Shown here: positions 1-64,000 of the stretch, in pieces
How positions within the stretch are numbered: position 1 is the first letter of the stretch
Layout: the number at the start of each line of letters is the position of its first letter
Assembly: GCF_005576615.1 (NCBI RefSeq)
Contig: NZ_CP040330.1
Location: 2,418,001-2,482,000, forward strand
Direction: 5' to 3'
DNA from: Natrinema versiforme
Lineage (GTDB): Archaea > Halobacteriota > Halobacteria > Halobacteriales > Natrialbaceae
Length of the DNA stretch: 64,000 bases
The notes under the pieces: model-generated
The model's input: only the letters and a program-made list of their open reading frames with translations
Database searches by the model: none
Told to the model about the DNA's origin: nothing
Program-made: the position numbers and the translations under genes

Positions 1-444
1 GGTGCCGTGGCGGACCTCGATCGGCGCGTCGATCGCGTCGATCAGTTCGCGACAGCCGTCGACGCCGTGGTTCACCGCCGGGAAGCCGTTGAGCGTGTCG
101 TCGCCCGTCTCGAGGGCCTTGTCGAGGCCCTGCTGGGCCTTCTCGTACTCGTTGTCGCGCGTATACGAGTCGATGGTGGTCGGCAGGAGATCGGCCTGCC
201 CCTCCTGATGGAGGTATCGCAGCAGTTCGATCTGGTCGTCGAGCCGGGGGACGCCGGCCCGCGGTTGGAGGAGGGGTTTGTCGGCCGACTCGAGGATGTC
301 GGCGAATCGCTTGTGATCCGGCAGCGACTCGTGGTACTCGATGGCTTCCTCGAAGTCGACGGCTTCGCCCGTCGGCCAGTTCGACCGAATTTCCTCGTCG
401 ATACGCCGTAGCTCGTCGGACGGAATCCGTTCGTCTCGTATCAT
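1..444 (-). CDS. glmE: Methylaspartate (glutamate) mutase epsilon subunit, N-terminal part
   Basis: This is the large catalytic subunit of coenzyme-B12-dependent glutamate mutase, which interconverts L-glutamate and threo-3-methylaspartate in the methylaspartate cycle. Only the first 148 codons lie in the window and the gene runs off the left edge. The start ATG at 444-442 directly follows the glmS stop (TAG at 447-445), so the two subunits are translationally coupled. The visible protein begins MIRDERIPSDELRRIDEEIR and contains FPAVNHGVDGC and IEVRHGT, close to the conserved NHG and RHG blocks around the substrate pocket of GlmE proteins. Identification rests on these blocks and on the glmS partner upstream. 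Confidence 0.88.
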   Translation of the reverse strand, partial: MIRDERIPSDELRRIDEEIRSNWPTGEAVDFEEAIEYHESLPDHKRFADILESADKPLLQPRAGVPRLDDQIELLRYLHQEGQADLLPTTIDSYTRDNEYEKAQQGLDKALETGDDTLNGFPAVNHGVDGCRELIDAIDAPIEVRHGT

Positions 445-885
445 CTAGGAACTAATCGTGGCGCGTTCCGACTCCGTCGGTGTGATCTGGAGATCCTCGC
501 GCAGCGCGGCGACCGCGTCTTCGGGATCGGTTTCGGAGTCGAAGACGCGGTCGAACCCGAGCTCCCGGAAGGTCTTCCGGGTCTGCTCGAAGTCGTCCTG
601 TCCGACGGCGAGGTTGCCGCCGATGTAGCTGACCGCGTCGACGCCCCGCTCCTCGAGGACGCCGTGGAATCCCTGACAGTCCTGCTCGGCGTGGCCGTAG
701 AGCGACGAGACCAGTACAGCCTGTGCGTCGTGGGCTACCGCAGCCTCGGCGAACTCCTCTTGGGAGGTCTGAACGCCGAGGTTCACGACATCGAAGCCGG
801 CTGCACTGAAGGCTTGCTCTAAGATTGTGATGCCAACGACGTGGGCATCGGAGCCGATCACGCCGAGGACGACCGTTTGGGACAT
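445..885 (-). CDS. glmS: Methylaspartate (glutamate) mutase sigma subunit, B12-binding
   Basis: This 146-aa protein is the small cobalamin-binding subunit that carries coenzyme B12 to GlmE. The diagnostic DxHxxG motif is at residues 13-18 (SDAHVVG), with the cobalt-ligating His15. The downstream VSSLYGH and YIGGNL segments match the Ser and Gly-Gly loops that hold the nucleotide tail. The Met at 885 is preferred over in-frame Mets at 900 and 927 because a TTTATA box at 916-911 places transcription initiation at that ATG, giving a leaderless message. It is the first gene of the glmS-glmE operon and diverges from the CoA-transferase of the same cycle. Confidence 0.92.
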   Translation of the reverse strand: MSQTVVLGVIGSDAHVVGITILEQAFSAAGFDVVNLGVQTSQEEFAEAAVAHDAQAVLVSSLYGHAEQDCQGFHGVLEERGVDAVSYIGGNLAVGQDDFEQTRKTFRELGFDRVFDSETDPEDAVAALREDLQITPTESERATISS

Positions 886-910
886 CGTGTTCGGAACCAT
901 GAGGAACTCG

Positions 911-916
911 GGTATA
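911..916 (-). promoter_or_regulatory. TATA box of the glmSE operon
   Basis: TTTATA on the minus strand, centred about 28 nt upstream of the chosen glmS ATG (885). This is the normal haloarchaeal distance for a leaderless transcript. Confidence 0.6.
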
Positions 917-1060
917 AACTTAATCATCTTCCATGATAATACTCCTTATACATCCTAACAGCGTCCCTATGGCGATCGTTCACACTCAACGCGATGCTCG
1001 AGGATAACTTCATGATCGATAGTAAAGTTTAGGTGCTGGTTTCGCAAGGTGGCTACACAC

Positions 1061-2233
1061 ATGGGAGCACTCTCGAACCTTCGCGTCGTGGATCTGACCC
1101 AGGTGCTCGCTGGGCCGTACTGTACGATGCTGCTCGCGGACCTCGGAGCGGACGTCGTCAAGATCGAGCGACCGGGCGGCGATATGATCCGGTCGAACCC
1201 GCCGTTCGTCGACGATCCCGAGGAAGAAGCCTACGGCGGCTACTTCCAGAGCGTCAACCGCGGCAAGAAGAGCATCGAACTGGACTTCGGCGAGGAGGAA
1301 GACCGCGAGGACTTCCTCTCGCTCGTCGAGGAGGCCGACATCGTCGTCGAGAACTACCGTTCGGGCACGATGGAGAAGTACGGGCTGGGCTACGAGACGC
1401 TGACGGAGTACAATCCGGACCTCATCTACTCCTCGATCCGGGGCTTCGGCGACCCGCGGACGGGCGAAACCGAGCGGCAGGGCCAGCCCTCCTTCGACCT
1501 CATCGCGCAGGCGCTGGGCGGCGTCATGGAGACCACCGGCCAGCCCGACGGCCCGCCCACGAAGACCGGTCCCGGCGTCGGCGACCTCTTTACCGCGACG
1601 CTGAACTGCATCGGCATTCTGGCCGCCGTGAACCACCGCGAACAGACCGGCGAGGGCCAGTACGTCGACACCGCCATGTACGACTCGATGCTCAGTTTCA
1701 CCGAGCGCGCCATCTACCAGCAGTCCTACACCGGCGAGGCCCCCACCCGCCGGGGTAACTCCCACCCGACGCTGTTCCCCTACGACGCCTTCGAAACCGC
1801 CGACGGCTACGCCGTCATCGCCGCGTTCAACAACAACCACTGGGCCGAACTCTGCGACGTGATGGGCCGCGAGGACTTGGCCGAGGAGTACCCCACGACC
1901 CCCGAACGACTCGAGCACCGCGAGGCCCTCCGCGAGGAACTCGCCGCGTGGGCCATCGAGCAGACGAACGACGAACTCGTCGGCGCGCTCGAGGGACGGG
2001 TCCCCGCCGCCCCGGTCCAAACTACCGAGGAGATCTTCGACGATCCACATGTCGCCGCTCGAGACATGCTCGTGCCGGTCGAACAGCCGGGTGCCGACAG
2101 GGACGTCGAGATCGCGGGCAACCCGATCAAGATGAGCGAGACGAACCCCGAGCCCCGCGGTCGCGCGCCACTGTTAGACGAGCACCGCGAGGAAGTGCTG
2201 GGTAAGGACGCGGAGACGACAGCCGACGACTAA
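1061..2233 (+). CDS. mct: CaiB/BaiF CoA-transferase, probably succinyl-CoA:mesaconate CoA-transferase
   Basis: This is a 390-aa class III CoA-transferase. The N-terminus GALSNLRVVDLTQVLAGPYC is the family's nucleotide-binding start. The catalytic aspartate that forms the glutamyl-CoA-type anhydride should be the Asp in PGVGDL (about residue 175), followed by the typical EGQYVDTAMYDSML block. Because it diverges from glutamate mutase glmS, the likely reaction is CoA transfer from succinyl-CoA to mesaconate, the step after methylaspartate ammonia-lyase. That specificity is inferred from context. A GTG at 1049 is also in frame, but the AAAGTTTA box at 1024-1031 fits the ATG at 1061. Confidence 0.85.
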   Translation: MGALSNLRVVDLTQVLAGPYCTMLLADLGADVVKIERPGGDMIRSNPPFVDDPEEEAYGGYFQSVNRGKKSIELDFGEEEDREDFLSLVEEADIVVENYRSGTMEKYGLGYETLTEYNPDLIYSSIRGFGDPRTGETERQGQPSFDLIAQALGGVMETTGQPDGPPTKTGPGVGDLFTATLNCIGILAAVNHREQTGEGQYVDTAMYDSMLSFTERAIYQQSYTGEAPTRRGNSHPTLFPYDAFETADGYAVIAAFNNNHWAELCDVMGREDLAEEYPTTPERLEHREALREELAAWAIEQTNDELVGALEGRVPAAPVQTTEEIFDDPHVAARDMLVPVEQPGADRDVEIAGNPIKMSETNPEPRGRAPLLDEHREEVLGKDAETTADD

Positions 2234-2320
2234 GGCGACTATCTACGACGGATCGTCGGCTGAGTCTTCGGTTTGGCGATCACGTCCGATTCAGACACAC
2301 CTTACCGCATCGATCTCGGC

Positions 2321-3667
2321 TTACAAAATCTCCTGTATCACAGCCGCCAACTCCTGTTCCAACTCCGCCGCCTGCAGTATCGTCACCGGGTTTTCGGATT
2401 GTTCTTCGAGCGACGCAGTCTCCTCGTCTAAATCCTGAACGACGAGCAGTCCGTTCCAGCCCGACCCGAAGTAGCTCTCGTCGTCGTTCCCGAAGACGTA
2501 GTCTTCGTTGACTCGGAGGAAGGCGAGGTACTCCAGCGTCTCTTTGATTCCGCGGCGGATCGTCTCCTCGTTCGTGCTGTTTTTCACTTCCACGATTAGA
2601 TACTCGTGCCGGTCGTCCGACTCGGAGATGATCTCGAGGACGATGACATCGGGACGACCCGTGTGGTTTCGGAAGTCTCGACCGAAGTAGTCGCCGGCGA
2701 TGTCCTGTGCCGTGAGCTGTACTTCGTCGGTCCGCGAGAGTTCCTCCTGTTCTTCATCGGGGACGGCGACGAAAGACAGATTTCGGTCGGACGCAGAGTT
2801 GTCGTGGTAGAGAGCGATTTTCTTGTCGCCGTCGAAGCGAGCCACCTCTTGTCGACCCGTTGCGATAGTCTTGAACTCCGGCTGGCTCTCCTGTAACCGC
2901 TCGAGCGTCGCGACGAACCGAAAGAGGACGTAGAGTTCGAAGAGCGAGTCCTGATCGTCAGGTGCGATCGCCGTTTCCTCGAGAAGGTCTCGGATTTCGT
3001 CCGAATCGCCCTCGAACAGCCGCTCTCGAGATTTGAGCAGCGAGGCGGCCTCGCGGTACACTTCCTGTCGCGAATTCGCGGCGGTCGTCAGCATCCGCTC
3101 GGTGGGCTCGTAGGTGTCCGGGTCGCGAATCCGTCGAACGTGGACGTTTCGCTCGACGATTCGCTGTAACTCGTCGATGAGGTTCTCGTTGCCCTTCCAC
3201 GTCTCTTGGACCCAGTCGTACTCCCCGCGAAGGTACTCTTCGGCCTCGCGGATCGTCGTGTGAACAACCGAAATCAGTCGTTTGAGAACGATGTTTTCGG
3301 GAATATCGTAGTCTATCGATCGGTTGTCACAGACGAAAATCGACCGGTCTCGCGGGTGTTCGGAATAGCGCTTCTTGATCGTCTCTCCCCAGTTGATTCG
3401 TCCATCGACAGTACCGCGCCGCGTTCGCGATGTCGTCTGCGTTTCCGTTCGGACGCTCCGCAGATGTTTCGGGAGTTCTCTGACGAACGAGACGACATCC
3501 GATTTGAGGACGAAGTGGAGATCGAGAAGCAGTTCGTACTCCTCGAACCGGTCGTCCAACTGGTCCGGTTTGATCGACTTCGCCAGTTCGCGCTCGGGGA
3601 ACGACCCGCGCATCACGTGGGCGAGGATGTCCTCGGTGAGCTGGTCGAGGAGGTCGTCCCTATTCAT
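2321..3667 (-). CDS. mcrC: McrC-like PD-(D/E)XK nuclease subunit of a modification-dependent restriction system
   Basis: This 448-aa protein is the likely nuclease partner of the upstream McrB-like GTPase. The catalytic PD-(D/E)XK core is visible near the C-terminus: Asp340 in HTGRPDVIVLE, then Glu360 and Lys362 in YLIVEVKNS, with a preceding SLFELYVLFRF helix (about 241-251) typical of McrC. The N-terminal half is all-helical and probably binds the McrB ring. Its ATG (3667) overlaps the mcrB stop by 8 nt, so the pair is one operon. Known McrBC complexes cut DNA carrying modified cytosine; the target here is unknown. Confidence 0.82.
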   Translation of the reverse strand: MNRDDLLDQLTEDILAHVMRGSFPERELAKSIKPDQLDDRFEEYELLLDLHFVLKSDVVSFVRELPKHLRSVRTETQTTSRTRRGTVDGRINWGETIKKRYSEHPRDRSIFVCDNRSIDYDIPENIVLKRLISVVHTTIREAEEYLRGEYDWVQETWKGNENLIDELQRIVERNVHVRRIRDPDTYEPTERMLTTAANSRQEVYREAASLLKSRERLFEGDSDEIRDLLEETAIAPDDQDSLFELYVLFRFVATLERLQESQPEFKTIATGRQEVARFDGDKKIALYHDNSASDRNLSFVAVPDEEQEELSRTDEVQLTAQDIAGDYFGRDFRNHTGRPDVIVLEIISESDDRHEYLIVEVKNSTNEETIRRGIKETLEYLAFLRVNEDYVFGNDDESYFGSGWNGLLVVQDLDEETASLEEQSENPVTILQAAELEQELAAVIQEIL

Positions 3668-6326
3668 TCACTGCCACCTGTAGCATCTCTCGAGCGGCTC
3701 GCTCGAGCAGGGATGCGTCGATTTCCCTGACGGCCGCGATCTCCTGTACGATCTTCCGTCGCTTCGGCACGCCCTCGAGTTGGGGGAAGACGTAGCTGAT
3801 GACCGCTTGCGTGAGATGGTACTCGAGTTCGTCCTCCGGATGCTGATTGACGTATCGCAGGACATCCTCGATGATCGCGGGGCCGATCGATCGTTCCTCG
3901 ACGGCGTGGTTCGTCTCCCGCCATACGCGACCGATGGCCATCGCTTCGGGGCGATCGATCTCGAGATCCCACGCGTTCGCGTAGTCGTAGACGAGTTGCT
4001 CCAATCGCTCTTCGTCCGTCCGGTCCTCGGGGAGTTCGGGTGCGGGAACGCGGATAAACGCGAACCGACGCATGAACGCGTAGCTCATCTCGTAGAGCGA
4101 TGTCTTGTCGTAGGTGTTCATCGTCGCAAAGATACGCCACGAATTCGGGACGAGGTACTGATGGGCTGCGGGGCGGGCAGCACCGTCGTCGGTCGTCGTC
4201 ACCTCGATCTCGCGGCCATTTTTGGTGTAGGGAAGCTGGACCGACTGCCCCGAGAGAACGGTGAAAAGCTGGCCGAACGCTTTGTCGATATCGGCGCGGT
4301 TCAGTTCGTCGATGATGAGTAATTCGTTCGACTGGGCTCCCGTCCGGTTGTTCTTGAGGCGGTTGAGGACGATCCCCGGCGTGAACGCGAGATCGTCGCC
4401 GTCACCGCTGCCCTCGGATTCGTTCGGCATGTATCCGCCGACCGTATCGAACGTCGACCAGTCGGCGGTCGCCGTCGTCATTTCGAACCCCGAATACAGA
4501 GACGGATACGTCTCCGCGAGCGAGGAACAGACCCGGCGGGCGATCTCCGTCTTCCCGGTTCCCGGTGGCCCGGTCAGGAGAATGTGCTTGCCGGACGTGA
4601 GTGCCGTCGTGATCTGCTCGAGGATTCGCTCGCCCTGATCGTCCGGGAAGTAGAGCCCCTCGAGCGGATCGGACCGAATCGAACCGCGATACGGTTTGTG
4701 AACGTTGACTGTCGGGACTTCACTCAGTTCATCTGCGAGCGCGTCGACGAGCGCCATCGGCCGTTCGTAATCGATTTCCCCGTCGTCGGTTCGAAACGTC
4801 GCGTACTGCGACTGGACCGGGAATTCGGTATCGGCGACCGCCGCACAGAGACTGTTCGCTCGGTCGATCGGAAGGAGGTTCGCCGTCAGCGCGGCGGACT
4901 CTCGATCGATTATCGATGGCGTCTTTTCAGTGATCGATCGAGACGTATCGATATCGTCGACCGAACCGGTGAGGAACAGCCGGTCGAACGTTGCGACCAG
5001 CGGGTACGACTCACCGGCCTCGTGCTCGTCCCGCCACCACGGCTCGTCCTTCTCGAACCACTCACCGAGAATCCCGACGCCGATGATGCCGTTCGGCTGC
5101 CGATCAAACGCCTCGCTCGACGGCTCCGCACGAGCGTGGAGGATCGCAACGTCGCCTTCCGAGAGGTCCGCCCACCGGCTCCGATGGTCCGCGTCGAAAG
5201 ACACTGCGCTGTATTCGAGGCTCGTTAGCCAGTAGTCACACGGTGCAGTGAACGCGTATACCTCCGGTGATGTCGACCGGATGTGGGACAATACCGGATG
5301 GCTACTGTCCGTCAGTTCGAATTCCGGTTCCGTCTCTGTCTCCGTTTCGGTCTCGACGGTGTAGGTATCGCGGAGAATGCTGTTCAGTCGGGGTTGGCTC
5401 AGCACGCCCCCGTCGTGGTCGATCTCGTTCTGCAGAATACGGATCCAACAGCAAAAGAGGGTTTTCGCCGGTGCAAACGAGTGGAGGGACCGGACACCGA
5501 GTTCGTCGGCGGTCTCCTCGAGTTCGGGTTCGATCGACTCGTAGATACGCCGTAGTTGATCGAACGTTGCGGCAGTGCTCGCAGAGACGCTATCGGACGG
5601 TTTGAACCCGGTGAGCGCAGCCGACCACTCGGAGATGAGTACCTCCCCGAGACGGGTTTTGAGCCACGTCGTGTCGCTCGCAGACTCCTCGAGCCGAGTC
5701 CGAACATCGGTTATCGCCGCGTCGAACGTTTCGTATTCGCCGACCGATTCGGGCGGATAGATCCTGTTGCCGCGGATTTGTTCGATGAACTCAGCGATCG
5801 AATCGTACGCTGTGAAAAACGTCGATCCGTTGCGACCGAAGTTGATGGCGCTGAACGTATCGTTCGGCCACCCTCGGAAGCCGAGCGTTTCCCAGAAGGT
5901 CGCCCGGTCCAGCGTCGTCTCGTAGATCGGGTCGAGAAACATCACGTGCGGATACGAGGCGTCCGTCACCTCGCCCCACCCGATCGCATCCGTGAACTCC
6001 GCTGCCGTCTCCGCGTCCAGAATCGTCGCGTGGTCGATACGGGCGAGAAGCGTATACTCACCGCCGTGGCGGCCGTCGCGATCCGCAAACAGGAGATAGT
6101 CGCCCGCCTCGGCCGGTTCGCTCTCTCGATTTCCCCAGACGCGAAGCGTCTCGTGCTCGAGCGGGATATCACAGAGACCGGCGAGTCGATCCCGACGAAC
6201 GCCGTCGACGACGGTTCGCTCGAAATTGGTTCGAATCGGTTCGTCGTTCGCCGTCTTTATCGGAACCTGATAGACAGTTGGCGGATCGGCATCCGTTTCA
6301 TCAGCCCCCGAGCGTCCCGCACCCAT
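3660..6326 (-). CDS. mcrB: McrB-like AAA+ GTPase with two N-terminal EVE/PUA-like domains
   Basis: This is an 888-aa motor subunit. Residues ~15-170 form an EVE-like module (AGDYLLFADRDG, YTLLARIDHA, PHVMFLDPIYE, FSAINFGRNG). Residues ~200-320 are helical. Residues ~350-460 look like a second EVE/PUA-like module (YWLTSLEYSAV, LSEGDVAILHAR, IIGVGILGEWFE). The McrB motor follows, with Walker A LLTGPPGTGKTEIARR (about 583-598), Walker B LLIIDELNRAD (about 669-679), the McrB-type guanine motif MNTYD and an MRRF arginine segment. EVE domains in restriction enzymes read modified bases, so two in tandem suggest a composite recognition surface (inference). TTTATA at 6360-6355 supports a near-leaderless start at 6326. 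Confidence 0.85.
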   Translation of the reverse strand: MGAGRSGADETDADPPTVYQVPIKTANDEPIRTNFERTVVDGVRRDRLAGLCDIPLEHETLRVWGNRESEPAEAGDYLLFADRDGRHGGEYTLLARIDHATILDAETAAEFTDAIGWGEVTDASYPHVMFLDPIYETTLDRATFWETLGFRGWPNDTFSAINFGRNGSTFFTAYDSIAEFIEQIRGNRIYPPESVGEYETFDAAITDVRTRLEESASDTTWLKTRLGEVLISEWSAALTGFKPSDSVSASTAATFDQLRRIYESIEPELEETADELGVRSLHSFAPAKTLFCCWIRILQNEIDHDGGVLSQPRLNSILRDTYTVETETETETEPEFELTDSSHPVLSHIRSTSPEVYAFTAPCDYWLTSLEYSAVSFDADHRSRWADLSEGDVAILHARAEPSSEAFDRQPNGIIGVGILGEWFEKDEPWWRDEHEAGESYPLVATFDRLFLTGSVDDIDTSRSITEKTPSIIDRESAALTANLLPIDRANSLCAAVADTEFPVQSQYATFRTDDGEIDYERPMALVDALADELSEVPTVNVHKPYRGSIRSDPLEGLYFPDDQGERILEQITTALTSGKHILLTGPPGTGKTEIARRVCSSLAETYPSLYSGFEMTTATADWSTFDTVGGYMPNESEGSGDGDDLAFTPGIVLNRLKNNRTGAQSNELLIIDELNRADIDKAFGQLFTVLSGQSVQLPYTKNGREIEVTTTDDGAARPAAHQYLVPNSWRIFATMNTYDKTSLYEMSYAFMRRFAFIRVPAPELPEDRTDEERLEQLVYDYANAWDLEIDRPEAMAIGRVWRETNHAVEERSIGPAIIEDVLRYVNQHPEDELEYHLTQAVISYVFPQLEGVPKRRKIVQEIAAVREIDASLLERAAREMLQVAVNE

Positions 6327-6354
6327 TGTTCTCTAAATCGAGACAGTATCTTCC

Positions 6355-6360
6355 TATAAA
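6355..6360 (-). promoter_or_regulatory. TATA box of the mcrBC operon
   Basis: TTTATA on the minus strand, about 30 nt upstream of the mcrB ATG, giving the operon its own promoter. Confidence 0.5.
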
Positions 6361-6560
6361 TCCTGTTGCGAGATCACAGGCAGTGATGGTTAAATCAACG
6401 TCTCCGACGAGAATACTGTACTCACAACTGATACTCGAGCCCCCGTTCACGGACCGACCGATCGACGGCCGATGTCGGCGAACGTGGTGGTGGTGTGGTG
6501 GTCGCGGTCGCCACCGCCGACCGGCCGGCTGTCCGCCGGGGCTCGAGTCCGAGCCCCGAC

Positions 6561-6752
6561 CTACTCCTCCCGATCGCGCTCGAGCAGTCCGGGCGGGACC
6601 GAGCAGCCACACGGACTCGCGGTGCCGGTGTGGGGACCGGTGGCGGTCACGAAGCCGACGGGCTCGCCACAGCGGGGACAGTCGGGGAGCGACGACGAGT
6701 CGGTATCGGTACTCGAGTCAGCGTCACCGCTCGAGTCGACGTCGCTACGCAT
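6561..6752 (-). CDS. Small CPxCG-type zinc ribbon protein
   Basis: This is a 63-aa acidic microprotein. After a Ser/Asp-rich N-terminal tail it carries LPDCPRCGEPVGFV and then ASPCGCSVPPG, that is CPxCG plus a C-x-C pair, consistent with a single zinc-binding ribbon. Such short CPxCG proteins are abundant in haloarchaea, and several act as regulators of motility, biofilm or metabolism, but the partner here is unknown. The start at 6752 was chosen because residues encoded further upstream are Arg-rich and unlike coding sequence. Confidence 0.62.
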   Translation of the reverse strand: MRSDVDSSGDADSSTDTDSSSLPDCPRCGEPVGFVTATGPHTGTASPCGCSVPPGLLERDREE

Positions 6753-6825
6753 TGTGATCAGGGCTCGAGTCCAGTTGCAGCGTCGAGTAGAGTCGTGTCG
6801 GGCGATTCGACGGTCGTGCGGGACG

Positions 6826-6960
6826 TTTATATCCCGGTAGAATGTACGCAATCATGGCTTGCTAACCCTCTCGGGTTGGAAGCCGAGTCTCGGGTGGTTC
6901 CAGCACCCGGGACGTTTCAGTGTCGTCCCCCGGTTCCGGAGATCGGCTTCCGTTCTAACC
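6826..6960 (+). ncRNA. Candidate short structured transcript behind a TATA box
   Basis: TTTATA at 6826-6831 is followed at the expected leaderless distance by ATG GCT TGC TAA (6854-6865), a three-residue reading frame. Next come two mutually exclusive hairpins, AACCC/GGGTT (6864-6868 with 6873-6877) and CTCGG/CCGAG (6870-6874 with 6883-6887), and then an 8-bp hairpin (6889-6896 with 6904-6911). No plus-strand gene follows for several kb, so an independent small RNA is more likely than an attenuator. The TATA sequence can also read on the minus strand, towards the zinc-ribbon gene. It matches no RNA family I recognise. Confidence 0.25.
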
Positions 6961-7200
6961 GTTGACTCGTTGTGACTTATATCTACTGCAAACGGCGTGA
7001 AAGAGACTCAGGTCGGGCGCGACCTCGAGCGAGGCTCCCGGTCTCGAACTCGAGTGGAGCGCGATTTCGTCGTCCAGAGAGACGGGTGAAATAGAGAGGA
7101 CAGTTCGATATCGACGGCTGCAGACTGACCGTTGGCTACGCGCTACACAGCGGACAAGACGATCACTCCACCACGGCGCTCGAAATGGTTCCGGCCACTC
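6912..7200. other. Intergenic region, no convincing gene
   Basis: Beyond the hairpins of the candidate RNA there is a second AT-rich TATA-like stretch (CTTATATC near 6976) but no open frame with haloarchaeal amino-acid composition on either strand. Confidence 0.4.
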
Positions 7201-7560
7201 TCACAGCGCAACTGGCGCTTCAAGCTCAGGATCAGCGTCAATGACGGCCGAAAGCTGGGGTTGCAACTGGTCGAACTGGGGGGTTGGTTCCACGAGTTTG
7301 CGTTCCTGATCGTAGTGAACGAGCGAGAGGTGTTCCAGCTTCGGGATATGCATGTGATGCAGAGAGACGCGAATCTCCCGCGATTCTTCTTCGGAAATCT
7401 CGAGTAGAGGCACATGATGGTTGTGTTTGACGATCGCCTTCGTGAGATCGTTCACCGTTAGCGACCGCTTCTCAGTTGCGAGAACTGCGAGGATGATACG
7501 GCGGTGTCGCTCTTGACACAGTTCAAGAACCGTATCGAACTCGGTGGAGGTCGTAACCAT
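7201..7560 (-). CDS. DUF7344-type winged-helix protein
   Basis: This is a 119-aa protein with a helix-rich N-terminal half (FDTVLELCQERHRRIILAVL, then LTVNDLTKAIVKHN) and a winged-helix pattern ending in HHMHIPKLEHLSLVHYDQ. This is the layout of the haloarchaeal DUF7344 family of small DNA-binding proteins that often sit beside signalling genes. It is probably a local transcription regulator. MVTTSTEFD at 7560 is the better start; an upstream in-frame Met at 7575 adds only five residues. The next gene upstream is a Bat/HTH_10 regulator on the same strand. Confidence 0.65.
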   Translation of the reverse strand: MVTTSTEFDTVLELCQERHRRIILAVLATEKRSLTVNDLTKAIVKHNHHVPLLEISEEESREIRVSLHHMHIPKLEHLSLVHYDQERKLVEPTPQFDQLQPQLSAVIDADPELEAPVAL

Positions 7561-7651
7561 GTATGGATAAAACATCTCCTTGCGGAAGAGGTGGAGTGCT
7601 GTATAGTACTACTTCAAGAGTGGCCTGGCCAGATACGCTGTCGCTCGTGAA

Positions 7652-8320
7652 TTATTCGTCGCTCTCATCGGGATGGCTGATCGTCAACGTACTCGTCACG
7701 AGATTGCTGTATGCGGCGCGAAATCGGTTTGAGAGTGTCTGTTGAGCGATCCCCAGTTGGTCCGCCAGTTCCCGCATCGTCACTGCCCGTGGGGTCTCGT
7801 AGTAGCCCGCTTCGAGCGCAGCGACCAGCGTCTCCCGTTGCGTCGGCGTGAGGTCGTACTGGGCGCTCGCCATCGGCTGTTCCTGTTCTTGGGTTCGATT
7901 GAGTTCGATCGAAATATCGTTTGCATCACAGTAGTCTTGAAATTCGGAGAGAGAGTCGTGGTTATCGAACCGCATTCGCAGTTCCCAGTCTTCCGCTTTG
8001 CCGATTGCCTGCATGAGCGTCGCCCCCAGTTCCACATATGCATAGATGATGGTCTCGACGTTGTCCGTCCACTCGGCACGATACAATCGCGCGTCCTCTA
8101 CCTCGTCGATAACAGTGGCGTTTCTCACGGAGTCATCGTTCTGAAACGCGTCTTCAAATTCCTCGTGATCGCCGCCACTCACCCAGAAATACGGCATCAG
8201 CCGATCTTCCATCGTCGCCACGACCTGCTCGATCTCGACAATCATCTGTGGCGCCTCCGTGAGTGCGTGGTTCAATGCGAGATCGTCCGACTTGACGGAA
8301 AACTCGGCGATAATGCTCAT
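7652..8320 (-). CDS. Bat-type HTH_10 transcription regulator
   Basis: This is a 222-aa regulator with the two-domain layout of short Bat-like proteins. Residues 1-155 form an alpha/beta sensor module (IIAEFSVKSDDLALNHAL, YFWVSGGDHEEFE). Residues ~160-215 form the HTH_10 DNA-binding domain with TPTQRETLVAALEAGYYETPRAVTMRELADQLGIAQQTLSNR, in line with the bacterio-opsin activator family. There is no PAS or GAF phosphoacceptor, so it probably responds to a small ligand or protein. The start MSIIAEFSV is the only well-placed Met. Confidence 0.82.
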   Translation of the reverse strand: MSIIAEFSVKSDDLALNHALTEAPQMIVEIEQVVATMEDRLMPYFWVSGGDHEEFEDAFQNDDSVRNATVIDEVEDARLYRAEWTDNVETIIYAYVELGATLMQAIGKAEDWELRMRFDNHDSLSEFQDYCDANDISIELNRTQEQEQPMASAQYDLTPTQRETLVAALEAGYYETPRAVTMRELADQLGIAQQTLSNRFRAAYSNLVTSTLTISHPDESDE

Positions 8321-8489
8321 ACCACCGGTTGGTTGGCAAGCACAATAAGTCGCGGATTCCGGGAGCCCTGCGCTCTCTGGATCGAGTGTCCGGTCCAGTA
8401 CCTGTCGAACACACGTTTCGAATCCAACGCAGAATAACGGACCCGTCTGACCGACTTCTGGGAGGGCACGAGCCGACCGCTCGACGTGA

Positions 8490-8951
8490 TTACGGGTGCT
8501 CGCCGTCCTCCGGCTCGCTGGGCGGGAGCCGGACGATCTCGAGCCAGAAGTCCTCGAACGAGCGGACGATGTCGATGAACGCCGCCGATTCGACCGGCTT
8601 CTGGACGTAGGCGTTCGCGCGGAGTTCGTACGACCGCGCGACGCGTTCGGCTTCGTTCGAGCCCGAGAGGACGATCACGGGGACCCCCTCGAGGTCGGGA
8701 TCGGCAATGAGGTCCTCGAGAAGCCGGTGGCCGTCCATCTCGGGGAGATCGATGTCCAGCAGGATCAGGTTCGGCTGGACGGCGTCGGAATACTCGCCGC
8801 GTCGATGCAGGAAATCGAGTGCCTCACCGCCGCTCGAGACGGCGTGGATGCGACTCGCGATTTTCTCGTTCTCGAGGGCCTCGAAGAAGATGCGGACGTG
8901 CTCGGGGTTCGGATCGATCAAGAGCGCCTCCACGGGGTGAGAGTCGGTCAT
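8490..8951 (-). CDS. Single-domain response regulator (CheY-like receiver)
   Basis: This 153-aa receiver resembles Rcp1/HoxA-type regulators. It has an acidic pocket near ALLIDPNPEH, the phospho-acceptor Asp in NLILLDIDLPEMDG, the conserved Ser in VIVLSGS and the Lys in YVQKPV. No output domain follows, so it presumably works by phosphotransfer or protein contact with a sensor kinase elsewhere. The start MTDSHPVEA at 8951 is chosen because the longer upstream frame is Arg/Pro-rich and non-coding in character. No kinase gene is adjacent. Confidence 0.88.
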   Translation of the reverse strand: MTDSHPVEALLIDPNPEHVRIFFEALENEKIASRIHAVSSGGEALDFLHRRGEYSDAVQPNLILLDIDLPEMDGHRLLEDLIADPDLEGVPVIVLSGSNEAERVARSYELRANAYVQKPVESAAFIDIVRSFEDFWLEIVRLPPSEPEDGEHP

Positions 8952-9170
8952 CGGACGAGATACTCGGCCTATGCTAGGTGACGGGATGACGTGCGTGCTT
9001 TCGAACCAAGGGCAATTCGGCTCCGATTCCCACGGTCGATTTCGACGATGACCCGACAGACAGCCACCGAGAGCCGGGTTTTCCCGCTCGAGCACGCGGA
9101 CTCGTTCGGTCGACAGTCAGCCGCGGCGACAGTGAATCCGAACTCCGGCGGATCGTCCACGCAGCGCGCG

Positions 9171-9476
9171 CTATCGGCCGATATCGGCTTCTGACTGCAT
9201 CGACTGCTGCGTTCCGGGTTCGCCGACGGAGACGTCGCCGTCGCTCCCGACGGTGATGTCGTAGCCGTTGTATTCGAACGACACCCGGACGGTCCCGGTG
9301 TCGGTGTCGCCGTCCGCCGACGAAACGAGCGCGTTTAACGCCTCGGGATCGACCGCGTCGTACAGCGGGGGCTGGAGCTCCATCGGTGCAACGCCTTCGC
9401 GGTCCGCGACCGCTTCGACGACGAGAGTGACGGGCGTGCTGGCACTCGTTTCACGAGCAGTGTGGTTGCGTTCCAT
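9171..9476 (-). CDS. HalOD1 output-domain protein
   Basis: This is a 101-aa protein with the HalOD1 signature: PVTLVVEAVADREGVAPMELQPPLYDAVDPEALNALV, then VRVSFEYNGYDITVGSDGDVSV. HalOD1 is a haloarchaeal output module of unknown biochemical action, found alone or fused to receivers. The start MERNHT (9476) fits a CTTTAT box at 9508-9503 on the minus strand for a leaderless message. It lies near a lone receiver, but there is no operon link. Confidence 0.75.
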   Translation of the reverse strand: MERNHTARETSASTPVTLVVEAVADREGVAPMELQPPLYDAVDPEALNALVSSADGDTDTGTVRVSFEYNGYDITVGSDGDVSVGEPGTQQSMQSEADIGR

Positions 9477-9850
9477 TATGCCATTGCAGCCGCCCTGCAC
9501 GGATAAAGCCTTGGTGGACGTTCAACTAACTCTGTATAGGTCGGATACAGTTTGATAATTTAGTAGATGTCCTCATAATATTCGTCCCAACTCGATCAGT
9601 ATCACTGCCGTCTCCGCGTCGAAATCGCGCTGTCGAGCGGAGGGGCGGCGGCCGGTTCGATCGGAACGGCTGCCGGCGGGGAGACCCGTTCGATCCGAAA
9701 CCGGGCGACTGCACTCGTCCTCGAAACGACGGTGGCGTCTGTCGCTGATTTCGTCGGATGGGCATCGACGGGCACGTCGGTGGCTACCGCGGTCTCCCGG
9801 CAACACGTCTCGGCTCGGACGGTACCGACCGTCTCGTCTCCGAGTTCCGG
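9477..9850. other. Intergenic region with the HalOD1 promoter, no gene supported
   Basis: Apart from the CTTTAT promoter element at 9503-9508 and an AT-rich patch around 9535-9585, no frame here has convincing start, length and composition. A GTG-initiated minus-strand frame of about 57 codons around 9605-9775 has plausible acidic/Ala composition but nothing else to support it. Confidence 0.4.
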
Positions 9851-10324
9851 TCAGGAAAACTCCTTTCCGAAGTGGTTGAACGGCTGTACGTACTCTTCGT
9901 CCAGTACCTCCGACCGCACGATCTCGAGTCCGCACTCGCGGATCGAATTCGCGATCTGGGACACGTCGTCCGTGTCCGACCCGACGACCGTCACGTGGTA
10001 GTTCTCCTCGCCGGCGAGCAATTTCCGCACCGTGACGACCCCGTGTTCGTCGAGGAGATCCTCGGCGACCGATTCGGACGGATCGCTCGCAGTGCAGGTA
10101 AAGAGGATCACGAGCTGATAGCCCGCTCTCTCGTAGTTGATATCGGGAACGTATCCCCGGATGATACCGGCGTCCTCGAGTTTCTCCATCCGATTTCGCA
10201 CCGTACCGGCGGAGACGCCCACCGCTTCCCCGATCTCTCTGGTCGTGTTATCCCGGGCGTCTTTCTGCAGCATGTGGAGGATTCCCCGATCGACCTCGTC
10301 GAGTTCGGGCTCGGTTCCGCCCAT
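9851..10324 (-). CDS. Lrp/AsnC family transcription regulator
   Basis: This is a 157-aa feast/famine regulator. Residues ~5-60 are an AsnC-type helix-turn-helix (LDEVDRGILHMLQKDARDNTTREIGEAVGVSAGTVRNRMEKLEDAGII), and the rest is a RAM-like ligand/oligomerisation domain (VVTVRKLLAGEENYHVTVVGSD). It probably senses an amino acid or related metabolite and may be autoregulated. A minus-strand GTATATCC box at about 10352-10345 supports the start MGGTEPELD. No obvious target gene adjoins it. Confidence 0.88.
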   Translation of the reverse strand: MGGTEPELDEVDRGILHMLQKDARDNTTREIGEAVGVSAGTVRNRMEKLEDAGIIRGYVPDINYERAGYQLVILFTCTASDPSESVAEDLLDEHGVVTVRKLLAGEENYHVTVVGSDTDDVSQIANSIRECGLEIVRSEVLDEEYVQPFNHFGKEFS

Positions 10325-10628
10325 ACGTTCCGTTCCCCGGATTCGCGGATATACGTTGTGTCAGCATGCCAATGGCGGGACCGGTATGCCGGAGTTCCGG
10401 AGGGATGTTCCCCACCCCGTTGGAGAGGAATGTGCGCTTCGAGACGGGTCCGGCGCGAGCGCGGTCCGATTGCCGGTGGAGCCAACCGTCCGTCAGTCAC
10501 GTGAAGCGAGCCGAGATCGCCGTCGGTCGACCGAGTTGCCACTGCACACGCCCGGACGTGACCGTCGCCGACGAGGACGACAGCCGCGGAGAGTAATCCT
10601 TTTGCGGGTCCCCTGCACACGTCGGAGT
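10325..10628. other. Intergenic region between divergent genes
   Basis: This holds the promoter of the Lrp gene (TATA near 10345-10352, minus strand) and, by position, that of the DUF5785 gene. I see no additional open frame with coding character. Confidence 0.4.
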
Positions 10629-10955
10629 ATGAGCAGTAACTGGCCGGTCGATCCCGACGGCGAGGAGGGCAGCGAGGGGATGCGCAAGTACGACATGCGG
10701 ATCATCGCGGACAAGGTCGACGAGGAGGAGGACTTCCCGATGGACCGCGACGAGTTCGTCGAGGAGTACGGCGACTACCCGATCCGGATCAACCACGAGA
10801 CGGTCGTCGCGCTCAGCGATATCTTCGAGTACGTCGAACCCGCGGAGTTCGAGACGTTGGTCGACATGCACAAGGCCGTCGGCGCGGCGATGCGGGCCGG
10901 CAACTTCTGGACGTACCACCCGCAGGGCGAGAACCCGGAAAAGAAGCACGCCTAA
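10629..10955 (+). CDS. DUF5785-type conserved haloarchaeal protein
   Basis: This is a 108-aa, very acidic soluble protein (SSNWPVDPDGEEGSEGMRKYD at the N-terminus, then FPMDRDEFVEEYGDYPIRINHETVVALSDIFEYVEP). It resembles the haloarchaeal DUF5785 family, whose function is not known. There is no signal peptide, membrane helix or metal motif. It stands alone, followed after 73 nt by arfA in the same direction, which has its own promoter. Confidence 0.6.
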   Translation: MSSNWPVDPDGEEGSEGMRKYDMRIIADKVDEEEDFPMDRDEFVEEYGDYPIRINHETVVALSDIFEYVEPAEFETLVDMHKAVGAAMRAGNFWTYHPQGENPEKKHA

Positions 10956-11028
10956 CGGGCCGTTCGGGCGCATCACGAATCTGGATTACGTATCACTTAT
11001 ACGACGCCGTTCGAAAGAGTCGATCACC

Positions 11029-11799
11029 GTGACTAACACGCAGGTGACGCTCGTTCAGATCGACAACTACGGGCCGTGGACCGTGACGCCGGAGCCGCGA
11101 CGGGAGGCCGACCTCCAGACCATGCAGTCCCGGCTGTTCGCGGACATCTCTCAGTTTATCGGCAACCGCGGCGGCTACACGTTCTTCACTCGCTTCGACA
11201 ACATGATCGCCGTCACGAACGGCTGCTCGCTCGAGGACCACGCGCTCCTCCAGGAATCGGTCGGCAACCGCTACCCCGTGACGCTCAGCCTCGGCGTCGC
11301 GACCGGCACGAGCCCGGTCCAGGCGCTCTCGGACGCGACCGAACGCCTGCAGGAGGCCGGCAGCGCACAGGACAAGAACCGCCGCGAGTGTCTCGAGGGA
11401 CGGGTCATCGAGGACGCTCATCGAACGGACGACGACATCCAGATCGCCCACTTCGACGTGATCAACGCGACCGGCAACTACACTGACGAACTCAACGCCT
11501 TCGACACCTTCATCGAGATCGAGCAGGGCTACGCGGAACTCATGCGCCACATGCGCCACGCCCACGAGAGCCTCTCCTTCTTCGTCGGCGGCGACAACGT
11601 CATCGTCGTCTGCCCCGACCTCGAGGAGCCCGATTACGAAGAGGCGATCGCCCACGTCGAGGCCGCAGTCGACGTCGAGATGCAGGTCGGCGTCGGCCGC
11701 GGCGAGAGCGCCCACGAGGCCGGCTTCGAGGCGAAACACGCCCTCGAGACCTGCCGGGCCGACGGGACCCGCGTCGAACTCGAGTGGGAGACGGCCTGA
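11029..11799 (+). CDS. arfA: GTP cyclohydrolase III
   Basis: This 256-aa enzyme hydrolyses GTP to 2-amino-5-formylamino-6-ribosylaminopyrimidinone 5'-phosphate, the first step of archaeal riboflavin/F420 biosynthesis. The fold is a tandem GGDEF/cyclase-like ferredoxin fold: N-terminal VTLVQIDNYGPWTVTPEPRREADLQ, an internal GNRGGYTFFTRFDNMIAV and the second-half FFVGGDNVIVVCPD. Translation starts with GTG at 11029, supported by the CTTATA box at 10996-11001, which makes the message leaderless. A large palindrome directly follows the stop. Confidence 0.9.
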   Translation: MTNTQVTLVQIDNYGPWTVTPEPRREADLQTMQSRLFADISQFIGNRGGYTFFTRFDNMIAVTNGCSLEDHALLQESVGNRYPVTLSLGVATGTSPVQALSDATERLQEAGSAQDKNRRECLEGRVIEDAHRTDDDIQIAHFDVINATGNYTDELNAFDTFIEIEQGYAELMRHMRHAHESLSFFVGGDNVIVVCPDLEEPDYEEAIAHVEAAVDVEMQVGVGRGESAHEAGFEAKHALETCRADGTRVELEWETA

Positions 11800-11879
11800 T
11801 ACGGTCTACTGTAAGTCATTGCCGGTGGGACCGCGACCGCTCTGCGGTCCCACCGGTAAATCGTTACAGTAAACCGTAT
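11799..11879. repeat. Nested palindromic element behind arfA
   Basis: The outer arms are ATACGGTCTACTGTAA (11799-11814) and TTACAGTAAACCGTAT (11864-11879), complementary except for one base. The inner arms are CCGGTGGGACCGC (11822-11834) and GCGGTCCCACCGG (11844-11856), perfectly complementary around a 9-nt loop. It overlaps the last base of the arfA stop codon. It could act as a terminator/3'-end hairpin or be a non-autonomous palindromic repeat; the cruciform symmetry favours the latter. Confidence 0.7.
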
Positions 11880-11965
11880 GAGTCGCGGATCTATTGGACT
11901 TCGCCGCCGATTTTCTTAAGTGTAGTGGAGGTAGCTTTTAGCCCGTCCGTGGGTTTCATTCGCAC

Positions 11966-12571
11966 ATGGAATCGGAGCTGTCCGTCAGAGACGTGTTGAC
12001 GACCGATTACGTCGGCGTCAGCGAGTCCGACGCGATCCGCGACGTCGTTCGGCTCATGCGCGAAGAACGGACGAGTTGCGCGCTGGTCGTCCGCGGCGCG
12101 GAGCCGGTCGGCATCGTCACCGAGTGGGACGTGCTCGGGCTCGTCGCCGACGCCCGCGATCCGGGCGAGACGACCGTCGGCGACACCATGACGACGCCGG
12201 TCATTACGGTCGACCCCGACCGATCGCTCACCGACGTCGCGACCACGATGGCCCGCCAGAACATCCGCAACGTCGTCGTCGAAGACGAGGACGGCATCGT
12301 CGGACTGGTCACCCAGCGGGACGTCATCGCCGCCGCGGGCTCGTTCCAGGCGACGATGACCCCCGCCCGCTCGAGCGAACCGCCGGTCGACCGCGAACCC
12401 GGGGCCGCCGCCGCGACCGCCCGCGCTCCCGAGGAGGGTGATTCCCAACTGCTCCCGAACGGCGGCGACGAGTACACCACGCAGGGCGTCTGCGAGGCCT
12501 GTGGCTCGCTGGCCGACTCGCTGTGGGACGCCAACGGGCAACTGGTCTGTGCGGACTGTCGAACGGTGTGA
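11966..12571 (+). CDS. CBS-pair protein with C-terminal zinc ribbon
   Basis: This is a 201-aa protein. Two CBS motifs (about residues 5-60 and 70-125: VRDVLTTDYVGVSESDAIRDVV ... VGDTMTTPVITVDPDRSLTDVA) form a Bateman module that would bind an adenosyl nucleotide. A disordered Ala/Pro linker leads to a zinc ribbon with CEACG and CADC (about 170-198). It may be an energy- or AMP-sensing regulator, but the output of such fusions is not established. It is monocistronic between the palindrome and pgk. Confidence 0.8.
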   Translation: MESELSVRDVLTTDYVGVSESDAIRDVVRLMREERTSCALVVRGAEPVGIVTEWDVLGLVADARDPGETTVGDTMTTPVITVDPDRSLTDVATTMARQNIRNVVVEDEDGIVGLVTQRDVIAAAGSFQATMTPARSSEPPVDREPGAAAATARAPEEGDSQLLPNGGDEYTTQGVCEACGSLADSLWDANGQLVCADCRTV

Positions 12572-12673
12572 CCGGTAGTCGGCCCCTACGACAGCGTAGC
12601 CCGTGCCAGCGGCCGCCGACCCGTATCTCTCCGATAGAAAGACCTTTCGGGTGGCGCGGTGGAGGGGTCGATA

Positions 12674-13897
12674 ATGATCGAGACCCTCGACGACCTGGAC
12701 GTCGAAGGGACTACCGTCGGTGTCCGCGTCGACGTCAATAGTCCGATCGACGACGGCGGCAGGCTCGCGGACGACGCCCGGCTCCGCGCCCACGTCGACA
12801 CCCTCTCGGAACTGCTCGACCGCGGCGGCCGCGTCGCCGTCCTCGCCCATCAGGGTCGGCCCGGCGGCGACGATTTCGTCTCGCTTCGGTCCCACGCCGA
12901 TCGCCTCTCGGAACTGCTCGGCCAGCCCGTCGACTACGTCGATGCGACCTTCACCGAGGCCGCCCGCGAGGCCGTCAGGGACCTCTCGAACGGCGACTGC
13001 GTCGTCCTCGAGAACACGCGCTTCTACAGCGAGGAGTACATGGAGTTCGACCCCGAGCGCGCCGCGCGGACCCACCTCGTCGAGGGCCTCGAGTCCGTCC
13101 TCGACGCCTACGTCAACGACGCCTTCGCCGCGGCCCACCGCTCGCAGCCCTCGCTCGTCGGCCTCCCGACCGTCCTCCCCGGCTACGCCGGCCGCGTGAT
13201 GGAGTCCGAACTCGACGTGTTGGGCTCTATCGAGGAGACCGACGAGCCCCGCGTCTACGTCCTCGGTGGCGCGAAAGTCCCCGATTCGATCGACGTCGCG
13301 TGGTCGGTCTTGGAGAAGGGGCTGGCCGATCACGTCCTCACCGCGGGCGTCGTCGGTAACGTCTTTCTCATCGCCGACGGCGTCGACCTCGGCGACGCCA
13401 GCTCGGATTTCATCTACGATCAGGGCTACTGGGACGAGATCGACCGCGCCGCCGACCTCCTCGACGCCTACGGCGATCAAATCGCGCTCCCCCGTGACGT
13501 CGCCGTCGCCCGGAACGGCGAGCGCCACGAACTCGGCGTCAACGCCCTGCCGCCCGGCGACGAGGAGTCCGCCATGGACATCGGCGGGTCGACGCTCGAC
13601 TACTACCGGCGGATCCTCGACGACGCCGAGACGGTCATCCTCAACGGCCCCGCCGGCGTCTTCGAGGACGACCGGTTCCAGACGGGGACCAAACAGCTCT
13701 ACGGCGCCGCCACGGACATCCCGACGAGCATCGTCGGCGGCGGCGACACGGCCTCCGCGCTGCGACGGCTCGGCATCGACGACTTCTCTCACATCAGCAC
13801 CGGCGGCGGCGCGGCGCTCCGAATGCTCACCGCCGAATCGCTCCCTGCCGTGACCGCACTCGAGAATGCCCCCCAACAACCCGCAGCCGACGATTGA
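12674..13897 (+). CDS. pgk: Phosphoglycerate kinase
   Basis: This 407-aa glycolytic/gluconeogenic enzyme transfers phosphate between 1,3-bisphosphoglycerate and ADP in the cytoplasm. Seen in the sequence: the substrate-binding start VGVRVDVNSPI, the basic HQGRPG loop, VLENTRFYSEEY, DAFAAAHRSQPS, YVLGGAKVPDS, and the nucleotide/hinge motifs ILNGPAGVFED, VGGGDTASAL and HISTGGGAALRML. The start MIETLDDL at 12674 avoids a five-residue upstream extension. Its 3' end overlaps the following GNAT gene by 32 nt, so the two are probably co-transcribed. Confidence 0.95.
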   Translation: MIETLDDLDVEGTTVGVRVDVNSPIDDGGRLADDARLRAHVDTLSELLDRGGRVAVLAHQGRPGGDDFVSLRSHADRLSELLGQPVDYVDATFTEAAREAVRDLSNGDCVVLENTRFYSEEYMEFDPERAARTHLVEGLESVLDAYVNDAFAAAHRSQPSLVGLPTVLPGYAGRVMESELDVLGSIEETDEPRVYVLGGAKVPDSIDVAWSVLEKGLADHVLTAGVVGNVFLIADGVDLGDASSDFIYDQGYWDEIDRAADLLDAYGDQIALPRDVAVARNGERHELGVNALPPGDEESAMDIGGSTLDYYRRILDDAETVILNGPAGVFEDDRFQTGTKQLYGAATDIPTSIVGGGDTASALRRLGIDDFSHISTGGGAALRMLTAESLPAVTALENAPQQPAADD

Positions 13898-14381
13898 GCC
13901 CGCCGCTCGGGACGATCTCGACGCCCTCGCGGACATGTGGGTCCGCCTCGCCCGCGACCAGCGACAGTACGACTCGGCCGTACGCGCCGACGCCAACCGC
14001 GAGACCATGCGGGAAACGCTCGCGGCCTACCGGATCAACGACGGCCTGCTCGTCGCCCGCCTCGAGGGCCGACTCGTCGGTTTCGCCTCGGTCTCGATCG
14101 AACGCGGCTCGCTCGACCTCGACACCACCCGCGGCCTCCTCTCGAACATCTACGTCGAACCCGCCGCCCGCGGTCAGGGAATCGGCTCTGCGCTGCTCGA
14201 GGCCGCCGAGGATGCGCTCGCACAGCGGGGCGCGGACAGGATACTCCTCGAGGTGATGGCCGGCAACGAGGACGCCCGCCGATTTTACCGCCGCGAGGGG
14301 TACGACGAGTTCCGAGTGACGATGGGGCGATCGCTCGAGGACCGGGCGGAAAACGATACACACTCAAAGGAGGACGGCTAA
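13866..14381 (+). CDS. GNAT family N-acetyltransferase
   Basis: This 171-aa GNAT fold protein has IEPAARDDLDALADMWVRLARD at the start, the core VGFASVSIERGSLDL, the acetyl-CoA loop VEPAARGQGIGSALLEAAEDAL (R-G-Q-G-I-G) and the C-terminal LEVMAGNEDARRFYRREGYDEFR. The acceptor substrate is unknown. The gene starts inside the pgk 3' end and is followed 12 nt later by tRNA-Thr. Confidence 0.85.
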   Translation: MPPNNPQPTIEPAARDDLDALADMWVRLARDQRQYDSAVRADANRETMRETLAAYRINDGLLVARLEGRLVGFASVSIERGSLDLDTTRGLLSNIYVEPAARGQGIGSALLEAAEDALAQRGADRILLEVMAGNEDARRFYRREGYDEFRVTMGRSLEDRAENDTHSKEDG

Positions 14382-14393
14382 CCCACGGCCTGC

Positions 14394-14467
14394 GCCAGGG
14401 GAGCATGGGCGGTTCATGCACTCGACTTGTAATCGAGACTTCGTGGGTTCAAATCCCACCCCTGGCT
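14394..14467 (+). tRNA. tRNA-Thr (UGU)
   Basis: Acceptor arms GCCAGGG (14394-14400) and CCCTGGC (14460-14466) pair, with discriminator T. The D arm is GCATGGGCGGTTCATGC, the anticodon arm CTCGA-CTTGTAA-TCGAG gives anticodon TGT, and the T arm is GTGGG-TTCAAAT-CCCAC. No intron and no encoded CCA. Confidence 0.95.
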
Positions 14468-14571
14468 TGATTCCGTCGGTTCAAACCCTCTACCTACAAG
14501 TACGGCATCTTCGGAAGTTGTCTCTCTTCCAGCGAGCTAACTCCGAGGTTCAAAGCCAATTCTTCTGCCGG

Positions 14572-14597
14572 GTCACACGGGGTTGTTCCTGTGTGAC
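14572..14597 (+). terminator. Hairpin downstream of tRNA-Thr
   Basis: GTCACAC (14572-14578) and GTGTGAC (14591-14597) form a stem, extendable by a GG/CC pair. It could be a 3'-end structure for the pgk-GNAT-tRNA transcript. There is no long T run. Confidence 0.3.
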
Positions 14598-14647
14598 AAC
14601 CTCGACGCGCTGCTATCGGTGATCCCCGGTCGCCGATCGAACCGACG

Positions 14648-14818
14648 TTACCAGAGCCCGAGCTGATGGCCCGTGATGAGGGAGAGGAACATCAGGAGCG
14701 CCAGCAATACCAGAACCAGCGGTTCCGGCGAGCCGAACGACTGCAGCAGGCGTTCGTACAACCCAGACGTTGTGGCCACCCTGTCGAGAGACACCCCATC
14801 GCTCTCCTTGTTTGCCAT
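14648..14818 (-). CDS. Small single-pass membrane protein
   Basis: This is a 56-codon frame starting MANKESDGVSLDRVATTSG and ending LITGHQLGLW, with one clear hydrophobic helix (EPLVLVLLALLMFLSLI, about residues 33-49) after a polar, cytoplasmic-looking N-terminus. An ACTTTTTAG TATA-like element at 14850-14842 lies about 28 nt upstream of the ATG, as expected for a leaderless haloarchaeal gene. Function unknown; it could be a small accessory subunit or regulator of a membrane complex. Confidence 0.5.
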   Translation of the reverse strand: MANKESDGVSLDRVATTSGLYERLLQSFGSPEPLVLVLLALLMFLSLITGHQLGLW

Positions 14819-15301
14819 GGTCTACCATACGATACTGCCTACTAAAAAGTATTCATAGCGGAACCGTCACGACGGACGTTGCGAGGCGCTTGTCTCTCGA
14901 TCGGCGGTCGCTCCTCGCACGACGGCGACCAACTCTCGGTCGTCGTAAACGGAGGGGACTCGAGTCGGCTGAACGGGTCCATTGCCCGTGGAACGACCGA
15001 AGTACTATGTGAATAGCTTTATACTCCGGGATCGGTCTCGTGTAACTGTCCGTGGGGTCGCGTTCGAAACCACCACCTACCGTCCCCGCGGACGACGTTT
15101 CTCGATCGGTCTGCCGTGCATCCGACCGACTCGGTCGTTCGATCCGTACAGTCTCGGAGCCGGCGTTCGTCTCGAGGCAGTTCGAGCCGTCGCGAGCGCA
15201 CTCGAGCGGAGCGACGAATGCGAGAGAGACGAGTCGCACACGGTGGACAACCGATTCCCGGCGGTTCGTCACCGCTCCTGTCCGCCCCCGTCCCCATCCC
15301 G
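14819..15301. other. Intergenic region, no gene supported
   Basis: Contains the promoter of the small membrane protein at its left end and a plus-strand GCTTTATAC element near 15012-15020 with no open frame behind it. All longer frames here are Arg/Ser/Pro-rich, the mark of non-coding frames in this genome. Confidence 0.4.
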
Positions 15302-16966
15302 TCAGTTCGTCCCGCGGACGGTGACCGTTCGCTGGGCCACACAGCCGTCGGCCGCGACGCGGACGGGGAACGATTGGTCGTTCGCGACGACGGCCGTCTC
15401 GAACTCGAGCGTGATCGATTCCGACCCGCCGCCGTCGATCGAGAGTCGGCGCGTGTCCACGACCGTGGGATCATGCCCGACGATCAGTTCGACATCCCGG
15501 CTGACGGCCCGATCGGTCGCGTTCTCGAGGGTCGCCGTCACCTCGAGGACGTCGCCGGCGTCGACGGGGTCGTTGGTCCCGGTGATCGTCACTCGCCCGC
15601 CCGCGTCAGCGGTCCCGATCACCTCGACGGTCCGTTCGGCGACGGCGTCGTCGGCTTCGACGCGGACGGGGAACGCCTGCGTCCGGTCGACGACTGCCGT
15701 TTCGAACTCGAGGGTGATCGTCTCGGTCCCGCCGCCGGCGACGGAGACGGATCGTGTATCGACCCGCTGGGGGTCGTGGCCGACGACGAGGTCGACGTCT
15801 CGAGTGACCGGTTCGGTGCCGCCGTTTTCGAGTTCGGCGGTCACCTCGAGGATATCTCCGGCATCGACCGGATCGTTCGTCTCGATGATCGAGGCGCTCA
15901 GCCCGGTGTCGCCGGAGCCGGTATCGTCGGCCTGCCAGAGCGATTCCGACGCGAACGTGCCGTCGTCGCAGATCACCCACGCGATGACCGAGCACGTGTG
16001 ACAGAGGCCGCCGTCGACGGTCAGCGACGCCGTATCCGCCGTCCCGCTGACTTCGGACGTTCCGAGGATGAGGTCCGACTGGCCGACCCACCAGACGACA
16101 CGCTCAAGCGCGCCGTCCGGATCGGCAACGTCGATCTCGAGGTCGATCGTCCCGCCGCGGTCGGCGGGAAGCGTCCCCCGCTCCGGGCGAGCGGCCTCGA
16201 TCGTCGGCGACGCATGTCCGTCGGGCGTCACGCTCACGGTCCAGTCGGCACGGTAGTTGCCGTCCTCCGTGTCGATGCCGGCGGTGACCTCGTGGGTGCC
16301 CTCGGATTCGGGGGTGTACTGCCAGTAATGGGCGTTTTGTTCCGCGTAGTAAACTGACTGCCACGCGGGGCCGACCATCGAGTCGCCGACGCTCTCGCCG
16401 TCGACCCACCAGCCGGTGAACTGCGATCCGTCCGTCTCGGGATCGACGGCCCCGGCCTCGAAGAAGACCGTCGTTCCCGGCTGCACCGCGACGGGTTCGC
16501 CCGGACGCGTCAGCCCGTCGTCCAGTTCGTCGACTCCGAGTACGGTGACCGTTCGCGCCGCCGAATCGCCCTCGGTTCGGACCCGAACCGTCACCGCCCG
16601 ATCCCGGGCGGCGGGCTCAATCCGGTAGCTGCGGGGGAAGGGTCGCTCCGTCTCCCCCGGCTCGAGGGTGAGCGTGACGGTCCCGGCCGACTCGTCGTCG
16701 ACGAGGTACTCGACGGTCGGGCGAACCGTTCGGTCGGTCCGGTTCTCGAGTTCGGCGGTCCATCGGAGCAGCCCGCCGCCCTCGACCGGGTCGGTCACGT
16801 CGACGAGACGGACGGTCACGTCCGATCCGCCCCCGTCAGTTCCCGCGGTCGATCCGTCGGACTGTGATTGGACAGTGCCGGCGGCGACCGGGACGGTACT
16901 ACTCGCCGCAGCCCATCGCAGCAGCCGTCGCCGGTTCACAGTGTGTCCCTCATTCGTGCTCGCCAA
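15302..16966 (-). CDS. Tat-exported surface protein with CARDB/Ig-like repeats
   Basis: This is a 554-aa secreted protein. The N-terminus NRRRLLRWAAASSTVPVAAG is a twin-arginine signal, so it should be folded in the cytoplasm and exported by Tat. A Ser/Gly/Thr linker leads to at least three beta-sandwich repeats of CARDB type, starting near DVTDPVEGGGLLRWTAELENRT (about 55), IIETNDPVDAGDILEVTAELENG (about 365) and ITGTNDPVDAGDVLEVTATLENA (about 460). A distinct central domain (about 150-350) contains GGLCHTCSVIAWVICDD. There is no clear C-terminal anchor. It is probably an adhesive or structural cell-surface protein. Confidence 0.75.
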   Translation of the reverse strand: MASTNEGHTVNRRRLLRWAAASSTVPVAAGTVQSQSDGSTAGTDGGGSDVTVRLVDVTDPVEGGGLLRWTAELENRTDRTVRPTVEYLVDDESAGTVTLTLEPGETERPFPRSYRIEPAARDRAVTVRVRTEGDSAARTVTVLGVDELDDGLTRPGEPVAVQPGTTVFFEAGAVDPETDGSQFTGWWVDGESVGDSMVGPAWQSVYYAEQNAHYWQYTPESEGTHEVTAGIDTEDGNYRADWTVSVTPDGHASPTIEAARPERGTLPADRGGTIDLEIDVADPDGALERVVWWVGQSDLILGTSEVSGTADTASLTVDGGLCHTCSVIAWVICDDGTFASESLWQADDTGSGDTGLSASIIETNDPVDAGDILEVTAELENGGTEPVTRDVDLVVGHDPQRVDTRSVSVAGGGTETITLEFETAVVDRTQAFPVRVEADDAVAERTVEVIGTADAGGRVTITGTNDPVDAGDVLEVTATLENATDRAVSRDVELIVGHDPTVVDTRRLSIDGGGSESITLEFETAVVANDQSFPVRVAADGCVAQRTVTVRGTN

Positions 16967-17151
16967 CCGGAATTGCAGTCAAAAAGTAGCGCTATCGTTA
17001 CGACGGAAAACGGCGCGTTTGTCCCGTGTAAGCCCTCCCGGAACGACGATGGCGGTCCGTACCCCGCTGTTGGCCCCGATTACGCTCCCGTCGACCCGTC
17101 GATCCGTGCTCTCGGGCCGTCCCCATCAGCACTCGAGGCAGGTCTAGTGGT

Positions 17152-17772
17152 CTATTCAGTTTCGGGTCCCCGCGCGATGCGGGCCTCGCTCGTGATCGCA
17201 TCGACGTGGACGTGGACCGGCCCCGCGTCGGTCTCGAGCGGGACGATCCACGAGGCGCTGGTTCGATGCGGGTCCTCGAGGACGGTCACCTCGTCGTACC
17301 CCTCCTGCTCGGCCGTTTTCCGGGCGATCCGCGCCGCCTCGTCGGCGTCCTCGATTCGGATCTCGTCGTTCAGGCGGACGGTCACGACCGGCACGTCGGC
17401 CATCCGGACGATCCGCTCGGTGACGCTGCCGACCAGCACTCGATCGAGTCCAGTCCGGCCCTGCGTCCCCATGACGATCATATCGATTCCGTGGTCGTCG
17501 GCATAGGCGAGGATCTCCTCGTGGGGAACGCCCCGTTCGACCGCCGTGACGGCGTCGACGCCCTCCCGGTCCGCTTCGGCCTCGACGCGCTCGACCGCCC
17601 GCTCGGCGGCCGGAATCGCTTCGTCGGTCTGAAGCGTCCCGAGCGGCCCCTCGGGAACGATCGATACCGCGTGGATCGTCGCGTCGAAGCGGTCCGCGAT
17701 CGTCAACCCGTGCGTGAGCGACTGACGGGTCCCGTCGCTCCCGTCCGTCGGGACGAGGATGTCCTGGTACAT
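17152..17772 (-). CDS. UspA-type universal stress protein
   Basis: This is a 206-aa protein. Residues 1-140 form one Usp domain: MYQDILVPTDGSDGTRQSL, the ATP-binding GTQGRTGLDRVLVGSVTERIVRMADVPVVTV and HGIDMIVMG. The last ~65 residues (RIEDADEAARIARKTAEQEG, PHRTSASWIVPLETDAGPV) are a haloarchaeal C-terminal extension of unknown role. The start MYQDIL is the conserved family N-terminus. It is divergent from the acyl-CoA ligase, sharing a 215-bp promoter region. Confidence 0.9.
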   Translation of the reverse strand: MYQDILVPTDGSDGTRQSLTHGLTIADRFDATIHAVSIVPEGPLGTLQTDEAIPAAERAVERVEAEADREGVDAVTAVERGVPHEEILAYADDHGIDMIVMGTQGRTGLDRVLVGSVTERIVRMADVPVVTVRLNDEIRIEDADEAARIARKTAEQEGYDEVTVLEDPHRTSASWIVPLETDAGPVHVHVDAITSEARIARGPETE

Positions 17773-17959
17773 GACACGCGTGATTGGAAGTGCGGCGGTA
17801 AATACCCTCGAGTCCTCGCCGGCGAGGACCGGCAAACGAGTCGGCAGTGTCGCGACCGCGAGTCCGATTCCGTGCCGTCCCAGCGGCGACTGACTGCCCC
17901 TCTCGTTATCGCTGGTAAGAAAAATCGCCGATCGGACCGAACGATGTAAATCTTTTTTA

Positions 17960-17979
17960 CGATACACGGAAACGTATCG
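17960..17979. promoter_or_regulatory. Inverted repeat between TATA and start of the acyl-CoA ligase operon
   Basis: CGATAC (17960-17965) and GTATCG (17974-17979) flank an 8-nt spacer, directly after a T-rich TATA-like stretch and 9 nt before the ATG at 17988. The placement is that of a repressor operator, for example for a TetR- or HTH-type fatty-acid regulator (inference). Confidence 0.4.
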
Positions 17980-17987
17980 CACGGAGT

Positions 17988-19658
17988 ATGACAAATCTTG
18001 TCACTAACGTCGCGGGTGCCGTCGAGGAACACGGCGACAACACCGCGATCGGTTTTCAGGGGTCCGAGACGAGCTACGAGGAGTTCTGGGGGCAGACGGG
18101 GGCGTTCGCGGCCGCGCTCGAGGAGCGAGGGGTCGGCGAGGACGACCGCGTCGCGCTCTATCTCCCGAACGTCCCGCCGTTTCTGATCGCCTTCCACGGG
18201 ACGCTTCGCGCCGGCGGGGTCGTCGTCCCGATGAATCCCCAGTACAAGGCCCGCGAAATCGGCCACCTGCTCGGCGACAGCGAGGCGAAGGTCGTCGTCG
18301 CGCTGGCGGACCTCGTCCCCTTCGTCAAAGAGGTCCAAGACGAGACCAGCGTCGAACACGTGGTCAGCATCGGCGGCGAGGCCGAGGGCGCGACCGAGTT
18401 CGAGGAATTCCTCGAGCGGGGAGTCCCCGACATTGCTGACCGGGCCGACGACGATGTCGCAGTCCAGCCGTACACGTCCGGGACGACCGGGCAGCCGAAG
18501 GGCGTCCAGCTCACCCACGAGAACCTGTCGTCGAACGCGAAGGCCGCGGCGAAGCTCATCCCCGACGGCATCCGGCCGGACGACAGATCGCTCGGCGTCC
18601 TCCCGCTGTTTCACATCTACGGGATGACGGTGACGATGAACGCGGCGCTGTTCAACGGCGGCGCGTACTATCCGATGGCCTCCTGGGACGCACAGGACGC
18701 CGTCTCGCTGATCGAGGACGAACAGCTGACGATCATGCACGGCGTGCCGGCGATGTACAACGACGTGATCAACCAGCCCAACGCCGAGGAGTTCGATATG
18801 TCCTCGCTGCGGCTCTGTGGCGTCGGCGGCTCCGGGATTCCGGTCGAGGTCCTGCGCCAGTTCGAAGAACGCTACGAGCCGAAGATCTACGAGGGATACG
18901 GCCTGACCGAGACCAGCCCGATCACCCACTTCAACAGCCCGATCGAGGGGCGGCGGGTCGGCAGCATCGGGAAGACGGTCCCCGGCGTCGACTCCAAAGT
19001 GGTCGATAGCGCGGAACGAAGTTCCGCTGACCGTTCGGGCGGCGACGAGCCGCCCGAAGACGACGACTTCGGCGAGGTCCCGCCGGTCGAGGAGGGCCCG
19101 ATCGACGAGGAGAGCGTCGCGGCGGAGACGCGACGAGGCGAAAGCGGCGAAGCCGCTGGAGCGGCCGACCTCCACGAGATTACCGGCGAGATCGTCGTCG
19201 CCGGGCCGAACGTCATGAAGGGCTACTACGGCCTGCCCGAAGCCAACGAGGAGGCCTTCACCGAGGAGGACGGCCGCCGCTGGTTCCACACGGGCGACAT
19301 CGGCTACCACGACGAGGACGGCTTCTTCTACGTCGTCGACCGCGAGAAACACATGATCGTCACCGGCGGCTACAACGTCTACCCGCGGGAAGTCGAGGAA
19401 CTCCTCTTCGAGCACCCCGATGTCGCCGACGCCGCCGTGGCCGGCATCCCCGACGAGCGCCGCGGCGAGACCGTCAAGGCCTTCGTCGTCCGCACGCCCG
19501 ACGGCGACGTAACCGAGGAGGAGATCAAAGAGTACTGTCTGACCAACCTCGCGGAGTACAAACACCCGCGTGAGGTCGAGTTCGTCGACGAACTCCCCCG
19601 AACGACCACCGGGAAGGTCCAGAAGTTCAAACTCCGCGAAGGGGAGGGTGACGACTGA
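17988..19658 (+). CDS. Long-chain acyl-CoA synthetase (AMP-forming)
   Basis: This 556-aa ligase activates a fatty or other carboxylic acid with ATP and CoA for beta-oxidation. The adenylation motif YTSGTTGQPKGVQLTHENL is at about 162-180, the A5 motif YEGYGLTETSP at about 303-313, the A7/A8 hinge WFHTGDIGYHDEDGFFYVVDREKHMIV follows, and the catalytic Lys is in TTTGKVQKFKL near the C-terminus. The unusual feature is an acidic 50-55-residue insertion (about 340-395) absent from normal ligases and built around three DNA palindromes. Its stop overlaps the ATG of the enoyl-CoA isomerase (TGATG), so they form one operon. Confidence 0.88.
   Translation: MTNLVTNVAGAVEEHGDNTAIGFQGSETSYEEFWGQTGAFAAALEERGVGEDDRVALYLPNVPPFLIAFHGTLRAGGVVVPMNPQYKAREIGHLLGDSEAKVVVALADLVPFVKEVQDETSVEHVVSIGGEAEGATEFEEFLERGVPDIADRADDDVAVQPYTSGTTGQPKGVQLTHENLSSNAKAAAKLIPDGIRPDDRSLGVLPLFHIYGMTVTMNAALFNGGAYYPMASWDAQDAVSLIEDEQLTIMHGVPAMYNDVINQPNAEEFDMSSLRLCGVGGSGIPVEVLRQFEERYEPKIYEGYGLTETSPITHFNSPIEGRRVGSIGKTVPGVDSKVVDSAERSSADRSGGDEPPEDDDFGEVPPVEEGPIDEESVAAETRRGESGEAAGAADLHEITGEIVVAGPNVMKGYYGLPEANEEAFTEEDGRRWFHTGDIGYHDEDGFFYVVDREKHMIVTGGYNVYPREVEELLFEHPDVADAAVAGIPDERRGETVKAFVVRTPDGDVTEEEIKEYCLTNLAEYKHPREVEFVDELPRTTTGKVQKFKLREGEGDD
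19011..19157. repeat. Three in-frame palindromes inside the acyl-CoA ligase gene
   Basis: Perfect short hairpins: GCGGAAC-gaa-GTTCCGC (19011-19027), TTCGGGCGGC-gacga-GCCGCCCGAA (19034-19058) and AGCGGC-gaa-GCCGCT (19143-19157). They coincide with the extra acidic insertion in the protein and keep the reading frame. Confidence 0.75.
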
Positions 19659-20458
19659 TGGCGCTCGGTGATGCGGTCCTCCTCGATCTCGAGGCGGACG
19701 GAGCCGCGACGATCACGCTCAACCAGCCCGACCGACGAAACGCGCTCTCCGAGGAGATCAGCACCGGGATCTCGGAGGCGCTCGACGAGATCGAGGGCAG
19801 CGACGCCCGCGTCGTCGTCCTGCAGGGCTCCGGCGGATCGTTCTCCGCCGGCGGCGACATCGAGCGGATGACCGAGGCCATCGAGGACGACGTCCCCGCC
19901 GACGATCGGGTACGACGGCTCGAGCGGTCGACGAACGAACTGATGACGCGGCTCATCGACTTCCCGATCCCGACGATCGCACTGGTCGACGGGGCCGCCG
20001 TCGGTGCCGGTGCGAACCTCGCGATCGCGTGTGACGTGCAACTGGCGAGTACCGACGCTGCCTTTGGCTTCGTCTTCCGGCAGGTCGGGTTGAGCGTCGA
20101 CGCCGGGACCTCCTACCTGCTGCCGCGGATCGTCGGCGAGAACGTCGCCAAGGAACTGGTCCTCACCGGCGACATCTTCGGCGCGGACCGCGCGAAAGAG
20201 CTCGGACTGGTCAATCACGTCTACGACGCCGACGAGTTCGACGAGCGAGCCGACGAGTTCGTCGAGAAGGTCGTCTCCGGGCCGCCGATCGCGCTCCGCC
20301 ACGCTAACCGACTCGTCGGCGAGGGCCTCGAGAAGTCCCTCGAGCAGGCCCTGACCGACGAGGCCGTCGCACAGGGGATCGTCTTCGAGACCGAAGATCA
20401 CGCCGAGGGCGTTTCCGCCTTCCTCGAGGACCGCGATCCCGAGTACGACGGCCGATAG
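19658..20458 (+). CDS. Enoyl-CoA hydratase/isomerase family protein (PaaG-like)
   Basis: This is a 266-aa crotonase-fold enzyme. The oxyanion-hole segments are SFSAGGDIERM and DGAAVGAGANLAIACDV. The two glutamates that make a classical hydratase are absent: the GGGCE-type position is Asn (GAGAN) and the FGQPE-type position is Phe (FGFVF). Instead VGLSVDAGTSYLLPRIVG carries the Asp-Ala-Gly arrangement of PaaG-like isomerases. It therefore probably isomerises or rearranges an acyl-CoA double bond rather than hydrating it (inference from residues). Translationally coupled to the acyl-CoA ligase. Confidence 0.85.
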   Translation: MALGDAVLLDLEADGAATITLNQPDRRNALSEEISTGISEALDEIEGSDARVVVLQGSGGSFSAGGDIERMTEAIEDDVPADDRVRRLERSTNELMTRLIDFPIPTIALVDGAAVGAGANLAIACDVQLASTDAAFGFVFRQVGLSVDAGTSYLLPRIVGENVAKELVLTGDIFGADRAKELGLVNHVYDADEFDERADEFVEKVVSGPPIALRHANRLVGEGLEKSLEQALTDEAVAQGIVFETEDHAEGVSAFLEDRDPEYDGR

Positions 20459-20507
20459 GCGCGCTCACAGTCGAGATTTCGCCTCGCCGTTCTGTTAGCG
20501 GTCCGAA

Positions 20508-20753
20508 ATGGTTTTCACAAAGATGTTGGAATACAGACTCATGTCGCCAGCCTCCCTCCGTGATCAGCTACGGTCCCCCGCTGCTGTTGTGATCGGACTC
20601 CTCTGGCTCGCGAGTTCGATATACGGAATCCTCAGCTCCGGGAGCATCCTCGTGTTTTCGATCCTCCCGATCGGCCTCATCGTGTCCGTGATCCTGCTTC
20701 AACTGTTCTATCGGCTGGTCGTGGCCGTCGAGCACCTCGCGTACGACTCGTAG
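20508..20753 (+). CDS. Small two-helix membrane protein
   Basis: An 81-codon frame with two hydrophobic helices, AAVVIGLLWLASSIYGIL and ILVFSILPIGLIVSVILLQLFYRLVVAV, followed by a short polar tail. In-frame Mets at 20508, 20523 and 20541 are all possible starts; the shortest (MSPASLRDQL) looks most like a normal cytoplasmic N-terminus. Conserved function unknown. It follows the isomerase by 50 nt on the same strand. Confidence 0.55.
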   Translation: MVFTKMLEYRLMSPASLRDQLRSPAAVVIGLLWLASSIYGILSSGSILVFSILPIGLIVSVILLQLFYRLVVAVEHLAYDS

Positions 20754-20823
20754 CCGTGCCCGCTCGAGCCGTTCCGGCGAGCTGGTAGCAAGCCAGCGGT
20801 GATCCGGCGATGGCCGGCAGTCG

Positions 20824-21270
20824 TTACTGCGCGTCTGCGCCGATCGGGACCAGCGTCGACACCCGCGCGTTCTCCTTGATCCGGAGGCCGCCGTCGGCCA
20901 CCGTCAGCGGGATCAGCGGCAGGTGGTCTCGCACTTGCATCGAGGGGTGGGACCCGCCGCGGGCCAGCAACTCGTTACGCGGCTGGAGCTGTGCCGCCCC
21001 CTCGAGGTCGGTGAGGAACTCGTTGTGCTGGATCACGTACTGGCCGCCCTCGAGGTGCCACCACCCGTACTCGTCGTGGGGGCTTTCGAGTTCCGTCGGG
21101 ACCGGCTCGAGGTCGGCGTCCGTGAGTTCGTCGCCGCCGAAGTCGAGTCGGCCGGGAGCGGCGACCTCGTAGACGGCGCTGACAGTCAGATCGATCCCGT
21201 GGTCGCGGACCTGTACCGGTTCGTACACCAGATTGTCGACGGCGTCGGCGAGTGGGTGTTCGGCGGGCAT
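20824..21270 (-). CDS. dUTPase/dCTP deaminase-like protein
   Basis: This 148-aa protein has the trimeric dUTPase-fold pattern: LVYEPVQVRDHGIDLTVSAVYEV, GWWHLEGGQYVIQHNEFL (the strand leading to the dCTP deaminase/dUTPase core), LQPRNELLARGGSHPSMQV and C-terminal GLRIKENARVSTLVPIG. It is probably involved in keeping dUTP low or in dCTP deamination. The exact activity cannot be settled from motifs, because the Gly-rich C-terminal loop of true dUTPases is not obvious. It diverges from the O-methyltransferase gene. Confidence 0.65.
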   Translation of the reverse strand: MPAEHPLADAVDNLVYEPVQVRDHGIDLTVSAVYEVAAPGRLDFGGDELTDADLEPVPTELESPHDEYGWWHLEGGQYVIQHNEFLTDLEGAAQLQPRNELLARGGSHPSMQVRDHLPLIPLTVADGGLRIKENARVSTLVPIGADAQ

Positions 21271-21367
21271 ATCGGTCGAAATGACGGTTGCGAGAACAAA
21301 AAGGATACCGTCGCTGGCGGGGTTCTGGCTCCCCGAAACCTATGGGCTGGCGGACGTATACGCGAGT

Positions 21368-22024
21368 ATGACCGACGAGATCGCTCGCTTCGTTCGCGCG
21401 GCCGGCCCGGACCCCGACGAGACGCTGATCGAGATGGACGAGTTCGCCGCCGCCGAGGGGTTCCCCCACGTCGGCCCCGAGGTCGGCGCGTTCCTGCGCT
21501 TCGTCGCCCGCCTGAACGGGGCCGAGCGCGTGTTCGAGTTCGGCTCGGGCTACGGCTACTCGGCCTACTGGTTCGCCGAGGCGCTCCCCGACGACGGCGA
21601 GATCGTCCTCACCGAGGTCGACGAGGACGAACTCGACCTCGCCCGCGAGTACATGGCCGCGGGCGGCTACGACGACGTCTCGCGATACGAACTCGGCGAC
21701 GCGATGGCGACGATCGACCGCTACGACGGGCCGTTCGACATCGTCCTGATCGACCACCAGAAGAAGCGCTACGCGGATGCCTTCGAAGCCGTTCGATCAA
21801 ACATTCCCGTCGGCGGCGTCGTCGTCGCCGACAACGCGATCACGGCGAGCGTCGTGGAGTTCGACGACCTGCTCGAGTGGGCCGAGGGAACCGCGCCGGC
21901 GGACGTCAACGAACACACGCAGGGCGTTATCGACTACCTCGAGACGGTCCGGGCCGATCCGGCCTTCGAGACGATCATGGTCCCGCTCGGCGAGGGAATC
22001 GCAGTGAGTTACCGGGTCGAGTGA
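21368..22024 (+). CDS. SAM-dependent O-methyltransferase (Methyltransf_3 type)
   Basis: This is a 218-aa methyltransferase. The SAM-binding Gly loop is ERVFEFGSGYGYSAYWFAEAL, motif II is GEIVLTEVDEDELDLAREY, the metal/acidic motif is FDIVLIDHQKKRYADAFEAV, and VGGVVVADNAI follows, matching the catechol-/caffeoyl-CoA-type O-methyltransferase family. The acceptor is unknown. The start MTDEIARF at 21368 was chosen over a longer frame whose extra N-terminus overlaps the divergent neighbour's promoter. Confidence 0.85.
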   Translation: MTDEIARFVRAAGPDPDETLIEMDEFAAAEGFPHVGPEVGAFLRFVARLNGAERVFEFGSGYGYSAYWFAEALPDDGEIVLTEVDEDELDLAREYMAAGGYDDVSRYELGDAMATIDRYDGPFDIVLIDHQKKRYADAFEAVRSNIPVGGVVVADNAITASVVEFDDLLEWAEGTAPADVNEHTQGVIDYLETVRADPAFETIMVPLGEGIAVSYRVE

Positions 22025-22114
22025 GTTCGGAGTCGCGACGAGAGCGGTCCCGAAGATGGCGGAGCAGTTTCGGCGGAGAATCAGCGAGGGTCGGTGAGAG
22101 AACAGCGATTCCGC

Positions 22115-22558
22115 CTAGAGCGAGTCGGAGGTTTCGCCGTCGAGCATCTGTTCGTCGGCCGGGGCCGGGGAGCCGTACTCCCGGAACCCGAGGAAGATCG
22201 TCGAGCCGGCGGCGGCGAGCAGCGTCGCCCACGTGACCGCGGTGAGCGCGACGACCGTCGCCCCCGCGGGACCCGGCGCGACGGAACCGATCGTCTCGAG
22301 GCCGACGGCGTGCCCGCCGGCGACGCCGAGGAACGCGAGCCAGAGCCCCAGCGCCGTCCGGGCGAGCGTTCGCCGGGTGATCGACTGGGCATAGCGAGCG
22401 ACACAGTAGACGCCCCCGATGGCGACCGCGGTCGCTCCGAGGGTTACTCCGGCCCCGTCGACGGTGACGTTCGCGACGCCGGCGACGGCGAAACAGGCGA
22501 GCGAGGCGGCGAGCAGGGATCGGTCCGAACCGCGTGTTGTCGGAATCACGTCGTGCAC
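22115..22558 (-). CDS. Four-helix membrane protein, paralogue of the gene on the other side of the kinase
   Basis: About 147 aa with four hydrophobic helices (SLLAASLACFAVAGVAN, GVTLGATAVAIGGVYCVAR, TALGLWLAFLGVAGGHAVG, ATVVALTAVTWATLLAAAGSTIF) and a short polar tail, FREYGSPAPADEQMLDGE. A GTG at 22558 is the best start; a minus-strand TATATA box near 22594-22588 sits about 33 nt upstream. Length, helix count and tail closely parallel the protein at 26302-26748, so the two bracket the large sensor kinase. Function unknown. Confidence 0.65.
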   Translation of the reverse strand: MHDVIPTTRGSDRSLLAASLACFAVAGVANVTVDGAGVTLGATAVAIGGVYCVARYAQSITRRTLARTALGLWLAFLGVAGGHAVGLETIGSVAPGPAGATVVALTAVTWATLLAAAGSTIFLGFREYGSPAPADEQMLDGETSDSL

Positions 22559-22625
22559 CGCTTTGCCGGGTTGAGTAGGTGGTCGGATATATAGCTGTTG
22601 GCTGACTGCAGCCGACTGAATTGAT

Positions 22626-25600
22626 CTATGCTGCCCCGTCGACGGCCGGCAGCGTAAACGAAAACGTCGCTCCCTCGCCGGGCTCCGAATCGACCCGGAT
22701 CTCGCCGCCGTGGCGCTCGACGATCCGGTGACAGAGCGCGAGGCCGATCCCGGTGCCGGCGTGTTCCTCGTGGCTGTGGAGCCGCTGGAACACCTGGAAG
22801 ATCCGCTCCTGATCGTCGGGATCGATGCCAATCCCCTCGTCGCTGACCGAGATCTCCCAGTTCCCGCCGTCGCGTTCTGCGGCGACGTGAATCCGCGGCG
22901 GCTCGTCGCCGCTGTACTCGATCGCGTTCGACAGCAGGTTCTGGAATACCTGCCGGAGCTGGCTCGCGTCGCCGTCGACGCGGGGAAGCGCGTCGGCCGT
23001 TATCTCGGCGTCTGCTTCCTCGATACTGAACTGCAGGTCCTCACAGACATCGTCGAGGATGCCGTCGAGATCGACCGGCTCGAGCGGGTCGCCCTGCGTT
23101 TCGACCCGGGAGTACTCGAGGAGGCCGTCGATCATCTCGCGCATGCGCTCGGCTCCGTCGACGGCGTAGTCGATGAACTCCCGGCCGTCGGCGTCGAGGT
23201 CGTCGGCGTAGCGGTTCTCGATCAACTGGAGGTAGCTCGTGACCATCCGCAGGGGCTCTTGGAGGTCGTGGGAGGCGGCGTAGGCGAACTGTTCCAAGCG
23301 CTCGTTCGACTCCTCGAGGCGGCGCTGGTACTTCGTGCGCTCGGTGATGTCTTGGACGACGAGCATGCCGGCAGCCACCTCGTCCCCGGTCCGGACCGGG
23401 AGGGTGTGGGCGCGGAGGTCCCGGCCGTGATACCCCATCTCGAAGGAGCGCTCGTCGCCCCCGAGGGCGGCCCGAAAGTGGGGCTCGATCTCGGCGGCCA
23501 CGTCGTCGGGGTACCGCTCGTGAATCGTCTGCCCGATCGCGGTCTCCTGTTCGATTCCGAGGTCGGCGAGGAGTTGCCCGCCCGCGGCCGTGTAGCGCAA
23601 CTGATCGTCGAACAGGGCGACGACCCCGTTCGGGAAGTTCTCGGCGAGCGTGCGGTAGCGCTGCTCGCTCGCCTCGAGTTTGCGCTGGCGCTCCCGCCGC
23701 TCGGTGATGTCCCGGACGACGCCGATCCGGCCGGTCCCGTTCTCGTCGGTCGTGATCGACGTGACCGTCGCTTCGACCGGCCGTTCCTCGCCGGCCTTCG
23801 TCTCGAGTGTCGTCTCGACCGTCGGCTCGTCGCTCTCGTCGGTCGCGATCCGCTGGGCGAGGTCCATCACGGGTTCGTCGACGACGAGCGACGCGTGGCT
23901 CCCGAGCAACTCGTCGCGATCGTAGCCGGTGAGTTCGACGTACGCGTCGTTGACCATCGTGAACCGGCCGTCCTCGTCGAGCGCGTAGATCCCGTCCTCG
24001 ATGGTTTCGATGATCCGTTCGTACTGCTCTAACTGTCGCTCCCGGCGCTTCCGGTCGGTGATGTCCCGGAAGTACACCGATAGCCCCGTCTCGGAGGGGT
24101 AGGCCTGGATCTCCATCCAGATGTCGAGCGAGTCGGAGTAGCGCTCCCACGACTGGGGCTGCTGGGTCTCCATCGCCCGCTCGTAGCGGTCGACGAGATC
24201 GGACCGCGTTCCGCTGGGGAACCGCTCCCAGATGTTCTCGCCGACGAGCTCCGCCTCCGAGTGCCCGAGGAGTTCCGTGGCGCGGTCGTTGACCAGCGTG
24301 AACCGCCACTCGTCGTCGAGGGCGTAGAACGCATCGGAGACGCGACCGAGGATCTCGCTCAGTTCGGTCTCGAGTTCCCGCTTGCGGTCCTCGAGGCGGC
24401 GCTCCTGTGCTTTGAGCGCCGTGATGTCCTCGCCGGCGGAGATGACCCGCTCGAGCGCGCCGTCGCGGTCGAAGACGGGGACGGCGGTGACGGAGTACCA
24501 CGTCCGTTCCCCCGTCTCGTCCTCGAAGACGAGTTCCTCGTCGGCGACCGGTTCGCCGGTTTCCCTGACCCGGGCCGAGGGACCGCGGTCGGGGTCGATA
24601 GGGTTCCCGTCGGCGTCGCGGACGTCCTGCCGCGCGAGCAGTTCGGTCTCGCCGAGCGGCTCGCGGTCGCCGAGGCCGAGCGTCGTCTGCACGTGGCGGT
24701 TCGCAAGCACCGTCTCCCCGTCGGCGTCCTCGACCGAAATCGCGACCGGCGCGGTCTTGAGGAGCGTTTCGGTCTGGGACCGCTCGCGCTCGAGGGTCCG
24801 CTCGTGGCTGATCCGGTCGAAGGTCACCTCCAGACTCGAGGCGACGATCTTCGCGAGCGAGCGGTCGCCGTCGTCGAACGCCGTCCCCTCTTCGGAGCCG
24901 ATGAGGACGATGCCGTGGTCGCCGATCGGCAGACAGATTTCGCTTCGGATGGGCGTATCGGGGTTGTAGACGTCCGAATCGGACGTTACGTCGTCGTAGA
25001 TAACCGGCTCGTTGGACTCGAAGACGCGCCACGCGATCCCCTCGCCCGCCCCGAACGTGGGGAGGTCGCCGAACAGGGCTGCGGCCGGCTCGGACCAGGC
25101 GACCGGCTCGAGGACCGCCCGCTCCGGATCGTGGAGGAAGACGCCGTTGATCTCGAGATCGAGGATATCGGAGAGGTGCCGAGAGGCCCGCTCGGCGGCC
25201 GCCTCGCGCGTGTCGGCACCGAGCCATTCACGGACGGCCTCGTTCAGCCGGCGGAGCTGGTAGGCGCGCCGGTGCTGTTCGGTGACGTCGTAGTAGAGTT
25301 CGACGCGGCCGCCCGCGTACGGGCCGGATTCGATCGGCTTGCTCCGGTGCTCGAGCCAGCGTTCCGCGCGGGTGTCGTCCGCGGTGACGCGGCACTCGAA
25401 GCGCTCGGCGTCGCTGTTCTCGTCGTAGGTCGCCCCGAGTATCTCGGCGAATCGCTCCGGGTCGGCGACCCGCTCGCTGATCGTCTCGTCGATCAGCCGG
25501 TCCTTGTTCCGGCCGATCACGGCCCTCGAGTCGAGCCCGAAGTACCGTTCGGCGGCGTCGTTGATCCACGCGACCTCGAACTCGTCGTCGAGGACGAAGA

Positions 25601-26144
25601 CGCCCACGTCGGCCCCCTCGAGCACCGCGGTGATCGGTTCGAACGGGGGCGAGAGGGGCTGTTCCGGTTCCGACTCCGTGGCGGAGTCGGCCCGGTCGTC
25701 CGGCTCCGTCTTCGGCCCCGTCGGCTCCGTCTGCGAACCCCGGTCTACCTCTCGGGGATCGAGTTCGCGGACGATGCCGATCGTCCCCTGCCGGCCGTCA
25801 GCGGCCGGGACCGTCCCGAGCCGCAACTCGCAGGGGATCGCGGTGTCGGCGGCCGTCCGAACCGATCGCTCGAACGTGGCGACGCCCGTCGCGGGGGCCC
25901 GCTCGAGCGCCTCGACGCCGGACTCGCCGAGCAGCACCGAGACGTGTTCGCCCCGGAGAATCTCCCGGCTGGAGGCCGTCAGCTCGAGGAGCGCGTCGTT
26001 GATCGCGACGATCCGGTCGTCGCCGTCCAGCTGGAAGACGCCGCCCGGAACCGTCTCGACGAGGGTACGGTACCACTGACGCGCCGCCCGCTCGTCGCCC
26101 TCGTTCCAGGGGGCTAGGCCCGCCGGCTCCGCCGGTTCGGTCAT
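22626..26144 (-). CDS. Multi-PAS/GAF sensor histidine kinase
   Basis: This is a 1172-aa soluble kinase with no membrane helices. From the N-terminus: PAS (TVPGGVFQLDGDDRIVAIND), linker, PAS (GADVGVFVLDDEFEVAWIND), GAF (about 315-465, LEINGVFLHDPERAV), then four more PAS modules (KTAPVAISVED, RVSDAFYALDDEWRFTLVND, TIEDGIYALDEDGRFTMVND, NFPNGVVALFDDQLRYT), then HisKA with FAYAASHDLQEPLRM (phospho-His near residue 958) and HATPase_c with NLLSNAIEYS, VSDEGIGID and TGIGLALCHRIV. It should integrate redox, light or ligand signals. No response regulator adjoins it. The start MTEPAEPAG (26144) is preferred over one 17 codons upstream. Confidence 0.93.
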   Translation of the reverse strand: MTEPAEPAGLAPWNEGDERAARQWYRTLVETVPGGVFQLDGDDRIVAINDALLELTASSREILRGEHVSVLLGESGVEALERAPATGVATFERSVRTAADTAIPCELRLGTVPAADGRQGTIGIVRELDPREVDRGSQTEPTGPKTEPDDRADSATESEPEQPLSPPFEPITAVLEGADVGVFVLDDEFEVAWINDAAERYFGLDSRAVIGRNKDRLIDETISERVADPERFAEILGATYDENSDAERFECRVTADDTRAERWLEHRSKPIESGPYAGGRVELYYDVTEQHRRAYQLRRLNEAVREWLGADTREAAAERASRHLSDILDLEINGVFLHDPERAVLEPVAWSEPAAALFGDLPTFGAGEGIAWRVFESNEPVIYDDVTSDSDVYNPDTPIRSEICLPIGDHGIVLIGSEEGTAFDDGDRSLAKIVASSLEVTFDRISHERTLERERSQTETLLKTAPVAISVEDADGETVLANRHVQTTLGLGDREPLGETELLARQDVRDADGNPIDPDRGPSARVRETGEPVADEELVFEDETGERTWYSVTAVPVFDRDGALERVISAGEDITALKAQERRLEDRKRELETELSEILGRVSDAFYALDDEWRFTLVNDRATELLGHSEAELVGENIWERFPSGTRSDLVDRYERAMETQQPQSWERYSDSLDIWMEIQAYPSETGLSVYFRDITDRKRRERQLEQYERIIETIEDGIYALDEDGRFTMVNDAYVELTGYDRDELLGSHASLVVDEPVMDLAQRIATDESDEPTVETTLETKAGEERPVEATVTSITTDENGTGRIGVVRDITERRERQRKLEASEQRYRTLAENFPNGVVALFDDQLRYTAAGGQLLADLGIEQETAIGQTIHERYPDDVAAEIEPHFRAALGGDERSFEMGYHGRDLRAHTLPVRTGDEVAAGMLVVQDITERTKYQRRLEESNERLEQFAYAASHDLQEPLRMVTSYLQLIENRYADDLDADGREFIDYAVDGAERMREMIDGLLEYSRVETQGDPLEPVDLDGILDDVCEDLQFSIEEADAEITADALPRVDGDASQLRQVFQNLLSNAIEYSGDEPPRIHVAAERDGGNWEISVSDEGIGIDPDDQERIFQVFQRLHSHEEHAGTGIGLALCHRIVERHGGEIRVDSEPGEGATFSFTLPAVDGAA
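25670..25690. repeat. In-frame palindrome in the sensor-kinase linker
   Basis: CCGACTCCG (25670-25678), loop TGG, CGGAGTCGG (25682-25690): a perfect 9-bp stem. It encodes Asp-Ser-Ala-Thr-Glu-Ser in the disordered linker between the first two PAS domains. Confidence 0.6.
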
Positions 26145-26301
26145 TAGAGAGAGGAAGCCGCTCTGACGGATAAGTCCAGCGCCGCCGCTCGTCACAGGTA
26201 TGGACGCGATGTACCGCCGAGTCGACGACCTCGATACCGATCACCCGGTCGATTCCCGGCCGACGAAACGCCGGTCCGGCGTTATGTTACGGCGATCCGT
26301 C

Positions 26302-26748
26302 TCAGTCGTCGCCCGAAAGGACCCGCTCCTCGGGCGTCGGTCGACCCGGATGAATGCCATACCGGGCGAAGCCGTAGCAGACCGTCATCGACACCGCACA
26401 GAGGACCAGCGCGCCGGCGATCGACTCGAGGACGAGGCCGACGATCGGGCCGGCGAACGCGTCGCCCACGGCCGCGGCGGACTCGCTGGCCGGAGCCGTC
26501 GCCAGCGCGTAGGGGAGGAAGGCCGCGAACGCGAGGAGCCACCATCGCTTCGCGACGCGTTGGAGCCGCGCCGGTCCGGAGTCGCTCTCGGTGCTCGTGA
26601 CGCCGGCGACGCCGAGCGCGATCAACAGGAGCGCAGGGACCGTTCGGAGCGGGGCGTCAAAGCCGGTATTAACCGCGACGCCGACGGCGACGAGCGCCAC
26701 GGAGCCGGCGAGGATCGGACGTGAGGGGCGGTTCCCTGAAGGAAGCAT
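26302..26748 (-). CDS. Four-helix membrane protein, paralogue of the 22.1-kb gene
   Basis: A 148-aa protein with four predicted helices (ILAGSVALVAVGVAVN, VPALLLIALGVAGVT, WWLLAFAAFLPYALA, VLESIAGALVLCAVSMTVCYG) and a polar tail, FARYGIHPGRPTPEERVLSGD. The start MLPSGNRPS (26748) gives a short cytoplasmic N-terminus. The aromatic-Tyr-Gly step followed by a Pro/Glu-rich, Leu-Xaa-Gly-ending tail is shared with the protein downstream of the kinase. Function unknown; a signalling partner of the kinase is possible from position only. Confidence 0.65.
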   Translation of the reverse strand: MLPSGNRPSRPILAGSVALVAVGVAVNTGFDAPLRTVPALLLIALGVAGVTSTESDSGPARLQRVAKRWWLLAFAAFLPYALATAPASESAAAVGDAFAGPIVGLVLESIAGALVLCAVSMTVCYGFARYGIHPGRPTPEERVLSGDD

Positions 26749-26886
26749 ACTGACGCGGGGTAGCGGGTGATTGTACAAAACTCTCGCGAACCGGCGGCGG
26801 CGCTCATCGACCGCCGCTGGGCGGTCGGCATCGCGGCCACAACAAAGGACGTATTACCGGTGCCCGCAACTCGCAGGTGAGAACGA

Positions 26887-27420
26887 ATGAGGGAACGCGA
26901 TCGAGCCGAATCCCTGACGGCCCTCCGGCGGCACGCGTCGGCCGCGACCGACCGAGCGACTCGCGCGCTCTCGCGAGCCCCCGGCGTCGGAATCGCACGA
27001 TCACTGCGGCGACTCTGGCAGCGCCACGTCCGGGCCGAACCCGACCGGTATCAGGCGTCGATCACCTTTCCGACGGCACCGGACCGCCCGACGGTCGGCG
27101 AGATCCACGACTGGATCGAGGCCCTCGAGCACGCGTTCGAAGGACGCCTCGACGTCTACGCCCGGCGCGGAAGCGTCGCGGTCGTCTCGGACTGTGTCGC
27201 AGCCGAGCAGTTCGACGGGGACGCCTTCGAGGCGGTCTGCGAGCGAATCGAGGACGGCTACGCCGGAACGCACTCGCTGTCACACCTCAAAAAGTGGCGA
27301 CGGAACGACGGGCGACTCGTGCGAGCCCACGTAATCGTCCCGGTCAAACCGCTGTTTCCGCAGGAGAAGGCCGACGAGTCGGCGCGTGGCCGATCGGCGG
27401 CCGGGATCGGAGCGAACTGA
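26887..27420 (+). CDS. Conserved-looking haloarchaeal protein, function unknown
   Basis: This is a 177-aa soluble protein. The basic N-terminus (RERDRAESLTALRRHASAAT ... SLRRLWQRHVRAEPDRYQ) precedes an alpha/beta domain with ITFPTAPDRPTVGEIHDWIEALEHAF, VYARRGSVAVVSDCVAAEQFD and a C-terminal KKWRRNDGRLVRAHVIVPVKPLFP. I recognise no family motif or catalytic residues. Codon choice and acidic core fit a real gene. It diverges from the 4-TM gene and converges with the mechanosensitive-channel-like gene. Confidence 0.6.
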   Translation: MRERDRAESLTALRRHASAATDRATRALSRAPGVGIARSLRRLWQRHVRAEPDRYQASITFPTAPDRPTVGEIHDWIEALEHAFEGRLDVYARRGSVAVVSDCVAAEQFDGDAFEAVCERIEDGYAGTHSLSHLKKWRRNDGRLVRAHVIVPVKPLFPQEKADESARGRSAAGIGAN

Positions 27421-27462
27421 CCGCGGATTGCGGTCGATAGCCCGCGGTCGGTCGTCGCACGA

Positions 27463-28275
27463 TCAGTCGTCGTCGCTCGGCCCGGGACCGGGCTCGGACC
27501 CGGGTTCGCGATCGGTGCTCGGATTGGTGCCGGTCGGCTCGCCGCTCCGAGACCGGCTTCCGGCGGTGTCACCCTCGCTCGGTGCGACCTCGCTCGTCCG
27601 GTTCATCCAGCGGTCGATGTTTTCGGAGACGTAGTCCTTGCCGCCCCACCCGAACGCGACGCCCGCGCCGATAGCGAGGGCCGCGCCGAGTCCCCACGCG
27701 AGCGCTCGTGCGAACACGTAGAGGATGGCGACGTCGATCCCCATCGTGTCGAGGCCGATGACGATCGCCGTGAAGTAGAGGAACATCCGCGCCCCGTTGG
27801 CGAACCAGCTGGTGTAGGCGGTTTCGGTGGCCGCGCGCGTCCGTTCGATCGCGTCGCCGATGAAGTCCGCGACGACGAACCCGAAGGTGATGACGAGCAG
27901 TCCCGCGATAAAGGCCGGCAGGTACGAGACCGCCGTCGAGATCCACTGGGAGAGCGTTGCGATCGCGAGCGCGTTCGCGGCCGCGAGAATCGCGAGGCCG
28001 TAGACGAACCACTTCGCCAGCGAGCCGAAGGCGCTCGAGACCGCTCGTTCCGTGCCGCCGAGTATCCGGCCGAGCGGCGTCTCGAGGACCATCCGATCGA
28101 GTTCGATCCCGTCGGCGAGCCGTCGGACGATTCCCGCCGCGACGCGGCCGAGAACCCAGCCGATCGCGAGGATTATCAGCGCGCCGATCAACCGCGGCAG
28201 GAACGTGACCAGTTCCGCAGCGGGGTCCTGCAGCCAGTCGGGAACCTGTGCTTGGGCAAGGTATGGTGATACCAT
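27463..28275 (-). CDS. Mechanosensitive-channel-like membrane protein
   Basis: This is a 270-aa membrane protein with about five helices. Two copies of the conserved TM-helix module of small-conductance mechanosensitive channel relatives are visible (LPRLIGALIILAIGWVLGRVAAGIVRRL and YLPAFIAGLLVITFGFVVADFIGD). The last helix has the Gly/Ala-rich pore-like pattern GLGAALAIGAGVAFGWGGKDYV. There is no large MscS beta/C-terminal cage; a 60-residue Ser/Gly/Pro/Asp tail follows instead. It may take part in osmotic safety or be a related non-channel protein. Confidence 0.75.
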   Translation of the reverse strand: MVSPYLAQAQVPDWLQDPAAELVTFLPRLIGALIILAIGWVLGRVAAGIVRRLADGIELDRMVLETPLGRILGGTERAVSSAFGSLAKWFVYGLAILAAANALAIATLSQWISTAVSYLPAFIAGLLVITFGFVVADFIGDAIERTRAATETAYTSWFANGARMFLYFTAIVIGLDTMGIDVAILYVFARALAWGLGAALAIGAGVAFGWGGKDYVSENIDRWMNRTSEVAPSEGDTAGSRSRSGEPTGTNPSTDREPGSEPGPGPSDDD

Positions 28276-29010
28276 GTCCGCGTAGCTAGTCGTCGACCGC
28301 CCTTCGTAATTGAGTGCGTATCAAAACCTAATGAAACCAACGTGTATCGCTCGCTTCGACCGCGGCGATTGAAGTGTCTGTTACCGCGAATTGCGGGACG
28401 ACCGTACCGTGACGGATCGATACGGATCCCGAACGAGTCCGTGAGACGGGTCGCGATCCGTCCCGGAACGATCATCGTGCCGTCGGTCGATAAACGCATA
28501 TTGGAATCGAGCGCGGCAGTGGAACGATGAGCGCCGTCGATCGGGTCGGAACCGCCGGCGGCGGTGACCGACCGAACGTGTCCGATTTCACTCATTGCGA
28601 AACCGCCGACTCAGTCTCGAGCGCGGGCCGAGAGAATCGGTCCGAGTGCGATCGACTGTGGCTCGAGGCGGGTGCAACTGCACTCGGATGGTCTCCGTTC
28701 GATGCTACCGCCTCGCGACGAGAGCATGGACGAACCGCCGTGTTCGGGTGCGCGATTCCGAATAGATCGCTGAATGCGCGGCGATACCGGCCGATTCGAC
28801 GGAACGGACCGGGAGCGAACCAGCGACAACGTCCCCGCAAGCCCCGACTGTGGTAATACCGTATTACCGAATGCGGCGCGTCGGCGGCGTCGCTGTCCCC
28901 TGAGCCGTTGGTTTCCGACGGCTACTGGACCGCGCGTCGAGCGCTCCATCGTTCCGTTCGGTCGTGGACCGGAGTTTCGCGGTACGCTATTGGTGATCCG
29001 GACACGACGG
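28276..29010. other. 735-bp region without a supported gene
   Basis: The longest plausible frame is on the plus strand at 28527-28856 (starts MSAVDRVGTAGGGD, 109 codons), but its second half is Arg/Pro-rich and it lacks recognisable motifs. The region contains a 17-bp palindrome at 28852-28868, reported separately. It might hold decayed coding sequence. Confidence 0.35.
28852..28868. promoter_or_regulatory. 17-bp perfect palindrome upstream of the creatininase gene
   Basis: GGTAATAC-C-GTATTACC, eight complementary bases on each side of one central base. Its AT-rich core stands out against the GC-rich surroundings. It has the geometry of a dimeric regulator site but lies about 140 nt before the nearest start. 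Confidence 0.4.
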
Positions 29011-29787
29011 ATGGGTATGTACCTCGCCGACGAAGCGTGGCCCGACCTCGAGACGTACTTCGACTCGGAATCCCTCGCGCTCGTGCCGCTCGGCTCGACG
29101 GAACAGCACGGCCCGCACCTGCCGGAGGCGACCGACCACCTGATCGGGGAGGCGTTCGCCCGCGAGGTCGCAGACCGGACCGGCTACCTCTGTACGCCGA
29201 CGATCAATATCGGCGTCAGCGGCCACCACCGGCAGTTCCACGGGACGATGTGGGTCGAGCCGCCAGTGTTTCGGGAGTACATGGAATCGCTGACGCGCAA
29301 CCTCATGTCCCACGGCATCGATCGGGTAATCTACGTGAACGCCCACGGCGGGAACGTTCCCCACCTCCGGGAGGTCGGGGCGCGTCTGCGGCAGGACGAG
29401 GTCGCCTACGCGATCGAGTGGATGTGGGACGAGTCGATTCCGGACCTCGTCGACGACCTCTTCGAGCAGAACGGCCCCCACGGCGGGCCGAAGGAGACCT
29501 CGATGATCCAGTATCTCGAGCCGGAACTGGTCCACGACGATCGGCTCGAGGAGGCCAGAGACACCGGGATCCCGAGCGTCGAGGCGGCCGAGACGGTCAA
29601 ACACGGCTCGCGGACGTTCTACGACGCGGCGGACAACACCGAGAACGGCGTGTTGGGCGATCAGACGGATGCCTCCGCGGAGAAGGGCGAACAGTTGTTC
29701 GAGGCGGCGAGCGACCAACTCGTCCGGCTCTGTGAGTGGCTCGCCGACCAGGAGTTCAAGGACCTGCTTCCGCGAGAACACGTTTAG
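29011..29787 (+). CDS. Creatininase family amidohydrolase
   Basis: This 258-aa protein belongs to the creatininase/FAPy-deformylase-like metal amidohydrolases. The metal-binding and signature blocks are LVPLGSTEQHGPHLPEATDH (Glu and His ligands), INIGVSGHHRQFHGTMWV, IYVNAHGGNVPHL and a late EWMWDE. Members act on cyclic amides such as creatinine or on formamidopyrimidine intermediates; the substrate here is unknown. ATG at 29011 or 29017 could be used (MGMYLADEAW). It is followed on the same strand by nikR. Confidence 0.85.
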   Translation: MGMYLADEAWPDLETYFDSESLALVPLGSTEQHGPHLPEATDHLIGEAFAREVADRTGYLCTPTINIGVSGHHRQFHGTMWVEPPVFREYMESLTRNLMSHGIDRVIYVNAHGGNVPHLREVGARLRQDEVAYAIEWMWDESIPDLVDDLFEQNGPHGGPKETSMIQYLEPELVHDDRLEEARDTGIPSVEAAETVKHGSRTFYDAADNTENGVLGDQTDASAEKGEQLFEAASDQLVRLCEWLADQEFKDLLPREHV

Positions 29788-29854
29788 ACCGCCGGCTCGA
29801 GACAGTCCCGCGGTTGCCTCGAGATGCCGCTCTCGGTCGCCGATTATGATAATC

Positions 29855-29862
29855 CTTAATAG
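29855..29862 (+). promoter_or_regulatory. TATA box of nikR
   Basis: CTTAATAG inside an AT-rich stretch, about 26-28 nt before the nikR ATG, giving a leaderless message. The flanking AT-rich imperfect repeats (ATTATGATAAT at 29843-29853 and GTTATTATA near the start) could be regulator half-sites. Confidence 0.45.
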
Positions 29863-29883
29863 TAATGCCACTCGAGTTATTAT

Positions 29884-30309
29884 ATGGCAGTCGTCAGCGT
29901 CTCGATGCCGGACGAACTCTTGGAGCGACTCGATCAGTTTTCCGAGGAGCACGGCTACACCGGTCGGAGCGAAGTCGTCAGGGAAGCCTCGCGCAACCTC
30001 CTCGGGGAGTTCGAGGACACCCGACTCGAGGACCGGGATCTCATGGGGATCGTCACGGTGTTGTTCGACTACGAGACCACGAGTGTCGAAGAGCGGATGA
30101 TGCACCTCCGCCACGAACACGAGGACCTCGTCGCCTCGAACTTCCACAGCCACGTCGGCGACCACTACTGCATGGAACTGTTCGTCCTCGAGGGCGAACT
30201 CGAGGACATCTCGACGTTCGTCGGCAAGATCCGAGCGACCAGAGACGCGCTGACCGTCGACTACTCCGTCATCCCGGTCGACAGCTTCGACCCGCTCGCA
30301 CAGGACTAG
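29884..30309 (+). CDS. nikR: Nickel-responsive regulator NikR
   Basis: This is a 141-aa ribbon-helix-helix repressor with a C-terminal ACT-like nickel domain. The RHH part is [36 protein letters not shown]. The nickel ligands line up with the NikR pattern in [20 protein letters not shown]: a first His, then H-x-H, then Cys. It should repress nickel uptake when nickel is plentiful. No nickel transporter is adjacent, so its regulon is elsewhere or includes neighbouring genes (inference). Confidence 0.9.
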
Positions 30310-30417
30310 CGCGCCGTTCGGATCGGAACCATACGAATCGGCGCCCGTTCGTCGCGGAAATGGCACGGACCGAAACGGAACGCGTAGTTTTACTGTCGGC
30401 CCCCCGAATGGGGACAC

Positions 30418-30795
30418 ATGTCATACCGGAAAGTCAACTACGAGGAGGTCGAGCAGGTCTCGAGCGCAATGCACTTTCTCAGCGACCCGCTCGAGACCGA
30501 GCAGGTGGGGGTCACGGTGGCCCGCTGCGATCCTGGCTGGAACAGCAAGCCCCACGACCACACCGACAACGAACACGAGGAGATCTACGTCCTCATCGAG
30601 GGCGATGCGACGGTCGTCGTCGACGACGAGCCGGTCGCGATGGAGACCGGTGACGCGCTGTGGATCCCGCCCGAATCGACGCGACAGATCCGCAACGGCG
30701 ACCGCGAGAGCGCGTTCGTCCTCGTGAGCGCGCCGAGTATCGCCGACGAGGACAGCGACGGTGACGAGTGGTTGCTCTCCGGTTTCGCCGGCTGA
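30418..30795 (+). CDS. Cupin domain protein
   Basis: This 125-aa single cupin has motif 1 KPHDHTDNEHEEIYVLIEG, with His-x-His and Glu metal ligands, and motif 2 METGDALWIPPESTRQIRNG, in which the usual second-motif His is replaced by Gln/Arg in the expected position. It could be a metal-dependent dioxygenase or isomerase, or a small-molecule binder; no pathway link is visible. Confidence 0.8.
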   Translation: MSYRKVNYEEVEQVSSAMHFLSDPLETEQVGVTVARCDPGWNSKPHDHTDNEHEEIYVLIEGDATVVVDDEPVAMETGDALWIPPESTRQIRNGDRESAFVLVSAPSIADEDSDGDEWLLSGFAG

Positions 30796-30978
30796 GTTCG
30801 GTCCGGGCTCGAGGCTGTGGTGGGTTAGGATAGAAGGGGGTCGGGTTTCGGCGGACGGCTGCGAACTATCGACGGACGACTGCTGCCCGCCGACCCGAAA
30901 CCCGCCGGGACGGTTTAGTGGTCCCGCGTGCACGTCGTCCGTAGGTGAGTTCCGATTTACTCGAAGCACCACGCGGCC

Positions 30979-31425
30979 GTGTCGGTCGTCGTCGCCGGAA
31001 TCCTGACCGCGTTGCTTCCGCCGGTCACTCTCTTCGGCAACGTCGTCCCGGCGGCGGTCGTCGTCGCCTACGGTACCGCGGTCGGCGTCTTCATCGATCT
31101 GGATCACTTCCTCATCGCCCGGTTCAAGACCGGCGACTGGGACGCCGTTCGGTTCTGTCTGGCAAACCCCGGCACAGCGGCGACCGATCAGTCCGAAATC
31201 TTCGACCCCGGCGACGTCGGCGTCCTCTCGCGACTGCTGAGCCACGTCGTGATCGCCGGGATCGCGGTCCCGGCGATCGCGCTGGCCAGCGTCCCGCTGG
31301 CGATCGTGACCGGAGCCGTCCTCTATGCCCACCTGCTGGCCGATCTCGTCTGGGACATCTCCCTGCTCGAGTCCCACGCGGACGCGGCGGGTTCGATCGA
31401 CGATCTCGTGGGGATGGTTCGATAG
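30979..31425 (+). CDS. Membrane protein, possibly DUF457-like metal-dependent hydrolase
   Basis: A 148-aa protein with about four hydrophobic segments. IDLDHFLIARF resembles the D-x-D-H motif of YdjM/DUF457 membrane hydrolases, and YAHLLADLVWDI resembles their second motif. In-frame coding continues upstream of the GTG at 30979 (Tyr-Ser-Lys-His-His-Ala-Ala) to an ATT codon at 30955, preceded by a TGA. The natural start is therefore either this GTG or the rare ATT codon. Confidence 0.6.
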   Translation: MSVVVAGILTALLPPVTLFGNVVPAAVVVAYGTAVGVFIDLDHFLIARFKTGDWDAVRFCLANPGTAATDQSEIFDPGDVGVLSRLLSHVVIAGIAVPAIALASVPLAIVTGAVLYAHLLADLVWDISLLESHADAAGSIDDLVGMVR

Positions 31426-31521
31426 CGGCGGACGGACGGCGCGATTCGAACCGGCTGACAGCCGTCGCGGGTTGCGATATTGTCCCCCGAATATTTCCAC
31501 CGAGCGCCCGTGTGACGGAAC

Positions 31522-32673
31522 ATGGAACTGCTCGACGACAGCATCGTCCCGGAGCACGCACGCGATGTCAAGGCCGAGGCCCGCGACTTTGCGCGCGAAC
31601 ACATCGAACCGAACGCCCAGGAGTACTTTCAGGCCGGCGAGTATCCGGAGGAGATCCTCGAGGCGGGCCGGGAGGCGAACCTCGTGGCCCAAGACATTCC
31701 GGAGGAGTGGGGCGGGCGGGGGCTGGATCTGGCTCAACTGCTCGCGATCACGGAGGAGTTCTACCGGGCCGACGCGGGGATCGCGCTGACCCTGCAGTTG
31801 GCGAGTTTCGGCTGCGAAATTACCTACGAACACGGCACCGACGAGCAGTGCGAGCAGTATATTCGGCCGGTCGCGGAGGGCGACCAGCGCTCCGGGCTCG
31901 CAGTCTCGGAGCCGGAGACCGGCAGCGACCTCGCGGGGATGCAGACCACGACGGAGAAAGACGGCGACGAGTACGTCATCAACGGCGAGAAGTACTGGAT
32001 CGGCAACGGCGTCGAAGCGGACTGGGTCACGCTCTACGCCCGCACCGGCGACGACGAGGACAACCGGTACGGCAACCACTCGATGTTCATCGTGCCGACC
32101 GACACCGACGGCTACGAGGCCGAGCACATCCCCGAGAAGATGGCGATGCGCGCCTCGAAGCAGGCCCACATCGAACTCGAGGACTGCCGGGTTCCCGAGG
32201 AGAACATGATCGGCAGCGAGGGAGACGGGTTCATGCTGCTCGCGGACTTCTTCAATCACGGTCGCGTGGCCGTCGCCGGTCACGGACTCGGCATCGCCGC
32301 GGCCGCCATCGAGGAGGCCTGGGAGTTCACCCACGACCGCGAGGAGTTCGGGCGGACGATCAGTGACTTCCAGTCGGTCCAACACGGCCTCGCCGACATG
32401 CTGGTCGAGTTCGAGAGCGCCCGGACGCTCACGTGGCGCGCCCGCGAGAAAGTCGCCAACGAGGACAACGCGGGGTACTGGGCCGCGATGGCGAAGACGA
32501 AGGCGACCGAGACGGCCGTCGACGTCTCCGAGCAGGGGATGCAGTTCCACGGCGGCCGCTCGGTCTTGGACGAGCGCCGGATCGCTCGCGTCTTCCGCGA
32601 CGCACGAATCCCGGTGATATACGAGGGGGCGAACGAGATTCAACGCAACCTGATCTACGGGCAAGCGCCCTGA
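31522..32673 (+). CDS. Acyl-CoA dehydrogenase
   Basis: This 383-aa flavoenzyme oxidises acyl-CoA to 2-enoyl-CoA, passing electrons to ETF. Domain layout is standard: N-terminal helices, middle beta-domain with LAVSEPETGSDLAGMQTTTEKDGDEYVINGEKYWIGNG (FAD/substrate), and C-terminal helices with GRVAVAGHGLGIA, DREEFGRTISDFQSVQHGLADM and PVIYEGANEIQRNLI, the last carrying the catalytic Glu position. It is monocistronic. Chain-length specificity cannot be read from the sequence. Confidence 0.92.
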   Translation: MELLDDSIVPEHARDVKAEARDFAREHIEPNAQEYFQAGEYPEEILEAGREANLVAQDIPEEWGGRGLDLAQLLAITEEFYRADAGIALTLQLASFGCEITYEHGTDEQCEQYIRPVAEGDQRSGLAVSEPETGSDLAGMQTTTEKDGDEYVINGEKYWIGNGVEADWVTLYARTGDDEDNRYGNHSMFIVPTDTDGYEAEHIPEKMAMRASKQAHIELEDCRVPEENMIGSEGDGFMLLADFFNHGRVAVAGHGLGIAAAAIEEAWEFTHDREEFGRTISDFQSVQHGLADMLVEFESARTLTWRAREKVANEDNAGYWAAMAKTKATETAVDVSEQGMQFHGGRSVLDERRIARVFRDARIPVIYEGANEIQRNLIYGQAP

Positions 32674-32817
32674 GCGGCCGGGGAGTCTCCGCTGCGGAGA
32701 CCTGCCGCTTCGCCCTCTCGGGGACTAGTTGGCCGAAAGAACAATCACGTTCGGTTCCATGTGTATCGGCAGACCCATCGTCGTCATGGAGATGCCAACA
32801 GTCAGTGTTCCGGCCGT

Positions 32818-34796
32818 ATGAGCCGGCCACGCGTGCTCTGCGTGAGCAGCGATCGATCGACGCGAGCGTCCATCACACTGTCTCTCACCGACGCGGCCGT
32901 CGACGTCGTCATCGCCCAGCGATCAGCCGAGGCGATCGACCGACTCGAGCGGGAGTCGATCGACGCGGTCGTCATCGATCCGAGCGCCGTCGCGAACGTA
33001 CCGGCGCTCGTCAACACCGTCGAGCGCGAGGCCCGACGGCTTCGACGATCAGCTACTGGGAGGGAGACGGCGAGACCGGTGCCGTTCTTGGGGACATCGC
33101 CGCTCGAGCGGGCGACACCGATCCGGCAACGGGGCTGGCGGACGAGATCCTCCAGCGAACCGATGCCGAGGCGACCCCCGCTACCACGGCCGGTACCGGC
33201 ATGGAAGCCGCCGATTCTGGTACGACCGCCGAGGATGCTCCCACCCTCGAGGATCGTTCCGACGATCTCGCGACCCTCGTCAGTCGCGTTCGCTGCCGGC
33301 TGGTCGACGCCACATCGCCGCTCACCGTCGAGCAGGTGCTCCGCGAGGAGCTGACCGACAGCGACCGGTTCACGTTCGCGTGGGTCGGCGAGTACGACCG
33401 GGGCGAACGCGCGATTATCCCGTGGCTCTCCAATACGGACACCACGGAGTGGTCGCTCCGGCGAACGTTCGACATCGGCGGCGGCGACCAACCGCTGCTC
33501 GAGCGGGCCGTTCGGACCAGCGAACTCCACAGTACGCGGTACGACGAGGACGAGCGGGGACGCGTTCCGTTCGGCGGCCTCGCGTTCGAGCGCGGCGTTC
33601 GGTCGGTCGCCGTCGCACCGCTCGCCGCGAGCGACGACCCCTACGGCGTGGTCGTCATCTACGCGACGGAGCCGTTCTCCGAGCGCGAGCGGGACGCGAT
33701 TCGAGACGCGACCGCGGCCGCGTCCCACGTCCTCGAGACGATCGCCCTCCGCGGCCGGCACGACCAGCAGGAACGAACGCTCCACCGGTACGAGCGACTC
33801 GTCGAGACCGCGGGCGACGGAATGTACGTCCTCGACGAGTCGGGCCACTTCACGACCGTCAACGACGCGCTGGTCGAGATCACCGGCTACAGCCGCGAGG
33901 GGCTACTCGGCGAACACGCCTCGATCCTGTTCGACCGCGAGGACGTGGCTGCCGGCGAAGAAACCATCCGATCGCTCCTCGAGACCGGCGGGAGCACCGA
34001 TACCCTCGAGTTGATCCTCGAGACGAAAACCGGGGAGACGATCCCCTGTGAGGCCAAGATCGCCGTGCTCGTTCCCGACGGGGCGTTCCTCGGCTCGGTC
34101 GGCGTGCTCCGGGACGTGACCGAACGGAAGCGCCGGGAACGGCAACTCCGCGAACGCAACGAGCGCCTCGACGCCTTCGCCCGAATCGTCAGTCACGACC
34201 TCCGCAACCCGCTGAGCGTCGCGCAGGGCTACCTCGACCTGTTCGAGGAGAGCGGGAACCCCGAGCACGCCGAGAAGACCCGCGAGGGACTCGACCGCAT
34301 GGAGTCGATCATCGAGGACGTGCTGGCGATCGCCCGCGAGGGCGAGTGGGCGACCGACACCGATCCCGCCGACCTCGAGTCGACCGCGCGAGCGGCGTGG
34401 AAACACGTCTCGACGGACGCTGCGACGCTATCGGTCGCGGGCACGACGACGCTCGAGGCCGATCGATCGCGGCTCCTACGGCTCCTCGAGAACTGTTTCC
34501 GGAACAGTATCGAGCACGGCGAAACCACCGAGACCGTTCGCGTCGGGCCGCTCGAGGCGGACGGGAGCGGCGCGAACCGGGGGTTCTTCGTCGAAGATGA
34601 TGGCGAGGGATTACCCGAGACCCTCCGGGGCGAACTCTTCGATCCGTCAGTCTCGTCGTCCGCTGAGGGGCTCGGAATCGGGCTGTGGATCGTCAGAGAA
34701 GTGGCTACCGGGCACGGGTGGTCGGTCGGCGCGACCGAAAGCGACAGCGGAGGGGCCCGCTTCGAGTTCGAAACCGAGGCTCAATTTTCGGACTGA
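32818..34796 (+). CDS. Sensor histidine kinase with frameshifted 5' end
   Basis: The first ~72 codons (from 32818, MSRPRVLCVSSDRSTRASITLSLTDA) look like a receiver-type N-terminal domain. Around 33030-33045 good coding sequence moves to another frame (STISYWEGDGETGAV...), and both frames turn Arg/Pro-rich outside their own part, so a single-base frameshift or sequence error is likely. The intact remainder has a GAF-like module (FTFAWVGEYDRGERAIIPWLS), one PAS (AGDGMYVLDESGHFTTVNDAL), HisKA with ARIVSHDLRNPLSVAQ and HATPase_c with NCFRNSIEHG and EDDGEGLPE. It may be expressed from an internal start. It converges with the HalX regulator. Confidence 0.75.
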
Positions 34797-35353
34797 AGGT
34801 CTTGAAACGCGCCGACGAAATCGTCGTGGGAGGACATCCCGGAGACCGTCTCGTCGACCCGCTGCTCGAGCGTCTCGACGCGGTCACAGAGGTCCTGATA
34901 CTCCTCGTTGTCTGCGAGTTCACGGTCGGCCTTCTCGGACTCTAACAGCGCCTTCTTCGAGACGAGCGCGTAGTATTCCTGAATATCCGACTCGTAGTCC
35001 GAGCGGTCGGCCACGTCATCGACCATCTCGACGAGTTCGTCCTTCGAGACCGGCTTGACCAGATAGTCGTCGAAGCCCATCTCGATGATGTCGAAGTCTG
35101 GATCCACAGCCGTCACCATAACGACCCGGGAATCGTACCCGTCGTCGCGGATCTGCTCGAGGACTTCGTCGCCGGAGAGTCCCGGCATCCGTCGGTCTAA
35201 CAGGACGACCTCGACGGAGTCGGTCATGTTCTCGAGTGCTTCCTCTCCGTCGTACGCCGTCTCGACGGTGCGCTCGCCTTGGAGCCACGCGGCGAACAGG
35301 TCCGCGAGACGAGCCTCGTCGTCGACGACGAGCACCTCGGGCCCGTCACTCAT
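34781..35353 (-). CDS. Response regulator with HalX domain
   Basis: This is a 190-aa protein. Residues 1-115 are a receiver: acidic pair in EVLVVDDEARLAD, phospho-Asp in VVLLDRRMPGLSG, Thr in VVMVTAV, Lys in YLVKPVSKDEL. Residues ~120-190 are the HalX helix pair (YESDIQEYYALVSKKALLESEKADRELAD), common only in haloarchaea. Its 3' end overlaps the 3' end of the convergent kinase by 16 nt; pairing of the two is plausible by position. Confidence 0.9.
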   Translation of the reverse strand: MSDGPEVLVVDDEARLADLFAAWLQGERTVETAYDGEEALENMTDSVEVVLLDRRMPGLSGDEVLEQIRDDGYDSRVVMVTAVDPDFDIIEMGFDDYLVKPVSKDELVEMVDDVADRSDYESDIQEYYALVSKKALLESEKADRELADNEEYQDLCDRVETLEQRVDETVSGMSSHDDFVGAFQDLQSEN

Positions 35354-35551
35354 TTTGGAACCCCTCCGTTCTCTTCATCGATTACAGCCACGGGACACCA
35401 ATGGTACCTCTGGGTGATAAATCTCGCGACCAGATGTCAGAGTGAGGACGTATATCGCGGTCGATGACGAACGAACGGGGGCGGACAGATACCGAAGTTC
35501 GAACGCAATCCAAACGGGTGGCCGGTCGCTGCGTCGTTCAGTACGGCTCGG

Positions 35552-37525
35552 TTACTTACCCTCGAACTCCGGCTCCTCGTCCTCCATGAAGGCCGTGATG
35601 CCCTCCATCAGGTCGTCGGTCGCCATCAGGTGGCCGAAGGCGGAGGCCTCGTACTCGAGGCCGGCCTCCGTGTCGTCGCGGCCGGCGAGCATCGCGCGCT
35701 TGGTGAACGTCTGGGCGATCGGCGGGCCGCCGGCGAGGTCGGTCGCCAACTCGAGGGCGCGGTCCTCGAGGCCGTCGTTGTCGACGACCTCGTTGACGAA
35801 GCCGTAGTCGGCCATCGTCTCGGCGTCGTAGCGCTCGGCGGTGAGGATGATCTCCTTCGCTCGGCCCTCGCCGACGATGTGTTTGAGCCGTTGGGTGCCG
35901 CCCCAGCCGGGGATCAGGCCGAGGTCGAGTTCGGGCTGGCCGAACTGGGAGCGCTCGCTGGCGACGCGCATGTCCGCACAGGTCGACAGCTCCATCCCGC
36001 CGCCGAGACAGAAGCCGTCGATCCCGGCGACGACGGGCATATCGCAGGCCTCGAGGGCACCGAACGTCGACTGCCCGAGCCGCGAGAGTTCCTGTCCCTC
36101 GATCGGGTCGGCACCGCTGCCGGCCATGCTCTGGACATCCGCCCCCGCGGAGAACGCCTTCTCGCCCTCGCCGGTGATCAGGAGCGCACGGACCTCCTCG
36201 TCCTCCGCTAACTGCTCGATCGCCGTCGAGAGCTCCTCGAGCAGGTCGTCGCTGATCGTGTTCATCCGGTGTGGCCGGTCGAGGACGATGTGGCCGACGT
36301 AGTCGCCGGGGTACTCGAGGCGGATCGTCTCGAAGTCGACGCCGTCCGCGTCGTCGGTCGACTCGTAGAAACCGCCCGCGTCGGCCCGCTCCGCGAGGTA
36401 CTCGTCGGGCGCGTAGCGCTCGTGGCCGGTCTCCTCGTAGGTCTCCTCGAGGGTCTCGTGGAGCGGCGCGAGGCCGTAGTCGTCGACCAGCTTGACCGGG
36501 CCGTCGGGGAAGCCGGCCCCGAGCTTGACCGCCTCGTCGATCGACTCCGGCGGGGCGACGTCGCCGCCGATCAGTTTCGCGGCCTCGTTGGCCATCGTCG
36601 CGAGGAGCCGCTCCTTGACGAACTCCGACTGTTGGTCGGTCGGGATCTGGACGCCCTCGCCGTCCTCGTAATCGTAGAACCCCTTCCCGGTCTTCTTCCC
36701 GAGTTCCTCATTTTCGACTTTCTCCTCGAGCAGCGGGGCCGGCTCGTAGGCCTCGCCCAGCACCTCGTTCATGTACTCGAGGACGTGGTAACTGACATCG
36801 TTGCCGACCTGATCGCCGAGTTCGAAGCTGCCCATCGGCAGGCCCATGTCGTACTTGGTCGTCGAGTCGACCTCCGCGATGGTCGCCTCGTCGTTGCTGA
36901 CGAGCCACGCGGCCTCGTTCATCAGCGGCACCAGAATGCGGTTGACGATGAAGCCCGGCGAGTCCTTGTGGACCCGGACCGGCGTCTTGCCGAGGTCCTC
37001 GGCGAACGCCTCCGTGAGCTCGAGCGTCTCCTCGGCGCTCTCGGCACCCGAAATCACTTCGACGAGTTGCATTCGGACCGGCGGATTGAAGAAGTGCATC
37101 CCGCAGAACCGCTCGGGCCGCTCGGTCACCTCGGCGAGTTCGGTGATCGAGAGACTCGAGGTGTTCGTCGCGAAGATCGCCCGGTCGGGGGCGTGTTCCT
37201 CGAGTTCGGTATACACGTCCTTCTTGATCTCCATCTGCTCGGGAACCGCCTCGATGACGAAATCGGCGTCCGCGACGGCTTCCTCCATGTCGACCAGCGG
37301 CGTCACGCACTCGAGGGCAGCGTCTGCTTCCTCGTCGGTGAGCTGGTCGTTCTCGGCGAGTTTGCCCAGCGACCACTCGATCGACTCGTAGCCGTTCTGG
37401 ACGAACTCCTCGTTGATGTCGCGCATGTTCACGTCGTAGCCGGCCATCGCGGCGACCTCCGCGATCCCGTGACCCATGTTGCCCGCTCCCAGAACTGCGA
37501 CGGTGTTGATATCCTCGAGTTCCAT
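35552..37525 (-). CDS. Fused 3-hydroxyacyl-CoA dehydrogenase / enoyl-CoA hydratase
   Basis: This 657-aa bifunctional beta-oxidation enzyme has the dehydrogenase first: NAD-binding VAVLGAGNMGHGIAEVAAMAGYDV, catalytic His in FCGMHFFNPPVRM, then two 3HCDH C-terminal repeats (about 185-385). The C-terminal ~255 residues are a complete crotonase domain with SAGADVQSM, GGGMELSTCADMRVA and FGQPELDLGLIPGWGGTQRL, so both hydratase glutamates are present. It carries out hydration and oxidation of enoyl-CoA. MELEDINTV at 37525 is the start. It diverges from an acyl-CoA dehydrogenase, so the two probably share regulation. Confidence 0.93.
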   Translation of the reverse strand: MELEDINTVAVLGAGNMGHGIAEVAAMAGYDVNMRDINEEFVQNGYESIEWSLGKLAENDQLTDEEADAALECVTPLVDMEEAVADADFVIEAVPEQMEIKKDVYTELEEHAPDRAIFATNTSSLSITELAEVTERPERFCGMHFFNPPVRMQLVEVISGAESAEETLELTEAFAEDLGKTPVRVHKDSPGFIVNRILVPLMNEAAWLVSNDEATIAEVDSTTKYDMGLPMGSFELGDQVGNDVSYHVLEYMNEVLGEAYEPAPLLEEKVENEELGKKTGKGFYDYEDGEGVQIPTDQQSEFVKERLLATMANEAAKLIGGDVAPPESIDEAVKLGAGFPDGPVKLVDDYGLAPLHETLEETYEETGHERYAPDEYLAERADAGGFYESTDDADGVDFETIRLEYPGDYVGHIVLDRPHRMNTISDDLLEELSTAIEQLAEDEEVRALLITGEGEKAFSAGADVQSMAGSGADPIEGQELSRLGQSTFGALEACDMPVVAGIDGFCLGGGMELSTCADMRVASERSQFGQPELDLGLIPGWGGTQRLKHIVGEGRAKEIILTAERYDAETMADYGFVNEVVDNDGLEDRALELATDLAGGPPIAQTFTKRAMLAGRDDTEAGLEYEASAFGHLMATDDLMEGITAFMEDEEPEFEGK

Positions 37526-37640
37526 GCCCAAGCATCCTATGTGGACTCGTTTCAACGTTTCCCTCTCACCTCATAGAAACGATAGTTCTGTTTACTACCG
37601 GTTACAAACCTCTTTATCGCTCCGTTAGTAACGATCGTCC

Positions 37641-38786
37641 ATGGAATTCGGACTCAGCGAAGAACAGCAACAAATCCGGGACGAGGTCCGTCGGTTCGCC
37701 GAAAACGAGATCGTTCCCAACGCCGAGGAGTACGACACCGAAGAGAAGTTCCCCCACGAGATCGTCGACGAGGCCGCCGAAATGGGGCTGGTCGGCTCCT
37801 CGATCCCCATCGAGTACGGCGGAGCCGGCTACTCTACCCTCGAGTCGGCGCTCATCGCCGAGGAACTGTTCTCCCACGACCCCGGGATCGCGCTCTCGAT
37901 CATGGCCTGTTCGTTCGGGACCGAGGCCATCCGCGAGTTCGGGACCGAAGACCAGAAGGAGCGCTTCCTCGAGCCCGTCGCGCTGGGCGAGAAGATCTCC
38001 GGTGCGGCGATTTCGGAGCCGGACACCGGCTCGGACGTCTCCTCCGTCTCGACCCGCGCCGAGAAGGACGGCGACGAGTGGGTGATCAACGGCAACAAGA
38101 TGTGGATCACCAACGGCACGGTCGGCGACTTCTTCGTCGTCCTCTGTAAGACCGACCCCGACGCCGAGAGCCGCTACGACGGCTTCAGCCAGATCATCGT
38201 CGAGTCCGACCGCGATGGCTTCTCCTCGGACAAGATCACCGGCAAGCTCGGCATCCGCGCCTCCGACACCGCCGAACTCATCTTCGACGACGTTCGCGTT
38301 CCCGAGGAAAACCTCGTCGGCGACCGCGACGCCGCCTTCCTCCAGCAGATGCAGTTCTTCGACGCCACCCGAACCGGCGTCGCCGCACAGGGACTCGGCA
38401 TCGCGAGAGGCGCACTCGAGGCCGCGCTCGACTACGCCGAGGACCGCGAGCAGTTCGGCCAGTCCATCTCGGAGTTCCAGGCCATCCAGCACAAGCTCGC
38501 CGACATGGCGACCAAGACCGAGGCCGCGCGCAACCTGACCTACAAGGCCGCGTGGAACGTCGATCAGGGCAACGACATCACGAAACTCGCCTCGATGGCC
38601 AAGGAGTACGCCTCCCGCGTCGCCGTCGACGTCTCCAACGAGGCCGTCCAGATCCACGGCGGTGCCGGCTACGTCAACGACTTCCCCGTCGAGCGCTTCT
38701 ACCGCGACTCGAAGATCACCCAGATCTACGAGGGCACCACCGAGATCCAGAAGAACGTCATCGCTCGAGAACTCTTAGACGACTAG
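37641..38786 (+). CDS. Acyl-CoA dehydrogenase
   Basis: A 381-aa flavoprotein with a typical short-chain acyl-CoA dehydrogenase pattern: ISGAAISEPDTGSDVSSVSTRAEKDGDEWVINGNKMWITNG, RVPEENLVGDRDAAF, GVAAQGLGIARGALEAALDYAEDREQFGQSI, and ITQIYEGTTEIQKNVIAREL with the catalytic Glu in YEGTTE. A CTCTTTATCG element around 37608-37617 is the likely TATA. The divergent partner completes the beta-oxidation spiral. A structured repeat begins 3 nt after its stop codon. Confidence 0.94.
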   Translation: MEFGLSEEQQQIRDEVRRFAENEIVPNAEEYDTEEKFPHEIVDEAAEMGLVGSSIPIEYGGAGYSTLESALIAEELFSHDPGIALSIMACSFGTEAIREFGTEDQKERFLEPVALGEKISGAAISEPDTGSDVSSVSTRAEKDGDEWVINGNKMWITNGTVGDFFVVLCKTDPDAESRYDGFSQIIVESDRDGFSSDKITGKLGIRASDTAELIFDDVRVPEENLVGDRDAAFLQQMQFFDATRTGVAAQGLGIARGALEAALDYAEDREQFGQSISEFQAIQHKLADMATKTEAARNLTYKAAWNVDQGNDITKLASMAKEYASRVAVDVSNEAVQIHGGAGYVNDFPVERFYRDSKITQIYEGTTEIQKNVIARELLDD

Positions 38787-38789
38787 AAC

Positions 38790-38980
38790 CGAAATTTTGC
38801 GCTGCGCTCTGGCGAGACGACGCCAGCATCGCTGGCGCACGTCTCGCCGACGCTCGGCAAAATTTCGATCAAAAGCACTCCTCCTTCCCCTTTACTACGT
38901 TTCGGGTCAGTCGTCGGCCCGCTCGCTCACTGCGTTCGCTCGCGGTCGTCACCGGGTAACAGCCTGCCCTTCCCCGGGTC
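38790..38980 (+). repeat. Structured 3'-end element, copy A
   Basis: Begins 3 nt after the acyl-CoA dehydrogenase stop. Blocks in order: CGAAATTTTGCGCTGCG (38790-38806); hairpin GGCGAGAC/GTCTCGCC (38811-38818 with 38841-38848) enclosing GCCAGC/GCTGGC (38822-38827 with 38831-38836); CGGCAAAATTTCGATCAAAAG and CACTCCTCCTT (to 38886); CAGTCGTCGGCCCGC (38908-38922); GCCTGCCCTTCCCCGGGT (38962-38979). The same blocks recur, with different hairpin stems, after the gene at 54.8 kb. AAATTTT and AAAATTT of the first and third blocks can also pair, making a longer outer stem. Confidence 0.75.
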
Positions 38981-39285
38981 ATGCGGCTCTCACATTCGTT
39001 CGAGCCACATTCTCGGCCACCGATCTGGGCCGTCTCAGACGACCACGATCACCAGCGATAGCGCGACGAAGACCACGTGCGTGGCGCGTTGGCGGCAATA
39101 ATCTACGCGACCGACGAGGGACATGAGTCCGGCGTGACGGGCAACGCGATGCGACTGGCGAACGTCGAGCCCGACCTGCCCGACGAGCGACATCAAGAGT
39201 AGGGAGACGAGAAACGCCGACGCCGACTGGCCCGTCGACCGAGACGCCTATCTTTCCCCGGCCCCTTCCCGCGGTACCGACACGA
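38981..39285. other. Intergenic region with one possible small membrane ORF
   Basis: Apart from the short minus-strand frame at 39035-39193, no gene is visible before the DNA glycosylase start. Confidence 0.35.
39035..39193 (-). CDS. Possible small membrane protein (52 aa)
   Basis: A minus-strand frame starting MSLVGQVGLDVRQSHRVARH and ending ATHVVFVALSLVIVVV, with a hydrophobic C-terminal helix. The segment MSLVG(Q/R)V occurs twice, 23 residues apart, so initiation at 39124 is also possible. It rests only on composition and hydrophobicity. Confidence 0.25.
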   Translation of the reverse strand: MSLVGQVGLDVRQSHRVARHAGLMSLVGRVDYCRQRATHVVFVALSLVIVVV

Positions 39286-39876
39286 ATGCTCGAGGAGGCA
39301 CACTCCGTACTGCGTCGAGACCCCGTGATGGCGGAGCTCATCGACCGACACGACCCGTACGTTGAACAGGACTGGGACGAGTACGAGCGGCTCTGTATTT
39401 CGATCATCAATCAGCAGCTATCGACCGCGAGCGCCGCCGCCGTCCGCGACCGCGTGTTCGAACTGTTCCGCGGCGAGGTGACCCCCGAAGCGGTGTTAGA
39501 CGCGGAGGACGAGGCGCTGCTCGGGGCCGGCCTCTCCCGGAGCAAGGTCGAGTACCTGCGCAACGCCGCCCGCGCGTTCCGCGAGAACGATTTCACGCGG
39601 GAAGGACTGGCCAACCACTCGAACGAGGCCGTGGTCGATTCCCTCACCGAAATCAAGGGGATCGGTCCGTGGACAGCGCGCATGTACCTCCTGTTCGTCT
39701 TGGAGCGCGAGGATGTGTTGCCCCTCGGCGACCTCGCCGTCCGTCGGGCGATCGAAGGGTTGTACGGCGACGGCGAGGAGATGACTCGAGCGGAGATGCG
39801 CGAGGTCGCAGAACGGTGGCGGCCATATCGTAGTGTCGCCACCCGGTATCTCTGGGCCGACTACGAAGCCGAGTAG
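39286..39876 (+). CDS. HhH-GPD DNA glycosylase (AlkA-like 3-methyladenine glycosylase)
   Basis: This 196-aa base-excision repair enzyme has LCISIINQQLSTASAAAVRDRVF, the helix-hairpin-helix LTEIKGIGPWTARMYLLFVL and the catalytic aspartate in EDVLPLGDLAVRRAIEGLYG. No iron-sulfur cluster cysteines are present, which points to the AlkA/MPG II branch removing alkylated purines rather than to endonuclease III. Monocistronic. Confidence 0.9.
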   Translation: MLEEAHSVLRRDPVMAELIDRHDPYVEQDWDEYERLCISIINQQLSTASAAAVRDRVFELFRGEVTPEAVLDAEDEALLGAGLSRSKVEYLRNAARAFRENDFTREGLANHSNEAVVDSLTEIKGIGPWTARMYLLFVLEREDVLPLGDLAVRRAIEGLYGDGEEMTRAEMREVAERWRPYRSVATRYLWADYEAE

Positions 39877-40106
39877 GTCACGCCGGGGCCCCGCTGTACC
39901 GCATCCCGATTCGACTCGGCCGCCTCGAGCGGCGTAATACGGGATTGGGTTCGGAAAGCCGAGCGAGGAACCAACGAACGCGCCGGCTAATTCGCGATTA
40001 CGCACCCGAGTATGCAGGCCGCGGGCGGGGGCTCGAGAAACGAACTATTGAGGTGACGGGATGGCCCTATCGACTCAAGTACAGTTCGGTCGCGGGGCCT
40101 AGTGAG

Positions 40107-41426
40107 ATGGCAAACGAGACACCACCGTCCGATCCGGACGCGCCCGAGCAGCGGCGAATGACCACTGATCCCGAACGCATCAGGGAGTGGGCGGAGGCCC
40201 GCGACGCCGTTCCGGTCTCGATCCGCGGCGGCGAGGGCCACGGCGAGGGGCCCAGCCACTCCTTTGCCCGCCGCGACGAGATCGGCGAGAACCACGAGGA
40301 GTATACGTGGGACGAGTTCATGGAGACGTTCGATGACGAAGACCTCGTGTTCGTCTACCACGAGGAGGAGCCGACCGGCGAGGGGCTGGGCTTCTTCGAG
40401 ATGGTCGAGCGCGAGCGAGCGTTCGAGCGAGCCGACCTCGGCCGAGACGAACTCGAGGACTCGCTGCGGCGCGGCGAGACGGTGACGACCGAAATCGTCG
40501 AGACGCAGGTCGTCGAAACCGAAATCGTCGAACGGGACACGATCGAGAGCGAGGTGATCGACACGGAACTGGTCGAGCGCGAGGTCGTCGACTCCGAACT
40601 GCTCTCTCGCGATGTCATCGAGACCGAGTTCGTCGGCGAGGACCGCCTCGAGGTGACCGTCGACGAGACCCGCCTCGATACCATCGAGGAACTCGAACGC
40701 TACATCGTCGAGAGCCGCGTCGTCGACATCGACATCGAGCAGGACGAAGAGATCGAACGCGACACCGTCGAGACGGACATCGAACTCGAGAGCGTCCAGC
40801 GATCGATCCTCGAGAGCGATGTCGTCCGCTCGAGTGTCACCCCCGACGACGTGCTCGAGCGGGAGGTCATCCAGAGCCAGCGCACGGAGGGCGACGCCGT
40901 CCGGAGCGAACTCATCGAGCGCCGCACCGTCGAGGAGGAGTTAGACGAACACCTGCGGATGACCTACCTCCTCGAGGAGACCGAACTGGTCGAATCCGAG
41001 ATCATCGGCAGCGACGTGATCGAGGGTGAAATCATCGATGTCGAGGAGTATGGAGCCGCGGACTCAGCCGAGGCCGGGATGGAGACCGAGACCGGCGGTG
41101 CCGCGGGCGGCGAAGCGACGGCGAGTACCGGCACCGAGGCCGGCGCGGGAACGACGGACGAGGCGATGGACACGCCGATGGACGCATCGGCGGTCGAACT
41201 CTCGCGGGACGATCAGGGGAAAGCCGTCCTCGACGAGTCCGGGCAGCAGATCGGCATGGTCGCCGAAGTCGAAGGGCAGACCGCGTACGTCGATCCAGAG
41301 CCCGGGCTGACGGATCGGCTCAAGGCGCGACTGGACTGGGGCAGCCACGGTGACGACGACTACCCGGTCGAGTCGTCACAGATAACCGAAATCACGGACG
41401 ACGAAGTCGTCGTCAAAAGCGAGTGA
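40107..41426 (+). CDS. Repetitive acidic protein with C-terminal PRC-barrel
   Basis: This is a 439-aa protein. Residues ~20-110 form a small conserved-looking domain (AVPVSIRGGEGHGEGPSHSF ... WDEFMETFDDEDLVFVYHEEE). Residues ~125-325 are a long run of short Val/Ile-Glu-Thr/Ser-Glu units (for example TEIVETQVVETEIVERDTIE), giving alternating hydrophobic/acidic residues suited to a beta-solenoid or amphipathic fibre. A Gly/Ala/Thr linker follows, and then a PRC-barrel-like domain (GKAVLDESGQQIGMVAEVEG ... ITEITDDEVVVKSE). No signal peptide or membrane helix. Possibly a cytoplasmic structural or stress protein; function unknown. Confidence 0.7.
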   Translation: MANETPPSDPDAPEQRRMTTDPERIREWAEARDAVPVSIRGGEGHGEGPSHSFARRDEIGENHEEYTWDEFMETFDDEDLVFVYHEEEPTGEGLGFFEMVERERAFERADLGRDELEDSLRRGETVTTEIVETQVVETEIVERDTIESEVIDTELVEREVVDSELLSRDVIETEFVGEDRLEVTVDETRLDTIEELERYIVESRVVDIDIEQDEEIERDTVETDIELESVQRSILESDVVRSSVTPDDVLEREVIQSQRTEGDAVRSELIERRTVEEELDEHLRMTYLLEETELVESEIIGSDVIEGEIIDVEEYGAADSAEAGMETETGGAAGGEATASTGTEAGAGTTDEAMDTPMDASAVELSRDDQGKAVLDESGQQIGMVAEVEGQTAYVDPEPGLTDRLKARLDWGSHGDDDYPVESSQITEITDDEVVVKSE

Positions 41427-41464
41427 CGGGGACGGCTTTGGTTCGGTTTCGAAGGCATGGTCGA

Positions 41465-41848
41465 TCAGGCCACCAGTGACCGGAGATGCGCGAGACGCGT
41501 TTCAACCGGCGGATGCGTCGAGAACAGACCGGAAAAGCGACGATCGGCCCTGGACGGAGGGAGGACGGTGATCGCGTTGGTCGCCCGTGCCTGCCGGCGG
41601 AGATCCACGCTCGGCTTCGCTTCGGTCGCATTCGCGAGCCGCTCGAGTGCGGCGGCAAGCGCGCGTGGATCGCCGAGCGCCGTCGCCGCGGCGCGATCGG
41701 CGGCCAGCTCTCGGCCACGAGTAAAGATGCCGACTGCGATCTGGCCGACAATCGCCAGTCCGATACCGACGATGTCGAACACGCTCGATGGATAGTATAT
41801 TACACCATCCCGATCGAGAAATGTGTTCGGAACAAGATCGGTCGGCAA
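41465..41848 (-). pseudogene. C-terminal remnant of an HtpX-like M48 metalloprotease
   Basis: This 127-codon frame (TTG start at best) matches only the end of HtpX-like proteases: one membrane helix (VGIGLAIVGQIAVGIF), the third-zinc-ligand segment TRGRELAADRAAATALGDPRALAAALERL and the terminal FSGLFSTHPPVETRLAHLRSLVA. The HEXXH catalytic helix and the first two transmembrane helices are missing, and the first ~20 residues do not look like the family. It is most likely a truncated relic lying between the PRC-barrel gene and katG. Confidence 0.65.
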
Positions 41849-41915
41849 TTGAGTTAGACGGATCGTCTCGACGGATATCGGATACGGCCGCCAAACTGGC
41901 GGCGCTTGGCTGCGA

Positions 41916-44105
<2,190 letters not shown>

Positions 44106-44307
44106 TCACAACCTCAGGTTTGTGTTTCGGACAGTAAATTTTCGATAGTGGAAAACAGGGTGATGTGTACGAGAGACTCGGCGATGGCGGGAATCGGAAC
44201 CGTTCGGTATCGGTCATCGAAAAACGTTGCCTGAGCACCCATCAATCTCGTGGATCGGAGTGGTCGTCGACAGCGACCGGAGACGGGCGACCGACCGTGC
44301 CGGCCGA

Positions 44308-44565
44308 CTACGCGTCCGATTCGCGTTTCGTCAGATCGACGATCAGGTAGTCGTCGAGATCGCTCATGCGGCTTGCCGGAACGACGATCTTTCCGTCGTC
44401 GTTCCTGTCGAACCCGCGAATATCGTCGCTCGCCGGGGTAACGAGTACTCGTCGGAGTTCCCCGGTCTCGACGTTCATCGTGAGATTGTGAACCGTGCCG
44501 AGTTCCGTCCCGTCGGAGCCCATCACCGGCGTGTCGGAGAGGGTAGAGGCGAGGACCGTCGTCAT
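44308..44565 (-). CDS. PRC-barrel domain protein
   Basis: An 85-aa single-domain PRC-barrel: LASTLSDTPVMGSDGTELGTVHNLTMNVETGELRRVLVTP, then DDGKIVVPASRMSDLDDYLIVDL. Haloarchaea carry several such stand-alone barrels, thought to be adaptor or RNA-processing-linked proteins. MTTVLAS at 44565 is the family start; upstream Mets at 44577 and 44583 are possible. Confidence 0.8.
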   Translation of the reverse strand: MTTVLASTLSDTPVMGSDGTELGTVHNLTMNVETGELRRVLVTPASDDIRGFDRNDDGKIVVPASRMSDLDDYLIVDLTKRESDA

Positions 44566-44666
44566 GTGAGTCCCCATTCGCAAAACAGGTCAATAAAGTA
44601 ATCGGAAGCGGCGACGCCGAGTAGCGGATCACGGTGGTATGGTCGCTCTGTCGCTCCCTTGGTCGA

Positions 44667-46010
44667 CTACTCCTCTTCTTCCGGCGTATCGGGAACGTCG
44701 CTATCGATCCGGCGGCTCACGTCGACCTGATAGTTCTCGAGGATGTCTCGACCGAGCAGGACGGGGTAGTCCATGTGGCTGCGGTCCTCGACGCTTGCCG
44801 TGACGGTGTGTTGGTTGCCGCCGACACCGACGACGACGTCGACGACGGGGCGGCTCTTGGACTGCTTGCTGCTCCCCGAGCGGATGCGGGTAATCGACTT
44901 GATCGGGCCGGCACCGATATCCGCGGCGAGGCCGGTGTCGATGCTCGTTCGCGTCGCGCCGGTGTCGGACTTGGCGAGGACGGACTTCGAGCCGCTCGTC
45001 CCGGAGAGAACGACCTCTTCGGTGTAGCCGATGATCGCGGGTTCCGTATCCGCCGTGACCGCGTCCGGCGGCTGGGCCGCCGGCCGAGAGTCGTCGAGGA
45101 CGTTCGCGATTTCCCGGACGCGGTCGTCGTCGACCTCGCCGCCCGCGCGCTCGATCGCCAGTTTCGCGATGTAGGGTGCCGGGCTCATCTGGGTCGCCTC
45201 GTAGAGCCCCTTGAACCCCGCCGTCGGGTTGACCTCGAGGACGAACCAGCCCTCGTCGCCCTCGACGAGGTCGACGCCGGCGTAGTCGAGGTCGATGACC
45301 TCGGCTGCGCGCCGGGCCATCTCGCGGGCTTCCGCGGGGAGGTCGTCGGTCGCGTCCTCGACGGAGCCGCCCAGCGCGACGTTGGTCCGCCAGTCGTTGT
45401 CCGGCGCGTAGCGGTACATCGCGGCGACGACCTCGCCGCCGACGACGTAGACGCGCAGGTCGCGATGGCGGACGTCTTCCTGGTCGACCAGTTCCTGCAG
45501 GAAGGCGTACCGGTTGCCCACCTTGGCGTTGATCGGGTCGTCGGGGCCGACCTTCCACGTCCCGCCGCCGTGGGTGCCGATCGCGGTCTTGTAGACGGCC
45601 TCCTCGCCGTAGCGCTCGCGGGCGGCATTGAGCTTATCGCCGCTGAGAGCGAGCGTCACGTCGGGCGTCCGAACGTCGTTCGACGCGAGCGCGGTCGCCG
45701 TCGAGAGCTTGTGGATCGCCGTCATCACCGCGCTCGGCGTGTTGAGCGTCGGGACGAGCTGCGAGAACGCGTTTACCAGCCCGAGTTCCTCGGCGGGCTG
45801 TTCGGTGTTCGACAGCAGCATTCGGTTCGCGATCACGTCGACGTCCGGCTCGAGGACGGGGCTGCCGTCGCGGACGCTGATCGACGTGTTCTCGGTGCGA
45901 AGCCACTCGCTGTCGTGGCCGAGATCTTCCACCGCGTTGAGAATCGCTTTCGTTTCCTTGCTCGTATGAAGACTCAATACCCCGACCGTCACGGGATCGG
46001 CAACAGCCAT
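44667..46010 (-). CDS. RimK-like ATP-grasp ligase fused to a retropepsin-like (RimB-type) domain
   Basis: This is a 447-aa fusion. Residues ~1-300 are an ATP-grasp ligase of the RimK family: AVYKTAIGTHGGGTWKV (ATP loop), DLRVYVVGGEVVAAMYRYA and the metal-binding GWFVLEVNPTAGFKGL. Residues ~325-447 are an aspartic-protease-like domain with the D-T/S-G motif in VLAKSDTGATRTSIDTG and DYPVLLGRDILENYQVDVSRR. In bacteria separate RimK and RimB proteins add and trim glutamate tails; here both are one polypeptide. The target is unknown. Confidence 0.85.
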   Translation of the reverse strand: MAVADPVTVGVLSLHTSKETKAILNAVEDLGHDSEWLRTENTSISVRDGSPVLEPDVDVIANRMLLSNTEQPAEELGLVNAFSQLVPTLNTPSAVMTAIHKLSTATALASNDVRTPDVTLALSGDKLNAARERYGEEAVYKTAIGTHGGGTWKVGPDDPINAKVGNRYAFLQELVDQEDVRHRDLRVYVVGGEVVAAMYRYAPDNDWRTNVALGGSVEDATDDLPAEAREMARRAAEVIDLDYAGVDLVEGDEGWFVLEVNPTAGFKGLYEATQMSPAPYIAKLAIERAGGEVDDDRVREIANVLDDSRPAAQPPDAVTADTEPAIIGYTEEVVLSGTSGSKSVLAKSDTGATRTSIDTGLAADIGAGPIKSITRIRSGSSKQSKSRPVVDVVVGVGGNQHTVTASVEDRSHMDYPVLLGRDILENYQVDVSRRIDSDVPDTPEEEE

Positions 46011-46099
46011 ACGAACTAGACGCCGACCCGCCGGATAAGTATTGGCAGGTCATTCAGTCAGGTCGAATCGCCGGGCTGCCGACGAGGGGTGAGACGGCG

Positions 46100-47569
46100 T
46101 CACCCGATGACCGATCGCACCTGTCCGGGATCGACCAGCCCGCTCATCACCGCGAGCACCCCCCACGTGATCGCCCCGACGGCGATCGCGCCGAACAGCA
46201 TGACCAGATTCGAGACCAGCGGCGTCACGAGCAACACCGCAACTCCCATGATGCCCGTGATCCCGCAGATGAGGCCGGTTGTGCGGGCGATCCGAGTAAC
46301 GTTCAGCCCGAGCTCGGTGTGGACGATGTAGAGGTTCACCGCGACGTACACCGTGTGGGTCGCGACCGTCGCGAGCGCGGCGCCGACGACCCCGATCGTC
46401 GGAATCAGCAGGATGTTCAGCCCGAAGTTGGCGACGGCCGTCCCGCCTTTCGCGATGGCGCGCGATCGGGCGCGACCGAGGTAATCGAGACTGTCGCTGG
46501 TCAGGTTCGTGATCGCCTGCAACACGACGAACCCGGCCAGCACCTGCAGGACGGGGACCGCGCCCGCGTAGTCGTTCCCGATCACCATCGTCAGGAACGG
46601 TTCCGCGACGATCGCGAGGCCGACCGCGGCCGGAATGTAGAGCAACAGGATGTTCGTCAGCGAGGTCTCGTAAATCCGTCTGGCCTCCTCGAGTTGGCCG
46701 GCGGCTTTCTGCTCGCCGAAGTTCGGCGAGATGGTAAAGCCGAGCGACTCCGCCGGCGCGAGGACGAAGTCCGTGATCTGCTTTGCGAGGGTATAGAACG
46801 CGACCGCGGCGGGATTGAGGAAGACGCCGACCAGCACGATGTCGATCTGCTTATCGATGACGTTCGCGCTCCGGGTCGCCGTCAGCGGGATGCTGTACTC
46901 GATCAGTCGGCGCGCGAGGCCGTCCTCGTACTCCTCGGCCGTGTCGTACCGAGTGTAGAAGCCGTAGTAGAGGATCGTCAGTCCGACGGCGGCCGCGATG
47001 GCGTAGCCGACGATGTATCCGAAGAGGGCACCGAGCGCCCCGAGTCCCATGAGGACGAACGCGACGGCGAAGAGGAACCGACCGGCACCGCTGACCGCCT
47101 GTACGATCGCGCTGTAGCCGAGGTGGTTGAAGCCTTGGAGCGCGACCTGCGAGAAGGTGCTTCCCGAGAAGACGACGAGGTAGAGCACGCCCGCGGCGAG
47201 AAACGGGGCCGCGCCCGGATCGCCGAGCGCGATCGCAATCTGCTCGTGAAAGAGCAAGAGGACGTAGCCGACGACCGTGAGCAGGACGATCTTGGCCGTG
47301 ATCACCGTCTTGATCAGATGGGGTATCTGCCCGGGATCCGACTCGCGGTACTCCGAAATGTACCGCGCGACGGACTTGCTGAGCCCGAGATCCGCGAACA
47401 GTTGGACGATGGTCAACACCCCGATCGCCCAGTACAGCGCGCCGTACCCGTCCGGCTCGAGCAGGTACCGCGACAGGACGAACATTAGCAGCGCGCTCGA
47501 TGCCATGTAGATCGCGCGCGCGACGAGCGTTGCCTTGAAGCCGCTGACGATGTGGTCTTCCCTGTTCAT
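46100..47569 (-). CDS. Polysaccharide/lipid-linked oligosaccharide flippase (MATE/Wzx-like)
   Basis: This 489-aa integral membrane protein has about 12-14 helices and the MOP-superfamily layout (KATLVARAIYMASSALLMFVLSRYLLEPDGYGALYWAIGVLTIVQLFADLGLSKSVARYISEY is a typical first module). A C-terminal half-repeat (LQVLAGFVVLQAITNLTSDSLDYLGR) is present. It probably moves a lipid-linked sugar across the membrane for S-layer glycosylation or polysaccharide, though no glycosyltransferases are adjacent. The start MNREDHIV (47569) is preferred over one eight codons upstream. Confidence 0.85.
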   Translation of the reverse strand: MNREDHIVSGFKATLVARAIYMASSALLMFVLSRYLLEPDGYGALYWAIGVLTIVQLFADLGLSKSVARYISEYRESDPGQIPHLIKTVITAKIVLLTVVGYVLLLFHEQIAIALGDPGAAPFLAAGVLYLVVFSGSTFSQVALQGFNHLGYSAIVQAVSGAGRFLFAVAFVLMGLGALGALFGYIVGYAIAAAVGLTILYYGFYTRYDTAEEYEDGLARRLIEYSIPLTATRSANVIDKQIDIVLVGVFLNPAAVAFYTLAKQITDFVLAPAESLGFTISPNFGEQKAAGQLEEARRIYETSLTNILLLYIPAAVGLAIVAEPFLTMVIGNDYAGAVPVLQVLAGFVVLQAITNLTSDSLDYLGRARSRAIAKGGTAVANFGLNILLIPTIGVVGAALATVATHTVYVAVNLYIVHTELGLNVTRIARTTGLICGITGIMGVAVLLVTPLVSNLVMLFGAIAVGAITWGVLAVMSGLVDPGQVRSVIG

Positions 47570-48014
47570 AGTAGATGGGGGCCGACGGGACACTCGCGGC
47601 GGCCCGACGCGAAGCGGATAGCGACCAACGTACTCGAGGCCACGAGGGATCGGTCAATTGTAATGCGGGGGCAACAGCCCGAAACCGGCGGCAACAGCAG
47701 CGATCGCGCGAAAATTGCCAGCGGCCCCAGCGAGGACAACAGTTCGGCGGTTCGACGGGAACGGGCTCGAACGTGACTGTAACGGGGACTCAAACGGCCG
47801 AAATTCGGCCGTACAGGTAACCGAGGATGTCTCTCCCGCTCGAGTGACTACTTAGAACAAACGAGATAGTGGTGGAGCGAATACTCGTTTCGAGCCGACT
47901 ATTCGGAATCAATACCGACGCGGGGAGAACGGAGAGTCACTGCGGTATCGAAACGGGAGCGACCGCCTCGAGTGTGGAGTGTGGAGACGGCGGCTCGGAA
48001 CGCGGATCGACTTG
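47570..48014. other. 445-bp intergenic region with one palindrome
   Basis: No supported gene; frames are Arg/Gly/Gln-rich. CGGCCGAA-A-TTCGGCCG at 47795-47811 is a perfect 17-bp palindrome that may serve as a termination or regulator site. Confidence 0.4.
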
Positions 48015-48767
48015 TTACAGGTACGAGGCGTCCCACCGGGTCGCTTTCCGCCGATTGCCACAGCTGTTGCATTCGATCCGCCCCATCGCGTCCATCGCGT
48101 TGTCGATCGAGTCGCAGTTGCCACAGAACCACGCGTACCGATCGTGCCGGTCGGCGCTCTTGTAGGCCGTGTAAAACGGCGACCGCGTGCCGCGGGCGGC
48201 CTCGCCGTAGCTCACGTAGACCGTCTCGCCGTCGACCACGGTCTCGTCGATCGCACCCCACTCGCCGTCGTCCTCGAGGTCGGATTCGACGTAGACGTTC
48301 TCGGTGAACGTCTCCGAGCCGATCTCGACCTCGCGCTGGCCGGCCTGTTCGAAGCCGTGGGCCCGGTAGAACTCGTTGCCGCCCTCGTTGTCCGCGAGGA
48401 CGAAACACTGGATGCCGTCGGCCCCCTCCTTGAGTAACCCTTCACGGGTGCGGACGAGCAGTCGCACGCCCGTCGCGTCGCCGCGGTGGTCTGGGTGGAT
48501 GTGCAACCAGAGGAGGTGTCCGGTCTTCGACTGCTGGCCGACCAGCTCGCTCTGGGAGAAGCCGGCGATCTCCCCGTCGCGTTCGACGACCAAGAAGAGC
48601 GCGCGGTCGTCTTCGAGTTCCTCGGTAAGCGAGTCGCCGTACCACTGCTCGATCGCGGCGTCGATGGTCTCCTCCTCGAGGAAGGTCGTATACGTGGAGT
48701 TGAGCGAGTCGCGGGCGATCGAGCGAATCGCTTCGGCGTCCGAACTGGTAGCCTCACGGATCTCCAT
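48015..48767 (-). CDS. GNAT acetyltransferase with C-terminal zinc ribbon
   Basis: This is a 250-aa protein. Residues 1-155 are a GNAT domain (EIREATSSDAEAIRSIARDSL, IAGFSQSELVGQQSKTGHLLWLHIHPDHRGDATGVRLLVR, VLADNEGGNEFYRAHGFEQAG); the acetyl-CoA loop reads HRGDATG instead of the usual R-G-x-G-x-G/A. Residues ~205-245 form a zinc ribbon with CGNC and CNSCG and a basic tail, which could target the enzyme to nucleic acid or ribosomes (inference). Monocistronic. Confidence 0.82.
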   Translation of the reverse strand: MEIREATSSDAEAIRSIARDSLNSTYTTFLEEETIDAAIEQWYGDSLTEELEDDRALFLVVERDGEIAGFSQSELVGQQSKTGHLLWLHIHPDHRGDATGVRLLVRTREGLLKEGADGIQCFVLADNEGGNEFYRAHGFEQAGQREVEIGSETFTENVYVESDLEDDGEWGAIDETVVDGETVYVSYGEAARGTRSPFYTAYKSADRHDRYAWFCGNCDSIDNAMDAMGRIECNSCGNRRKATRWDASYL

Positions 48768-48950
48768 GCGATATCGTACCACAGCCAGATACAAAACGTA
48801 TGCCCACGATCCCAAATGCTGATCGGCGGTGTTCGAGGGAAACCGATTTTCTCCGGAAAAAGCGGCACGGAACGCCTCGAGAGCGCAAAACACGGAACCG
48901 CTCGGAGCTGAAGGGAGAAGATTCACGGTGATGCCCCCGGAGAACCTGAT

Positions 48951-50045
48951 ATGAGCGACGACGCGGCGGCGACCGAACCGCCCGATCAGCCCGGCTCCGA
49001 CGCGACGGCCGAACCGTTCACGTACAACGGCGGCCGGGTCGATCCCGGCGAGTCGGCGAACATCCGCTACGGCATCAGCGAGACGTACCTCGGGGACCCC
49101 GTCAGGATTCCCGTCACGGTGATCAACGGCGAGTTGCCGGGACCGACGGTCTTCCTCTCGGCGGCGGCCCACGGCGACGAACTCAACGGAATCGAGGTCG
49201 TCCGCGAGGTCGCCCACGACTGGGACCACTCCGTGCTCCACGGGACGCTGGTCTGTCTGCCCGTGATGAACGTCCCCGGCTTCCTCGCCCAAGAGCGATA
49301 TTTGCCGATCTACGATCGGGACCTGAACCGGTCGTTCCCCGGCCGCGAGGGGTCGACCAGCGCCAGACGGATGGCCCACCGAATCTTCACGAACTTCATC
49401 GAGCCCTGCGACCTCGGGGTCGATTTCCACACGTCGACGCGCGGGCGAACGAACATGCTCCACGTCCGGGCCAACATGGAACGATCGGACGTGGGCCGAC
49501 TCGCCAAGGCGTTCAGTTCCAACGTCATCATCGCGGGGGAGGGCCCATCGGGCACGCTCCGACGCGAGGCGACCGAAGCCGGAATCCCCGCGATCACCGT
49601 CGAGATGGGCGAGGCCCACCGGTTCCAGCGGCGGCTGATCGACCGCGCGCTCACCGGCGTCGCGAGCGTGCTGGCCGAGTTCGGCCTGCACCGGGAGTCG
49701 TCGGTTCACTGGCCCGGCTGGCGGACCGTCATCGACGACGACAACGAGAAGACGTGGCTCCGCGCCGACGCCGGCGGCATCGTCGACATGAAATGCGGCC
49801 GCGGCACGCTCGTCAAGGAGGGCGAAGTGATCTGTACCATTACGAACCCCTTCAAGGAAGAGGAAGACATCGTCACCGTCGAGGCCCCCTTTACCGGGCT
49901 CATCGTCGGCATCCTCGAGAATCCGGTCGTCTATCCGGGGAACCCGCTCTGTCACCTCGTCGGCCTCTCGCCGGACACGCTCACGGCCTTGGAGCGCGAG
50001 CGGACGACGGAGCGTTCGCGGTCCGAACTCCGACAGAACGACTGA
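48951..50045 (+). CDS. Succinylglutamate desuccinylase/aspartoacylase-type deacylase
   Basis: This is a 364-aa zinc carboxypeptidase-like enzyme. The first two zinc ligands are in AAAHGDELNGIEVVRE and the third His in CDLGVDFHTSTRG, with DRDLNRSFPG and ITVEMGE (general-base Glu) completing the site. The last ~100 residues add a biotinyl/lipoyl-like beta domain (GIVDMKCGRGTLVKEGEVICTITNPF). Such AstE-like proteins often accompany RimK-type ligases in haloarchaea; here the RimK fusion lies 3 kb away. Probably cleaves an N-acyl or glutamyl linkage. Confidence 0.85.
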   Translation: MSDDAAATEPPDQPGSDATAEPFTYNGGRVDPGESANIRYGISETYLGDPVRIPVTVINGELPGPTVFLSAAAHGDELNGIEVVREVAHDWDHSVLHGTLVCLPVMNVPGFLAQERYLPIYDRDLNRSFPGREGSTSARRMAHRIFTNFIEPCDLGVDFHTSTRGRTNMLHVRANMERSDVGRLAKAFSSNVIIAGEGPSGTLRREATEAGIPAITVEMGEAHRFQRRLIDRALTGVASVLAEFGLHRESSVHWPGWRTVIDDDNEKTWLRADAGGIVDMKCGRGTLVKEGEVICTITNPFKEEEDIVTVEAPFTGLIVGILENPVVYPGNPLCHLVGLSPDTLTALERERTTERSRSELRQND

Positions 50046-50207
50046 CCGAGCCGGGCGTCGAACGGTCGGGTACCGGGTCCCGAACTGATTCGGGAATCCG
50101 TGGCAAAAGACCGTTTCGTTCTGAAAATAATTGTATGCACGGAAGTTGGGGCAGGAGAGATAAAAGTAACTTCTATACCCCCACGGTCAAACGGTCCACA
50201 TGAGCGC

Positions 50208-50636
50208 ATGAGTCAGTCTTACAATCGCGGTCTCATCGAGGACTTCGGTCGCTGGAAGGAGTTCTCGGCCGGCATGTGGGCGTGGATCTTCCACAAGTTC
50301 ACCGGATGGGTCTTGATCGGCTACCTGTTCACCCATATCGCCGTGCTGAGCACGTCTATCGGTGCTGCGAGTGAGAGTCAACAAGTCATCGAAGCACAGA
50401 ACGATATTTACACCACGACGCTGCAGGGACTCGAGGGGCTGTTCCTCATCCGACTGCTCGAGGTGGGCCTGCTCGCGGTGGCCGTCTTCCACATCCTGAA
50501 CGGCCTCCGCCTGCTGATGGTCGATCTCGGCGTCGGACTTGAGGCACAGGACAAGAGTTTCTACGCCTCGCTGGTGCTGACGGGTGCGATCACCGTCGCC
50601 AGCGTCCCGACCTTCCTGACGGGGGTGGGGATCTGA
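50208..50636 (+). CDS. sdhC: Succinate dehydrogenase cytochrome b subunit
   Basis: This 142-aa membrane anchor subunit has about three helices; heme-ligand histidines are candidates in [17 protein letters not shown] and [13 protein letters not shown]. It is the first gene of sdhCDBA. The start MSQSYNRG (50208) is preferred over a frame reaching back to 50100, because the TTCTATAC box at 50171-50178 lies inside that longer frame. sdhD follows with an overlapping TGATG. Confidence 0.92.
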
Positions 50637-51001
50637 TGGCGGAACGATACTCCTCCTTCACCCCCGGCGGAACCGGCTGGTTCCTCCAACGAGTCACGGC
50701 GGCGTTTCTCGTCGTGGTTCTCGCCTTCCACTTCTTCCTCTTACACTTCGTCAACCACGCGTACGAGGTAACCTTCATGGGCACTCAGGCCCGAATGGAG
50801 AACATCGGGTACTTCCTGACGATGGTCCTGTTCCTGATTACTGCCACGTTCCACGGCGTCAACGGCGTCTACAACGCGCTGGTCAATCAGGGCCTCGAAG
50901 GAACCCAAAAGAAGGTCGTGCTGGCAGTGCTGGTCATCGCGAGTCTCGCCCTCGTCGCACAGGGCACCTACGTCGCACTCACGATGCGAGGGATGATCTG
51001 A
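50636..51001 (+). CDS. sdhD: Succinate dehydrogenase membrane anchor subunit
   Basis: This is a 121-aa protein with three transmembrane helices (VTAAFLVVVLAFHFFLLHFV, GYFLTMVLFLITATFHGVNGVYNAL, VVLAVLVIASLALVAQGTYVAL). The conserved FHFFLLHFVNH and TFHGVNG supply histidines for heme or quinone. It anchors the SdhAB catalytic dimer together with SdhC. Its ATG overlaps the sdhC stop, and sdhB starts 2 nt after its own stop. Confidence 0.9.
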   Translation: MAERYSSFTPGGTGWFLQRVTAAFLVVVLAFHFFLLHFVNHAYEVTFMGTQARMENIGYFLTMVLFLITATFHGVNGVYNALVNQGLEGTQKKVVLAVLVIASLALVAQGTYVALTMRGMI

Positions 51002-51002
51002 T

Positions 51003-51875
51003 ATGAGTACGCAACAAGCCGAACCCGAAACGCAGGAAGCACCGGAAGACCCGGAGATGAAAGGCGCGGAGTCGCCGGCCGCCGAAGAGCGGAAAGGCGG
51101 CGGCATGGTCGACGAACACGCCGAAAAGAAGGCCGAACTCGAGGGCGAGACGGTCCACCTCAAGGTGTTCCGCTACGACCCCGAAGTCGAGGGCAAGCAG
51201 GAACCCCGCTTCGACGACTTCCACGTCCCCTTCGAGAAGGGGATGACGGTCCTCGACTCGGTCATGTACGCCCGCGACGAGTACGACTCGTCGCTGACGT
51301 TCCGCCACTCCTGTCGACAGGCTGTCTGTGGCTCCGACGCCTTCTTCGTCAACGGCAAGCAGCGACTGGGCTGTAAGACCCAGATCTCGGAACTCGAGCA
51401 GCCCGTTCGCATCGAGCCCCTGCCCCATCAGGAGGTCGTCAAGGATCTGGTCGTCGACATGGACCACTTCTACGACCAGATGCATACGGTCGAGCCGTAC
51501 TTCCAGGACGAGGACACGCCCCCGGTCGACGACCTCGAGGAACAGCGCCAGAGTCCGGAAAACCGCGAGAAGATCAAGATGTCCTCGCGGTGTATCTGGT
51601 GTGGCGCGTGTATGTCCTCGTGTAACATCGCGGCCGGCGACAACGAGTACCTGGGTCCGGCGGCGATCAACAAGGCCTACAAGTTCGCCATGGACGACCG
51701 CGAGGGCGAGGAGATCAAGGAGCACCGACTCCGCATTCTCGAGCAGGAACACGGCGTCTGGCGGTGCCAGACCCAGTTCTCCTGTACCGAGGTGTGTCCG
51801 AAGGACATTCCGCTCACCGAGCACATTCAGGAGCTCAAGCGGGAAGCAGTCAAGAAGAACCTGAAGTTCTGGTAA
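51003..51875 (+). CDS. sdhB: Succinate dehydrogenase iron-sulfur subunit
   Basis: This 290-aa subunit carries three Fe-S clusters linking FAD to quinone. The [2Fe-2S] ligands are in FRHSCRQAVCGSDAFFVNG and LGC. The second domain has CIWCGACMSSCNIA and CQTQFSCTEVCPKDIP for the [4Fe-4S] and [3Fe-4S] clusters. The haloarchaeal N-terminal extension (about 45 acidic residues, many Glu/Pro) precedes the ferredoxin domain. Sits between sdhD and sdhA in the operon. Confidence 0.95.
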   Translation: MSTQQAEPETQEAPEDPEMKGAESPAAEERKGGGMVDEHAEKKAELEGETVHLKVFRYDPEVEGKQEPRFDDFHVPFEKGMTVLDSVMYARDEYDSSLTFRHSCRQAVCGSDAFFVNGKQRLGCKTQISELEQPVRIEPLPHQEVVKDLVVDMDHFYDQMHTVEPYFQDEDTPPVDDLEEQRQSPENREKIKMSSRCIWCGACMSSCNIAAGDNEYLGPAAINKAYKFAMDDREGEEIKEHRLRILEQEHGVWRCQTQFSCTEVCPKDIPLTEHIQELKREAVKKNLKFW

Positions 51876-51877
51876 TC

Positions 51878-53716
51878 ATGTACGAACACGACGTTATCGT
51901 GGTCGGCGCCGGCGGCGCCGGCCTCCGGGCCGCGATCGCAGCGCACGAAGCGGGAGCCGACGTGGCGATGGTCTCGAAACTCCACCCCGTCCGCAGCCAC
52001 ACCGGCGCGGCGGAAGGCGGCATCAACGCCGCCCTGCAGGAGGGCGACGACTGGGAACTCCACGCCTACGACACGATGAAGGGCTCGGACTACCTCGGCG
52101 ACGCCCCGGCGGTCGAGACCCTCGCACAGGACGCCCCCGAGGAGACCATCAATCTCGAGCACTGGGGGATGCCGTTCTCCCGCGAGGAGGACGGTCGGGT
52201 CTCCCAGCGTCCGTTCGGCGGACTCTCGTACCCGCGGACCACCTACGCCGGAGCCGAGACGGGCCACCACCTGCTGCACACGATGTACGAGCAGGTCGTC
52301 AAACGAGGCATTCAGGTCTACGACGAGTGGTACGTGATGGACCTCGCGACCACCGACGAGTCGGACCCGAACGACCGCGAGTGCCACGGCGTCGTCGCAT
52401 ACGACGTCCAGTCCGGCAACATCGAGGGATTCAAGGCCAATCAGGGCGTCGTTCTCGCGACCGGTGGCCCCGGGCAGGCCTTCGATCACACCACCAATGC
52501 CGTCTCCTGTACCGGCGACGGCCACGCGATGGCCTACCGTGCGGGCGCGCCGATTGAGGACATGGAATTCATTCAGTTCCACCCGACGTCGCTACCCTCG
52601 ACCGGCGTCCTCATTTCCGAGGGCGTCCGGGGCGAAGGCGGCATCCTCTACAACAACGAGGGCGAGCGGTTCATGTTCGAGCACGGCTACGCGAACAACT
52701 CCGGCGAACTCGCCTCGCGGGACGTCGTCGCCCGCGCCGAACTCACCGAGGTCAACGAAGGGCGAGGCGTCGAAGACGAGTACGTTCACCTCGACATGCG
52801 CCACCTCGGCGAAGAGCGCATCATGGACCGCCTCGAGAACATCCTCCACCTCGCGGAGGACTTCGAGGGCGTCGACGGCCTCGTCGAGCCGATGCCGGTC
52901 AAGCCCGGCCAACACTACGCGATGGGCGGCATCGAGGTCGACGAGAACGGCCAGACCTGCGTCAACGGCCTCTATGCCGCCGGCGAGTGCGCCTGCGTCT
53001 CCGTCCACGGCGGCAACCGCCTCGGCGGGAACGCCCTGCCGGAACTGATCGTCTTCGGCAAGCGCGCCGGCCGCCACGCCGCCGGCGACGACCTCGGCGA
53101 ACCCGAGATCCGGACCGGCTACGGCGACGACGTCGAGGACGAGACCGAGACCGAACTGCCGGTTCAGCCCGGCGAAGCGGGACTCGACACGACCGGCGGC
53201 GTCGCCGCTGACGGTGGCGTCACCGCCGACGCCGAGGGGATCCTCGAGCGAACGGTCGAAACCGCCCGCGACCGCGTCGACACCCTGATGGACAAGGAAG
53301 ACGGCGTCCAGCACGCCGAGATCCGCGCCAAGCTCCAGAAGGCCATGACCGACTACGTCAACGTCTTCCGCACTGAGGAGGGCGTCAAGAAGGCACTCGA
53401 GATCATCCGTGAGTGCCGACAGGAGTACCAGGACGTCTACGTCGACGACCCCTCGAAGACGTTCAACACGGATCTCCAGCAGACGATCGAGACGCGGAAC
53501 CTGATCGACGTGGCCGAGACGATCGCGCTCGGCGCGCTCGTGCGCAACGAGTTCCGCGGCGCTCACTGGCGACAGGAGAACCAGATCCGCGACGACGAGA
53601 ACTGGCTCAAACACACGCTCATCTCGTGGGACGACGGCGAACCCTCGATCTTCTACCGGCCGGTCATCCTCGAGGGGCAGAACAAGACCTACGAGCCGAA
53701 AGAACGCAGCTACTGA
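51878..53716 (+). CDS. sdhA: Succinate dehydrogenase flavoprotein subunit
   Basis: This 612-aa catalytic subunit oxidises succinate to fumarate. The FAD-binding Rossmann motif is DVIVVGAGGAGLRAAIAAHE, the covalent-FAD His is in VRSHTGAAEGGINAAL, and the substrate-binding segments are FHPTSLPSTGVLISEGVRGEGG and AAGECACVSVHGGNRLGGNAL. A Gly/Ala/Thr-rich insertion (about 430-460, TTGGVAADGGVTADAEG) precedes the C-terminal helical domain and is probably disordered. Last gene of the sdhCDBA operon. Confidence 0.96.
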   Translation: MYEHDVIVVGAGGAGLRAAIAAHEAGADVAMVSKLHPVRSHTGAAEGGINAALQEGDDWELHAYDTMKGSDYLGDAPAVETLAQDAPEETINLEHWGMPFSREEDGRVSQRPFGGLSYPRTTYAGAETGHHLLHTMYEQVVKRGIQVYDEWYVMDLATTDESDPNDRECHGVVAYDVQSGNIEGFKANQGVVLATGGPGQAFDHTTNAVSCTGDGHAMAYRAGAPIEDMEFIQFHPTSLPSTGVLISEGVRGEGGILYNNEGERFMFEHGYANNSGELASRDVVARAELTEVNEGRGVEDEYVHLDMRHLGEERIMDRLENILHLAEDFEGVDGLVEPMPVKPGQHYAMGGIEVDENGQTCVNGLYAAGECACVSVHGGNRLGGNALPELIVFGKRAGRHAAGDDLGEPEIRTGYGDDVEDETETELPVQPGEAGLDTTGGVAADGGVTADAEGILERTVETARDRVDTLMDKEDGVQHAEIRAKLQKAMTDYVNVFRTEEGVKKALEIIRECRQEYQDVYVDDPSKTFNTDLQQTIETRNLIDVAETIALGALVRNEFRGAHWRQENQIRDDENWLKHTLISWDDGEPSIFYRPVILEGQNKTYEPKERSY

Positions 53717-53865
53717 GCGCACTCCGCAGTCACAGCGGATTTTTCATCGAGCGGATCGTCCGACGGACAATTCGACCGTTTTAGTCACACGAAATTCCCC
53801 AGCAGAGACGTGTGCTCTCGTCGATACTCGAGTCGTCCTGAACCCCACACTGAGCCTCGTTTCCG

Positions 53866-54060
53866 CTATACGCCGAGTATCTCGAGGAGGTCAACGCCGA
53901 TGTCGAGGTACTCGATCAGCCTGTAGCCGATGTAGATCCCGATGATACCCACGATTCCGGGGAGTTCCGGCGGGGCGGGGATCGGGACGTTGAGAAACCG
54001 GAACAGTGCGCCGGTCAGCAATCCGGTTAGGAGCGCGAGGAGAGTAAGTAGCGTCGACAT
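53866..54060 (-). CDS. XapX domain membrane protein
   Basis: This 64-aa protein has two helices: MSTLLTLLALLTGLLTGALFRFLNVPIPAPPELPGIVGIIGIYIGYRLI matches the XapX (DUF1427) pattern, with the proline-rich PIPAPPELPG turn between helices. Function unknown in archaea; in bacteria the first member was found in a xanthosine-transport locus. MSTLLT at 54060 is the family start. Confidence 0.85.
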   Translation of the reverse strand: MSTLLTLLALLTGLLTGALFRFLNVPIPAPPELPGIVGIIGIYIGYRLIEYLDIGVDLLEILGV

Positions 54061-54294
54061 TGGATTAATACTCGCGAGTGAGCCCACAAAAACGGTCCGC
54101 CCGGATTCACCGGCCGCAGTTCCGATGTGAACGAGTCTCACGAATCAGTGGTACGACGATCGACTATATCCGAAATCCGCTACTCGAGCAACTGACTCGT
54201 CTCTTCGGAGCATATTCGACGATCGACGCATTCCGTATCGACAGCAATGACGACCGTCTCACCACCCTGTTTTCGACGATCGTTGTAGATGACG

Positions 54295-54302
54295 TTTATT
54301 AT
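54295..54302 (+). promoter_or_regulatory. TATA box of the small wHTH gene
   Basis: TTTATTAT, about 28 nt upstream of the ATG at 54326, indicating a leaderless transcript. Confidence 0.55.
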
Positions 54303-54325
54303 CGTCGAAATACAGAGGTTCGTGT

Positions 54326-54550
54326 ATGAACCAAACAGCGACGACGGACCTCGACGTGTCGATCCCGACCGATCTCGATTCCGCTCGCGCGAAGTTGGTG
54401 TACCTGTATCTGGCCGCCAGCGACGGCGCGACCGCCGACGACCTCTGTGACGACCTCGCGGTCACGAAGGGGACGATCCTCTCGATCACCGGAACGCTTC
54501 GGGACCGGGGCTATCTCGAGCGGCAGGACGGACGGTACGAACTCGCCTGA
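54326..54550 (+). CDS. Small winged-helix regulator (TrmB/MarR-like)
   Basis: This 74-aa protein is little more than one winged helix: SARAKLVYLYLAASDGATADDLCDDLAVTKGTILSITGTLRDRGYLERQDGRYEL. The recognition helix is TKGTILSITGTLRDRG. It resembles haloarchaeal TrmB-type or MarR-like mini-regulators. The target is unknown. It converges with the HD-domain gene, with the copy-B repeat element between them. Confidence 0.82.
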   Translation: MNQTATTDLDVSIPTDLDSARAKLVYLYLAASDGATADDLCDDLAVTKGTILSITGTLRDRGYLERQDGRYELA

Positions 54551-54610
54551 GGGGAGATCGACTAACCTGAATGGCCGGGAGCGAGTTCCGAGCACTGCGA
54601 GGAACTCGTA

Positions 54611-54806
54611 ACCCGGGGGAGGGCAGGCAGGTACCCGAAACCCGCCGCGAGCGCCGAAGGCGCTCGCGGGCCGACGACTGATGTGGAGCGAGAGAATCGA
54701 GCGGAACGGAAGGAGGAGTGCTTTTGATCGAAATTTTACCGAGGGACAGCACGCTCCCGACAAGAAATTTGTCGGGAGCGTGCCAGACCGCAGCGTAAAA
54801 TTTCGT
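54611..54806 (-). repeat. Structured 3'-end element, copy B
   Basis: Read on the minus strand, it begins 5 nt after the stop codon of the HD-domain gene. Blocks: CGAAATTTTACGCTGCGG (54806-54789); a perfect 15-bp hairpin GCACGCTCCCGACAA/TTGTCGGGAGCGTGC (54783-54769 with 54763-54749); CGGTAAAATTTCGATCAAAAG and CACTCCTCCTTCC; CAGTCGTCGGCCCGC; a 10-bp hairpin CGCGAGCGCC-ttc-GGCGCTCGCG (54668-54646); GCCTGCCCTCCCCCGGGT (54628-54611). Block order, orientation and position relative to a stop codon match copy A at 38.8 kb, while both hairpin stems are unrelated in sequence. Confidence 0.75.
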
Positions 54807-54810
54807 TGCT

Positions 54811-55626
54811 CTAGAGCTCGATCCGCTCGACCAACTGCTCGCGGTTCTCGTTCGTGTTGAGCGCGACGATCCGGATCTGGTCCTCGAGGCCGGAGTCCTC
54901 GAGTTTGGCCTTGAGTAGGTTGTCGACCTGATAGACACCGGCGGCGTTGGTCATCGCGATTTCGACCATGACGGGCGTGGTGTCGCCCCGCTGGAGCGAG
55001 ACGCTGCTGATGGCCTGACTCGAGAGGGTGTTGATGCCCCGGCCGCCGTGCTCGTAGGGGATGCGCGAACGGCCGCGTTCCATGTCGAGGGCGTCGGAGA
55101 CGCGGATGACGCCGGCTTCGGTGGTCAACGGCGTCTCGGCGGTGTGGTGACAGAGGATCGCGTGCAGGACCTCGCCTTTCATCCGGACCGTCTCGGCGAT
55201 GTCGTAGAACTCGGGGAGGATCCGGTCGAGGATGTCCGCCGCCAGCGGGATCGAGTAGTAGGCGTGGCTGTCGCGGTGGACGACGTGGCCGACATCGTGC
55301 AGCGTCGCTGCCAGCGCGACGATGACCGATTCGTCCTCCTCGGCCAGTCCCTGCTGGCGCGCGCCGTTGAAGTCGACCTCACCGGCCTTGAGCAGGTCGT
55401 AGAGACACAGCGCCCGGTTGCGGACGATCTCGATGTGTTTCGTTCCGTGGTCGTTGTACCGCATCCGGTCGACCGCGTTGACGTTTTGGGCCTCGAGATA
55501 CGTCGTGATCTCCTCGTCGTCGTCGATGAACTCGAGGACCGAGTTCAGTTTCTCGTCGGGAAAGTTGTGATCGTCGTCTGGAGTATAGACGCGGCGGGAG
55601 TCCTCGTCGACAGCGGGGTCGCTCAT
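54811..55626 (-). CDS. HD-domain metal-dependent phosphohydrolase
   Basis: This is a 271-aa protein. The HD-superfamily metal site is visible as DRMRYNDHGTKHIEIV, then the His-Asp pair in ALAATLHDVGHVVHRDSH and a later HAILCHHTAE. The C-terminal ~70 residues (RGDTTPVMVEIAMTNAAGVYQVDNLLKAKLEDSG) are a small alpha/beta appendage. Probably a nucleotidase or cyclic-nucleotide phosphodiesterase; the substrate is unknown. The start MSDPAVDED at 55626. A structured repeat begins right after its stop. Confidence 0.85.
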   Translation of the reverse strand: MSDPAVDEDSRRVYTPDDDHNFPDEKLNSVLEFIDDDEEITTYLEAQNVNAVDRMRYNDHGTKHIEIVRNRALCLYDLLKAGEVDFNGARQQGLAEEDESVIVALAATLHDVGHVVHRDSHAYYSIPLAADILDRILPEFYDIAETVRMKGEVLHAILCHHTAETPLTTEAGVIRVSDALDMERGRSRIPYEHGGRGINTLSSQAISSVSLQRGDTTPVMVEIAMTNAAGVYQVDNLLKAKLEDSGLEDQIRIVALNTNENREQLVERIEL

Positions 55627-55687
55627 ACCGGTACGTCGGTTGCGGACTAAAAAAGCCCTGCGACGGTCGTGACTGCGTGATGCGACG

Positions 55688-56167
55688 TTACGACAGGTCG
55701 TCGACCGCGGCCTCGACCTCGTCGTAGTCGGGTTCGACGCCGGGGTCGTCGCTGACCCACGAGTAGGCGATGTTGCCGTCGCCGTCGACGACGAACACGG
55801 AGCGCTTGGCGACGCCGTGGACGCCCAGATCGGCGAAGTCCATCGGGATCCCGTAGTCGTCGATGATATCCTTGTTGTAGTCGCTAATGAGGCCGAACTC
55901 GAGGCCGTTCTGCTCGCGGAACTCGTTGAGCGTAAACGGCGAGTCGCGGCTGACGCCGTAGACGGTGGCGTCGAGGTCATTGAACGCGGCGAGTCGGTCC
56001 TGGAACGTACACATCTCGGTGGTACAGACACCGGTAAAGGCGCCGGGGAAGAACGCGAGGACGATCGGTGCCTCGTCCTCGAGGCGCTCGGAGAGCGTGA
56101 ACTCCTCGATGTCGCCGTTTGCGAGCGGTGCGGTGAAGTCGGGTGCGGCGTCTCCAGTTGTTACCAT
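55688..56167 (-). CDS. Peroxiredoxin (AhpC/TSA family)
   Basis: This 159-aa thiol peroxidase has the peroxidatic Cys in AFFPGAFTGVCTTEMCTF (the P-x3-T-x2-C motif); a second Cys five residues later may be a resolving Cys. The Arg of the active site is in GVSRDSPFTLNEFREQ. The start MVTTGDAAPDFTA is standard. Possibly co-transcribed with the HD gene, 61 nt downstream. Works with KatG in peroxide defence (inference). Confidence 0.92.
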   Translation of the reverse strand: MVTTGDAAPDFTAPLANGDIEEFTLSERLEDEAPIVLAFFPGAFTGVCTTEMCTFQDRLAAFNDLDATVYGVSRDSPFTLNEFREQNGLEFGLISDYNKDIIDDYGIPMDFADLGVHGVAKRSVFVVDGDGNIAYSWVSDDPGVEPDYDEVEAAVDDLS

Positions 56168-56461
56168 CGTCGGAGTATTGTGTACAAGCCGGAAAGATAG
56201 TTTCGTTCGCGGACCAGTTACCCGGGTGTTGGGAGAACTGGTTGCTATCGGTCCGACCGTCCAGGTTCTCACCCGAGACTGGACCGAGAGAACGGTGATC
56301 GGTCCTCCGTCACCCGCGTTTCTGTGACCGACCGTGATGCGGCCGCTGATCGATGCGGTCAAAATCTCCTATTGTCGTCTTCAAACGGACTGTCGCGGCT
56401 TTTTGGTTACCTAAGTGGTCCAAAAAGGTTATAATTGACAGCGGGTAAGCCACGCATAGAG

Positions 56462-56779
56462 ATGGTAGCCGAAATTGCACCGCTGTTCATCCCCGGCGGC
56501 ATGGGGCCTCCGGAACTCGCCATCATTCTCATCATTGCAATCTTGCTCTTCGGAGCCAACAAGATTCCGAAGCTGGCACGATCGACCGGTGAGGCGATGG
56601 GTGAGTTCCAGAAGGGGCGCGAGAAGGTCGAAACGGAACTCGAGGAAATGCGCGAAACCGGCGAATACGAGGGCGACGCGAGCGATGCCGACCTCGAGGA
56701 AGACGAGGAGTTCGTCGACACGGAACCCGTCACCACCGACGAGGAGACCGAGACGGAACCCGAAACGGAAACCAACTAA
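56462..56779 (+). CDS. tatA: Twin-arginine translocase subunit TatA
   Basis: This 105-aa protein has a short N-terminal membrane helix (GPPELAIILIIAILLFGANKIPKLARS), the Phe-Gly hinge, an amphipathic helix (TGEAMGEFQKGREKVETELEEM) and a strongly acidic C-terminal tail, the classic TatA/B layout. It forms the pore of the Tat pathway, which haloarchaea use for most secreted proteins, including the Tat substrate encoded at 15.3-17.0 kb. GGTTATAATTG near 56425-56435 is the probable TATA. tRNA-Arg follows by 15 nt. Confidence 0.92.
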   Translation: MVAEIAPLFIPGGMGPPELAIILIIAILLFGANKIPKLARSTGEAMGEFQKGREKVETELEEMRETGEYEGDASDADLEEDEEFVDTEPVTTDEETETEPETETN

Positions 56780-56794
56780 ATTCTTTTCGCGCCG

Positions 56795-56867
56795 GGGCGT
56801 GTGGCCTAGCGGATAGGGCAGGAGGTTCCTAACCTTCTGATCGTGGGTTCGAATCCCGCCACGCCCG
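56795..56867 (+). tRNA. tRNA-Arg (CCU)
   Basis: Acceptor arms GGGCGTG (56795-56801) and CACGCCC (56860-56866) pair, with discriminator G. The anticodon arm GGAGG-TTCCTAA-CCTTC gives anticodon CCT, and the T arm is GTGGG-TTCGAAT-CCCGC. No intron, no encoded CCA. Confidence 0.95.
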
Positions 56868-56902
56868 TCCTGCGACGAACGGACGTGAGGAGCGGACGGG
56901 CA

Positions 56903-56967
56903 CGGGATTCGAATGAGAGAACGGCGAGCGAAGCGAGCCGTTCGCGTGGTTCGAATCCCGTCACGCC
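56903..56967. repeat. Partial duplicate of the tRNA-Arg 3' end within a nested hairpin
   Basis: GTGGTTCGAATCCCGTCACGCC (56946-56967) repeats the T-arm/acceptor sequence of the tRNA about 80 bp earlier with two differences. Its core TTCGAATCCCG (56950-56960) is also inverted as CGGGATTCGAA at 56903-56913, enclosing a perfect GAACGGC/GCCGTTC stem (56919-56925 with 56937-56943). It resembles an attachment-site scar or tRNA-derived palindrome. Confidence 0.6.
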
Positions 56968-57177
56968 AGCCGGATACGGCCCTCGAGCCGACCCCATTTG
57001 GAACCGGCCGACCAGCGGTGTGTCACACCCCATGACCCGGCTCAAGGACCGACTCTCGAGGTGACCGACACCCGATGTGCCGGCCCGTGACCGCGGTCAC
57101 CGTTCCTAGACGATCGTGCCACTCGAGCGGCCGAAACCGGGGACGCGGCCGGCGAAACCGGGATCGGCGACGGACCG
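56968..57177. other. Intergenic region with a 14-bp palindrome
   Basis: No gene seen. GTGACCGCGGTCAC at 57087-57100 is perfectly self-complementary, about 80 nt beyond the end of the acyl-CoA dehydrogenase gene. Confidence 0.4.
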
Positions 57178-58467
57178 TCAGTGGTCCGTGCTTCGCTCCC
57201 GGTTCGGATCGCCGAAGCGGGTGAGCGGTTCGAGTTCCTCCGTGGGAACGTCCTCGAAGGCTGCGCGGGCGATGACCCGCCGGTGGACCTCGTCGGCCCC
57301 GTCGACGATGCGGAACTGGCGGACCGATTCGTAGAAGTCCGAGAGCGGGAGATCCTTGCCGATGCCGTTGGCACCGCAACACTGCACCGCGAGGTCGATC
57401 GCGTCCTGCGTGGCGTTTGCGGTGTAGACCTTACACATCGAGACGGGGACGCGGGCGTCGTCGCCGGCGGCGATCCGATCGGCGGCGTCGCGGATGCCGG
57501 TTCGGGCCATGTGGAGTTTCGTTTCGGCGTCGGCGATCCGGTGGCGAAGCGATTGCTTGTCCGAGAGTGTCGAGTCGAATCCCTGTCGTTCGCTCACGTA
57601 GGCCTTCGCGATGTCGAGCGAGCGCTGGGCCATCCCCGAGTATCGCATACAGTGGGTCAGGCGGGCGGGGCCGAGTCGCTCTTGGGCGTGGGTAAAGCCC
57701 TGATTCAGTTCGCCGAGCAGGTGTTCGTCGGGCACGCGGACGGTCTCGTAGCGAATTTCGGCGTGCGACGCGCCCCGGTTGCCGCCGCCCATGTGGGGTA
57801 CGTCGCGGATGACCTCGACGCCGTCGGCGTCGGCCGGAACGAGAAAGAGCGAACAGCCCTCGTAGGGGTGGGCCTCGGGATCGGTTCGAGCGAGCACGAT
57901 CAGGATATCGGCCTCGACGCCCTGTGTCGTCCACCACTTGTGGCCGTCGATGACCCACTCGTCGCCGTCTTTCTCCGCGGCGATGCCGCTCCGTTCCGAG
58001 GCGCCCTGCGCCTCGCGTTTCTCGGCGGTCGTCTGGATCATCTTCGGATCCGACCCCGCCCCCTGCATCGGCTCGGTCATCGAGAAGCCCGACGTGATCT
58101 CGCCCGCGACCAGCGGCTCGAGGTAGGCCTCTTTCTGCAACTCGTCGCCGGCCAACTCGAGGAGGTGCATGTTCCCTTCGTCGGGGGCGTCGACGCGCAT
58201 CGCGACCTGTCCGAGCAGGCTGCGACCGGCCTCCTCGAAGGCCGGCAGCGAATCGCGGAAGGAAAGCCCCATCCCGCCGTACTCCTCGGGAATCTGTGGG
58301 GCGTAGACGTCGTACTCGCGGGCGGCTTCACGAAGTTCCGTGATGGTGCCACTCGAGACGGCCATCCCGCCGGCCCGCTCGCGTTCGATCGGGAGGACGA
58401 CCTCCTCCAGCAAGTCGTTCGCACGCTCGGCGACCTCGCGCGCTCGGTCGCTGTCGTTGTAGTGCAT
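57178..58467 (-). CDS. Acyl-CoA dehydrogenase (ACAD10/11-like)
   Basis: This 429-aa flavoprotein is longer than the other two acyl-CoA dehydrogenases here. FAD/substrate motifs: ITSGFSMTEPMQGAGSDPKMIQTT and EWVIDGHKWWTTQGVEADILIVLARTD. C-terminal domain: MRYSGMAQRSLDIAKAYVSER, AVQCCGANGIGKDLPLSDFYESVRQFRIVDGADEVHRRVIAR. The catalytic Glu of the IYEG type is not at its usual place, as in the ACAD10/11 branch. An extra REAQGASERSGIAAEK segment interrupts the middle domain and is built on a DNA palindrome. First metabolic gene of the right-hand acyl-CoA cluster. Confidence 0.88.
   Translation of the reverse strand: MHYNDSDRAREVAERANDLLEEVVLPIERERAGGMAVSSGTITELREAAREYDVYAPQIPEEYGGMGLSFRDSLPAFEEAGRSLLGQVAMRVDAPDEGNMHLLELAGDELQKEAYLEPLVAGEITSGFSMTEPMQGAGSDPKMIQTTAEKREAQGASERSGIAAEKDGDEWVIDGHKWWTTQGVEADILIVLARTDPEAHPYEGCSLFLVPADADGVEVIRDVPHMGGGNRGASHAEIRYETVRVPDEHLLGELNQGFTHAQERLGPARLTHCMRYSGMAQRSLDIAKAYVSERQGFDSTLSDKQSLRHRIADAETKLHMARTGIRDAADRIAAGDDARVPVSMCKVYTANATQDAIDLAVQCCGANGIGKDLPLSDFYESVRQFRIVDGADEVHRRVIARAAFEDVPTEELEPLTRFGDPNRERSTDH
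57997..58015. repeat. In-frame palindrome in the acyl-CoA dehydrogenase gene
   Basis: CGAGGCGC (57997-58004), loop CCT, GCGCCTCG (58008-58015): a perfect 8-bp stem encoding part of an extra 16-residue insertion flanked by a repeated Ala-Glu-Lys. Confidence 0.65.
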
Positions 58468-58627
58468 AGCGGGTGTAGCCCGGACCGGCGGCTAAGCGTT
58501 GGGAGAACCCCCACGCGGTCACAACTATCCCGTCATTTTTCATGATGGACTGCTCGGACCGAACCTGATCGGTTCGGATCGGGAGAAAGCGGTGGTCGCG
58601 AACGGGCAATCGACTGAAACCCGGTCC

Positions 58628-59395
58628 CTATCGGGCCGTCCAGCCGCCGTCGGCCGCGAGCACCGAGCCGGTCACGTAACTCGAGGCCTCGCTCGCGAGG
58701 AAGACGACCGGACCAGCGATCTCTTCGGGGTCGGCGAACCGATCCAGCGGCGTGCGATCGATGATCGACTGGCGCAGTCGCTCGTTGTCCTCGAGGTCCT
58801 CGGTGAGGTCCGTCGAGACGTATCCCGGTGCGACGGCGTTGACCCGGACCTCGGGGGCCCAGTCGAGGGACATGCTCTTGGTGAGTCCGACGAGTCCGTG
58901 CTTCGAGGCGACGTAGGGGTGCTGGCGCGGTAGGCCGACCAGCCCGCCGACACTGGCGACGTTGACGACCGAGCCGCCGTCGCTCTCGAGGAGGTGGTCA
59001 GCCGCGGTGCGGGTGACCTCGTACGCGCCGTTCAGATTGACATCCAGCACGCGGTCGAGGCCCTCTGTCTCGACGTCTTCCGGCCGGCCGAGCGCGTCGT
59101 CGGGGTTGAATCCGGCGTTGTTGACGACGATGTCGACGCCGCCGAACTCCTCGACGGTTCGGTCGATAACCGCGCCCACGTCGTCCGAGTCCGTCACGTC
59201 CGCGGGCACGGCGAGTGCGTCGCCGCCCGCGTCCTCGATGTCGGCGGCGACGGCCTCGATTTCGTCCGTCGAGCGGGCGCTCGGGACCACCGCGGCTCCC
59301 GCGTTCGCCAGTTCGACGGCGATCGCGCGGCCGATGCCGCGGCCGCCGCCCGTTACCACCGCGACTCGCCCCTCGAGATCGAACAGGTCGCTCAT
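58628..59395 (-). CDS. SDR family oxidoreductase (FabG-like)
   Basis: This is a 255-aa short-chain dehydrogenase. The cofactor motif is VAVVTGGGRGIGRAIAVEL (T-G-x3-G-x-G), then DIVVNNAGF, and the catalytic Ser in VVNVASVGG followed by Tyr-x3-Lys in YVASKHGLVGLTKSM. The C-terminal SSYVTGSVLAADGGW is typical of 3-oxoacyl reductases. It probably reduces or oxidises a 3-hydroxyacyl intermediate. Its ATG overlaps the ligase stop by 4 nt, so it is the downstream gene of the ligase operon. Confidence 0.92.
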   Translation of the reverse strand: MSDLFDLEGRVAVVTGGGRGIGRAIAVELANAGAAVVPSARSTDEIEAVAADIEDAGGDALAVPADVTDSDDVGAVIDRTVEEFGGVDIVVNNAGFNPDDALGRPEDVETEGLDRVLDVNLNGAYEVTRTAADHLLESDGGSVVNVASVGGLVGLPRQHPYVASKHGLVGLTKSMSLDWAPEVRVNAVAPGYVSTDLTEDLEDNERLRQSIIDRTPLDRFADPEEIAGPVVFLASEASSYVTGSVLAADGGWTAR

Positions 59396-61017
59396 CGATC
59401 CTCCGTTTCGTCGTCGCCCACGTCAAGCTTTTCGCGCAGGCCCTGCTTGTCGAACTTCCCGGTCGCCGTCTTGGGGATCCGCTCGACGACGCGGATCTCG
59501 TCGGGGAGCCACCAGTCGGGTTGCTCGAGGGTCTCCCGCAGGTGGTCCTGCAGTTCCGCCTCGTCGGGGTCGGTATCCTCGGCGGTGACGACGGTCGCGA
59601 GCGGCCGTTCCTGCCACTTCTCGTGGGGGACGCCGATCACCGCCGATTCGACCACGTCCGGGTTGGCCATCAGGGCGTTCTCGAGTGCGATCGAAGAGAT
59701 CCACTCGCCGCCGCTCTTGATGACGTCTTTCGCGCGGTCGACGACCTCGATGTAGCCGTCCTCGTCGACGGAGACGATGTCGCCGGTCTTGAGCCACTGG
59801 CCCTCGAAGTCCGCCTCGTTGGCGTCGGGACGGTTGTAGTACTCCGTGATCACCGTCGGCCCGCGGACCCACAGTTCGCCGGCCGACTCGCCGTCCCACG
59901 GGACTTCCTCGCCCGCGTCGTTGACCACGCGCATCTCGAGGCCGGGCGAGAGCAGCCCCTGTTTCCGCCGTTTCTCGTACTTCCGGCTCGGGTCCCAGTC
60001 GGCCATGCGGGACTTCGGTCGGGAGACCGAGCCGATGCTCATCGTCTCGGTCATCCCCCAGGCGTGCTCGACGGTGACGTCGAACTCCTCGTCGTAGCGG
60101 CGCATCATCTCCTCGGGCGCGGCGCTGCCACCGACGACGATCCGATCGAGCGAGGAGAGGTCGCCGCCGTGTTCGTCGACGTGCTCGAGCAGGTCGATCC
60201 AGACCGTCGGGACGCCGGCGGTCATGGTGACGCCCTCGCGCTCGATCAACTCGAGTAGGTCGGCCGCGCTCGGCGAGGGACCGGGGTAGACCTGCGTCGC
60301 GCCGGCCATCGTCGCGGCGTAGGGGAACTCCCAGGAGTTGACGTGGAACATCGGCACGACGGGCATGACCACGTCGCTCTCCTCGATACCGAGGCCGGCG
60401 GGAGTCATTACCATCATGGCGTGGGCGTAGATCATCTTGTGCGTGTACTCGACGCCCTTCGGCCGCCCCGTCGTCCCCGAGGTGTAGCACATCCCGGCGG
60501 GGTACTCCTCCTCGAGGCTCGGCATGTCGGCCTCGTCGATGGGGTCGTATTCGTCGAGCAGGTCCTCGTAGGCGACGGCGTCGACCTCGGTGTCGGGAAC
60601 GGTCTCGCCCATCACGACCACCTCGTCGACAGCCAGCTCGTCCCACAGCCGCTCGATCGTCGCGAACGGTTCGCCCGGATCGACGAACAGGATGTCGTCG
60701 CCCGCGTCCTCGACGATGTAGACGATGTCGTCGTCGCCGAGTTGGACGTTGATCGTGTGCAACTGCGCGCCCGACAGCGGCGCGGCGTAGTAGGTCTCGA
60801 GGTGGCGGTGGTGGTTCCAGCCGAACGTGCCGATCCGATTGCCGTGACCGAAGCCGCGGTCCTCGAGCGCCGCGAGCAGGGACCGGACCCGGTCGCCGAA
60901 CTCGCCGTAGGACGTATCAACGATGCCGTCGTGGGTCCGGGAGATCAACCGGGTCTCCGGAAAGAGGTTCGTTGGCCGCCAGAAGAACGGCCGGATCGTC
61001 AGGTCGGTGCCGGTCAT
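59392..61017 (-). CDS. Acyl-CoA synthetase (AMP-forming, medium/long-chain type)
   Basis: This 541-aa ligase has the P-loop-like adenylation motif MCYTSGTTGRPKGVEYTH (about 175-192), A5 VEHAWGMTETMSIG, the hinge WLKTGDIVSVDEDGYIEVVDRAKDVIKSGGEWIS and the catalytic Lys in KTATGKFDKQGLREKL. It activates an unidentified acid. It is joined to livF upstream (1-nt gap) and SDR downstream (4-nt overlap) in one long operon, so the Liv-type transporter may import its substrate (inference). Confidence 0.92.
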   Translation of the reverse strand: MTGTDLTIRPFFWRPTNLFPETRLISRTHDGIVDTSYGEFGDRVRSLLAALEDRGFGHGNRIGTFGWNHHRHLETYYAAPLSGAQLHTINVQLGDDDIVYIVEDAGDDILFVDPGEPFATIERLWDELAVDEVVVMGETVPDTEVDAVAYEDLLDEYDPIDEADMPSLEEEYPAGMCYTSGTTGRPKGVEYTHKMIYAHAMMVMTPAGLGIEESDVVMPVVPMFHVNSWEFPYAATMAGATQVYPGPSPSAADLLELIEREGVTMTAGVPTVWIDLLEHVDEHGGDLSSLDRIVVGGSAAPEEMMRRYDEEFDVTVEHAWGMTETMSIGSVSRPKSRMADWDPSRKYEKRRKQGLLSPGLEMRVVNDAGEEVPWDGESAGELWVRGPTVITEYYNRPDANEADFEGQWLKTGDIVSVDEDGYIEVVDRAKDVIKSGGEWISSIALENALMANPDVVESAVIGVPHEKWQERPLATVVTAEDTDPDEAELQDHLRETLEQPDWWLPDEIRVVERIPKTATGKFDKQGLREKLDVGDDETEDR

Positions 61018-61018
61018 C

Positions 61019-61735
61019 TCAGGCCACCTCCTCCGGCGAGACGGCCAGATACTTCTCGAGCAGGTCGTCGCGCTCCCGGATTTCCTCGATGGAGCCCTCG
61101 AACACGATCGAGCCGGTGTCGATGACGTAGCCCCGCGTCGCGAGTTCGAACGCGAAGGTGACGTTCTGCTCGGAGAGCAAGACGGTGACGTCCTCCTCGA
61201 CGACGGCCTGCAGCATCTCCTGGAGGTCGTCGACGATGACCGGCGCGAGCCCCTCGGTCGGCTCGTCGAGCAACAGCGTCGACGGCCGCTGGACCAGCGC
61301 GCGGGCGACCGAGAGCATCTGCTGTTCGCCGCCGCTCAGGTTCTGGCCGTTGTTCGTCCGCAGATCGTCGAGGATCGGGAACAGTTCGTACATCTCTTCG
61401 ACCGGCCGCGGATCGGCCGCGAGCTTGTGTGCGAGGACGATGTTCTCGTGGACCGTCAGCGTCGGGAACACCCGGCGGTCCTCCGGGACCAGATTGATCC
61501 CGAGGTCGTTGATCTCGTCGGGCGATTTGTCCACGATCTCCTCGCCGCGGTATCTGATGCTGCCGCGCCGGGGCGGGGTGACGCCCATGATCGAGCGCAT
61601 CGTCGTCGTCTTCCCGGCTCCGTTGCGGCCGAGCAGTGCGACGACCTCTCCCTCCGCCAGATCCAGTGAAACGTCGTGCAGGACGTGGCTGTTGCCGTAG
61701 TAGGTGTCGATGTCGTCGATGTCGAGAACGGTCAT
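61019..61735 (-). CDS. livF: Branched-chain amino acid-type ABC transporter ATPase LivF
   Basis: A 238-aa ABC ATPase: Walker A LLGRNGAGKTTTMRSIMG, signature NLSGGEQQMLSVARALVQRP, Walker B LLLDEPTEGLAP, and LSEQNVTFAFELATRGYVI typical of LivF. Its 5' end overlaps the livG stop by 4 nt (ATGA). In this operon the substrate may be an organic acid rather than an amino acid. Confidence 0.92.
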   Translation of the reverse strand: MTVLDIDDIDTYYGNSHVLHDVSLDLAEGEVVALLGRNGAGKTTTMRSIMGVTPPRRGSIRYRGEEIVDKSPDEINDLGINLVPEDRRVFPTLTVHENIVLAHKLAADPRPVEEMYELFPILDDLRTNNGQNLSGGEQQMLSVARALVQRPSTLLLDEPTEGLAPVIVDDLQEMLQAVVEEDVTVLLSEQNVTFAFELATRGYVIDTGSIVFEGSIEEIRERDDLLEKYLAVSPEEVA

Positions 61736-62499
61736 ACGGTCTCACTTCCGAGGTAGGCTTCGGTCACTCGTTCGTCGCTCAGTACCGTTTGGGGCTCGCC
61801 GTCGGCCAGCACCGCGCCCTCGGCGAGCACGACGATCCGATCGGAGATGTCGGTCACGACATCCATGTCGTGTTCGGTGACGATGAACGTCGCCTCGATG
61901 TCCCGGTTCAGTTCCCGAATGAGCGAGACGATCTCCTCCGTCTCGGTCGGGTTCATCCCCGCGGTCGGCTCGTCTAACAGGAACACCGACGGCTCGATCG
62001 CCAGCGCCAGCGCGATCTCGACGTTGCGCTTCTCGCCGTGACTCAGTTCGTCACACGGCGTCTCCGCGATGGGCGTGAGGTTTGTGAGCTCGAGCAGCTC
62101 GTCGATGTCCTGATTAAGCTCCTCGTCGCTGTCCGGGCGCGAGCGCATGTCGAACGTCCGTCCCTCGTGGGCGATCCGTGCGACCTGCAGGTTCTCGCGC
62201 ACGGTCAGCCCCTCGAAGATATTCGTTATCTGGTAGGACCTCGAGAGGCCGCTGCGGGCGACCTCGTGGGGCGGCGCGTCGGTGATCTCGCGCATCTCGC
62301 CGTCCTTGCGGAGCCAGATCTCGCCGCTGGTCGGTTCTAACACACCGGTCAGCAGGTTGTAGAAGGTCGTCTTACCGGCCCCGTTGGGGCCGATGATGCT
62401 GGTGACGTCCTCGTCGTCGAACGCGAGCGAGACGTCGTCGGTGGCGATCAGGTCGCCGAACTGCTTGCGGAGGTCCTCGGTTCGGAGCACCGTGGTCAT
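61732..62499 (-). CDS. livG: Branched-chain amino acid-type ABC transporter ATPase LivG
   Basis: A 255-aa ABC ATPase: Walker A SIIGPNGAGKTTFYNLLTG, signature ELSHGEKRNVEIALALAIEP, Walker B FLLDEPTAGMNPTETEEI and switch His in FIVTEHDMDVV. The LivG-type insertion ARSGLSRSYQITNIFEGLTVRENL is present. It overlaps livM upstream and livF downstream by 4 nt each. Confidence 0.93.
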   Translation of the reverse strand: MTTVLRTEDLRKQFGDLIATDDVSLAFDDEDVTSIIGPNGAGKTTFYNLLTGVLEPTSGEIWLRKDGEMREITDAPPHEVARSGLSRSYQITNIFEGLTVRENLQVARIAHEGRTFDMRSRPDSDEELNQDIDELLELTNLTPIAETPCDELSHGEKRNVEIALALAIEPSVFLLDEPTAGMNPTETEEIVSLIRELNRDIEATFIVTEHDMDVVTDISDRIVVLAEGAVLADGEPQTVLSDERVTEAYLGSETV

Positions 62500-63683
62500 C
62501 GGTCGACACCTCCGTCATCGCGGCCGGTCGATGTGAGCCGTGCCATCGCGCGTCTGAACGTCGCGCCGATCGATTCGCGAACGAACGCCGCGGCGGCACC
62601 GACGCCGTCACGCTGGTACGCCGCGTGGACGTCGAGGAGCCAGTCCCGGCCCATGAACAGCCCGCCGGCGGCCCCCTGCTTGAAGTAGAGGACGACGACG
62701 ATGAGCATGATCCCGAAGAACAGCTGCCACTGGTCCTCGAGCGCCGGGAACCGGCTGATTCCCCAGCGGACGTAGAGGTAGATGAACGCGCCGACGATCG
62801 GGCCGACGAAAAAGGTCGCACCGCCGATGACCGTCGCGACGACCGGGATCGCGCTCGTCGACCAGTGTGACATATTCGGCGTCGCGACGCTCGCGAAGCC
62901 GGCGATCAACACGCCGGCGACCCCGACGAACAGCGCCGAGACGACGAAGGTCATCCACCGGTGGACCGTCACGTTGACGCCGAGGGCGGCCGCTCGGTCC
63001 GGGCTCTCTCGGAGCGCCTTACAGATCGTCCCGAACGGCGAGTTGACGATCCGCCAGACGGCGTAGATCGACGCGACGACGACTGCCGCCGTCAGGTAGT
63101 AGTAGAGCCGCCGGTCGCCGAGTCTGAACTCCGTGCCGCCGACCTCGACGAACCCGAGGACCACGAAGATGCCGTCGGTCCCGTTCGTGAGGCCGTAGGG
63201 GTTCTGCTCCAGCAGCACGAAAAACAGCATCCCGAACGCGAGGGTGATCAGCGCGAAGTAGATCTCCTCGAGGCGGACGCTGAGGTAGCCGACCGGAATC
63301 GCGAGGACGAGCACCAGCAAGAGCCCGACCAGACCGCCGACGACGAGCGTCGCCAGCGGCGCGAGCCCGGTGCCGACGACGTCGGCGATCGGCTGCTGGT
63401 AATCTCGCATCACGATCGCGAGTCCGTACGCGCCGCCCGCGTAGAACATCGCGTGGCCGAACGAGAGCAGTCCGGTGTAGCCGTACAGCAGGTTGAACGC
63501 GACGGCGAACAGGGCGATGATCAGGAACTCCGTGAACAGGAACACCTGAAACGGCGGGGCGAACGAGACCAACAGCAGGCCGAGCAGGCTTAGCAGGACG
63601 AACCGCTCTCTGGTCCAGCCGCTGACCGCCTGCCGGCCGAAGGTCCCGATCCGATCGACGACGCCGTCGTTTTGGGTGCTCAT
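62496..63683 (-). CDS. livM: Branched-chain amino acid-type ABC transporter permease LivM
   Basis: A 395-aa permease with about 9-10 membrane helices and the LivM blocks YTGLLSFGHAMFYAGGAYGLAI and VTVHRWMTFVVSALFVGVAGVLIAGFASVATPNMSHW. The C-terminal ~60 residues (GRDWLLDVHAAYQRDGVGAAAAFVRES) are a cytoplasmic tail. It overlaps livH and livG by 4 nt each. Confidence 0.92.
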   Translation of the reverse strand: MSTQNDGVVDRIGTFGRQAVSGWTRERFVLLSLLGLLLVSFAPPFQVFLFTEFLIIALFAVAFNLLYGYTGLLSFGHAMFYAGGAYGLAIVMRDYQQPIADVVGTGLAPLATLVVGGLVGLLLVLVLAIPVGYLSVRLEEIYFALITLAFGMLFFVLLEQNPYGLTNGTDGIFVVLGFVEVGGTEFRLGDRRLYYYLTAAVVVASIYAVWRIVNSPFGTICKALRESPDRAAALGVNVTVHRWMTFVVSALFVGVAGVLIAGFASVATPNMSHWSTSAIPVVATVIGGATFFVGPIVGAFIYLYVRWGISRFPALEDQWQLFFGIMLIVVVLYFKQGAAGGLFMGRDWLLDVHAAYQRDGVGAAAAFVRESIGATFRRAMARLTSTGRDDGGVDR

Positions 63684-64000
63684 TCGCCGATCCCTCCGAA
63701 GAGTCCCTCGGGTTTGAACAGCAACACGACGACCATCGCGGCGAAGGGAACCGCCATGTTACCGGACCCGAGGAACTGGGTCGCGAAGCTCTGCATCATC
63801 CCGACGACCATCGCCCCGACGAACGCGCCGGACAGCGAGCCGAGCCCGCCGATGACGACGATGATGAACGCGTCGATGATGACCTGATCGCCGAGGGCCG
63901 GACTGATCGACTGGATCGGTGCCGCGAGGGCACCCCCGAGGCCGGCGAGGAAACTCCCCGCGAAGAACACCGCGGTGTACAGCCGCGGGACGTCGACGCC
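63680..64000 (-). CDS. livH: Branched-chain amino acid-type ABC transporter permease LivH, C-terminal part
   Basis: Only the last ~107 codons are in the window; the gene enters from the right edge. FFAGSFLAGLGGALAAPIQSISPALGDQVIIDAFIIVVIGGLGSLSGAFVGAMVVGMMQS is the conserved LivH block around the inner helices, followed by the usual VVLLFKPEGLFG ending. It pairs with LivM to form the translocation path; the substrate-binding protein is presumably beyond the edge. Confidence 0.9.
   Translation of the reverse strand, partial: GVDVPRLYTAVFFAGSFLAGLGGALAAPIQSISPALGDQVIIDAFIIVVIGGLGSLSGAFVGAMVVGMMQSFATQFLGSGNMAVPFAAMVVVLLFKPEGLFGGIGE

Follow-up and report, generated by a model that had tools for sequence, protein, structure and literature searches.

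The 64-kb window, the whole stretch of Natrinema versiforme DNA analysed here, contains two copies (A and B) of what is apparently an uncatalogued, multicopy family of haloarchaeal elements. In these elements, variable hairpins are embedded in a conserved skeleton that ends at the stop codon of a facing gene. The sequence-only reading had offered strong covariation or the exchange of palindromic cassettes at a fixed site as alternative explanations for the differences between the two copies, and both are true. That reading had overlooked the anchoring to stop codons, the paired T4 tracts and the spread through the order. With moderate confidence, we read the element as a structured scaffold for transcription termination that occurs in many copies, is anchored at gene ends and carries exchangeable hairpins.

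No covariance-model match was found among the 4227 families of Rfam, and copy B had none even at E-values up to 1. Searches of the open-licence literature gave no named description of the element, and no match in support of a phage origin was found.

Architecture of the element

Read 5' to 3' on the plus strand, the element starts with hairpin 1, CCGGGGGAGGGCAGGC, the slot 1 hairpin and GGCCGACGACTGA. It continues with an optional middle hairpin, GGAAGGAGGAGTGCTTTT, the outer-stem arm NATCNNNNTTTTGC, CGAG, the slot 2 hairpin, CGCAG and GCAAAANNNNN, followed after 0 to 5 nt by the stop codon of a gene on the opposite strand. Hairpin 1 and the block after it are missing in about half of the copies. 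The variable hairpins are set among conserved single-stranded blocks, including GGCCGACGACTGA and GGAGGAGTG, and slot 1 follows the formula CCGC GA GC GA stem GNA stem GA GC GA GCGG. The coordinates of both copies are given in Table 1.

Table 1. Features of copies A and B and of their anchored genes in the 64-kb window.
Feature	Position	Strand	Remark
Copy B, whole element (long form)	54573..54810	+	covariance-model core match 54645-54805, 146 bits
Copy B hairpin 1 (CGAGTTCCGAGCA/TGCGAGGAACTCG)	54582..54608	+	position also occupied in other long copies
Copy B conserved block CCCGGGGGAGGGCAGGC..GTACCCG	54612..54637	+	
Copy B slot 1 hairpin, 11 bp, GAA triloop	54645..54669	+	arms 54645-54655/54659-54669
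Copy B invariant block GGGCCGACGACTGA	54668..54681	+	alignment columns invariant or almost so
Copy B middle variable hairpin	54685..54704	+	replaced or missing in other copies
Copy B conserved block GGAAGGAGGAGTGCTTTT	54708..54725	+	ends in the first T4 tract (54722-54725)
Copy B two T4 tracts, 8 nt apart (TTTTGATCGAAATTTT)	54722..54737	+	
Copy B outer stem CGAAATTTTAC/GTAAAATTTCG	54729..54805	+	arms 54729-54739/54795-54805
Copy B slot 2 hairpin, 15-bp perfect stem, 5-nt loop	54749..54783	+	arms GCACGCTCCCGACAA (54749-54763)/TTGTCGGGAGCGTGC (54769-54783)
HD-domain-like gene	54811..55632	-	stop codon 54811-54813, 5 bp from copy B outer-stem end; limits from a rough coding-score caller
Copy A, whole element	38787..39018	-	core 38790-38945; covariance model 151.9 bits
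Copy A slot 1 hairpin, tandem G.A mismatches and GCA triloop	38919..38945	-	
Copy A two T4 tracts, 8 nt apart	38859..38874	-	
Copy A outer stem CGAAATTTTGC/GCAAAATTTCG	38790..38867	-	
Copy A slot 2 hairpin (GGCGAGAC..GTCTCGCC around GCGCCAGC/GCTGGCGT)	38811..38848	-	as the cassette at locus L014
Acyl-CoA dehydrogenase gene	37641..38786	+	stop codon 38784-38786, 3 bp from copy A outer-stem end; named from the translated sequence

The two copies share the skeleton and differ in their hairpins, as had been proposed: mean column identity in their alignment is 80%, and the variation is concentrated in the hairpins. Their common core (AGTGCTTTTGATCGAAATTTT) occurs twice in the window, against 0.00 occurrences expected by chance. 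The copy A arrangement GGCGAGAC..GCCAGC/GCTGGC..GTCTCGCC was found as described, and the 15-bp stem reported for copy B pairs perfectly, together with an 11-bp GAA hairpin and an 11-bp outer stem. The GAA-loop hairpin had been identified correctly but given a stem of 10 bp, one pair too short. Two further details had to be revised. The supposed CGCTCGC-rich segment of copy A is the same slot 1 hairpin in another form (CCGC-GA-GC-GA-AC-GCA-GT-GA-GC-GA-GCGG), and the element is longer than had been assumed, with copy B beginning at about 54573 (GGCCGGGAG) and its 3' end abutting the stop codon at 54811. Compared with dinucleotide shuffles, RNA folding yields z-scores of -6.8 for copy B and -4.9 for copy A; DNA folding yields z=-7.9. 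A short peptide encoded by GTGCTTTTGATC looks unlikely, as judged by eye in copies A and B.

In some copies, further modules are nested within this plan. Slot 2 of L008, L020, L065 and L081 holds the arrangement GTCGTTCG-[hairpin]-CGTGATCACG-[hairpin]-CGAACGAC or close variants of it, in which both hairpins are variable; in L008 and L020, CGTGATCACG forms the joint and GTCGTTCG/CGAACGAC is the closing pair. In L082, L086, L088 and L143, the 5' arm of the outer stem is interrupted by a second module with the order GAAGCTAAGCGGG-[hairpin]-CCCGCGAGGTC-[hairpin]-GAGATTTTGC.

Covariation and the folded strand

The covariation half of the earlier proposal is well supported. In an alignment of 89 distinct copies fitted to the covariance model, 97.5% of cells hold standard pairs and 21 of the 31 pairs have changed on both sides; an unfitted MAFFT alignment (A4) gives the same picture. 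Doubly changed cells number 298 versus 69 in shuffles, none of 500 shuffles reaches the observed covariation, and pairing drops to about 40% when the structure is slid along the alignment. Copies A and B themselves illustrate such compensation in the outer stem (TTTTGC/GCAAAA versus TTTTAC/GTAAAA). Within this stem, four T-A pairs are 97-100% invariant while adjacent pairs covary freely, which indicates that the letters as well as the pairing are held there.

The slot 2 hairpins were assessed as 119 distinct cassettes. A perfect stem of at least 5 bp is present in 103 of them, compared with 26 in shuffles, and by inspection the remaining 16 form a stem with a mismatch or wobble. Copies without complementary stems in the variable slots, named beforehand as evidence that would count against the proposal, were thus not encountered.

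The folded strand is the plus strand of the element. Among the non-canonical cells, G.U (42) outnumbers A.C (12), although a covariance model built for that strand may itself favour G.U pairs. Triloops close 84 of the 103 perfect slot 2 stems, with 40 of the GNA type versus 13 TNC (p=2.7e-4), and the tandem GA/GA is kept in 66 of 70 distinct slot 1 versions. Both features, the GNA triloops and the tandem G.A pairs, are characteristic of DNA hairpins of high stability, and a reading confined to RNA does not predict them.

Exchange of hairpins between sites and species

In the sister species G044, the element is present at 23 of the 27 sites. Over the 21 measured shared sites, flank identity averages 94%. 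The outer stem nevertheless differs at 14 of these, at 13 of them on both arms; at L006, one of the 14, the only difference is an unpaired letter before the stem. At site B, for example, the outer stem reads GATCGAAATTTTAC/GTAAAATTTCG here versus GGTCCAGCTTTTGC/GCAAAAGGTGG in G044. The inner cassette is less than 80% identical at 13 of the 21 sites and identical at three. Across 136 copies at 63 sites (clustered with a similarity cut-off on 50 nt), mean inner-cassette similarity is 0.66 at the same site and 0.62 at different sites. Stepwise compensatory drift alone is ruled out, since same-site cassettes are hardly closer than those from different sites and both outer-stem arms change between species whose flanks differ by 6%.

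Furthermore, 46 pairs of near-identical cassettes of at least 40 nt occur at different, unrelated sites, often within different outer stems. Cassettes are therefore exchanged at fixed sites. They recur between sites, but the set is not small: the 136 copies carry 119 distinct cassettes, which rules out a small fixed library.

The hairpin of copy A is nearly matched by one 0.69 Mb away, and its cassette differs from that of L014 by one letter. Because G044 carries an L014-type cassette at its L014 site and lacks it at site A, site A was probably the recipient. The copy B cassette resembles that of G044 locus L143. Across 29 congeners, sites A and B show the same turnover, including absence of the element.

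Other loci show rearranged arms. At L021 the 3' arm is duplicated, with a new arm followed by what is left of the old one, and L015 forms a perfect palindrome throughout; both are what fold-back (template-switch) synthesis would be expected to produce. The slot 2 loop is TTC at L030 and GAA at L146 of the sister species on the same stem, so the hairpin tip appears inverted.

Distribution and position at gene ends

A BLAST search within the Natrinema genome returned about 27 copies, 20 of which were used to build the covariance model R1. In the window, R1 scores 152 bits at copy A and 146 bits at copy B, with 14 bits at the next place. The element is present in the own genome and all 24 sampled congeners, and most contigs bearing the exact core AGTGCTTTTGATCGAAATTTT are from Natrinema. 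Across the order, this single model matched 150 of the 243 genomes, representing 46 of 77 genera; it is skewed toward Natrinema-like copies and under-counts divergent families, and with 12 candidates scored per genome, the per-genome copy counts are lower bounds.

At 18 of 21 measured sites, 0-5 bp separate the 3' end of the element from the facing gene's stop codon; at 19, the distance is -1 to 5 bp. Over four sets of copies, a stop codon lies within 8 bp in 58 of 93 copies, including 12 of 17 in other genera, as placed by a rough gene caller. Only a small share of genes bears the element. The anchored genes include PolD DP2, probable DP1, GyrB, two thermosomes, an AAA ATPase, a TFIIS-type zinc ribbon protein, L10e/L16, aIF1A and TrkH, and in a minority of genomes of other genera the element likewise sits at the gyrB and polD-DP2 stop codons. 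Where two copies lie within 1 kb, their 3' ends point outward, toward two genes, in 13 of 13 cases counted by eye. The share of convergent neighbours shows no significant enrichment (13 of 22 versus 43% expected, p=0.14), so an element that does nothing but insulate convergent genes is rejected.

Elements of different sequence occupy comparable positions. At L239 of G044 (C45), orthologous to locus L012 of the own genome (G000), a different hairpin element (CATCGAAGTTTTTTGGCCGGG...GACCCGGTGAAAAAAGTTCG) stands at the same stop codon. It repeats the plan of two T-runs, outer stem, inner hairpins and stop codon, and looks like a second family of one superfamily. In other haloarchaeal families, L264 and L272 (both gyrB) and L294, L299 and L302 (all polD DP2) carry, at these same gene ends, T-run/hairpin/A-run elements of other sequence, which suggests a superfamily of stop-codon-anchored elements.

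A proposed terminator scaffold

Two T4 tracts are present in 86 of the 89 distinct copies, separated by exactly 8 nt in 83. In the window, the pattern TTTTN{6,10}TTTT matches only copies A and B (2 versus 0.29 expected); as 5 of 100 shuffles also reach two, this count is weak by itself, and the argument lies in the conservation over copies. Binding of aCPSF1 in Methanococcus requires at least two U4 tracts, which also give the highest termination (PMC8716108), and in Haloferax, T stretches terminate transcription and one hairpin stopped 59% of transcripts (PMC7237163). We read the element as a terminator scaffold because the U4 pairs are conserved and the T and A letters of the outer stem are held.

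On the plus strand, a transcript would present the hairpins, a conserved purine-rich strand (GGAAGGAGGAGTG) and then the pair of U4 tracts with 8 nt between them. The second of these lies within the outer stem, whose AAAA arm gives the opposite strand a U4 about 6-15 nt behind the neighbour's stop codon. A polymerase arriving from the far side, on a convergent neighbour's mRNA or an antisense transcript, may be released before reaching the gene, or have its RNA cleaved by then, possibly through the aCPSF1/FttA pathway. The anchored gene's own transcript would meet a U4 tract and a hairpin just behind its stop codon. On this reading, plus-strand transcripts would end at TTTTGATCGAAATTTTGC, and minus-strand transcripts a short distance past the anchored stop codon. 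As the arms would need only to pair, they could both drift in a compensatory manner and be overwritten in blocks by other copies, probably through ectopic gene conversion at the conserved blocks, aided by polyploid recombination. Several points speak against the terminator. An RNA ending at the U4 tracts would leave the distal hairpin in nascent RNA only, yet this hairpin covaries; the small share of genes that bear the element, the lack of significant enrichment of convergent neighbours and the hairpin features characteristic of DNA also count against it.

Whatever its role, the element is widespread in a whole archaeal order, absent from the RNA family library and found where essential genes end, and it sets structure apart from sequence with unusual clarity. 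Two questions thereby become testable: how gene 3' ends are defined in haloarchaea, and how whole stems are replaced at fixed sites faster than compensated point mutation would allow.

Alternative readings

The element may instead be mobile or selfish and non-autonomous (MITE-, PATE- or REP-like), with a transposase recognising its hairpins; it would then persist beside stop codons because insertions elsewhere are lost. Its many dispersed copies, presence or absence at orthologous sites, nested hairpin modules (L008, L020, L143), strand-specific hairpins resembling HUH transposase substrates and one match on a Natrinema thermotolerans megaplasmid are all consistent with mobility. We nevertheless consider this rather unlikely: no copy lies within 1.5 kb of any TnpA or TnpB gene in the genome, no terminal inverted repeats are visible, recent identical full-length copies are absent, the sites are old (23 of 27 are shared with the sister species), and the exact stop-codon spacing and paired T4 tracts are left unexplained. 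An IS200/IS605 origin (PATE, omega-RNA) is ruled out, as there is no similarity near the transposase genes.

A structured RNA of a 3' UTR or antisense transcript, protecting RNA ends or binding a protein with termination as a secondary effect, would fit the covariation on one strand, the G.U preference, the conserved single-stranded blocks and the anchoring to many housekeeping genes. However, the folded strand is antisense to the anchored gene, the upstream gene occurs in either orientation and no common promoter is visible upstream by eye, which makes this a distinctly unlikely account.

The triloops and tandem G.A stems could also point to strand-specific DNA hairpins that stop polymerase and are moved as units by a dedicated single-strand mechanism. 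This is improbable; if true, each few percent of genome divergence would bring new arms, with site, skeleton and pairing remaining constant. GNA triloops and tandem Py-GA-Pu mismatches, on which slot 1 is built, are exceptionally stable in single-stranded DNA, as in d(GCGAAGC), and transcription of the anchored gene uses the element's plus strand as template. Plus-strand hairpins or cruciforms that block the passage of RNA polymerase or of replication at gene ends would fit these features and the DNA fold score, but are very improbable, as these regions fold strongly as RNA too and cruciforms extrude less readily at high salt.

Comparison with known systems

The element was compared with several known classes of elements. 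As regards MITEs, no terminal inverted repeat is visible and the compared sites include no clean empty/filled pair from which a target duplication could be read. In bacterial intrinsic terminators, a U-run directly follows a GC-rich hairpin; here the plus strand after the distal hairpin reads AGCAAAATTTCGTT and not a U-run. Integron attC sites conserve structure while varying in sequence and form single-strand hairpins beside stop codons. The element resembles them in all three respects; unlike attC, its stem ends lack the AAC/GTT core pair, and both flanks are syntenic, which speaks against gene-cassette mobility. In place of the inverse core sites RYYYAAC/GTTRRRY, we found by eye GATCGAAA on the 5' side and TTTCGTT on the 3' side.

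The PATEs of Haloquadratum (PMC3119063), which cause no target duplication, are likewise short, non-coding, palindromic haloarchaeal repeats with heterogeneous copies. Their near-terminal palindromes are common to IS605-type transposons; no such link was found for the element, as the covariance model gave nothing significant around 4 Y1_Tnp and 15 TnpB matches. PATE palindromes near the two termini are also alike in sequence, whereas the element's 5' hairpin 1 and 3' outer stem are unrelated. Moreover, its sites are conserved between species and anchored to stop codons. Pneumococcal BOX elements (PMC3049150) are also modular interspersed repeats with a predicted RNA fold and variable internal modules. 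BOX varies in the number of boxB units, whereas here unrelated perfect hairpins swap in fixed slots, and the two share no sequence relation.

The closest comparison under the terminator reading is with archaeal aCPSF1/FttA U-tract terminators (PMC8716108; Haloferax, PMC7237163), which share the two U4 tracts just past gene ends; two tracts of at least four U, the sequence part of that definition, are found in the same 86 of 89 copies. Those terminators are short tracts without required structure. Here, in contrast, the tracts lie within a conserved multi-hairpin scaffold that is repeated across the genome, anchored to stop codons and built with exchangeable arms.
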